Shown here piece after piece: positions 1-33,173 of a DNA stretch of 33,173 nucleotides; the stretch's first letter is position 1, and each line of letters opens with the position of its first letter. The stretch is from Solirubrobacteraceae bacterium (lineage in GTDB: Bacteria > Actinomycetota > Thermoleophilia > Solirubrobacterales > Solirubrobacteraceae): contig JADGPM010000147.1 in assembly GCA_017882425.1 (NCBI GenBank), positions 1 through 33,173 of the forward strand, given 5' to 3'. The translations under genes were made by a program, and so were the position numbers. A model generated the notes under the pieces. It worked only from the letters and a program-made list of their open reading frames with translations. It did no database searches and was not told the origin of the DNA.

Positions 1-74
1 AGTGCTGGACCACGAGCCAGCTGGAGGATTTCGTGAAGGCGCTGACCGCGCCGGACTCGGCGCGCCCGTCGTAG
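1..74 (+). CDS. 3' end of an unidentified protein-coding gene (partial)
   Basis: The reading frame beginning at base 3 runs without a stop to TAG at 72-74 and encodes the C-terminal 23 residues, ending in SARPS. Nearly every codon has G or C in the third position, which is the codon pattern of the genes around it, so this is very likely the tail of a real gene that begins left of the window. The tail (QLEDFVKALT) is too short to assign a family. The next gene on the same strand starts 106 bp further on behind its own promoter. Confidence 0.6.
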   Translation, partial: CWTTSQLEDFVKALTAPDSARPS

Positions 75-145
75 GGCGGCGCTGCTCGTCGTCCGTTGCG
101 ATCAGGCGAGCGAACGCTCGACGTCTCGCACGCTCGAGATACAAG

Positions 146-174
146 TTGACGTTACGGGACCGTAACGTTACGCT
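146..174 (+). promoter_or_regulatory. Promoter of the tetR-like gene, leaderless
   Basis: A -35 box TTGACG (146-151) and a -10 box TACGCT (169-174) are separated by 17 bp, the optimal sigma-70 spacing. The -10 ends only 6 bp before the GTG start codon at 181, so the transcript would begin at or next to the start codon and lack a Shine-Dalgarno sequence. Confidence 0.65.
149..172. promoter_or_regulatory. Palindromic operator for the TetR regulator
   Basis: The sequence ACGTTACGG-GA-CCGTAACGT (149-168) is a perfect inverted repeat with 9-bp arms. It overlaps a second perfect palindrome, CGTAACGTTACG (161-172). Together they give three CGTTACG-type half-sites in alternating orientation. They fill the spacer between the -35 and -10 boxes and reach the -10, where a bound TetR dimer would block RNA polymerase. 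Autoregulation by the adjacent gene product is the natural inference. Confidence 0.7.
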
Positions 175-180
175 CGAGGG

Positions 181-750
181 GTGGCCCGCCCGCGCGACCC
201 CGACGTCGACCAAGCCATCGCGGCGGCGACGTCGAGGCTGCTGTCCGAGCGTGGGTTTGCCGGCATGAGCATGGAGGCGATCGCGGCGACCGCGGGAGTC
301 GGAAAGCCCGCGATCTATCGGCGCTTCCGCGACAAGGCCGAGCTCGTCACAGCGGTCGTCGCCGGCCAGCTGCCCGAGCTGGACCCGCCCGACCTCGGCG
401 ACACGCGAGCCGAGCTCTTGGCGGCGGTCGCGCAGGCGTTCCCCGCCGACGGGCCTGCCTATGTGGGTCTCATCGGCGGCCTGATCGCCGAGCACCAGCG
501 CCACCCGGAGCTCATCGAGGCCTTCCGGCGCAGCATTCTGCTCCCGCGCCGCGCCATCGCCCAGGCGCTCATCGAGCGTGGCCAGGGACGTGGAGATGTG
601 CGAACCGACCTCGACGCCGAGGCCGCGCTCGACCTGCTCGCGGGTCCATTCCTCGCGCGCGTCTTCGCGGGCCTGGACACGGGGCCGCAGTGGCGGGAGG
701 CGGCTTTTGAGACCTGGTGGAACATCGTCGAGGAGCGGCACGACCCATGA
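181..750 (+). CDS. TetR/AcrR-family transcriptional regulator
   Basis: The 189-residue protein has the usual TetR length. Residues 10-60 form the N-terminal helix-turn-helix DNA-binding domain, with the typical stretch AIAATAGVGKPAIYRRF followed by DKAELV. The remainder is a divergent alpha-helical ligand-binding and dimerisation domain whose ligand cannot be read from sequence; its C-terminal part resembles the TetR_C type common in actinobacteria. The GTG start is chosen because it gives a normal TetR N-terminus (MARPRDPDVD) and lies just downstream of a consensus-like promoter. The stop overlaps the next gene by 4 bp (ATGA), so regulator and SRPBCC protein are translationally coupled. It probably represses its own operon through the palindrome overlapping its promoter. 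Confidence 0.9.
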   Translation: MARPRDPDVDQAIAAATSRLLSERGFAGMSMEAIAATAGVGKPAIYRRFRDKAELVTAVVAGQLPELDPPDLGDTRAELLAAVAQAFPADGPAYVGLIGGLIAEHQRHPELIEAFRRSILLPRRAIAQALIERGQGRGDVRTDLDAEAALDLLAGPFLARVFAGLDTGPQWREAAFETWWNIVEERHDP

Positions 751-1193
751 TCGAGTTCACGATCGACACCCACATCGAGCGACCGGTCACCGACGTGTTC
801 GCCTACGTCAGCGACCCGAACCAGCTCGCCAACTGGCAGACGAACACCGTCTCAGCCGTCCAGGAGGGCGACGGCCCGCTGGGGCTCGGCACCCGACTGC
901 ATGAAGTCCACCGCGCGCCCGGTGGCAAGGAACTGGAATCCGTCGTCGAGGTCTCCGAGTTCACGCCCAACGAGACGCTCGCACTGAAGGTCATCGAAGG
1001 TCCCCCCATCGACCTGCTGATCACGTTCGAGCCGACCGATCAGGGGACGCTCATGCGTCTTCAGCCGCACGGGCACCTTCCGGGAGTGATGCGGCTCGCC
1101 GAACCGCTCCTTCAGCATGCCCTCAAGCGCCAGTTCACACGACAATGCGCGACGCTGAAGAGCCTGCTCGAGGCCGCCGACGACAGCTCTTGA
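747..1193 (+). CDS. SRPBCC-fold (polyketide cyclase/START-like) protein
   Basis: This 148-residue protein fits the SRPBCC superfamily, small helix-grip proteins with a deep hydrophobic pocket. Its N-terminus shows the classic pattern of a beta strand, then ERPVTDVFAYVSDPNQLANW, then strands rich in charged and hydrophobic alternation (EVSEFTPNETLALKV). The ORF track begins at 717, but ATG 747 is preferred because the domain starts directly at MIEFTID and the ATG overlaps the tetR stop as ATGA. The ligand or reaction is unknown. Coupling to a TetR regulator suggests that the bound molecule is linked to the inducer (inference). The gene converges on the RCC1-like gene, with a 31-bp gap that holds no clear terminator. 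Confidence 0.82.
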   Translation: MIEFTIDTHIERPVTDVFAYVSDPNQLANWQTNTVSAVQEGDGPLGLGTRLHEVHRAPGGKELESVVEVSEFTPNETLALKVIEGPPIDLLITFEPTDQGTLMRLQPHGHLPGVMRLAEPLLQHALKRQFTRQCATLKSLLEAADDSS

Positions 1194-1224
1194 TCTCGTA
1201 GAAGTCGCCTCGTCCCAGGTCCGT

Positions 1225-2136
1225 TCAGAACGGCGTGTGAGGGTCGAAGCCGCTCCCCCAGCAGACGGCTCTCCCGCCGCGGGTCAGCGCGCACGCGTGG
1301 TACTTGCCGGAGGTGATCCGCGCGAACGTTCCGCTCGGAACCTCCCGCACTGCGGCGGCGTTGCGAGGTCCCCAGCAGACCACCTTCCCGGTCCGTGTCA
1401 GCGCACACGCGTTGGTGCCCCCGGCGCTGACCTGTGCGTAGGTGCCGGGAGGGACGCTCGTCTGCCCGAAGGAGTCATCGCCCCAGCAGACCGCCTTTCC
1501 GCCACGGGCCAGCGCGCACGCTGTCGAGAAGTGGCCGCTGATCTGCGTGAACGTGCCCTGCGGGGCGCCTTGCGCTACCGCTGTCGGCCCGGAGCGCAGG
1601 TTCCAGCAGCTGACCTTCCCCGCTCGGCTGAGCGTGCACGCGTAGCCGTCGCCGACGATGACCTGCCTGTAGCGGCCGGCGGGAACACGCGTGCGCGCTC
1701 CCTTCGTGTCTGACAAGCAGATGGCCTTCCCGGTGCGGTTCAGCACGCAGGCGACGCCGCCGCCTTCGTCGATCTGCACGCTTCCCGCCGGAACGCGCTT
1801 CTCTCGAAATGGACGGAACCTGCCCCAGCAGCGCGCCGTCCGTGCTCGCGTCAGCGCGCACGTCGACCCCTCGCCGGCCGTGATCGCGGTGTAGACGCCC
1901 GTCGGGACGCGCGTCTGGCCGTAGGCGTTGTAGCCCCGGCACACCACCTTCCCGGCCCGTGTCAGCGCACACGTGTGGCCGTCGCCGGCGGCGATCTGCG
2001 TGTAGGTCCGAGCCGCGGAGGCCGCCGGGACGGCGGCCGCCGGTGCACCGATCCCCGCGCCGGAGGCGACGAGGCCGCCTGTGACCAGCGCGAGGAGCAC
2101 AACCACCATCGCCGGGCTCTGCCTGACCACGCGCAT
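1225..2136 (-). CDS. Secreted RCC1-like repeat protein
   Basis: This 303-residue protein starts with a signal peptide: MRVVRQSP, then a long hydrophobic stretch, then an Ala-rich region ending near ASA-ART. The rest is seven tandem repeats of about 37 residues with the pattern (Y/F)xQIxAGxxxxCALTRxGKVVCWG, as in RCC1/alpha-tubulin-suppressor-like repeats that build a beta-propeller. Each repeat carries a Cys pair ten residues apart (CALTRAGKVVC), unlike classical RCC1, so each blade could be pinned by a disulfide outside the cell. The ATG at 2136 is chosen over the track start at 2166 because AGGAGC lies 8 bp upstream and the signal peptide begins there. The function is unknown; such proteins are usually surface or secreted. 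Confidence 0.8.
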   Translation of the reverse strand: MRVVRQSPAMVVVLLALVTGGLVASGAGIGAPAAAVPAASAARTYTQIAAGDGHTCALTRAGKVVCRGYNAYGQTRVPTGVYTAITAGEGSTCALTRARTARCWGRFRPFREKRVPAGSVQIDEGGGVACVLNRTGKAICLSDTKGARTRVPAGRYRQVIVGDGYACTLSRAGKVSCWNLRSGPTAVAQGAPQGTFTQISGHFSTACALARGGKAVCWGDDSFGQTSVPPGTYAQVSAGGTNACALTRTGKVVCWGPRNAAAVREVPSGTFARITSGKYHACALTRGGRAVCWGSGFDPHTPF

Positions 2137-2263
2137 GACCAACCGCTCCTGTGCTCGATGGACCACGACACGCTACGCCCGCTCACACCGGACACCATCC
2201 CGGCGAACTACCCGCCGACCGCCGGGGAAACCCGAGTCCTGCTGCTTCCGGCTCCGCGAGGGC

Positions 2264-2593
2264 TCAGGTCAGGCCTTCACGCTGCTCCTCGATCGTGCGT
2301 TCAGCGGTCGGCAGTGCCTCGAGCCGGTCGTCCGGGATCGGTGTGCCGCTCACGATCGAGCGTCCGTACGTCCCGTCGGCGAGCCGTGCCTCGGCGCGCT
2401 CGAGCGCGGCGAGCTGCTCGTGCAGGTCCCGTGCGCGGCCTGCGTCGAACTCGTCCTGGTAGAGCTCCTCAGAGCCTGCATCGCCCGGCTCGTCGTGAGC
2501 TCGATCGGGCGCTCCAGGGGCGACGTCGGCGATCGCCCGCTCGATCCGCTCCCGTTCGATCGCAAGCAGCCGGCGTGCGCGGTCAGGTTCCAC
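2264..2593 (-). CDS. DksA/TraR-family-like protein without zinc-finger cysteines
   Basis: The 109-residue protein matches the DksA/TraR architecture: an N-terminal coiled coil (residues 1-75, charged, with LHEQLAALERAEARLADG) followed by the region normally holding the C4 zinc finger. The hallmark GTYGxCxxCGxPIPxxRLEALP reads here GTYGRSIVSGTPIPDDRLEALP. Both first-pair cysteines are Ser, and the second CxxC is replaced by TIEE. DksA-family proteins bind the RNA polymerase secondary channel and modulate initiation; whether this one does is unproven. No alternative start exists in the frame upstream, and the GTG lies 6 bp after a TACGCT -10 element, suggesting a leaderless mRNA. It follows degV on the same strand with its own promoter region. 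Confidence 0.8.
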   Translation of the reverse strand: MEPDRARRLLAIERERIERAIADVAPGAPDRAHDEPGDAGSEELYQDEFDAGRARDLHEQLAALERAEARLADGTYGRSIVSGTPIPDDRLEALPTAERTIEEQREGLT

Positions 2594-2599
2594 AGCGCC

Positions 2600-2605
2600 A
2601 GCGTA
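2600..2605 (-). promoter_or_regulatory. -10 element (TACGCT) of the dksA-like gene
   Basis: On the minus strand TACGCT sits 6 bp before the GTG start codon, the same hexamer and almost the same distance as at the tetR-like and degV-like genes. No Shine-Dalgarno sequence is visible and the -35 region is weak. Confidence 0.45.
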
Positions 2606-2647
2606 CAGCCGCCCGCGTCGATCCCGCAGCCCACGGGGTGCTCGTCG

Positions 2648-3523
2648 TCACTGGCGCCGCTTCTGCAACAGGCTCGGCGGGATGCCGCCGACGCCGAGCA
2701 TCCCGGGCCCTGCGTAGGTGCCCAGGACGGGGCCGACCTCGGTGACCAGCAGCGGCTCGGTGCCGAAGATCTCGCGCCCGCCCTCGACGAGCTTGGCCGC
2801 GTAGTCCGGTGACTGGATGTGCTGGACCACCCAGGCGGTCGCGCCGTCGGCCTGTCGCGCGCGCAGGTGGTCGAGCATCCGCTCGACGGCGCGGCGCCTC
2901 GTGCGTACGCGTTCGATCGGCTGCAGCGTGCCGTCGGAGAACGAGAGGATGGGCTTCACGCTGAGTGCTCCGCCGATCCACGCCTGGGCCCGCCCGATCC
3001 GCCCCCCGCGCTGGAAGTACTCGAGCGTGTCGACGGAGAACCAGATCTTCATCTGCTCCAGCGCTTCGCGGGCGCGCTCGGCCACGAGCTCGACCCCGGC
3101 ACCTCCGTCGGCCGCGGCCTGCGCAGCGAGCACCACCATGGCCAGGCCGCCGGCGGTGCTGAGCGAGTCCACGACCTCGATGCGACACCGCGCGCCCAGC
3201 TCGGCGGCCGCCTGTCGCGCCGACTCCACGGTGCCCGACACGCCGCCGGACAGGTGGATCGAGACGATGTCCTGCCCGGCCGCGGCGAGCGGCTCGTAGA
3301 CCTCGATGAAGTCGCCGATCGACGGCTGCGACGTCGTCGGCAGCTTCGCCTCAGTGCGCAGCCCGTCGTAGAACGCGTCGAAGTCGGGCATCTCCGACTC
3401 CTTGGTGATCACGCCACCCTGGTTGACGTAGAGACTCACGACATGGATTCCGCGGCTCGCGACGAGCTCACGCGGGAGGTAGTGCGTGGAGTCGGTGACG
3501 ACGGCGACGGGCGTTGCGGACAT
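2648..3523 (-). CDS. DegV-family fatty-acid-binding protein
   Basis: This 291-residue protein has the full DegV/FakB fold. The N-terminus VAVVTDSTHYLP matches the family start (TDSxxdlp), HLSGGVSGTVESA is the conserved Ser/Gly loop that contacts the fatty-acid carboxylate, and YFQRGGRIGRAQAWIGGALSVKPIL is the conserved central segment. In Firmicutes, FakB proteins present exogenous fatty acids to the kinase FakA; in actinobacteria DegV proteins are often found without a FakA partner, and none is seen here. The ATG start fits the family N-terminus and is preceded at 7 bp by a TACGCT -10 element with no convincing Shine-Dalgarno. The 136-bp gap between it and the MFS gene holds only this promoter. 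Confidence 0.92.
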   Translation of the reverse strand: MSATPVAVVTDSTHYLPRELVASRGIHVVSLYVNQGGVITKESEMPDFDAFYDGLRTEAKLPTTSQPSIGDFIEVYEPLAAAGQDIVSIHLSGGVSGTVESARQAAAELGARCRIEVVDSLSTAGGLAMVVLAAQAAADGGAGVELVAERAREALEQMKIWFSVDTLEYFQRGGRIGRAQAWIGGALSVKPILSFSDGTLQPIERVRTRRRAVERMLDHLRARQADGATAWVVQHIQSPDYAAKLVEGGREIFGTEPLLVTEVGPVLGTYAGPGMLGVGGIPPSLLQKRRQ

Positions 3524-3530
3524 CCCCGCG

Positions 3531-3536
3531 AGCGTA
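3531..3536 (-). promoter_or_regulatory. -10 element (TACGCT) of the degV-like gene
   Basis: Minus-strand TACGCT lies 7 bp before the ATG at 3523, so transcription would start at the start codon. The -35 region is not recognisable. Confidence 0.45.
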
Positions 3537-3659
3537 GTGGAGCGGGCCCGACGACGGTGCGCTGCTCTGCGATCTGCCGGATCCCCGCCGGCATCTCGGC
3601 GAACAGGCGGCCGTCGCGGCGCACGCGGTCGGCCGGGACCTCGTGAGGCTCCGGCCCGG

Positions 3660-4877
3660 TCAGCTCGGCGCGCGCAGCGTGCGCACGTCGCCCACGAGCA
3701 GCAGCGCCGACGCGCACGCGAGCTCCAGCGCGCCGGTGGCCCACAGCGTGGCGCTCACCCCGATCGCCGCGGACAGCGGGCCGACGATCAGCAGGCCGAT
3801 CGGCGCCAGTGTGAGCGAGCCGAACCAGTCGTAGGCGCTGACCCGCGACAGCGCCTCCACGGGGACCTCGCGCTGCACCGTCGTCTCCCAGAGCGTGTTG
3901 AACAGCATTCCGCCGATGCCGGCCAGCACACCGACCGCGACGATCGAGACCAATGACGCCTCACCGGCGAGCAGCAGCAGCGGAACGGCGCCGAGTTCGG
4001 CCGCGAGCACCGCCGCCAGGAGCGGGCGTCGCGGACGCACCCGCAGCGCGGCGATCGCGCCGACCACCTGCCCCACCCCGCAACCGACGAGGATCACCGC
4101 CCACGCCCCGGCTCCACCGAGGGCGTCGCGCGCGACGACGGGCCCGAGCACGTAGAACGACGCGCCGAGCATGTTGACGAGCGAGGAGACGAGGATGATC
4201 GACCACACCCACGTGCGCGACGTGACCTCCCTCCAGCCGTCGCGCAGATCCCCGAGGAAGGTCGCGTGGTCCCCTGGTTCGTGGAGCGCGTCCGCGACGT
4301 GCACCGTGGCCAGCAGCAACGCGCTGACCGCGTAGGTCGCCGCGTCGGCCAGCAGCGCCTCGCCGGCACCGATCGTCGCCACGAGCACCCCGGCGACCGC
4401 CGGCCCGGCGACCCCGCCCGCCGCCAGCGCCACGCCACGCAGCGCGTTGGCCTCCTGCAGGCGGTGACGGCCGACGACCAGCGGGATGACGCCGCTGGAG
4501 GCCGGGTTGAAGAACCCCGAGGCCCCGCCGAGCACCGCCTGCAGCGCGATCAGCTGCCACAGCTGGGCCCTGCCCGTGACGAGCAGCACGCCGAGCAGCG
4601 CCTGGCTGACGAGTCGCACGACATCGGCGGCGATCATCACGCGCATTCGCGAGAGGCGATCGGCGACGACGCCGCCGAGCAGCAGGCAGCCCACCATCGA
4701 CACCGTCCGCGCGGCGAGGACGAGTCCCAGATCGGTCGCCGAACCCGTCAGGTCGAGGATCGCGAACGCCAGTGCGACCGGGACGATCCCGTCGCCGAAG
4801 AGCGAGACGACCTGCGCGCCGAACACATGGCGGAACGGCCGCTCGTCGAGCACGTCCAGACGGGCGGGCAGCCGCAT
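3660..4877 (-). CDS. MFS transporter, EntS-like exporter family
   Basis: The 405-residue protein has the length and hydrophobic pattern of a 12-helix major facilitator. The N-terminus (FRHVFGAQVVSLFGDGIVPVALAF) and the loop 2-3 motif GGVVADRLSRMRVMI are typical of the MFS_3 group that includes the enterobactin exporter EntS and macrolide-efflux-like proteins. A second characteristic block is GASGFFNPASSGVIP. It is expected in the cytoplasmic membrane as a proton-driven exporter of an unknown small molecule. The ATG gives a standard short cytoplasmic N-terminus (MRLPARLDVLDERPF). The gene is divergent from the VOC gene across a 133-bp intergenic region, with no adjacent regulator. Confidence 0.9.
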   Translation of the reverse strand: MRLPARLDVLDERPFRHVFGAQVVSLFGDGIVPVALAFAILDLTGSATDLGLVLAARTVSMVGCLLLGGVVADRLSRMRVMIAADVVRLVSQALLGVLLVTGRAQLWQLIALQAVLGGASGFFNPASSGVIPLVVGRHRLQEANALRGVALAAGGVAGPAVAGVLVATIGAGEALLADAATYAVSALLLATVHVADALHEPGDHATFLGDLRDGWREVTSRTWVWSIILVSSLVNMLGASFYVLGPVVARDALGGAGAWAVILVGCGVGQVVGAIAALRVRPRRPLLAAVLAAELGAVPLLLLAGEASLVSIVAVGVLAGIGGMLFNTLWETTVQREVPVEALSRVSAYDWFGSLTLAPIGLLIVGPLSAAIGVSATLWATGALELACASALLLVGDVRTLRAPS

Positions 4878-5010
4878 CGCGACAGTGTGACCGAGATCCG
4901 TCCCGGGTCACCGCGGGGTAGGTTGCGATGAGTTCGCAGCCCGCGGGCCGTCTACACCCGCACTGCCCCTCGCGGGGCCCGCTCCCCGCCGGACGAGAGG
5001 ACGCACCCCC

Positions 5011-5496
5011 ATGCCGCAGAAGATCACCCCGAACCTGTGGTTCGACACCGAGGCCGAGGAGGCCGCGAACTTCTACATCTCCGTCTTCAGGAACTCGCGC
5101 ATCGTCAACGTCGCCCGCTACACCGAGGCCGGGCCGCGACCGGCCGGCACGGTCATGACGGTCGAGTTCGAGCTCGACGGCCAGACGTTCGTCGGCATCA
5201 ACGGCGGCCCGCAGTTCACCTTCGACGAGGCCGTCTCGTTCCAGATCACCTGCGCCGACCAGGAGGAGGTCGACCACTACTGGGACCGCCTCACCGAGGG
5301 CGGCTCGGAGGGTCAGTGCGGCTGGCTGAAGGATCGGTTCGGCCTGTCCTGGCAGGTCGTGCCGACCGGGATGGCCGAGGTCTTCGGCGATCCGGATCCG
5401 AAGCGCGCAGAGCGCGCGATGCAGGCGATGCTCAAGATGCGCAAGCTCGACGTCGCAGCGCTGCGCGCCGCGGCGGACGGTGTTCCGGCGGGTTGA
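5011..5496 (+). CDS. PhnB-like VOC superfamily protein
   Basis: This 161-residue protein belongs to the PhnB / 3-dmu-9_3-mt type of vicinal-oxygen-chelate proteins. It begins KITPNLWFDTEAEEAANFYISVF, the family signature, and continues with FVGINGGPQFTFDEAVSFQITC and the ending motif CGWLKDRFGLSWQVVPTGM. Members are small dimers; many have no known reaction, and the old name (ubiquinone methyltransferase-like) is misleading. The ATG is preceded by GAGAGGA about 9 bp upstream. The gene stands alone between a divergent MFS gene and an ABC exporter pair on the same strand, separated from the latter by a strong inverted repeat. Confidence 0.88.
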   Translation: MPQKITPNLWFDTEAEEAANFYISVFRNSRIVNVARYTEAGPRPAGTVMTVEFELDGQTFVGINGGPQFTFDEAVSFQITCADQEEVDHYWDRLTEGGSEGQCGWLKDRFGLSWQVVPTGMAEVFGDPDPKRAERAMQAMLKMRKLDVAALRAAADGVPAG

Positions 5497-5528
5497 GAGC
5501 ACCGCGAACCCGGCATGGCGGCCGGGCC

Positions 5529-5580
5529 GACCGCGAAGCACGCGGTCCACGGCGCGCCTTCGACGCCGGCGCCGTGGACC
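5529..5580 (+). promoter_or_regulatory. Two overlapping, mutually exclusive hairpins upstream of the ABC exporter
   Basis: GACCGCG-aagca-CGCGGTC (5529-5547) is a perfect 7-bp stem. It shares GGTC (5544-5547) with a second perfect 12-bp stem GGTCCACGGCGC/GCGCCGTGGACC (5544-5555 with 5569-5580, 13-base loop). Only one can form at a time. No T-run follows, so this may be a terminator for the VOC gene without a U-tract, or an attenuator-like switch before the ABC genes (inference). Confidence 0.5.
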
Positions 5581-5598
5581 TGAGCCTTCGCACACGAC

Positions 5599-6558
5599 AT
5601 GCTGCGCGGCGTGACCAACGTCGCCGGCCACGTTGCGCAGGGTGACGAGATCCGCCTCGCGGGTCTCGAGAAGTCGTTCGCCACGCCGCGCGGCCCGCTG
5701 CACGCCGTCCGCGGCGTCGACGTCGCGATCGCCCGCGGCGAGACCGTCGCGCTGCTCGGGCCCAACGGCGCCGGCAAGTCGACGACGATCGACATGCTGC
5801 TCGGCCTCGCGGCGCCCGACCGCGGGAAGGTCTCGCTGTTCGGGATGACACCGGGCGATGCCGTCGACCGCGGCGCGATCGGCGCGATGCTCCAGACGGG
5901 CGCGCTGATCCACGACCTGAGCGTGCGCGAGATCGTCGCGATGGCAGGCTCGCTCTACCCGCGGCCGATGGGGATCGACGAGGTGCTCGACGTCACCGGC
6001 ATCGGGGAGCTCGCCGAACGCCGCACCCAACGGCTCTCCGGCGGCGAGACGCAGCGCGTGCGCTTCGCGATCGCGCTGGTCAGCGATCCCGACGTGCTCG
6101 TCCTGGACGAGCCGACGGTCGCGATGGACGTCGAGAGCCGGAACGCGTTCTGGGCGACGATGCGCGAGTTCGCAGCCCGCGGCACGACGGTCATCTTCGC
6201 GACGCACTACCTCGAGGAGGCGGACGCCTTCGCCGATCGCGTCGTGCTGATGGCCTCCGGCCAGGTCGTCGCGGACGGCCCGCCGACCGAGATCAAGGGG
6301 ATGGTCGGCTCGCGCACGATCCGCGCCACGCTCCCCGGCGCCGACCGCGAGGCGCTGGCCGCGCTGGCCGGCGTGAGCAGCGCCGACCTGCGCGGCGAGG
6401 CGATCGTGCTCGTCTGCTCGGATTCGGACGTCGCGATCCGCGCACTGCTCGCGGCCCACCCCGGCGCGCGGGACATCGAGATCACCGGCGCCGGGCTGGA
6501 GGAGGCGTTCCTGCAGCTGACTGCGACGGACCGGCCCGGCCAGACCCCCGTCCCATGA
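5599..6558 (+). CDS. ABC-2 exporter ATP-binding subunit
   Basis: The 319-residue protein contains one complete ABC ATPase domain. Walker A is GPNGAGKST (about residues 55-63), the Q-loop region is MLQTGALI, the signature is LSGGETQR, Walker B is VLVLDEPTVAMD, and the switch His lies in FATHYLEEAD. A DrrA-like C-terminal extension of about 90 residues follows and ends in the family segment ITGAGLEEAFLQLT. This is the nucleotide-binding half of a drug/polyketide-type exporter that works with the next gene's permease. The stop overlaps the permease start by 4 bp (ATGA). The ATG at 5599 has no good Shine-Dalgarno; GTG 5611 is an alternative that would trim four residues without touching the domain. 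Confidence 0.9.
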   Translation: MLRGVTNVAGHVAQGDEIRLAGLEKSFATPRGPLHAVRGVDVAIARGETVALLGPNGAGKSTTIDMLLGLAAPDRGKVSLFGMTPGDAVDRGAIGAMLQTGALIHDLSVREIVAMAGSLYPRPMGIDEVLDVTGIGELAERRTQRLSGGETQRVRFAIALVSDPDVLVLDEPTVAMDVESRNAFWATMREFAARGTTVIFATHYLEEADAFADRVVLMASGQVVADGPPTEIKGMVGSRTIRATLPGADREALAALAGVSSADLRGEAIVLVCSDSDVAIRALLAAHPGARDIEITGAGLEEAFLQLTATDRPGQTPVP

Positions 6559-7292
6559 AGGTCGCGACGTACACCCGCTTCGAGATCCTGCGCACCTTCC
6601 GCAACCGCCGGTTCTTCATCTTCTCGCTGGGCTTCCCGCTCGCGCTCTACTTCCTCATCGCCGCGCCCAACCGCCACGAGACCGACATCGGCGGCACCGG
6701 GATCTCGGCGCCCCTGTACTTCATGGTCGGGCTTGCGGCGTTCGGGACGATGACGGCGATGCTCTCCAGCGGCGCGCGGATCGCCGGCGAGCGCGCCGTC
6801 GGCTGGAACCGCCAGCTGCGGATCACGCCGCTCACCGCGCGGCAGTACCTGCGCGCGAAGGTCCTGACCGGCTATCTCCTGGCGCTGACGAGCATGGCGC
6901 TGCTGTTCGTGTCCGGGACGATCCTTGGGGTCAGGCTGTCGCTCTCGGAGTGGCTGAGCATGAGCGGGCTGATCCTCGTCGGGCTGATCCCGTTCGCGGC
7001 GGCCGGGATCCTCATCGGGCACCTGCTCACCGTCGACTCGATCGGCCCGGTGATCGGCGGGGTAACGGCGCTGCTCGCGATCCTCGGCGGCACGTGGTTC
7101 CCGATCGCCGCCAGCGGCCCGCTCCACGACATCTCCCAGGCGATGCCCTCCTACTGGCTCGTCCAGGCGAGCCATGTGGCGCTCGGGGGCAGCGGCTGGG
7201 GCGCGCGCGGTTGGACGATCATGACCGCCTGGGCCGTCGTGATGACGATCCTCGCCGCGCGCGCCTACCGTCGCGACACGGCGCGCCTCTGA
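6555..7292 (+). CDS. ABC-2 type permease subunit
   Basis: The 245-residue membrane protein has about six hydrophobic segments, the layout of an ABC-2 (DrrB/NatB-type) exporter permease. It starts with a short amphipathic stretch (YTRFEILRTFRNRRFFIFSLGFPLALYF), includes the cytoplasmic coupling region GERAVGWNRQLRITPLTARQYL and a late segment PSYWLVQASHVALGG. It is translationally coupled to the ATPase by an ATGA overlap, so both are made together. The substrate is unknown. No two-component system or regulator gene adjoins the pair. Confidence 0.88.
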   Translation: MKVATYTRFEILRTFRNRRFFIFSLGFPLALYFLIAAPNRHETDIGGTGISAPLYFMVGLAAFGTMTAMLSSGARIAGERAVGWNRQLRITPLTARQYLRAKVLTGYLLALTSMALLFVSGTILGVRLSLSEWLSMSGLILVGLIPFAAAGILIGHLLTVDSIGPVIGGVTALLAILGGTWFPIAASGPLHDISQAMPSYWLVQASHVALGGSGWGARGWTIMTAWAVVMTILAARAYRRDTARL

Positions 7293-7621
7293 GCACACCC
7301 ACGAGCGAGCGCCCCGCCGCGCCTCCGCCCTGGACCGGGAACGGGTGGGCGCAGCAGCGGCCTCCCGCCACACGGAGGTGGGCGGAGCGCTCCTGTCTCG
7401 TGCTGTCAGGCGGATCTCGAGACGCCGATCCGCCAGGGCCACTGAACGTCACTCGCGCAGCCGGCCCGGGCCGAGGCCGGCGTTGCGTGGGATACCTGTG
7501 CGACGTCCATCCACAACGACACCGCCGGGCGCGGAAGGTTGCGGTACATATGTACTTTTAGAGAGTCCTATGGTCCGCTTTATCGAGTGGCGGCGGCCGT
7601 GGCCTTTCGTACGATGCCCCG
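7293..7621. other. Noncoding region between ABC permease and lipoprotein gene
   Basis: No ORF here shows coding-type codon use. It holds a perfect hairpin GGCGGATC/GATCCGCC with a 10-base loop (7409-7434), which may end the ABC operon, and an isolated perfect 12-bp palindrome GTACATATGTAC (7544-7555) followed by an AT-rich stretch (TTTTAGAG) that is exceptional in this GC-rich window. A -10 element for the next gene lies at 7610-7615. Confidence 0.5.
7610..7615 (+). promoter_or_regulatory. -10 element (TACGAT) of the DUF4333-like gene
   Basis: TACGAT ends 6 bp before ATG 7622, so the mRNA would be leaderless; there is no Shine-Dalgarno in GCCCCG. The -35 region is not clear. Confidence 0.4.
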
Positions 7622-7960
7622 ATGCTCCAGAACGCTCTCCGGACCGCCGCCTCCCTCGCCGTCTGTGCAGGGATCCTCAGCGGCTGTGGCGCCTCGGCGT
7701 CGGTGACCGTCGCCGGCGACAAGGCCCCGTCGGTGCCCCGGAAGCAGGTCGAGGTGAACGCGCGCAAGCAGCTCTCGGCCGCGGTCGGCAGGCAGGCCCC
7801 GCCGATCACCTGCCCCGGCAACCTGGACGCGAAGGTCGGCGCCACGCTGCAGTGCAGCACCCAGCTGAGCGGCAGGCCGTACGCCGTGACGCTCACCGTC
7901 ACGTCCGTCAAGGGCACCGACGTCCGCTACGACGTGCAGGTGGCCAGGCATCCGAGCTGA
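7622..7960 (+). CDS. DUF4333-like lipoprotein
   Basis: This 112-residue protein begins with a lipoprotein signal peptide: charged start, hydrophobic core, and lipobox ILSGC with the acylated Cys at about residue 22. The mature part contains two further cysteines in ITCPGNLDAKVGATLQCSTQL, the pattern of the DUF4333 domain of actinobacterial secreted proteins (CPxxLxxxxGxxxxC, followed by a short beta sheet). It would sit on the outer face of the cytoplasmic membrane, probably with a disulfide. The function of the domain is unknown. The gene ends just before the promoter of the thi operon. The start was chosen because it opens a complete signal peptide right after a -10 element. Confidence 0.82.
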   Translation: MLQNALRTAASLAVCAGILSGCGASASVTVAGDKAPSVPRKQVEVNARKQLSAAVGRQAPPITCPGNLDAKVGATLQCSTQLSGRPYAVTLTVTSVKGTDVRYDVQVARHPS

Positions 7961-7970
7961 GGCGGCGGGG

Positions 7971-7976
7971 TAGTAT
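7971..7976 (+). promoter_or_regulatory. -10 element (TAGTAT) of the thi operon
   Basis: TAGTAT lies about 20 bp before the conserved riboswitch core, so a transcript starting near 7984 would include the whole aptamer. The -35 region is weak. Confidence 0.5.
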
Positions 7977-7997
7977 CGCTCGCGGTACCTGTTCAAC

Positions 7998-8086
7998 CAG
8001 GGGGGCTGGCGGACGCCGGCTGAGATAGCGCACACGATCCCGGCGCTGACCCTTCGAACCTGTGGGGTAATGCCCGCGGAGGGAGC
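7998..8086 (+). promoter_or_regulatory. TPP riboswitch (THI element)
   Basis: The conserved core is intact: a GC-rich P2/P3 arm followed by GGCTGAGA (8018-8025), then ACCCTTCGAACCTG (8049-8062) and GGTAATGCCCGCGGAGGGA (8066-8084). These match the pyrimidine-sensing and pyrophosphate-sensing helices of TPP aptamers. The final GGAGGGAG is also the Shine-Dalgarno of the next gene (ATG 8088), so bound TPP should close the helix and hide the ribosome binding site; that is translational control read directly from the overlap. It predicts a thiamin-related cargo for the downstream transporter. Confidence 0.95.
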
Positions 8087-8087
8087 G

Positions 8088-8867
8088 ATGACGACGAGGC
8101 TCGAGGCCTCAGATCGGGAGCCTCGGACCACAGCGGAGGACCACCGGGGCGTCGAGCTGGACGACGTGCGCTTCGCGCATCCCGGCCGCGGGCGCGGCGC
8201 CGCGCCCGTCAGCGCCGTCGACGGCGTCTCGCTGTCGGTCTCAGGGTGCGAGATCGTCGCGCTCGTCGGGCCCAGCGGCTGCGGGAAGACCACGCTGCTC
8301 GAGCTCGTCTGCGGCCTCCTGACCCCGGACGCGGGGACGCTGACCAGCGCGCCCGCGGTCCTGATGCCCCAGCGCGACCTGCTGCTTCCATGGCTCGACG
8401 CGCTCGACAACGCCGCGCTGGCGCTGCGCATCCACGGTGCGGGCCGTGAGGCGGCGCGCGACGCCGCGAGCCCGCTGTTCGCCGCGTTCGGCCTGGACGG
8501 CTTCGAGCGCGCGCGGCCCTACGAGCTCTCCGGTGGCATGCGCCAGCGCGTCGCGTTCCTGCGCACGCTGCTCTCCGGCAAGCCCGTGCTGTGCCTCGAC
8601 GAGCCGTTCGGCGCGCTCGACGCGCTGACGCGGGCCGAGATGCGCGACTGGCTCGGCGCGGCGCTCGCGCGCGAGCCGCGCACCACGCTGCTCGTCACCC
8701 ACGACGTCGAGGAGGCCGCCGTGCTCGCCGACCGGATCGTCGTGCTGACGCCGCGCCCGGCGCGCGTGGCCGCCGTCCTGGAGGTCCCCCTCCCCCGTCC
8801 GCGACGCGGGACCGACGCGGCGATCGTCGCCCTGCGCGAGCGGGCGCTGCAGGCACTCGGCGCATGA
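8088..8867 (+). CDS. thiZ: ThiZ-like ATPase of a thiamin-precursor ABC importer
   Basis: The 259-residue protein has a complete ABC domain: Walker A GPSGCGKTT, signature LSGGMRQR, Walker B VLCLDEPFGALD and switch His in LLVTHDVEEA, as in the nitrate/taurine/pyrimidine importer ATPases. The track start at 8070 is inside the conserved TAATGCC of the riboswitch and cannot be the true start; ATG 8088 has GGAGGGAG 4-8 bp upstream. The stop overlaps the thiX start (ATGA at 8864-8867). Under TPP control it powers uptake of a thiamin pyrimidine precursor together with ThiX and ThiY. The ATPase alone could belong to other importers; the riboswitch and the neighbour decide the call. Confidence 0.9.
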   Translation: MTTRLEASDREPRTTAEDHRGVELDDVRFAHPGRGRGAAPVSAVDGVSLSVSGCEIVALVGPSGCGKTTLLELVCGLLTPDAGTLTSAPAVLMPQRDLLLPWLDALDNAALALRIHGAGREAARDAASPLFAAFGLDGFERARPYELSGGMRQRVAFLRTLLSGKPVLCLDEPFGALDALTRAEMRDWLGAALAREPRTTLLVTHDVEEAAVLADRIVVLTPRPARVAAVLEVPLPRPRRGTDAAIVALRERALQALGA

Positions 8868-9616
8868 TCGCGGCGCTGCTCATCCTGCTGGTGCTGATCG
8901 GCGGCTGGGAGGCCTACGCGCGCCTGGGCCACGTCGACGCGTTCATCCTGCCCGCTCCCACCCAGGTGGCGACGGCGCTGTGGGACGACCGCGGCCTGCT
9001 GTGGCACAACCTGCTCGTCACCGCGCAGGAGATCGGCCTGGGCATCCTCCTGGCGCTCGCCGCCGGGGCGCTGCTGGCGATCGTGATCCACCTCTCGCCC
9101 ACCCTGCGACGCGTGCTCTACCCGCTGCTGGTGGGCTCGCAGGCCGTGCCGATCGTGATCATCGCGCCGCTGCTCGTCGTCTGGTTCGGCTTCGGGATCG
9201 CGCCGAAGCTCGCGATCATCGCGCTGGTCTGCTTCTTCCCGGTCGTCGTCACGACGCTCGACGCGCTGGCCGCGGTCGATCCGGAGCAGCGCAAGCTGCT
9301 GCACACGCTCGACGCCACGCGCTGGCAGGAGTTCCGCTGGGTCGAGGCGCCCGCCGCCCTGCCCGGCGCGCTCAGCGGCGCGAAGATCGCCGTCGCCATC
9401 GCGGTGATCGGCGCCGTCTTCGCCGAGTACGCGGGGTCCAGCGCGGGCCTGGGAAACGTCATCCTCCAGGCGATCCCCCAGCTGGAGACGGCACGCGCCT
9501 ACGCCGCCGTCGTGCTCCTGGCAGCCTTCGCCGTCCTCCTCTTCCTCCTCCTGACCCTCGCCGAGCGCGTGCTCGTGCCGTGGGCGCGCCGTGACACCGA
9601 ATGGAGTCGTCGATGA
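8864..9616 (+). CDS. thiX: ThiX-like permease of a thiamin-precursor ABC importer
   Basis: This 250-residue membrane protein has the BPD_transp_1 fold with about six helices. The EAA coupling loop is visible as LHTLDATRWQEFRWVEAPAALPGALSGAKIAV, where the permease touches the ATPase. The N-terminal segment with FILPAPTQVATALW is the family mark of SsuC/ThiX-type permeases. The track ORF at 8591 runs through thiZ in another frame; ATG 8864 gives a normal membrane N-terminus and a 4-bp overlap with thiZ. It overlaps thiY by ATGA at its 3' end. Confidence 0.9.
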   Translation: MIAALLILLVLIGGWEAYARLGHVDAFILPAPTQVATALWDDRGLLWHNLLVTAQEIGLGILLALAAGALLAIVIHLSPTLRRVLYPLLVGSQAVPIVIIAPLLVVWFGFGIAPKLAIIALVCFFPVVVTTLDALAAVDPEQRKLLHTLDATRWQEFRWVEAPAALPGALSGAKIAVAIAVIGAVFAEYAGSSAGLGNVILQAIPQLETARAYAAVVLLAAFAVLLFLLLTLAERVLVPWARRDTEWSRR

Positions 9617-10647
9617 CCCGCCGTACCGCCCTGCCCCTCGGCCTCGCGCTCATCGCGAGCCTCGCGCTCGCCGCGTGCGGCGCCAAGCACGAGAACACGG
9701 GCGCCCCGGCGACGAGCGACCTGCGCCTCGTGCTGGACTACCTGCCGAACGCCGACCACGTCGGGATCTACTCCGCGCGTGCCCGCGGCGACTTCCGCAA
9801 GGCCGGGCTCAACGTCCAGATCCAGACGCCCTCGGACCCCTCCGCCCCGCTGAAGCTGCTCATCGCCGGGAAGGCCGACCTGGCGATCTCCTACGAGCCC
9901 GAGGTGCTGCTCGCACGCGACAAGGGCGCGCGGATCCTCAGCGTCGGGGCCGTCGCGACCGAGCCGCTGACGTCCCTGATGAGCGTCAACGGACGGCCGG
10001 TCTCACCGAAGACGCTGGCCGGCAAGCGCGTCGGCACGGCGGGCATCCCCTACCAGGACGCCTATCTCGACGAGATCCTGCAGACCGCCGGGGTCGACCC
10101 GGGCTCCGTCAAGCGCGTCAACGTCGGCTTCAACCTCGTCCCCGCGATGCTCAGCGGTCGTGTCGACGCCACGCTCGGCGCGTTCTGGAACATCGAGGGC
10201 GTCCAGCTCGCGCTCCAGCACAGGCGCCCGCGCATCCTGCCGGTCGACCGCGTCGGCGTGCCGACCTACGACGAGCTCGTGCTCGTCGCGCGGATCGACA
10301 CCGTCGAGCGTCACGGTGCGCTGATTCGCCGCTTCCTGCAGGCGCTGCAGCGCGGCACCCGCGCGGCGCGCGCCGATCCGGCGGCCGCCGCCTCCGCGCT
10401 CGTGGCCGCGGCGCCGGACATCAAGCGCCCGTACGCCACCGCGACGGTCAGGGCGACGCTGCCGGCGCTCTTCCCCCAGGACCCGAAGGACCCCTTCGGC
10501 TGGCAGGACCCCGCCGAGTGGAACGCCTACAAGGACTGGATGGAGCGCAACGACCTGCTCACGCAGCCCGCCAACGTGGGCCAGGCGCTGACGAACGAGT
10601 TCCTGCCCGGGCAGGGCGTCGGGCAGGACGGCGCGACGTCGGGGTGA
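9613..10647 (+). CDS. thiY: ThiY-like (NMT1/THI5) substrate-binding lipoprotein
   Basis: This 344-residue periplasmic-type binding protein starts with a lipoprotein signal (MTRRTALPLG..., lipobox LAAC, Cys about residue 22). The body fits the NMT1/THI5 family: LRLVLDYLPNADHVGIYSA at the start, then KLLIAGKADLAISYEPEVLLAR and LGAFWNIEGVQL. Family members bind hydroxymethylpyrimidine or formylaminopyrimidine for thiamin salvage. The start at 9613 is preferred to 9601 because it makes an ATGA overlap with thiX and has GGAG 6 bp upstream. The last 89 bp overlap the convergent alkA-like gene. No salvage enzyme gene is near, so the exact pyrimidine is unresolved. Confidence 0.9.
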   Translation: MTRRTALPLGLALIASLALAACGAKHENTGAPATSDLRLVLDYLPNADHVGIYSARARGDFRKAGLNVQIQTPSDPSAPLKLLIAGKADLAISYEPEVLLARDKGARILSVGAVATEPLTSLMSVNGRPVSPKTLAGKRVGTAGIPYQDAYLDEILQTAGVDPGSVKRVNVGFNLVPAMLSGRVDATLGAFWNIEGVQLALQHRRPRILPVDRVGVPTYDELVLVARIDTVERHGALIRRFLQALQRGTRAARADPAAAASALVAAAPDIKRPYATATVRATLPALFPQDPKDPFGWQDPAEWNAYKDWMERNDLLTQPANVGQALTNEFLPGQGVGQDGATSG

Positions 10648-11539
10648 GCGCGGACGGGGGCGTGGCGCGCAGCGTCCCGCCCCCGGGGATCACCCCGAGC
10701 GCGTGCGCGCCGGCCAGGCCCGCCCAGCGCCCGTAGGGCTCAAACAGCTCGCGCACCTGCGCCTCGCTCGCACGCGCCCGCGGGTCGTCGTGCAGCCGGC
10801 GCCCTGCGAAGCGCAGGTAGGAGAGGTCGCCCGCCGGGAGCCGGTCCATGCGGCCCTGGCCGTGCAGGGCGAGGACGTCGACGGTCCATTGGCCCACGCC
10901 GGGGATCGCGCGCAGGCGCGCCCACCCGCGTTCGTGGTCCGCGTCGCGCAGGTCGACGCGCCCGCTCGCGACCTCGCGGGCGGCGCGGCGCAGGGCCACC
11001 GCGCGGCCCGCGCTGAGCCCGAGCGCCTCCAGCTCGGCCGGCGCGGCAGCGGCGAGCGTCTGCGCAGCGGGCAGGTCGCACAGTCCGCAGCACGGGCAGG
11101 ACCTGCCCATCCGCGCGAGCATCCGGCGCTCGATCGCCAGCGCCTCGCGGAACTCGATCAGCTGCTCGCAGATCGCCCAGGCGAGCGCCTCGAAGGGCTC
11201 CGGGCGCCGCGAGATGCGCAGCTCCGGGCGCGCCCGCACCGAGCGGCCGATCAGCGGGTCGTCGCGGAACGCCTCGTGGAACGGGCGCAGGTCGTCGTCG
11301 ACCGCCAGCGCGAAGCGCATCCGCGTGATCGCCTCCTGCGCGACATCCTCCTCATCGGCGCGCGCGACGAGCAGGACGCGGGTGGCCTGCGGCTGGGCGG
11401 CGCGGACGTGCACGGCACGGCCCTCGACGTGGACGAGTCGCTCGAGCACCGCGCCCTCACGCCGCGCGACGCCGTCGGGGCCCGCGCGCGGCAGGCGGAA
11501 CGGCCACGGCGGCCGGACCTCCCGCTCGACACGGTGCAT
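10559..11539 (-). CDS. alkA: AlkA-type DNA-3-methyladenine glycosylase
   Basis: The 326-residue protein carries the HhH-GPD fold of AlkA-like base-excision glycosylases: hairpin-helix-hairpin LRAIPGVGQWTVDVLAL (about residues 209-225) and the catalytic Asp in LPAGDLSYLR (Asp238). It would remove alkylated purines from DNA. Two features are odd. There is a Cys cluster, SCPCCGLC (Cys148, 150, 151, 154), between the helical subdomains, not at the usual iron-sulfur position of EndoIII. The last roughly 40 residues (Arg/Pro-rich) are encoded in sequence overlapping the end of thiY. The ATG overlaps the upstream small membrane gene's stop as TGATG, so it is translationally coupled and needs no Shine-Dalgarno. 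Confidence 0.88.
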   Translation of the reverse strand: MHRVEREVRPPWPFRLPRAGPDGVARREGAVLERLVHVEGRAVHVRAAQPQATRVLLVARADEEDVAQEAITRMRFALAVDDDLRPFHEAFRDDPLIGRSVRARPELRISRRPEPFEALAWAICEQLIEFREALAIERRMLARMGRSCPCCGLCDLPAAQTLAAAAPAELEALGLSAGRAVALRRAAREVASGRVDLRDADHERGWARLRAIPGVGQWTVDVLALHGQGRMDRLPAGDLSYLRFAGRRLHDDPRARASEAQVRELFEPYGRWAGLAGAHALGVIPGGGTLRATPPSALTPTSRRPARRPARAGTRSSAPGPRWRAA

Positions 11540-11835
11540 CAGTCGCGGTTCAGGAGGTGGACGTCGACGAGGAACGAGCGCGAGGCGGTGATGTCCAGCC
11601 CGCGCGCGCGGCCCGTCCTCTTCGCCAGCCGCCGGGAGCCGCGATTGGCCCGCCGGTGGGCGATGATCGCCGCGGTCGCGATGCCCGCGACGAACGAGGT
11701 CGTGGCGAGCGCCGCCGGGCTCGCGGCGAGCTGCCCGGCGGTGCGCTGGGCCGGGACGGCACGGGTGTCGGTGACGACGACCGCGTCGACCTCCTCGATG
11801 ACCTCGATCTGCTGCAGGCTCTGGGCGTCGCTCAT
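11539..11835 (-). CDS. Small single-pass membrane protein, unknown function
   Basis: This 98-residue protein is not a family I recognise. Residues 20-45 are acidic to neutral, one hydrophobic stretch (ALATTSFVAGIATAAIIAH) is a likely membrane helix, and it is followed by a strongly basic tail (RRANRGSRRLAKRTGRARG) that should face the cytoplasm. Near the end is LDITASRSFLVDVHLLNRD. ATG 11835 leaves a 13-bp gap after the GNAT-like gene; the track start at 11868 would overlap that gene by 20 bp and is less likely, though not excluded. The stop overlaps the alkA-like start (TGATG), placing it between the acyltransferase and the glycosylase in one transcript. Confidence 0.6.
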   Translation of the reverse strand: MSDAQSLQQIEVIEEVDAVVVTDTRAVPAQRTAGQLAASPAALATTSFVAGIATAAIIAHRRANRGSRRLAKRTGRARGLDITASRSFLVDVHLLNRD

Positions 11836-11848
11836 CGCTTCCGCGATG

Positions 11849-13060
11849 CTACTCGTGGGCGAAGACATCGTGGTCCTCGCGGCGCGGCTCCCACACCTTC
11901 GCGTCGGCCGGCCAGGCCGGGGCCGCGTCCGCCTCGAAGCGCCGTTCGTACATCCGGTAGCGCTTGACGATGCGGCCGCCCATGGCCTCCATCCCGCGGT
12001 TCATCGCGGTGTTCGTCTCGAGGATCCAGCCCATCTCCCCGCCGCGGATCGGTCCGATCTCGGCCATGTCGAAGTGCTCGACGTAGAGCTTCGCGGCGAC
12101 GCCGGTGTGCTGGAACTCCGGCTTGACGCCCAGGAAGCCCACGCGGCAGCGGTCGATCACCCTGCGCTTGCGCAGGAACAGCCACCAGCCCATCGGCAGG
12201 AGCTTGCCGTTCATGCGGCGCAGCACCTGGTTGACGTCCGGCACCGTGATCGCGACCCCGACCGTCGCTCCGTCGCTGATGCGCTCGGCGACCATGAACC
12301 ACTGCGGGTCGAAGACCAGCTGAAGCTCCTGCGCGTAGGCGTCGAGGTCGGCCTTCGTGTACGGCACGAAGCCCCAGTTGTGCGACCAGGCCTGGTTGTA
12401 GATCTCGGCGAAGCGGTCCAGGTCCTTGCGCAGCGAGCGGCGCGTCATGTGCCGCAGGCGGATGCCGTGGTCGGGTTCGACCTTCGCGGCGAGCTCCTCG
12501 ATCACCGGGAGCATGTTCGCGCGGTCGTTGATCATCAGCTCCCACATGAAGAGGTCCATGGCCTTCTCCAGGCCGGCGGCCTCGCAGAGCTGCTGGTAGT
12601 ACGGCGGCTGCCACGGCTGGCGGATCATCGGGGCGCGGTCGAAGCCCTCGACGACGATCCCGCTCTCGTCGTTGACGGCGAAATCCATCGGGCCGACCAT
12701 CCGGTCGCAGCCGCGCTCGCGCAGCCACGCCTCGGCGGCGGCGAGCAGCGCGTCGGCGACCTCCTGGTCGTTCTCGAGCTCGAAGAAGCCCCAGTTGCCC
12801 CAGCGTGAGCCGTGGTGCGCGTTGTAGTTGCGATCGATCTGCGCGCTCACGCGGCCGACCGGGCGACCGTCGCGGTACGCCAGGAACAGCTGCACATCGG
12901 CGTGCTTGTAGTAGGCGTTCAGCCGCGGGTTGAGGAAGAACCAGCGCTCGAGCCGCAGCGGGGGCACCCACTGGGGCGAGCTAGCATGCAGCCGGTACTG
13001 CAGGTCGATGAACTCCCGCAATCCGCGTCTGCTGCTCACCGGCCTGACTTCGACACTCAC
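11849..13060 (-). CDS. Large GNAT-like N-acyltransferase family protein
   Basis: The 403-residue protein belongs to a family of about 370-400 residues annotated as GNAT-like acyltransferases. Typical blocks are HASSPQWVPPLRLE near the N-terminus, HADVQLFLAYRDGRPVGRVSA, GFFELENDQEVADALL, GPMDFAVNDESGI and VGFLGVKPEFQHTGVAAKLY, the last being the acyl-CoA pyrophosphate loop of the GNAT fold. Related proteins often sit beside PLP-dependent oxoamine synthases, as here on the divergent strand. GTG 13060 is chosen because the track ORF continues far upstream into antisense sequence, the domain starts at SVEVRPV, and AAGGTGG lies 6 bp upstream. Its substrate is unproven; an N-acylation of a long-chain amine is plausible (inference). 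Confidence 0.8.
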   Translation of the reverse strand: MSVEVRPVSSRRGLREFIDLQYRLHASSPQWVPPLRLERWFFLNPRLNAYYKHADVQLFLAYRDGRPVGRVSAQIDRNYNAHHGSRWGNWGFFELENDQEVADALLAAAEAWLRERGCDRMVGPMDFAVNDESGIVVEGFDRAPMIRQPWQPPYYQQLCEAAGLEKAMDLFMWELMINDRANMLPVIEELAAKVEPDHGIRLRHMTRRSLRKDLDRFAEIYNQAWSHNWGFVPYTKADLDAYAQELQLVFDPQWFMVAERISDGATVGVAITVPDVNQVLRRMNGKLLPMGWWLFLRKRRVIDRCRVGFLGVKPEFQHTGVAAKLYVEHFDMAEIGPIRGGEMGWILETNTAMNRGMEAMGGRIVKRYRMYERRFEADAAPAWPADAKVWEPRREDHDVFAHE

Positions 13061-13075
13061 AGCGGGCCACCTTAT

Positions 13076-14404
13076 ATGTCTCAGACCCACGTCGACGTCT
13101 TCGCCAAGGCCCGGGGCCACGACCGCGAGGAGCAGCTCCGCGCGGCGCGCGAGGCGGACGTCCTGCCCTACTTCCGCATCCTCGACGGGCCGGCGCGCCC
13201 GGTCGTCGAGATGGAGGGCGCCGAGCGGATCATGCTCGGGTCGAACAACTACCTCGGCCTCACCGCCGACGAGCGTGTCGTGCAGGGCGCCCACGACGCG
13301 CTCATGCGCTACGGGACCGGGCTCACCGGCTCGCGGCTGCTGAACGGGACGATCCCGCTGCACCTGGACCTCGAGCGCGAGATCGCCGAGTGGATGGGCG
13401 CCGACGACGCGCTCGTGTTCACGACCGGTCACCAGGCGAACCTCGGCACGCTCGGCACGATCCTCGGGCCGGGCGACACGGTGATCGTCGACTCCGGCGA
13501 CCACGCGAGCATCCTCGACGGCTGCCTGCTCTCGCGCGCCAAGCTGCGCCCGTTCCGCCACAACCGCCTGGAGAAGCTCGAGAAGTCGCTCGTGCGCGCC
13601 CAGACCGATGGAGGTGGCGTCCTGGTCGTCGTCGACGGCGTCTTCTCGATGGAGGGCGACATCGCGCCGCTGCACGAGATCGCCGACCTGTGCGCGCGCT
13701 ACGGCGCGCGCCTGATGGTCGACGAGGCGCACGGCGCCGGCGTGCTGGGCCGCCGCGGCGCCGGCACCGCGGAGCTGCTCGGCGTCGAGGGCCGCGTCGA
13801 TCTGCGCGTCGGGACCTTCTCGAAGTCGCTGGCCGCCTGCGGGGGTTTCGTCGCCGGTGACGCGGACGTCATCGACTACCTGCGCGTCCAGTCGCGCGCC
13901 TACCTCTTCACCGCATCCGGCGTGCCGGCAGCCGTCGGCGCCGCGCTCGCCGCGCTGCGCGTCCTGCGCTCCGATGAGGGCCACGACCTGCTGGCCGCGG
14001 TGCTCGACAACGCGCGCTACCTGCGCGACGGCCTCGAGGGCCTGGGCTTCGCCGTGGTGCAGGCCCAGCACCTCGACTCCAGCGCGCAGCTCGACGCCCC
14101 CGGCGTGCTCGACGGCACGATCGTCACGCCGATCGTCCCGATCCTCGTCGGCGACGACTGGAGGGCCGTGCTGCTCTGGCGCGCGCTCTACGACGCCGGC
14201 GTCTTCGTCAACACCGCGCTGCACCCGGCCGTCCCGCCCGGGGGCGCCCTGCTGCGCACCAGCGTGATGGCCACGCACGACCGCGCGACGATCGACCGGG
14301 CGCTGGAGGCGTTCGCGATGGTCAAGCGCTCGTTCGAGGCTGATCACGGTCCGCTGCCGGGCCCCGGCGAGCTGCACGCGCCGGCCGCCCGCGCGGCCGA
14401 ATGA
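13076..14404 (+). CDS. PLP-dependent alpha-oxoamine synthase family protein
   Basis: The 442-residue protein has all marks of the family that includes KBL (2-amino-3-ketobutyrate ligase), BioF and serine palmitoyltransferase: LGSNNYLGL, YGTGLTGSRLLNGT, VDGVFSMEGDIAPL, the cofactor-binding VDEAHGAGVLG (Asp216, His219) and the PLP Lys250 in VGTFSKSLAACGGF. It would condense an amino acid with an acyl-thioester and release CO2 and CoA/ACP. No biotin or threonine-degradation genes are near. The divergent GNAT-like gene points instead to serine-palmitoyltransferase-type lipid chemistry (inference). The ATG has no Shine-Dalgarno and lies only 15 bp from the other gene's start. Confidence 0.88.
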   Translation: MSQTHVDVFAKARGHDREEQLRAAREADVLPYFRILDGPARPVVEMEGAERIMLGSNNYLGLTADERVVQGAHDALMRYGTGLTGSRLLNGTIPLHLDLEREIAEWMGADDALVFTTGHQANLGTLGTILGPGDTVIVDSGDHASILDGCLLSRAKLRPFRHNRLEKLEKSLVRAQTDGGGVLVVVDGVFSMEGDIAPLHEIADLCARYGARLMVDEAHGAGVLGRRGAGTAELLGVEGRVDLRVGTFSKSLAACGGFVAGDADVIDYLRVQSRAYLFTASGVPAAVGAALAALRVLRSDEGHDLLAAVLDNARYLRDGLEGLGFAVVQAQHLDSSAQLDAPGVLDGTIVTPIVPILVGDDWRAVLLWRALYDAGVFVNTALHPAVPPGGALLRTSVMATHDRATIDRALEAFAMVKRSFEADHGPLPGPGELHAPAARAAE

Positions 14405-14427
14405 GAAGGTCGTGTGGAAGGCCTTCT

Positions 14428-14463
14428 GGAGCGCGCGCGGCCCAATCACGAAACGCGCGCTCC
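14428..14463 (+). terminator. Stem-loop after the oxoamine synthase gene
   Basis: GGAGCGCGCG (14428-14437) and CGCGCGCTCC (14454-14463) form a perfect 10-bp stem with a 16-base loop, 24 bp after the stop codon. There is no T-tract, so it is a factor-independent-like terminator only by position and strength. Confidence 0.5.
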
Positions 14464-14489
14464 GAGCGGGACTTCCGCGGTCGCGGGCG

Positions 14490-14519
14490 TTGACCTCCCA
14501 GCGGGCCGTTGCATAGGTT
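14490..14519 (+). promoter_or_regulatory. Promoter of the integration host factor gene
   Basis: TTGACC (14490-14495) and TAGGTT (14514-14519) are 18 bp apart and match sigma-70-type -35 and -10 boxes. Transcription from about 14526 would give a leader of some 168 nt before the ATG. Confidence 0.55.
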
Positions 14520-14525
14520 CCTGAC

Positions 14526-14693
14526 CGCGCCGGCAAGCGCTCGGGGAGTGAGGGAGGTTCTCAGACGACAGGTCCCGTGGGGAGACCTGATCGGACGGTC
14601 CAGATCCGCTCCGGAGGAACCCGAGAGCTGACGTACGCCGGTTCACTGTCCATACATCTGAGGAGGCCGCCCACCCGGGCGGAAGGAGGATTC
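14526..14693 (+). other. Long structured 5' leader of the integration host factor gene
   Basis: The leader holds a hairpin CAGGTC/GACCTG (14569-14589), a CTCCGGAG palindrome and, directly before the ribosome binding site, a CCGCCC-ACCC-GGGCGG hairpin (14667-14682). The Shine-Dalgarno AAGGAGG (14683-14689) begins at the foot of that hairpin and is close to perfect. No coding-type codon use is seen in the leader. Confidence 0.45.
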
Positions 14694-15071
14694 ATGACGC
14701 CAGGAGCGACGATGTTCCCTGCGCCGCAGCATCTGCAGGCGCTCGAGCGGGCGAACGCCGTGAGGCTCGCACGCGCCGAGTTGAAGCGGCGCATCGCCGC
14801 CGGGGAGATCTGCGCCGCCGACGTCATCGTGCGATCGCCCTGGGAGGCGGAGTCGATGACGGTCGCCGACCTGCTGACCAGCCAGCGCCGCTGGGGCCAG
14901 ACGCGCTGCCGGCGGTTCCTGCAGTCGATCCCGATCTCCGAGAGCAAGACGATCGGCTCGATGACCGACCGCCAGCGTCACGCCGTGGCCGGGCTGCTCC
15001 GCGAGCAGGTCGCCGTCGCGCACCGGAGCGCCGAGGCGCTCACCCCGGCGTTCGCCGTCGCCGGAGCCTGA
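14694..15071 (+). CDS. mihF: Integration host factor, actinobacterial type
   Basis: The 125-residue protein matches the actinobacterial IHF (mIHF) family, a nucleoid protein unrelated to the proteobacterial IHF fold. The long N-terminal helix ALERANAVRLARAELKRRIAAGE is followed by AADVI, the helix-two-turns-helix region TVADLLTSQRRWGQTRCRRFLQ and the ending IGSMTDRQRHAVAGLL. It binds DNA largely without sequence specificity and bends it. It is slightly longer than the usual 105 or so residues owing to both tails. ATG 14694 is chosen because a near-perfect AAGGAGGA precedes it; the track start at 14577 would add an unrelated segment. It is monocistronic here, without the gmk neighbour seen in mycobacteria, and ends at a bidirectional terminator. 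Confidence 0.9.
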   Translation: MTPGATMFPAPQHLQALERANAVRLARAELKRRIAAGEICAADVIVRSPWEAESMTVADLLTSQRRWGQTRCRRFLQSIPISESKTIGSMTDRQRHAVAGLLREQVAVAHRSAEALTPAFAVAGA

Positions 15072-15078
15072 CCCGGGC

Positions 15079-15104
15079 GGCCCCCGCGCGCCGGCGCGGG
15101 GGCC
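15079..15104. terminator. Bidirectional terminator between IHF and VOC genes
   Basis: GGCCCCCGCGC and GCGCGGGGGCC form a perfect 11-bp GC stem with a 4-base loop (GCCG). It lies in the 39-bp gap between two converging genes and can serve both strands. There is no T-run, as is common in GC-rich actinobacteria. Confidence 0.7.
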
Positions 15105-15110
15105 GTGTGG

Positions 15111-15608
15111 TCAGGTGGTGGGGGCGACGATCTCGAGGATGTGGCCGTCGGGATCGCGCAGGTAGATCGAGGTCAGGCCGCCGCGGTCGAAGACCTCGGT
15201 GGTCGGCACGTCGCGTGAGCGCAGGTAGTCGCGCCAGGCGCCGACCTCGTCGATCGAGCCCACCCCGAGCGCCAGGTGGTGCGTGGCCCCCGTGCCCTGT
15301 GTCCCCGGGCCCATCGCGGGGTACTCCAGGAACGACAGGATCGTCCCCGGCGCCGACGGGTCGCCCGCATCCGTCGAGAACCAGAAGTGCCGCGCGCCCG
15401 GATCGTCGTCGTTGGCGCTCTCGCGCACCAGCGCCATGCCGAGGACGTCGCGGTAGAAGGAGGTCGTGCGCGCGAGGTCGGCGCTGATCAGCGTCACGTG
15501 GTGCACACCCGTGATGCGCATCCTGCGCGTCGGCGTCGCCGCGACCGGCGGCGTCACGGCCTCGGGCGCCTCGCCGAACGGCGGCGGGCTCTGGGGCAGG
15601 TCGGTCAC
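15111..15608 (-). CDS. VOC-family glyoxalase/dioxygenase-like protein
   Basis: This 165-residue protein is a single VOC domain with a Pro-rich 30-residue N-terminal extension. The domain reads ITGVHHVTLISADLARTTSFYRDVLGMALV at its start, HHLALGVGSIDEVGAWRDYL in the middle, and IYLRDPDGHILEIVA at its end. The metal-site residues of ring-cleaving dioxygenase-like VOC proteins are present (His near the start, His in HHLAL, Glu in LEI). It may bind a divalent metal; the substrate is unknown. The GTG start lies 10 bp after the upstream stop with no Shine-Dalgarno; ATG 15521 (MRITGV) would remove the extension and is a fair alternative. It is the last gene of the mce-RND gene run. Confidence 0.82.
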   Translation of the reverse strand: MTDLPQSPPPFGEAPEAVTPPVAATPTRRMRITGVHHVTLISADLARTTSFYRDVLGMALVRESANDDDPGARHFWFSTDAGDPSAPGTILSFLEYPAMGPGTQGTGATHHLALGVGSIDEVGAWRDYLRSRDVPTTEVFDRGGLTSIYLRDPDGHILEIVAPTT

Positions 15609-15618
15609 GGGCGGAAGT

Positions 15619-16134
15619 CTATGCGCGCCAGCTCATCCCGCCGGCGCGGCGGCGGAACTGGTCGCGGAAGAGCAGGAACGCAGCGAAGAAGACCACGCCC
15701 GCGACGACCAGCACGACGGCCTTCGACGGCTTGACGAAGACGGCGAGCGGCACGGCGGCGAGCATCGCGCAGAGCGCCGCCAGCAGCGCGGTGTGCGAGC
15801 GGAAGCCGGCGAAGTGCTCGCGCAGCGCGAGCTCGAGCGTCGCGAGGAAGACGAGCGCCAGGCCGAAGGCCAGCAGGATGCCGCGCGAGCCCCCGCCGCG
15901 CAGGATCGCGACGCCGAGCACCATCAGGCCCAGGAAGATGCAGATCTCGGTCAGCGGGACCGGGTACCACGGAGGGCGCGGCGCCTCCTCGAGCGGCGCC
16001 TTGCGCGCCCGCGGGCGCTCGTGGACGTCCTGCCGGACAGGGGTCGCCGGGGCCTCGGGCGACGCCGCGTCCTCGACGCGCTGCCCGGAGCGCGACGCGG
16101 GGCCTCCCCCGCGCTTGCGGCTGCGCCGTCCCAT
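15619..16134 (-). CDS. Membrane protein of unknown function with basic/Pro-rich N-terminus
   Basis: The 171-residue protein is unrecognised. Residues 1-55 are polar and basic (MGRRSRKRGGGPASRSG...) and should be cytoplasmic. About four hydrophobic helices follow: TEICIFLGLMVLGVAIL, ILLAFGLALVFLATLEL, LLAALCAMLAAVPLAVFV and VVLVVAGVVFFAAFLLF. The end is basic (RDQFRRRAGG). Its start codon is separated from the upstream stop by a single base (TGA-C-ATG), so it is coupled to the coiled-coil gene, and it is followed 10 bp later by the VOC gene. Confidence 0.75.
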   Translation of the reverse strand: MGRRSRKRGGGPASRSGQRVEDAASPEAPATPVRQDVHERPRARKAPLEEAPRPPWYPVPLTEICIFLGLMVLGVAILRGGGSRGILLAFGLALVFLATLELALREHFAGFRSHTALLAALCAMLAAVPLAVFVKPSKAVVLVVAGVVFFAAFLLFRDQFRRRAGGMSWRA

Positions 16135-16135
16135 G

Positions 16136-16618
16136 TCAGGTGGCTAACGGGCAGCCCGAGGAGAGCTTGACGTGCCACCAGCCCATCAGCATGCCGATGA
16201 TCCCCAGCCGCGGACGCACGTGCCAGGCGCCGCAGCCCCCCTCGCCGAGCTCGCGCTGGGTGATGCGCACGAAGCGGTGGTCGCCGGGCGCGAGCAGCAT
16301 GCGCTCCAGCTGGACCCGGGCGCGCTCGCGGCGGTCCTCGCGCAGCGCGATCACGCGCTGGGCGTCGGCCACGCGGCCGGCGAGCGCATCGCGCAGGCGC
16401 TCGAGCTCGCCGAGCGTCAGCACGCGCGGCCCGCAGGCGACGGGCACGGCCGTCTCGACCCCGCCCTCAGGGAAGGATGCGGCCACGGCGGCGGCGAGCC
16501 GGTGCTCGAGCAGCGCCACCTGCGCCCGCAGGGCGCGGCGGGCGGCGAGCTCGTCGCTCGGCTGCGGGCGCGAGGGCGCGACCGGACGGGCCATCCGCAC
16601 GTCGAGCCGCTCCTGCAT
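16136..16618 (-). CDS. Coiled-coil protein of unknown function
   Basis: This 160-residue protein has a long predicted helical, charge-rich segment (about residues 15-125; for example DELAARRALRAQVALLEHRLAAAV and LREDRRERARVQLERM). It ends in a more globular stretch with GEGGCGAWHVRPRLGIIGMLMGWWHVK. A central piece, VACGPRVLTLGELERLRDAL, carries a Cys. No family is recognised. The track ORF starts at 16696, which would overlap the preceding gene; ATG 16618 is better because GGAG and GAGGTG lie just upstream. It is one base ahead of the next membrane protein gene. Confidence 0.7.
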   Translation of the reverse strand: MQERLDVRMARPVAPSRPQPSDELAARRALRAQVALLEHRLAAAVAASFPEGGVETAVPVACGPRVLTLGELERLRDALAGRVADAQRVIALREDRRERARVQLERMLLAPGDHRFVRITQRELGEGGCGAWHVRPRLGIIGMLMGWWHVKLSSGCPLAT

Positions 16619-16662
16619 CGCACCTCGCTCCACAGCGCGCAGTCTACCCCCGGCAGGGGCGT

Positions 16663-17313
16663 TCACGCGAGAGTCAGCGCCTCCTGGCACGTCCACAGCG
16701 CCTCCTCGACGTGGATCGCGGGGACACCGGGGATCTGGACGGCGACGAGCCGCAGGTGCGTCGTGGCGCGGCCGGGTGCGGCGTCGGCCGCGACCTGGCC
16801 GAACAGCTCGGCGAGCGGCCGGCGGGCGTCCGCGAACACGATCCGCCCGGCGGGCATCGCCGACCCGCCCAGGCGCTCGCCGCGCGCCGTCAGGCGCAGA
16901 CCCGGGACGCCCTCGATCCGCGCGGCATCGAGCGCCGTGACGGGCACGCCCGTCTCGAGCAGGGCGAGCAGCAGCGCGTCGTCCAGCACCGTTCCCTGGC
17001 GGTAGCCGCCCTCGACGAGCCGGACGATCGCGGCCTCCTCGATCGGCGTGCGCCGGGACTCCGGGTCCAGGCCGACATGCCGGAAGAAGACCCGGTAGGC
17101 GGCGGGCACGGGCTCACGGCGCAGCTCGACCGCTCGGCGCCCGCGGAAGCGGTCGGCGAGGACCGCCAGCCGCTCGGCGATGCCCGGGTCGCGGCGACCG
17201 CGCGACAGGCCGACGACGACGCTCGTGCAGTGCAGGTCGGGGAACTCCGCCGCGAGCTCGCCGGCGACCTCGCCCGGCTCGAGCTGGGGATCCGGCGCAG
17301 GCTCGCCGCTCAC
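16663..17313 (-). CDS. B3/B4 tRNA-binding-domain protein
   Basis: The 216-residue protein corresponds to a free-standing B3/B4 domain as found in the beta subunit of phenylalanyl-tRNA synthetase (editing region). Recognisable parts are RRAVELRREPVPAAYRVFFRHVGLDP, TPIEEAAIVRLVEGGY, LLALLETGVPVTALDAARIEG and GRIVFADARRPLAELFG. Free B3/B4 proteins are thought to act in amino-acid or tRNA-linked quality control, but most are uncharacterised. The GTG start at 17313 overlaps the redoxin-like gene's stop as GTGA; the longer track ORF is antisense-frame extension. Why it is coupled to envelope genes is not evident. Confidence 0.8.
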   Translation of the reverse strand: MSGEPAPDPQLEPGEVAGELAAEFPDLHCTSVVVGLSRGRRDPGIAERLAVLADRFRGRRAVELRREPVPAAYRVFFRHVGLDPESRRTPIEEAAIVRLVEGGYRQGTVLDDALLLALLETGVPVTALDAARIEGVPGLRLTARGERLGGSAMPAGRIVFADARRPLAELFGQVAADAAPGRATTHLRLVAVQIPGVPAIHVEEALWTCQEALTLA

Positions 17314-18080
17314 GCCGCCGCCTCCCTGCGGCGCGCCTCCCGGGCCAGCGCCGTCAGCCTGCGGATGAGCGCCGCCTGGCCCAGCTCGCCGACGGTCGTT
17401 GCCACCACGACGCCTCCAGGCAGGATGTAGGTCACCTGCGGGCAGACCGCCACGCCGTAGAGGTTCGCGAGCGCCCCGTCGCGGTCGTAGGCGACCGGGA
17501 ACGCCCACCCGTGGCTCGTGACCACGTGCCGGAGCGCGTCGCGGTCGCTGCGCACGGCGACGGCGGCGAGGCGGACGTCCGGGACGGCGCGCCCGGCGCG
17601 AGCGAGCGCGTCGACCTCGCCGGTGCAGCGGTCCTGCCCGGAGGCGAAGAACACGACCGCAGCCGGGCGCGACCGCGTCAGGTCGCACGAGTTGAGGATC
17701 CCGCTGCCGCGCACCGAGCAGGCCGGACGCATGCCCGCCGCCCCCTGGTCGGGATGCTGGGCGACGTTGACATCGGCTTCCAGCCCGCCGAGCGCCAGCG
17801 GCGCTGCGAACCGCGGCGCGATCTTCCCGACCGGCGGACCGGTCGAGGAGACGCCGTGCGTGCGCAGCGTGTTCACGCCGACGACGACGAGCAGCGCGAC
17901 GCCCGCCAGCAGCAGGATCACGCCGGGCAGCCGCGCGCGGGTGGTGGCGCCGGGAAGCTTCGGGCGCGGGGGGCGACCTGCGCCGGAGCCTGCCGCGGCC
18001 TGCGGCGCCGGCGCCCGCGCCTCGTCCCCATCGCCCGGCCCGTCGCCGAAGCCGAGCGGGCCGTCGCCTCCGCCGCTCAC
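17310..18080 (-). CDS. Membrane-anchored thioredoxin-fold protein with atypical active site
   Basis: The 256-residue protein has a Gly/Pro-rich cytoplasmic N-terminus (1-50), one membrane helix (LPGVILLLAGVALLVVVGV, about 51-70) and an extracytoplasmic thioredoxin-like domain of the AhpC/TSA-TlpA type. In TlpA proteins the motif is WASWCPPC; here it reads FASGQDRC, so the first Cys is Gln and only Cys152 remains. A Cys directly precedes the presumed cis-Pro (AVCPQVTYIL, Cys213), and two more (Cys121, Cys132) lie in an insertion before the motif. It could still do thiol chemistry by another route or act as a binding domain (inference). It overlaps both neighbours by GTGA. Confidence 0.8.
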   Translation of the reverse strand: MSGGGDGPLGFGDGPGDGDEARAPAPQAAAGSGAGRPPRPKLPGATTRARLPGVILLLAGVALLVVVGVNTLRTHGVSSTGPPVGKIAPRFAAPLALGGLEADVNVAQHPDQGAAGMRPACSVRGSGILNSCDLTRSRPAAVVFFASGQDRCTGEVDALARAGRAVPDVRLAAVAVRSDRDALRHVVTSHGWAFPVAYDRDGALANLYGVAVCPQVTYILPGGVVVATTVGELGQAALIRRLTALAREARRREAAA

Positions 18081-20743
18081 GCCGCGGGTGCGCGCTCGAC
18101 CTGCGCGGCGCCGCGGCGGCGGGCCCGCACGGGGCGCGGGACGAGGGCGCCGCGCTCGGCGAGCACGAGCACGGCCGGGAGCACGATCAGCACGCCCAGC
18201 AGTGCGACCGCGAGGTCGATCACCGTGACGAAGCCGAAGTCGCGCAGCATCCTGATGTCCGAGACGATCAGGACGGCGAAGCCCGCGATCGCGGTCACGC
18301 CCGAGGTCAGGACCGCCACACCGGTCGAGCGATAGGTCCGCTGGAGCGCCTCGGCGACCTCATGGCCGGCCTCGCGCTCGGCGCGAAAGCGCTCGCTGAG
18401 CAGGACGCTGAACTCCGTCGCGATCGCGATGACGAGCGCTCCGAGCACGATCGACAGCGGGTTCAGCGGGATCCGCGTCAGGAACAGCACGAGCGCCGAC
18501 CAGCCCGTCGCCAGCACGATCGGCACGAGCGGCACGAGCGCGCGGCGCAGGTTGCGCAGCGCGAGCAGCAGCACGAGGCCGACGGCGAACAGGCCGGCGA
18601 GCAGCGTCTCGATGCGCCGCAGCGGCGAGGCGAGGCGGTCGTTGGCCTCCGCGGCGAGCACCGGCAGGCCCGCCAGGCGGGCCGTCACGCCCGGTGGCGG
18701 GTCGAGCCCCGCGCGCATCGTGCGCAGCACCTGGAACTGGCGCTCGAGCGGCATCAGCCGCAGCCCGAAGGCGAGCGTCGCCGTGCGCCGGTCCGGCGTG
18801 ATGACGCTCTGCGAGAAGTACGTCGGGACGGCGTCGAGCAGGCCGTCGACGCGCGCCCGCGAGGCCAGCGAGGCCTTCGTCGTGAAGAGGTCGGGCAACG
18901 AGAACGCCGGGCAGACGTCCGAGCGCCCGCAGCCGCGCTGCGCGCTGAACTTCAGCTTCCGCAGGATCCTGGCCTGGTAGCGGGTCATCCAGGCGACGAC
19001 CGCCGGGTCCGTCACGCGGCGCCCCTCGACGACGACGTCGACCTCGCCGCCGACGCCGCTGATGTCCTGCAGGCGCCTCAGATCGTGCAGAGCGTTCAGG
19101 TTCTGCGGCACGAGCTTCTGGACGTCGGACTCCACGCGGGTCTGCGTGTCGAGCGCCCAGCCCGCGACGGCGATGACTGCCGCGATCGCGAGGACGCGAC
19201 CGGGGCGCCCGATCGCCGCGCGCAGCGCGCCGTCGCCCGCGCGGCGCACGCCGTGGCTGACCGCCCCCCACGCGGCCGATCCGGTCACGATCTCGCCCGC
19301 GCCGTTCCAGGCCGCCTCGACGGCGGCGCGCGCACGGGCGAGCGTGCCGGCATCCTCACCCGGGTCGGTCGCCCGCGCCGCGCGGCGCGCCGCCAGGGAC
19401 TGCACCGCGACCCCGAGCGTCAGCGCGCACACGACGGCCAGCGCGATGCCGACCACGAGCAGGATCCCGAAGCCGCGGACCATCGGCACCGGCGAGAGCG
19501 CCAGCACGAGAAAGCCCGCGGCGGTCGCCGCGGCCGCGATCGCGATCGTCGGCGCGCCGCGCACCGCGACCCGCGCGATGCTCGGCTCCAGTTCCCCCGG
19601 CTCCTCCTGGATGCGCGACTGGATCTGGACGGCGTAGTCGACCGCGAGCCCGATGAGGATCGGGATCACCGCGATCGAGGCCATCGTCAGCCCGACGCCG
19701 CTGATCGCCATCACGCCGAACGTCAGCCCCGCCGCGGCCAGCGCGACGAGCAGCGGGATCAGGCGCAGCCGCGCGCGGAAGACCAGCAGCAGCGTCAGCG
19801 CCATCACGACGACCGCTGCGATCAGCAGGATCAGGATCGAGTGGGAGATCGCGCTCGAGAGCTCCTGCACGACGACCGGCGCGCCCGTGACCGCGTAGCT
19901 GCCGGCCGACAGGCGCCAGTTCTGCATCTGCGTCGCCGCGCGGATGTTCGCGATCGCCTCGCGCCGCGCGCGCTCGCCGATGCCGGCCTTCAGCCGCACC
20001 TGGATCAGCGCGCCCTGGGCCCCGGGGAAGATCGAGGCGAAGCGCGCCTTCGGCGTCCCTGCGGGCCGGCGGTCGTCGAACACCAGGCGCGAGATGAACT
20101 GCGGGTCGTCGAGGCTGGGTGCGGACGTCAGCCCGTAGCGCAGCGCGAGCTGCAGGAGCTGGGCGGTGAACTTCGCCTGGACGAGCTTGGCGGCCTGCTG
20201 GGCGTACGCCGTGGCAGCGGTCTTCCCCAGCCCGCGCGCCAGCGCGAGCTTGTACGCCGCGTCACCGGCCCGGCGCGAATCGGTGGCCTGCTTCGAGGTC
20301 GCCGCGGAGAGCTGGTCGGAGATCTGCCCGACGGCCTCGTTGAGGAACGTCCCCGGCCCGAAGACGACCTTCGCCGGCTTCGTCGCCGCCAGGCGCGCGC
20401 ACGGCCCGTTGGCGCCGCCGGCGGGCTTCTGCCCGGCGGGGACGTTGCCGGCCAGGCACCCTTCGAGGCCGAGCACCTGGTCCAGGTCGGACGTCAGGAC
20501 GACCCGCGAGACCGGCTCCCCCACGAGGATGTAGATCGCGTCGTCGCCGAAGCGCTTGTGCAGCGTGTCCGTGGCGGCGAAGCCGGCGGTGGAGCGGCCG
20601 ACGAGCGTGCTCGTGTCCGCGTTGGGCTCCAGGCGCAGCGCGAGGACCGCGCCGACGGCGGCGAGGACGAGCACGGTCGCGGCGACCGGGATCGGCCGGC
20701 GCGCCGCCAGGGCCATGAGCCGCCCGAGCAGCCGCGAGAGCAT
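18077..20743 (-). CDS. RND/MMPL-family transporter
   Basis: The 888-residue protein has the duplicated RND layout: one N-terminal helix, a large extracytoplasmic loop, five helices, then the same again. Helix-4 motif IPILIGLAVDYAVQIQSR keeps the Asp of the proton relay; the matching place in the second half is VIAIATEFSVLLSERF, with Glu instead. It resembles the predicted-exporter (MMPL, HpnN-like) group that moves lipids or lipid precursors. ATG 20743 (MLSRLLGRL) is chosen; the track GTG 20797 would overlap the preceding mce gene by 14 bp. Neither start has a clear Shine-Dalgarno. It lies 40 bp after the last mce gene and overlaps the next gene by GTGA. Confidence 0.9.
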   Translation of the reverse strand: MLSRLLGRLMALAARRPIPVAATVLVLAAVGAVLALRLEPNADTSTLVGRSTAGFAATDTLHKRFGDDAIYILVGEPVSRVVLTSDLDQVLGLEGCLAGNVPAGQKPAGGANGPCARLAATKPAKVVFGPGTFLNEAVGQISDQLSAATSKQATDSRRAGDAAYKLALARGLGKTAATAYAQQAAKLVQAKFTAQLLQLALRYGLTSAPSLDDPQFISRLVFDDRRPAGTPKARFASIFPGAQGALIQVRLKAGIGERARREAIANIRAATQMQNWRLSAGSYAVTGAPVVVQELSSAISHSILILLIAAVVVMALTLLLVFRARLRLIPLLVALAAAGLTFGVMAISGVGLTMASIAVIPILIGLAVDYAVQIQSRIQEEPGELEPSIARVAVRGAPTIAIAAAATAAGFLVLALSPVPMVRGFGILLVVGIALAVVCALTLGVAVQSLAARRAARATDPGEDAGTLARARAAVEAAWNGAGEIVTGSAAWGAVSHGVRRAGDGALRAAIGRPGRVLAIAAVIAVAGWALDTQTRVESDVQKLVPQNLNALHDLRRLQDISGVGGEVDVVVEGRRVTDPAVVAWMTRYQARILRKLKFSAQRGCGRSDVCPAFSLPDLFTTKASLASRARVDGLLDAVPTYFSQSVITPDRRTATLAFGLRLMPLERQFQVLRTMRAGLDPPPGVTARLAGLPVLAAEANDRLASPLRRIETLLAGLFAVGLVLLLALRNLRRALVPLVPIVLATGWSALVLFLTRIPLNPLSIVLGALVIAIATEFSVLLSERFRAEREAGHEVAEALQRTYRSTGVAVLTSGVTAIAGFAVLIVSDIRMLRDFGFVTVIDLAVALLGVLIVLPAVLVLAERGALVPRPVRARRRGAAQVERAPAA

Positions 20744-20783
20744 CGGGGGAACCGTACCGCCGCCCGGGAGCGTCAGGCGCCGA

Positions 20784-22301
20784 TCACGGGGCGACACCGA
20801 ACTTCAGCGGCGGCGGGTTCGTGCCGGCCGCAATCTGCGGGTACTGCGTCGTATTCCCGGACGCGCTGAAGTCGCTCTGCTGCCTGCATGGCACGGCCGG
20901 CACGTTCGCCGGATCGCCGCCGAGCGCGTAGAGGTTGATGTTGTCCGTCAGCGTCTGGCCGATCGCCGCCGCGGTGCCCGGAGCCAGCGAGGGCGTGATC
21001 CCGATCGAGCACTGGTTCGTCTTGAACTGGATCATGCCGCCGGGCAGCGCGTCGAAGGCGCGCGGGAAGACGTACGGGTTCGGGCGGTTGGACTTCACGC
21101 GCTGCGGGTAGCTCGTCAGCGCCTCGGGGCTGAGCGGGTTCGTCGTGCGCAGGTAGCGCACCTGGCGCCCGTTCGAGGCCGCCTGCGCGTTCGTCGCGGC
21201 CGTGACGTTCGCCATGAACGAGGTCAGCTCGTTCGGGTAGGCGCCGACGAACTGCAGCAGCGGGGTGATCTGCGCCAGCGACGGGTCGAGCGCCGAGAAG
21301 AACGGCGCCGCGCTCTTGAGGAACGCGTCGGTGGCCGGCAGGCCCTTGACCGACGCGCTGATCGCGGGGTCGAGGTTCGTGAACAGCGCGTTGAGATCGG
21401 GCGCCAGCTTCTGCAGCGCCTGCGCGGTCGGCGTCAGCTGCTGGGCGACCGGCTTGAGCTCGTTGACCAGCGGGTTCGTCGTGTCCGCGAACTGCACGAG
21501 GCGGTTCAGCGTGAGCGTCGACTCCTTCTCGAAGGTCGGCAGCGCGACGAACGTGGCCGCCAGCTGCGTGTTGAGCTTCCCGGTCGTCGCGAACACCGTG
21601 TTCGCGTTCTGGATCAGGCTGCGCAGCTGCCCGTCACGCGCGCTCAGCGCGCTGAAGACGACACCCGTGTTGCGCACCAGGCGGGTCAGCGCCGGGGGGT
21701 CGCGATTCAGGACCTTGGTCAGCGCGGTCGCCTGCTCCTCCAGCGGATCGAGCAGGGCGATCGAGTCGTTGATGTCGCGCCCGCGACCGGTCACCGCCAG
21801 CGCCTGCTCGATCTGCCAGACGCCGAACGCCGCGCGCGTCCTGGCGTCGAACGCCCGCGTGATCTCGTCCAGCTGGACCGTCGGCGCGACCACACCCGGT
21901 GCGAGGCGTCCGCCGTCGGGGACCGCCGGCGTGTTCGGGCGGCCGGGCGTCAGCTCGACGTATGTCTCCCCGAGCAGCGTCTTGGCGCGCAGCATGACGC
22001 GCGAGTCGCGCTTGACGGGCGCGTACTTGGGCTGCAGCTCGATCGTGACGTCCGAGTTGCCGGTGTGCGGGTTGGCGACGATCGACTTGACCTTGCCGAC
22101 CGAGACGCCCGAGATGCGCACGTCGGCCTCCTGCGCGAGCTGGCCGGCCTGCTTGAAGGGGATCACGACGCGGTAGCCCTTGGCGCGCAGCGGCGTGGAG
22201 CCGCCGAAGGCCACCCAGAGGAACAGGAGCAGGCCGAAGCACGAGAGCGCGAACAGCACCATCGTGAGGATGCGGCCGACGCTGGGGGCCTGCTTCTGCA
22301 T
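20784..22301 (-). CDS. MCE-domain protein, sixth of six
   Basis: This 505-residue protein has one N-terminal membrane helix (ILTMVLFALSCFGLLLFLWVAF), the MCE domain (about residues 42-118; YRVVIPFKQAGQLAQEADVRISGVSVGKV...) and a long helical tail expected to form part of a lipid-conducting tunnel. The C-terminal region has SNGRQVRYLRT and a Cys pair (NQCSIG and VPCRQQ). The Cys inside the membrane helix is not in a lipobox context. The ATG follows directly on the stop of the fifth MCE gene (TAG-ATG). By family knowledge MCE proteins act as hexamers with YrbE permeases and an ATPase to move lipids. Confidence 0.93.
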   Translation of the reverse strand: MQKQAPSVGRILTMVLFALSCFGLLLFLWVAFGGSTPLRAKGYRVVIPFKQAGQLAQEADVRISGVSVGKVKSIVANPHTGNSDVTIELQPKYAPVKRDSRVMLRAKTLLGETYVELTPGRPNTPAVPDGGRLAPGVVAPTVQLDEITRAFDARTRAAFGVWQIEQALAVTGRGRDINDSIALLDPLEEQATALTKVLNRDPPALTRLVRNTGVVFSALSARDGQLRSLIQNANTVFATTGKLNTQLAATFVALPTFEKESTLTLNRLVQFADTTNPLVNELKPVAQQLTPTAQALQKLAPDLNALFTNLDPAISASVKGLPATDAFLKSAAPFFSALDPSLAQITPLLQFVGAYPNELTSFMANVTAATNAQAASNGRQVRYLRTTNPLSPEALTSYPQRVKSNRPNPYVFPRAFDALPGGMIQFKTNQCSIGITPSLAPGTAAAIGQTLTDNINLYALGGDPANVPAVPCRQQSDFSASGNTTQYPQIAAGTNPPPLKFGVAP

Positions 22302-23813
22302 CTATCCCCCTGCCGCCTTCGCCGGCGCCGCCGGTGTCGCCGAGCTGACCGGCGCCGTCGCGGGCGCGCCCGTGCCCGTCGTGGTCGTCGCGGGGGGCGT
22401 GGCCCCGAGGCCGGCGGCCTGGGCCCTGGCGATCTCGGCGCTGTGCGAGCGGACGCGGGCGACTGCGGCCTTGGCGGCGGCCGCCCCGGCGCCCGTCCCG
22501 CAGACCTGCGCGGTCGTCGGGGCGTTCAGCAGCGCGGCGAGCGTGCCGAGCACGGGGTTGACCTTGCCGATCGCCTCGAGCGTCGCGAGCGACGAGCAGT
22601 TGCCGTAGACGAGGCCGCGACGGGTCGGGCCGTGCGCGTCCTGCGAGCCGAAGATCGAGGCGCCCTCGTGGTTCAGCCAGCCGAGCCAGTACAGGTAGCC
22701 CTTGCCCTTGGTCGGGCCGCTCGTCGGCTCGTATGCGAGCTCGTTGAAGAGCGTGTTGAGGACGCTCAGCGACTGACCCAGACCCGGCAGCGCCGTGGCG
22801 AGGTTCGCGGCGGCGGGCCGCAGCGCGGAGACCGTCGGCTGCGCGGCCTTCGTGAACGGGCTGAGCTGGTTCTCGATGACCGGCTTGGTCTCCTTCGCGA
22901 AGCTCTGGAAGCCCTTCTGCGCCGCCGCGAGGCCGTTGGCCGCCGGCAGCAGCCTGCCGAGCGTCGGCCCGAGCTCCGCCGACAGCGTCGAGGACTTCGT
23001 CAGCGCGGAGTCCGTCGCCTGCAGGGCACCCGGGAGCAGGCTGATCGTCTGGCTCAGGCTCGCCTGCTGATTCGCGAACGACTGAAAGACGCGGTTGGAG
23101 GAGTCGACGAACTGCGCGAGCTGGGTGTCGCGCGAGCCGAGCTCCTGCGCGATCAGGCGGAAGTTGTGGATCGAGCGCCGGATGTTCGCGCTGCGCGTGC
23201 GCAGCGCGGCGCCGATCCGCGTCAGGTAGCGCGCGGTCGGGTCGAAGCGCTTGAGCGTCGCCGAGAGGTTCGCGGCGTTGCCGCCCAGGCCCTCGCCGGC
23301 GCCGGCGACGAGCAGCCGCAGATAGGCGCGCGTGTCCGTGTCGAGGCCCGCGAGGATCTCGTCCGGGTTGATGTCCGGGCTGGTCTGCGCGACCGGCAGC
23401 GTGCCGTTCTCGGGGATCTTCCCGGCGCCCTTGTGGCCGGGATCGAGCTCGATGACCATGTCCTGCAGGCCGGTCTTGGGGCGCAGCAGCGCGGTCGCGT
23501 CGCGGTAGATCGGCGTGTACTGCTTCTTCATCTTCATCTGGACGATCGCACGGCCGTCCTTCAGCGTGACCTTGCCGATCTCGCCGACCTGGACGCCGGC
23601 GATCAGCACGGTCTGGCCCTGGCCCGGGGTGACCGCCTGCGCCGTCTGGAACTCGGCGTTGTAGTCGACGAAGCTGCTGCCGACGAGCGGCACCCAGGAG
23701 GGCAGGTAGAAGCGCTGGTGGGAGAGGATGAAGCCGCCGACGAGGATCGCGATCGCCGCGAGCGCGAGGATCGCGATGAAGTCCTTGAGGTGCTTGCGGA
23801 TTGCGAGTGCCAT
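22302..23813 (-). CDS. MCE-domain protein, fifth of six
   Basis: This 503-residue protein has a membrane helix (FIAILALAAIAILVGGFIL) after a basic start, an MCE domain with DYNAEFQTAQAVTPGQGQTV and LIAGVQVGEIGKV (about residues 50-130), and a long helical tail. The C-terminus is extended by an Ala/Thr/Pro-rich low-complexity region, probably wall-spanning. The Cys pair is VYGNCSSL and QVCGTG. ATG 23813 (MALAIRKHL) is used, since the track start at 23927 would reach back into the previous gene, whose stop is 8 bp upstream. Confidence 0.93.
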   Translation of the reverse strand: MALAIRKHLKDFIAILALAAIAILVGGFILSHQRFYLPSWVPLVGSSFVDYNAEFQTAQAVTPGQGQTVLIAGVQVGEIGKVTLKDGRAIVQMKMKKQYTPIYRDATALLRPKTGLQDMVIELDPGHKGAGKIPENGTLPVAQTSPDINPDEILAGLDTDTRAYLRLLVAGAGEGLGGNAANLSATLKRFDPTARYLTRIGAALRTRSANIRRSIHNFRLIAQELGSRDTQLAQFVDSSNRVFQSFANQQASLSQTISLLPGALQATDSALTKSSTLSAELGPTLGRLLPAANGLAAAQKGFQSFAKETKPVIENQLSPFTKAAQPTVSALRPAAANLATALPGLGQSLSVLNTLFNELAYEPTSGPTKGKGYLYWLGWLNHEGASIFGSQDAHGPTRRGLVYGNCSSLATLEAIGKVNPVLGTLAALLNAPTTAQVCGTGAGAAAAKAAVARVRSHSAEIARAQAAGLGATPPATTTTGTGAPATAPVSSATPAAPAKAAGG

Positions 23814-23821
23814 CAGTGGTC

Positions 23822-25315
23822 CTAGCCGGCGTCCGACGGGCCTGCGGGGAAGGCGTTGTAGTCCGGGATCTTCTGCGTGTAGCACGCCTTGTCGGCGCGG
23901 TACACGGGCTTCGTGCCGCCGTTCCATGCGGGGCGCGTTCCGAGCGGCTGGCCGACCGAGTTGCCGAACAGCGTGCCGCCGGCGCCCAGGTTGCCGCCGG
24001 TGAGCTTCACGCCGTAGTTGCCGCCGCCGGTCTGGAAGCGCACGTACTGGCCGTTGCCGTCGAAGTTCTGGCCCTCACCCGCGAGCCCGACCATCGAGTA
24101 CCAGAACTCCTTGTAGTTCTCCTGGTTCGTGGAGAACGGCCCGTCCTCGAGCTTCACGTCGCCGGCGGGCAGGATCACGTTGGAGACGCACCTGGAGAGG
24201 AGGTCGCCCTGCTGCAGGACCGGAATGCTCTCCGTGCTGGCCTTCGCCAGGCTCGCGGTGGCCGGCTGCAGGTCACCGACGAGGCCGCCCAGCTCCTCCT
24301 GGGAGACGAGCTTGCGGGTCGGCGCGATCCACGGCGTGACCGCGTCGATCGTCGGCTGCGTCTGCTCGACGCCGGGGACGAGCGCCAGCGAGAAGGCGCG
24401 GACGTTCGGGAGCGCGGCGTTCAGCCGCCCGAGCGAGGTGTAGGCGGTCTGCACGGTCGGTCCCAGCAGCGCCACCGACTGCTGCAGATTGCTCTGCTGG
24501 CTGGCGAGCGCGCCGAGCGTCGTGTTGAAGTTGTCGACGAGGTCGCCGAGCTGTTGCTCGCTGCTGGCGAGCTTCCTCCCCGTCGACGCCAGGCCCTGCA
24601 CGAGGCCCGTCAGGTCCGACGGCACGACGCCCTGCAGCGCCTGCTGGGTGATCGCGCTGTCGCGCAGCGCGCTCTTGCCGAACGGGATCGCGCTGTTCAG
24701 CGCCTGCGCCGCGGACTTGCCGTAGACGTACGGCGTCTGGTCGGCGTTCTCGGCCGCCGTCGGCTTCGCGGTCAGGGCCGTGCCGAGGCTCGCGAGCGTG
24801 ATCTGGAGCTGGCGGCGCGTGTCCTGCTGCAGCGCGGTGAGCACCTGGTCGAGCTGCACCGGCGTGGCCGTCTGGGCGACGGAGATCGTGTCGCCGTCGG
24901 AGATCGTCGGCGCCGACGGCGTGCCAGGGTGCAGGTCGACGAAGAAGTTGCCCTCCAGGAAGATGCGCGGGCGGATCTTCAGCTCGGCGTCCTTGTGGAT
25001 CGGCAGCCCCTGGTCCTGGACCTCCATCGTGATGACGGCGTTGTTCGTGCCGTCCTGGCCCTCGACCTTGGTGACCTTGCCGACGTTGACGCCGGCGATG
25101 CGCACCGGGGAGTTCAGGCGGATCGAGTTCGCCGACGGGAAGACCGCCTTGAACTCGAAGGGCCGCGAGAACGGATTGTTCTTCGTGAAGCCGAAGTACG
25201 AGATCAGCAGGACGCCGATCAGGACGAGGATGCCGACACGCACCGGGTTGGCGCCCGTGCGGTCCTTGCGCAGCGTGCGCGGGCGGCCGTCCTTGTTGCG
25301 ACGCAGGCTCGCCAT
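23822..25315 (-). CDS. MCE-domain protein, fourth of six
   Basis: The 497-residue protein has an unusually long, basic N-terminus (MASLRRNKDGRPRTLRKDR) before its membrane helix (VGILVLIGVLLISYFGF), then the MCE domain (EFKAVFPSANSIRLNSPVRIAGVNVGKV...; about 50-125). The helical tail ends in a region with FWYSMVGLAGEGQNFDGNG. The two cysteines are SRCVSN and KACYTQ. Its start overlaps the stop of the third gene by one base (TGATG), so the two are coupled. Confidence 0.93.
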   Translation of the reverse strand: MASLRRNKDGRPRTLRKDRTGANPVRVGILVLIGVLLISYFGFTKNNPFSRPFEFKAVFPSANSIRLNSPVRIAGVNVGKVTKVEGQDGTNNAVITMEVQDQGLPIHKDAELKIRPRIFLEGNFFVDLHPGTPSAPTISDGDTISVAQTATPVQLDQVLTALQQDTRRQLQITLASLGTALTAKPTAAENADQTPYVYGKSAAQALNSAIPFGKSALRDSAITQQALQGVVPSDLTGLVQGLASTGRKLASSEQQLGDLVDNFNTTLGALASQQSNLQQSVALLGPTVQTAYTSLGRLNAALPNVRAFSLALVPGVEQTQPTIDAVTPWIAPTRKLVSQEELGGLVGDLQPATASLAKASTESIPVLQQGDLLSRCVSNVILPAGDVKLEDGPFSTNQENYKEFWYSMVGLAGEGQNFDGNGQYVRFQTGGGNYGVKLTGGNLGAGGTLFGNSVGQPLGTRPAWNGGTKPVYRADKACYTQKIPDYNAFPAGPSDAG

Positions 25316-26724
25316 CAGGGCTTCGTGTTGTCGTGGAGGGTCGTCGGGGCCTGGCCGGGGACGTTGCCGATGACGACCTTGCCCGGGATGAACTTCTCGT
25401 TGCCCGCCTCACAGGTCTTCGGCTGCCCCGGAGCACCCGTGAACGGGTAGGGGTTGGAGTGCAGGAAGTTGTTCGGCGAGCCGCCGTTGGCCGGCGCCGA
25501 GGAGGGCGAGCCCTCGTTGTTGGGCCCGCTCGGCGCCGCGATGATCGAGAACCGCTGCAGCGTGCCGTTGCTGCCGCCCTCGCTCAGCAGGCTCGACGCG
25601 TTGCGCAGCGCCGTGCCGAGGTAGTTGCAGACCGTCTGGGCCGGCGTGATGAAGGCGATCGTCGGCTCGAGGATCCCCGCAGCGGTCGCGAGGTCGTTGA
25701 CGCCCAGCTTCACGAGCGGGTCGGTGCTGAACGCCTCGACGGACTTCAGCGTCGTCGCAACTCGCGCGTTGAAGGCCGGCGAGCGCTGCAGTACGGGCGT
25801 GCCGATGCGGACCGTGTCGGCGAGGTCCGGCGCCGCGTCGGCGAGCGCGTTGATGCCGGGCTGCAGCTGGTGGAAGAGGTCGGCGCTGTTGGCCAGGAAG
25901 GGCCGGATCTGCGGCAGGTCGCGGATCGCCGTCGCCAGCGCGGGGACGCCGCCGACGATCGACTGCTGGATCGGCGTCGTGACCCCCGCGAGGGCGCTGA
26001 ACGTCGAGTCCAGGTTGCGGTAGAGGGCGGCCTGCGTCTCGGCGGCGGGCGCGACGACCGAGGCGGCGCGGGCGAGTCCGCGCAGGAAGCCGCGCAGGTC
26101 CGTTCTCGTGCTCGACAGGTTGCGCATCACGGGCCCGAGCTCTGTGAGCAGCGGGTCGAGGTCCTTGATCGCGAAGTTCAGGTCCGCCCCGCGGCCGGCG
26201 AAGCCGTTGCCGAACGCCAGCAGGTTCGCCTGGATCGCCCGGCGCGTCGGGTCGCTGAACATGTTGAAGACCTGGTCCAGCTCGACCGGCTCGGGCTTGG
26301 CCTGGGCAAGCGGCAGCGTCCCGCCGTCGGGCACCGTCTTCGAGCTCGTCCCGCGGGTGAGCTGGACGTACTTCAGCCCGAGCGCCGACCGCGGGCGGAT
26401 GATCACGAGCGTGTCGACCGGCAGCGGCTTGGCGACCGTCTGCAGGTTGAGGTCGATGACCGCGGTGACCGCCCCGTTGGGGTGCGACTGCGGCGTGATG
26501 CCCGACACGAGGCCGATCCGCGTGCCACCGATGCGCACGTCGTTGCCCTTCACCAGGCCGGCCGAGTTCGGGACGTCGACCCGCACGTGGTAGGTCGGCA
26601 CGAACGGCAGGCCGGAGTTCGCGTTGTAGGCGAGGTACACCGCGACGATGACGACGAGGATCGTCGCCGCGCCGATCAGCACGGGGTTCGCTGCGATCGA
26701 GGCTGCTCCGGTGCGCCGTCTCAT
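25315..26724 (-). CDS. MCE-domain protein, third of six
   Basis: This 469-residue protein starts MRRRTGAASIAANPVLIGA, then a membrane helix (ATILVVIVAVYLAY) and the MCE domain (YHVRVDVPNSAGLVKGNDV, RIGGTRIGLV; about 45-120). The tail is helical, and the end is rich in Ser/Asn/Pro (EGSPSSAPANGGSPNN). The two cysteines are TVCNYLG and KTCEAGN. The ATG overlaps the second gene's stop by 4 bp (ATGA). Confidence 0.93.
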   Translation of the reverse strand: MRRRTGAASIAANPVLIGAATILVVIVAVYLAYNANSGLPFVPTYHVRVDVPNSAGLVKGNDVRIGGTRIGLVSGITPQSHPNGAVTAVIDLNLQTVAKPLPVDTLVIIRPRSALGLKYVQLTRGTSSKTVPDGGTLPLAQAKPEPVELDQVFNMFSDPTRRAIQANLLAFGNGFAGRGADLNFAIKDLDPLLTELGPVMRNLSSTRTDLRGFLRGLARAASVVAPAAETQAALYRNLDSTFSALAGVTTPIQQSIVGGVPALATAIRDLPQIRPFLANSADLFHQLQPGINALADAAPDLADTVRIGTPVLQRSPAFNARVATTLKSVEAFSTDPLVKLGVNDLATAAGILEPTIAFITPAQTVCNYLGTALRNASSLLSEGGSNGTLQRFSIIAAPSGPNNEGSPSSAPANGGSPNNFLHSNPYPFTGAPGQPKTCEAGNEKFIPGKVVIGNVPGQAPTTLHDNTKP

Positions 26725-28217
26725 TCGCCCAGGAGATAGTCGAGGAGGGATTGGACGGAGCGCGCGTCGGGCGCCCGCTTCGGGGTCGACGAGGTCGTCG
26801 GCGCGGCGCCCGCGCCCGGCTTGACGCCGCTGTCGCCCGGCAGGATCGTCGTCGGCAGCTTGATCGCCGCGGGTGTCGCCGCGGTCGTCGAGCCTGCCTG
26901 CGCGGACGACCCCGTGCTCTTCGACGACACCGCCTGCGCGCTCGCGGCGGCGGTGCCCGCGCTCGGCGAGGTGGTCGAGGACCCGAGGTCCTTGTTGAAG
27001 TTCGCGGTGCAGCCGAGCTGGTTGACCAGGACGTACGTCTGGCAGGTCGTCAGCACGAGCCGGGCGCGCAGGTAGTGGCCATACTGGTCGTAGCCGTTGA
27101 TGCCGCCCGCGCCGTAGAAGACGAAGTCCATCAGGCGGTTGATGCCGCCCTGCGTCTTCAGTGAGGTCAGGAACGCGCTGAGATTCTGCGTCAGCGGCAC
27201 GGCCGTCTTGGAGAGCGTGCCGAGGCTCTGCACGAGCGGCAGCGAGGCCTGCAGCGCAGGCCCGCCGATGTCCGCCGTGTCGCCCAGGCTCTTGAACGCC
27301 GTCGTGCCGGCGCTGGTGAAGGCCGGCGCGCCGGTGACGAACGTGTTGATCGAGTCGGCCGAGCGCGAGAGGTCCGAGACGACCGGCGTGAACTGGTCCG
27401 ACAGGTTGCCGAGCTCGTTCATCGTCGGCGTCAGCTGGCGCAGGAACGGCGGGAAGAGCTTGATGTTCGCCTGCAGCGCGATGCTCTTCTCGGCGGTCGC
27501 GGTCGCCGTCTTGGCCGAGGCGTTGATGAAGCCCTGGATCTGCTTGCGCGAGCGCGCCAGCGGCGCGAGCACGGTGTCGCCGTTGACGGCCAGCGAGGCG
27601 AGCGTGCGGTTCTGCTGGGCGAGGATCGCGAGCACCTGGTCGAACGCCTTGAACGCCGGGTTGGACTGCTTCAGCGCGGCGTTGAGTGCCGCGCCGTTGC
27701 CGGCCAGACCGGTCCCGAGCTCGTTGATGATGATCGTGAACCGCTCACGCAGCGGCAGGCGCATGATGTTGTTCAGCAGGTCGATGTCGATCGCCTTGGC
27801 GGTGTTCGTCGACGGCAGCAGGTACTGGCCCTTGCCCGGGCCGTTCTTGATCTTCGGCAGCAGCGGCGCCGGCGCCGTGCCGGGCGCGCGCGGCTGCGTC
27901 GGCTGGCACTCGATGAACTTCTCGCCGATCAGCGATTGCGGGCGCACGATGCAGAAGGCGTCGGTGCGGAAGTCGTGGTAGTTCGGGTCGTCGATGGCCA
28001 GGACGACCGCGGCCTTGTTGTCCGGCGTCAGGTCGAGCGTCTCGATCTTCCCCACGCGGACGCCGGCGATCTTCACGTCCTCCCCGGGGATGACGAAGGA
28101 GGCGTTCTTGAAGATCGCGCGCACGCGGTAGCTGCCGTCGTTGCCCGAGCCCGTCGCGAAGACGACGAGCACGGCGCCCGCGAGGACCAGCACGAGGATG
28201 GCGGCGATCCGCTTCAC
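26721..28217 (-). CDS. MCE-domain protein, second of six
   Basis: The 498-residue protein has a membrane helix right at the start (IAAILVLVLAGAVLVVFA), the MCE domain (YRVRAIFKNASFVIPGEDVKIAGVRVGKI; about 30-110) and a helical tail. After that comes NRLMDFVFYGAGGINGYDQY and a low-complexity Ser/Thr/Ala/Pro C-terminus of about 100 residues. It is the only one with extra cysteines inside the MCE domain (DAFCIV, FIECQP), besides the C-terminal pair TTCQTYVLVNQLGC. It starts 4 bp after the first MCE gene. Confidence 0.93.
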   Translation of the reverse strand: MKRIAAILVLVLAGAVLVVFATGSGNDGSYRVRAIFKNASFVIPGEDVKIAGVRVGKIETLDLTPDNKAAVVLAIDDPNYHDFRTDAFCIVRPQSLIGEKFIECQPTQPRAPGTAPAPLLPKIKNGPGKGQYLLPSTNTAKAIDIDLLNNIMRLPLRERFTIIINELGTGLAGNGAALNAALKQSNPAFKAFDQVLAILAQQNRTLASLAVNGDTVLAPLARSRKQIQGFINASAKTATATAEKSIALQANIKLFPPFLRQLTPTMNELGNLSDQFTPVVSDLSRSADSINTFVTGAPAFTSAGTTAFKSLGDTADIGGPALQASLPLVQSLGTLSKTAVPLTQNLSAFLTSLKTQGGINRLMDFVFYGAGGINGYDQYGHYLRARLVLTTCQTYVLVNQLGCTANFNKDLGSSTTSPSAGTAAASAQAVSSKSTGSSAQAGSTTAATPAAIKLPTTILPGDSGVKPGAGAAPTTSSTPKRAPDARSVQSLLDYLLGE

Positions 28218-28221
28218 GCGA

Positions 28222-29565
28222 TCACGGCCCCGGAGGAACGATCGAGGCTTGGCAGTCGAGCTTGCCGCCGGTGTCCTGCCACGGCGCGCTGCCGTCGGCC
28301 GGCCGCTGGATCGCGGCGCCAGGGCAGCGCTGGACGATCGACGCGCCGTTCTCCAGGCCCGGCGTGCGGAGCGCCGGCGGGACCGGGACCAGCTCGTTCG
28401 AGGGCGCGTCGTACTTGAAGGCGTTGAAGACCGGCGCGACGCGCGCGAAGTGCCCGTTGGCGTCGTAGTTCGAGGCGCCCTGGCCGAAGTCGCGCAGCCA
28501 GCCGACGAGGTCCGGCGAGTACGGGCGGATGAAGTTGAAGACCGGCGTCGAATCCTTCAGCGCGGTGACCGCGTTCGGGAAGGACGTCGACGCGACGTTC
28601 GACAGCTGCGGGGAGGTCGTCAGCAGATCGGTGAGGTCGTTGCTCGGCCCGGGCTGGCGCGCGAGCTTGGCGAGCTGGGCGATCGTCGGCTGGGATTCGG
28701 TCAGCAGCGGGCGCAGCGTCGCCAGGAACGGGGCGAGGTTCTTCGATGCGGGCTTGGACGCGGCGACGAGCTTGTCGACGTCGTCCAGCGCGAGGCGCAG
28801 GTCGACGAACGTCGTGCTGGCGCGGCGCAGCGTCTGCGGCAGCAGTGAGAGTGCCTGGGAGAGCGAGGCGTTCTCGGAGGCGATCGCGCCGAAGGTCGTG
28901 TCCGCGTTGGAGACGAGGTCGGTCAGCGTCGGCGCCTTGCGCGCCAGCGTCGTGACGACCTGCGAGGTGTCCTGGACGAGCGTGTTGAGCGCGACCTGGT
29001 CGGCGTTCAGCTTCTCGAGGACATTGCGTGTGGACGACAGCGCGGGCGGGAAGTAGCGCCCGGCGGCGTTCGCCTGCAGGCCCTTGCCGGCGTACCAGGT
29101 CGCGAAGCCCTGGATCGTGTCGGCGAGGCCCTTGCGCGTCGGGGCGTCGAGCGTGTTGAAGAGCTGGTCGAGGTCGACGATCGTGGTCGTCTTGTCCGCG
29201 GCGAGCACCGCGCCGTCGGCCAGCTTGGGAGCGTTGTCGGGGCCCGGGCTGAGCGCGATGTAGCGGTTGGCGACGCCGGAGAGCGAGGTCGCGCGGATCA
29301 CCGCGGTCGTGCCTTCGTGCAGCGGCGCGTACGGCTTGTCCACCTCGATCGTGATCTCGGCCTGGTTGTTCGCGGTGAGCTGGACGTCCTTCACCGAGCC
29401 CACGCGCCGCCCGCCGACCTGGACGTCGTTGTCGTTGACCAGCTGCCCGGCCGTCTGGAAGACGAGCTTGTACTGGTGCGCGCCGTTGCCGCCGAGCAGC
29501 AGGATCGCCACGAGGGCGGCCGCGACCACGAGCGCACCGAGCGTCATCGCCCGGGCGGTGGTCAT
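28222..29565 (-). CDS. MCE-domain protein, first of six
   Basis: This 447-residue protein, the shortest of the set, has a membrane helix (MTLGALVVAAALVAILLLGG), the MCE domain (YKLVFQTAGQLVNDNDVQVGGRRVGSV; about 31-108) and a helical tail. The C-terminal region has WLRDFGQGASNYDANGHFAR and the Cys pair VQRCPG and LDCQAS, the only two cysteines in the protein. The ATG is preceded by GAGGGGGACGC. A 107-bp gap separates it from the ATPase gene, the largest gap in the mce block. Confidence 0.93.
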   Translation of the reverse strand: MTTARAMTLGALVVAAALVAILLLGGNGAHQYKLVFQTAGQLVNDNDVQVGGRRVGSVKDVQLTANNQAEITIEVDKPYAPLHEGTTAVIRATSLSGVANRYIALSPGPDNAPKLADGAVLAADKTTTIVDLDQLFNTLDAPTRKGLADTIQGFATWYAGKGLQANAAGRYFPPALSSTRNVLEKLNADQVALNTLVQDTSQVVTTLARKAPTLTDLVSNADTTFGAIASENASLSQALSLLPQTLRRASTTFVDLRLALDDVDKLVAASKPASKNLAPFLATLRPLLTESQPTIAQLAKLARQPGPSNDLTDLLTTSPQLSNVASTSFPNAVTALKDSTPVFNFIRPYSPDLVGWLRDFGQGASNYDANGHFARVAPVFNAFKYDAPSNELVPVPPALRTPGLENGASIVQRCPGAAIQRPADGSAPWQDTGGKLDCQASIVPPGP

Positions 29566-29656
29566 GCGTCCCCCTCATGGGTGAAACGGCGTGGTGTCTT
29601 CGGAGGCGGAATGGTCGTCTGTCTGGTCGGTCGGCTGTGCTCGGGGGGGATCTCGT

Positions 29657-29670
29657 GGTCCGGGGGGACC
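29657..29670 (-). promoter_or_regulatory. Small hairpin in the ATPase-MCE gap
   Basis: GGTCC-CCCC-GGACC forms a perfect 5-bp stem 2 bases after the ATPase stop codon, in the only gap over 50 bp of the mce block. It could be an attenuation or RNA-processing point that sets different levels for the permease/ATPase and MCE parts (inference). Confidence 0.3.
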
Positions 29671-29672
29671 GC

Positions 29673-30731
29673 TCACTCCATCCCGAGCGGCCCCTGTGCC
29701 GCCCCGGAGAGGAACTGACGGACGAAGGCGTTGTCGGAGTTGAACAGCTCGGCGGCCGGGCCGGACTCCACGATCCGCCCGCGCCACAGCACCGCGATGT
29801 ACTCCGCGACGCGGCGGGCGCTCATGATGTCGTGGGTGATGACGGTGTAGGCCCCGCCGTTCTCCTCGTGGATCTCCTGGATGAGCTCGCAGAGGAGCGC
29901 CGTACGCACCGGGTCCAGCCCGGAGTCCGGCTCGTCGAACAGGACGATGTCCGGGTCGAGCACCAGCGCGCGGGCGAACCCTGCGCGCTTGCGCATCCCG
30001 CCGGAGAGCTCGTTGGGGAACTTGTCGCCCGCCTCGCCGAGGCCGACCTCCGAGAGGCGCCGGCCGACGATCTCGAGGATCTCGTCCTCGCCCTTGTCGG
30101 TGTGCTGGCGCAGCGGGAAGGCCACGTTGTCGAGCAGGTTCATCGAGCCGAACAGCGCGCCGTCCTGGAAGAGGACGCCGAACTTCTTGCGCATCGCGAA
30201 CAGCTCGTCGTCGCGCATGTTCGGGACCGACTCGCCGTGCACGACGACGTCGCCGTCGTCCGGGTAGAGCAGGCCGACCATGTGCTTGATGCAGACCGAC
30301 TTGCCCGTGCCCGACGGCCCGAGGATCATCGAGATCTTGCCCTCGGGCAGGCCCATGTTGAGCCCGCGCAGGATCTTGTTGCGCCCGAACGCCTTGTGGA
30401 CCTCGATGAACTCGACGGCGTCCGGCACGCCCGTCGGGCGGTTGAGGCCGGTGTGCCAGCGGTACTCGTCGTCCTGGCCGCGCTCGGCCTCGTGCACGAC
30501 GGAGACGCGCGCGGCGTCCGCGTCGGCGTTCGGGTGCTCGGCCTGGAACCTGGCGACGGCGGGCGGCAGGTCGGGCTCGTCGACTCCGGCGCCGGTGCTC
30601 GCCTCGGCCTCGACGGCGGCCTCGCGCTCGTTGCTCCGCTCCGCGAACGACTCGCCCGCGAGCTGATCCTTCGTCGGGAGATCCTCGGCCGGCGTGCCGT
30701 CCGCGTTGGTCCGGAAGTCGTCCTCGCCCAT
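29673..30731 (-). CDS. Mkl/MlaF-like ATPase of the Mce system
   Basis: This 352-residue protein has an MlaF/Mkl (MceG)-type ABC domain from about residue 105: Walker A GPSGTGKS (138-145), Q-loop GVLFQDGALF, signature ELSGGMRKRAGFARAL, Walker B DIVLFDEPDSGLDPV and switch His in ITHDIMS. The first 100 or so residues are acidic, polar and probably disordered (MGEDDFRTNADGTPAEDLPT...), an extension not needed for ATP hydrolysis. In mycobacteria the corresponding MceG is encoded away from the mce loci; here it lies inside the operon, between permeases and MCE genes. It starts 2 bp after the yrbE-B stop. ATG 30731 is chosen because the longer track ORF is only antisense-type extension. Confidence 0.93.
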   Translation of the reverse strand: MGEDDFRTNADGTPAEDLPTKDQLAGESFAERSNEREAAVEAEASTGAGVDEPDLPPAVARFQAEHPNADADAARVSVVHEAERGQDDEYRWHTGLNRPTGVPDAVEFIEVHKAFGRNKILRGLNMGLPEGKISMILGPSGTGKSVCIKHMVGLLYPDDGDVVVHGESVPNMRDDELFAMRKKFGVLFQDGALFGSMNLLDNVAFPLRQHTDKGEDEILEIVGRRLSEVGLGEAGDKFPNELSGGMRKRAGFARALVLDPDIVLFDEPDSGLDPVRTALLCELIQEIHEENGGAYTVITHDIMSARRVAEYIAVLWRGRIVESGPAAELFNSDNAFVRQFLSGAAQGPLGME

Positions 30732-30733
30732 CC

Positions 30734-31534
30734 TCACCCTCCGATCGGTGCGCGCGGGTTCGCGCCCCAGAAGACCTGCGTGCCGAGCATCCCGATGAGG
30801 TGCACGAGCACGATGTTGAGCACCATCGACTTCGCGGTCGCGGTTCCCACGCCCACAGGGCCACCGCTCGCCGTGTAGCCGTAGTAACAGCCGACGAGGA
30901 CGATGACCGTCGCCATGACCATGGCTTTGGTCAGGCTGAACACGAGGTCCGGTGGATTCTGGAACTGCCAGAAGATCAGCGAGTAGCCGCCCTGGGAGAC
31001 CTCGCCGATCTGGACGACCACCGCGAGGTAGCTGGCGAAGAAGCCGGCGCCGATCGCGGCGATGTACATGAACGGCAGCACGATCCAGGCGGCGAGCAGG
31101 CGCGTCGCGCACAGGAAGGTCATCGAGTCGATGCCCATGACCTCGAGCGCGTCGATCTCGTCGGAGATCCGCATCGAGCCGAGCTCGGCGACGATGCCGG
31201 TGCCGACCTTCGCTGCCATCATGTAGCCGAACGCGTACGGGACGAGCTCGCGCAGGTCGCACCAGGCGGCGAAGACGCCCGCGTAGGCCGGCGCGCCGAC
31301 CGAGCGGTTGAAGTACGCGCCCTCGATCCCGCACTGCAGCCCGATGATGAAGACCAGGCCCCAGATGACGATCGTCGAGGAGACGATCAGCACGCCGGCC
31401 TGGCGCAGGGCCTCGCCGAAGTAGCGGATGACCTTGAGCCCGAGGACCTCGCCGAGGATCCGGCCGCAGAACTTCGCGATCTCCCCGAACGACGCGAGCC
31501 AGTCGCGCGGGACGCTGAGCCAGCTGCTGCCCAT
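30734..31534 (-). CDS. YrbE/MlaE-family permease B of the Mce system
   Basis: The 266-residue membrane protein shows the MlaE/YrbE fold: a N-terminal amphipathic segment (FGEIAKFCGRILGEVLGLKV), about five helices, the conserved cytoplasmic motif ISDEIDALEVMGIDSMTFL that docks to the ATPase, and CYYGYTASGGPVGVGTATAK near the end. With YrbE-A it forms the membrane channel below the MCE hexamer. ATG 31534 has GGAGGACC upstream and lies 18 bp after yrbE-A. Confidence 0.93.
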   Translation of the reverse strand: MGSSWLSVPRDWLASFGEIAKFCGRILGEVLGLKVIRYFGEALRQAGVLIVSSTIVIWGLVFIIGLQCGIEGAYFNRSVGAPAYAGVFAAWCDLRELVPYAFGYMMAAKVGTGIVAELGSMRISDEIDALEVMGIDSMTFLCATRLLAAWIVLPFMYIAAIGAGFFASYLAVVVQIGEVSQGGYSLIFWQFQNPPDLVFSLTKAMVMATVIVLVGCYYGYTASGGPVGVGTATAKSMVLNIVLVHLIGMLGTQVFWGANPRAPIGG

Positions 31535-31552
31535 GACGATCGGTCCTCCGCC

Positions 31553-32359
31553 TCAGCGGATGACGTTGATCTCCGGGTGGGTGGCCAGCAGCGTCTGGGT
31601 GAACACGTAGTTGAACGCGAAGACGCCGAGGAAGGCGATCACGACCGCCTGGTTCACCGCGCGCCCGACACCGGCGGCGCCGCCCGAGGCGGTCATGCCC
31701 TTGTAACAACAGACGATCGCGATGATCGCGCCGAACATCAGGCACTTGAGGACCGACCCCCAGAGGTCCGTCACCGAGGCGTTCGTGAAGAAGGTCGCCC
31801 AGAACGGCCCGAGCGGGGCGTGGTTCACGAGCGTGGTCATGATCCCGCCGAAGATGCCGAACAGCAGCGCGTAGACGTCGAACAGGCCGGTCACGAGCAT
31901 CAGCGCGAGGAAGCGCGGCACGACGAGGTTCTTGATCGGGTCGACGCCGAGCACCTGGAGGGCGTCGAGCTCCTCGCGGATCTTGCGGGCGCCGAGGTCG
32001 GCGGTGATCGCGGTGCCCGCCACGCCGGCGAGGACGATCGCGGTCACGAAGGGCGCGAACTCGCGGATCGACGCGAGGACGAAGAAGCCCCCGAGGCGAT
32101 CGAGCGCGCCGAAGAGGACGAGGAAGTTCGCGGCCTGCAGCCCGGGCGCCGCGTAGCCGAAGGCGACGGTCGAGATCAGCAGCGGGAACCAGCAGAGGCG
32201 CAGCGCGAACAGGAACTGGGAGATGAACTCGCCGCCGTAGGGGTACGGGGGACGGATCGCGGAGACGATCGTCTTCCCCGTGAGGATCATCATGTCCCCG
32301 ATCTCCTCGAACAGCTCCCTGGCAGGGCTGATCGCCCTGTCGGCGGTGCTTCGAACCAT
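31553..32359 (-). CDS. YrbE/MlaE-family permease A of the Mce system
   Basis: This 268-residue protein is the first gene of the mce operon. It has the MlaE-family layout, with IREFAPFVTAIVLAGVAGTA, the docking motif IREELDALQVLGVDPIKNL and the ending CCYKGMTASGGAAGVGRAVN. ATG 32359 is chosen over the track start at 32434 because a strong Shine-Dalgarno (GGAGAGGAGGGGAGC) is directly upstream and the family N-terminus starts here. A promoter lies about 60 bp upstream. Pairing with YrbE-B in a heterodimer is the usual actinobacterial arrangement. Confidence 0.93.
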   Translation of the reverse strand: MVRSTADRAISPARELFEEIGDMMILTGKTIVSAIRPPYPYGGEFISQFLFALRLCWFPLLISTVAFGYAAPGLQAANFLVLFGALDRLGGFFVLASIREFAPFVTAIVLAGVAGTAITADLGARKIREELDALQVLGVDPIKNLVVPRFLALMLVTGLFDVYALLFGIFGGIMTTLVNHAPLGPFWATFFTNASVTDLWGSVLKCLMFGAIIAIVCCYKGMTASGGAAGVGRAVNQAVVIAFLGVFAFNYVFTQTLLATHPEINVIR

Positions 32360-32417
32360 GCTCCCCTCCTCTCCCTGTGACGCACACGACCGCTCTCCCG
32401 CGGCCCCGGCTTGCGGG

Positions 32418-32447
32418 ACTCTACGGGAGCACACGGATCAGTCGCAA
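32418..32447 (-). promoter_or_regulatory. Promoter of the mce operon
   Basis: On the minus strand TTGCGA (32447-32442) and TAGAGT (32423-32418) are 18 bp apart, a good -35/-10 pair. Transcription from about 32411 gives a leader of roughly 50 nt with a strong Shine-Dalgarno. No clear operator palindrome overlaps it. Confidence 0.6.
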
Positions 32448-32509
32448 ACACCAACCGTCGCCGCGCACCTGGACGGCGCGTTCGCGGTGGCCTGCGCCGA
32501 GTCCTGTGG

Positions 32510-32515
32510 TAGCGT
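32510..32515 (+). promoter_or_regulatory. -10 element (TAGCGT) of the divergent lipoprotein gene
   Basis: TAGCGT ends 8 bp before the GTG at 32524. The spacing implies a leaderless or nearly leaderless mRNA; the -35 is weak. Confidence 0.35.
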
Positions 32516-32523
32516 CGCGCGGC

Positions 32524-33120
32524 GTGAGGAGGCCCGGGTTGCTGTCAGGTCCAGGGATCGCGGTCGTGGCAGCGTTGGCCGCCACCGCGGGTCTCGCCGT
32601 GGGCTGCGGCGGCGGAGCGCGCCAGGACGCCGGTGAGTCCAGCGCGTCGTACCGCGTCCGCGTCGTCGACGCGACCTTCCCGCGCAACCAGGGCCTGGCC
32701 GACACGGTGCCGCTCTCGATCACCGTTCGCAACACCGGCAGCGCCACGATCCCGAACGTCGCGATGACGGTCGACGGCTTCAACTACGAATCCACGCAGC
32801 CGGGCAACGCCGACCCGCTGCGGCCGGTGTGGATCGTCAATCTCGGTCCGCCGAACGGCGTCACCGCCTACGTCAACACCTGGGCGCTCGGCCCGCTCGC
32901 CGCAGGCCGGACGCGCACCTTCCGCTGGCTCGTCACCGCCGCCCGGGCGGGGACGCACAAGCTGCACTACCGCGTCGCCGCCGGGCTCAACGGCAAGGCC
33001 CGCGCGGTGACCGCCGGCGACCAGCCGCCCGAGGGCGACCTCACCGCCCGCGTCACCCAGCGCCCGAGGATCAGCAAGGTCGATCCGAAGACCGGCCAGG
33101 TGGTGAACGTCGGGCAGTAG
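32524..33120 (+). CDS. Predicted lipoprotein with Ig-like/CARDB-like domain, unknown function
   Basis: The 198-residue protein begins with a lipoprotein signal (MRRPGLLSGPGIAVVAALAATAGLAVGC; lipobox AVGC, Cys28). The mature part has alternating beta-strand patterns with LSITVRNTGSATIPNVAMTV, typical of CARDB/Ig-like folds that bind surfaces or partner proteins, and ends with KVDPKTGQVVNVGQ. No family was recognised with confidence. GTG 32524 is chosen since the track start at 32377 adds a segment without coding-type composition and GTG starts a complete signal peptide. It is divergent from the mce operon, with a 164-bp shared intergenic region, so it may be a surface partner of the system (inference). 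The 53 bp after it show no supported feature. Confidence 0.75.
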   Translation: MRRPGLLSGPGIAVVAALAATAGLAVGCGGGARQDAGESSASYRVRVVDATFPRNQGLADTVPLSITVRNTGSATIPNVAMTVDGFNYESTQPGNADPLRPVWIVNLGPPNGVTAYVNTWALGPLAAGRTRTFRWLVTAARAGTHKLHYRVAAGLNGKARAVTAGDQPPEGDLTARVTQRPRISKVDPKTGQVVNVGQ

Positions 33121-33173
33121 CGGTCGGGCGCCCGGCTGTTCGTCGCGCGCCGTCGTCGGTCGTCAGCCGAGGG

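What the first reader, a model, noticed from the sequence alone, without database searches (positions are those of the whole stretch)
17310..29565. Every one of the six MCE proteins has a C-terminal cysteine pair, and the operon encodes an extracytoplasmic thioredoxin-fold protein
Read directly: MCE1 RCPG/DCQA, MCE2 TTCQ/LGCT, MCE3 VCNY/TCEA, MCE4 RCVS/ACYT, MCE5 NCSS/VCGT, MCE6 QCSI/PCRQ. Outside these, cysteines are almost absent from the set. The proteins otherwise diverge, so a shared pair implies selection, probably for a disulfide outside the membrane. A redox-fold protein three genes further on could make, shuffle or bind these bonds (inference).
Basis: partly seen in the sequence, partly recalled or inferred. 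Interest (0 to 1): 0.65.

Follow-up and report, generated by a model that had tools for sequence, protein, structure and literature searches.

The report
Paired cysteines in MCE transporter tails
The six tunnel proteins of a bacterial lipid transporter each end in a domain with a conserved cysteine pair, a rule that holds across the whole phylum and very probably means disulfide-stapled tips, while the thioredoxin-like protein encoded next door travels with the machine but lacks the usual active site and is not needed for the pairs.

Summary
All six MCE proteins of this Solirubrobacterales operon have exactly two cysteines in the C-terminal tail, nearly invariant in orthologues down to 34-39% identity. 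This points to intrachain disulfides in the tip ('portal') domain as a phylum-wide rule.

The redoxin part is half right. The gene at 17310-18080 (RDX) encodes a membrane-anchored ResA-like thioredoxin fold, found only in Solirubrobacterales and always beside YrbE/MceG/MMPL/MCE genes where contigs allow. But the first CXXC cysteine is absent in every relative. It has four invariant cysteines of its own, and often stays with MMPL where the MCE genes are elsewhere. Operons without RDX keep the pairs, including one relative where RDX is missing between its usual neighbours. DsbA-like proteins occur in all nine genomes checked.

Best reading: structural disulfides made by the general pathway, plus an accessory thioredoxin-fold subunit without CXXC.

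The parts
31553..32359 (-). YrbE-A permease (MlaE family)
   Evidence: Pfam MlaE E=1.9e-57
30734..31534 (-). YrbE-B permease (MlaE family)
   Evidence: Pfam MlaE E=2e-55
29673..30731 (-). MceG/MlaF-like ABC ATPase, 352 aa
   Evidence: reading frame located and read; 64-92% identical neighbours in the same place in relatives
28222..29565 (-). MCE1; tail cysteines C414 (28324-28326) and C438 (28252-28254)
   Evidence: MlaD domain; pair 20/20 conserved; coordinates
26721..28217 (-). MCE2; tail cysteines C392 (27042-27044) and C403 (27009-27011); second pair in the MCE domain C89 (27951-27953) and C104 (27906-27908)
   Evidence: tail pair 18/19, domain pair 19/19
25315..26724 (-). MCE3; tail cysteines C366 (25627-25629) and C438 (25411-25413)
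   Evidence: pair 21/21
23822..25315 (-). MCE4; tail cysteines C376 (24188-24190) and C478 (23882-23884)
   Evidence: pair 23/23
22302..23813 (-). MCE5; tail cysteines C406 (22596-22598) and C438 (22500-22502)
   Evidence: 24/24 and 22/24, the two exceptions with a displaced second cysteine
20784..22301 (-). MCE6; tail cysteines C431 (21009-21011) and C472 (20886-20888)
   Evidence: pair 24/24
18077..20797 (-). MMPL transporter with two invariant cysteine pairs in its large loops: C114/C133 (20456-20458, 20399-20401) and C623/C629 (18929-18931, 18911-18913)
   Evidence: Pfam MMPL E=1.5e-46; 37/37 and 39/39; loops between predicted membrane helices
17310..18080 (-). RDX, membrane-anchored ResA-like thioredoxin-fold protein without CXXC; invariant C121 (17718-17720), C132 (17685-17687), C152 (17625-17627), C213 (17442-17444)
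16663..17313 (-). B3/4-domain-like protein that usually follows RDX
   Evidence: weak Pfam B3_4 E=0.0044, below its cut-off; neighbour in most related loci
15619..16134 (-). small membrane protein, conserved neighbour

Best explanation
The operon encodes a six-subunit MCE lipid transporter (YrbE-A/B permease, MceG-like ATPase, MCE1-6 tunnel) joined to an MMPL transporter. Each MCE tail holds an intrachain disulfide that staples the C-terminal tip ('portal') domain, as in actinobacterial MCE proteins generally. The bonds are made after export by the general DsbA-type pathway. RDX is a membrane-anchored, ResA-derived thioredoxin-fold accessory subunit of the YrbE-MceG-MMPL-MCE machine. It has lost the canonical CXXC and holds two cysteine pairs of its own (probably C121-C132 and C152-C213), so it most likely acts as a binding or assembly subunit and not as the catalyst of the tail bonds. 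Shown: the pairs, their conservation and parity, the thioredoxin fold (predicted), the missing CXXC, the gene association, and pairs without RDX. Inferred: that the bonds form, that they are intrachain, who makes them, and what RDX does.
For: Tail pairs invariant or nearly so in orthologues. 447/447 tails even against about 50% odd for W, M and H, and all 328, 157 and 39 cluster representatives at 60, 45 and 35% identity even. Subunits lose pairs as a unit (L102 MCE2; L107-L109 MCE2 and MCE6). The tail is the extracytoplasmic portal in Mce1 (PMC9882608). RDX: ResA-like fold, no first CXXC cysteine in 41 and 43 relatives, four invariant cysteines. Association with the system. Pairs without RDX, including G036, where RDX is missing from its slot and from the genome. 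DsbA-like proteins in 9/9 genomes, VKOR in 10/16, DsbB in G009 and G013.
Against: Neither VKOR nor DsbB was found in the own genome, which is 80.8% complete. The strict keeping of C152 and C213 next to the cis-proline hints that RDX may still do redox chemistry. Sequences are related, so the parity count is not a set of independent draws.
Confidence: 0.72

Rival explanations
1. RDX is a dedicated oxidoreductase or isomerase with a non-canonical active site (C152 on the helix, C213 before the cis-proline) that acts on the disulfides of MCE tails and/or MMPL loops in this order.
For: C152, C213 and P214 invariant in 43/43; co-occurrence with MCE 15/16 against 0/83; MMPL next to RDX also has two invariant loop pairs; no VKOR or DsbB found in the own genome.
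Against: First CXXC cysteine absent in all relatives; tail pairs equally strict without RDX; G036 lost RDX and kept all six MCE pairs; RDX-free families do the same job.
Confidence: 0.17
2. The tail cysteines form bonds between neighbouring MCE subunits, linking the six-membered tip covalently.
For: Six of six subunits carry a pair here, so a closed ring of bonds is conceivable.
Against: Parity holds chain by chain in 447/447; in several operons two subunits have none while the other four keep two (L107-L109, L112), which a ring of interchain bonds would not allow.
Confidence: 0.06
3. The tail cysteines bind a metal or another cofactor and do not form disulfides.
For: Strict conservation alone would fit.
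Against: The two cysteines are 11 to 102 residues apart with different spacing in each subunit; the place is extracytoplasmic; counts go up and down in twos.
Confidence: 0.03

Closest known systems
Mycobacterial Mce1 transporter (YrbE1A/B, MceG, Mce1A-F; PDB 8FED/8FEE/8FEF; PMC9882608)
   Same: Two YrbE permeases, an MceG-like ATPase and six MCE proteins with membrane helix, MCE domain, helical region and C-terminal tail. Tail cysteines of mycobacteria-like relatives align with cysteines of 8FED chains A, B, D and F.
   Different: Here the ATPase is in the operon, MMPL and RDX follow, all six tails carry a pair, and the tails themselves do not align with the Mce1 tails by sequence.
ResA / TlpA-type thiol-disulfide oxidoreductases (PDB 1st9, 4nmu, 2h1b)
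   Same: Predicted fold with membrane anchor and extracytoplasmic thioredoxin domain; best fold match E=2.5e-10, profile match E=2e-14.
   Different: First CXXC cysteine missing in every relative; a cysteine stands just before the cis-proline; an added C121-x10-C132 pair.
MMPL (RND-type) lipid transporters
   Same: Pfam MMPL, E=1.5e-46.
   Different: Encoded in an MCE operon, with two invariant cysteine pairs in the large loops.
Peroxiredoxins (AhpC/TSA)
   Same: Pfam AhpC-TSA match just above its cut-off (27.4 against 26 bits).
   Different: No PxxxT/SxxC motif around C152 (sequence FFASGQDRC); ResA-type structures are the best fold matches.

Membership tests
Actinobacterial MCE transporter operon | two adjacent YrbE (MlaE) permease genes followed by six MCE genes | tested here: met
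Actinobacterial MCE transporter operon | an MceG/MlaF-like ATPase | tested here: met
   gene at 29673-30731 with Walker A GPSGTGKS and ABC signature LSGGM read; conserved in the same place in relatives
Actinobacterial MCE transporter operon | hexameric tunnel with a C-terminal portal | not testable with these tools
   single-chain MCE4 model poor; no multimer prediction available
Disulfide-bonded MCE tails | conserved, even-numbered tail cysteines | tested here: met
Disulfide-bonded MCE tails | paired cysteines within bonding distance | tested here: inconclusive
ResA/TlpA thiol-disulfide oxidoreductase | thioredoxin fold behind a membrane anchor | tested here: met
ResA/TlpA thiol-disulfide oxidoreductase | CXXC active site | tested here: not met
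   first cysteine replaced (G, E, S, Q, D and others) in all relatives
ResA/TlpA thiol-disulfide oxidoreductase | cis-proline loop | tested here: met
   P214 invariant, 43/43, aligned with the ResA proline
Peroxiredoxin | PxxxT/SxxC motif | tested here: not met
   FFASGQDRC in the window; not conserved in relatives
General oxidative folding route in these genomes | DsbA-like protein with a VKOR or DsbB partner | tested here: inconclusive
   DsbA-like 9/9 including own genome (2 copies), VKOR 10/16, DsbB in G009 and G013; neither VKOR nor DsbB found in the incomplete own genome, nor in G035 or G054

The most novel reading that the evidence does not exclude
RDX is the type member of a lineage of thioredoxin-fold proteins with a split active site (C152 on the helix, C213 before the cis-proline) that serves as the dedicated redox partner of an MCE-MMPL envelope lipid machine, forming or checking disulfides in the MMPL loops and the MCE tips.
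Probability: 0.15. Interest if true: 0.72.

Novelty: new variant of a known kind. Interest (0 to 1): 0.5.

Why it matters
The parity rule implies that the tip domains of actinobacterial MCE importers, a family that includes the fatty-acid and cholesterol importers of mycobacteria, are disulfide-stapled. That would tie lipid import to oxidative protein folding, and it can be checked at once in an existing structure. The two key papers read here (Mce1 structure preprint PMC9882608, mce phylogenomics PMC1810536) mention neither disulfides nor paired tail cysteines. In Solirubrobacterales the system is also joined to an MMPL transporter and a thioredoxin-fold protein without CXXC, an arrangement I found no description of in the open-licence papers searched.

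Tried and rejected
Peroxiredoxin reading of RDX: rejected, no motif and a better ResA match. RDX as required maker of the tail bonds: rejected, pairs occur without it. Ring of interchain bonds: unlikely, since subunits lose pairs independently. AF2 of MCE4 as a distance test: failed (pLDDT 56), and no coordinates are handed out, so no distances were computed for any protein. The 40-sequence RDX alignment was too diverse for the genome-contig scan; an 8-sequence subset worked. Weak RDX hits in G033, G021 and G175 are ordinary CXXC thioredoxins without the cysteine before the cis-proline. Apparent absence of RDX in G002 and G003 is explained by contig ends inside MMPL; G025 and G030 are incomplete assemblies and stay unresolved.

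Full report
What is there. The minus strand from 32359 down to about 15619 reads YrbE-A, YrbE-B, an MceG/MlaF-like ATPase, MCE1 to MCE6, an MMPL transporter, the redoxin-like gene (RDX), a B3/4-like protein and a small membrane protein. The window lies in a Solirubrobacterales genome: relatives of RDX in named records are Solirubrobacterales, Conexibacter and Patulibacter. The own assembly has 3.09 Mb in 351 contigs, is 80.8% complete, and holds exactly these six MCE domains.

The observation. The only others are a second pair in MCE2 (C89/C104, 19/19 conserved) and C21 in the MCE6 membrane helix. In 18 to 23 orthologous operons per subunit the tail cysteines are invariant or nearly so, down to 34-39% identity. 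The one MCE2 that loses one tail cysteine loses both.

A phylum-wide rule. Of 447 distinct tails, 41 have none, 388 two, 11 four, 4 six, 3 eight, and none an odd number. In the same tails W, M and H counts are odd in 220, 227 and 234 cases. Cytoplasmic and membrane proteins from the same loci show about as many odd as even cysteine counts. With one representative per cluster, all 328, 157 and 39 clusters at 60, 45 and 35% identity are still even. The sequences are related, so I do not read the Poisson figures as exact probabilities. But counts change in twos within clusters of orthologues, which is what disulfides require. Because parity holds per chain, and because MCE2 and MCE6 can lack a pair while the other four keep theirs (L107-L109), the bonds are most likely within a chain.

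Where they sit. In the M. smegmatis Mce1 structure the C-termini of the six Mce proteins form the portal, a small six-stranded barrel with irregular surroundings near the outer membrane (PMC9882608). The tail cysteines of a mycobacteria-like operon (L138) align with cysteines of 8FED chains B, F, A and D. The text of that paper does not mention disulfides, nor does the 2007 phylogenomic study, which calls the tails low-complexity (PMC1810536).

The redoxin-like protein. AF2 gives a confident thioredoxin fold behind one membrane helix (pLDDT 86), and the best solved folds are ResA. But the first CXXC cysteine is missing in every relative, while C121, C132, C152, C213 and P214 are invariant in 43/43. 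C152 aligns with the second CXXC cysteine of ResA, and C213 takes the place just before the cis-proline. C121-C132 and C152-C213 are the natural guess for its bonds (inference).

Association. In 99 genomes of the class, RDX proper (E below 1e-57) is in 15 of 16 MCE-positive and 0 of 83 MCE-negative genomes (Fisher p about 7e-17, not corrected for kinship, and all positives are one order). The sixteenth has a contig end inside MMPL. Within the order, four genomes without MCE also lack RDX (G017, G021, G031, G033). Neighbourhoods say more. RDX is almost always the gene after MMPL. In many genomes the locus is YrbE-A, YrbE-B, ATPase, MMPL, RDX with no MCE, and the six MCE genes stand elsewhere, still with their pairs (L079, L081, L087, L091, L094-L100 against L115-L119, L121, L153-L155). 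In Patulibacter minatonensis RDX directly follows MCE6 without MMPL (L085/L188). So RDX belongs to the whole machine and not specifically to the MCE tails. MMPL itself carries two invariant pairs in its large loops.

Does RDX make the tail bonds? Probably not. Pairs are just as strict where RDX does not exist, including operons in which all six tails have cysteines (L128, L135). In G036 the operon runs YrbE-YrbE-ATPase-MCE1-6-MMPL-small membrane protein, with RDX missing from its slot and from the genome, yet all six MCE pairs and the first MMPL loop pair are there. DsbA-like proteins are in all nine genomes checked, VKOR in 10 of 16, DsbB in two relatives of the window's genus. For the own genome the re-oxidising partner was not found, which may be incompleteness.

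Verdict. The structural disulfide reading is well supported by sequence, though not by structure. The redox-partner reading of RDX is reduced to an association. The most interesting leftovers are the phylum-wide parity rule and a thioredoxin-fold protein without CXXC that is tied to an MCE-MMPL machine.

Noticed in passing
18077-20797 (minus): An MMPL (RND-type) transporter gene directly follows MCE6, with two invariant cysteine pairs in its large loops (C114/C133, C623/C629).
   Followed up: partly
L079, L081, L082, L087, L091, L094-L100, L103; MCE sets L115-L119, L121, L153-L155: In many Solirubrobacterales the system is split: YrbE-A/B, ATPase, MMPL, RDX and B3/4-like genes at one locus without MCE genes, and MCE1-6 elsewhere without permease genes.
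   Followed up: partly
26721-28217, residues C89 and C104 of MCE2: A second cysteine pair lies inside the MCE domain of MCE2 only, invariant in 19/19 orthologues.
   Followed up: no
30734-31534, residues C68 and C92 of YrbE-B: Two cysteines of the permease YrbE-B are conserved in 33 of 34 relatives, possibly in a loop outside the membrane.
   Followed up: no
G024 (contig C1), loci L106-L114: One relative of the same family has at least 49 MCE domains and ten YrbE-A-like genes, more YrbE hits than any mycobacteria-like genome in the same scan.
   Followed up: no
L146 (G036): RDX is missing between MMPL and the small membrane protein gene although both neighbours remain: a natural deletion for comparison.
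   Followed up: yes
L180, L182, L196: Three metagenome-assembled records titled Bifidobacterium breve carry Solirubrobacterales-type MCE-MMPL-RDX loci and look mislabelled.
   Followed up: no
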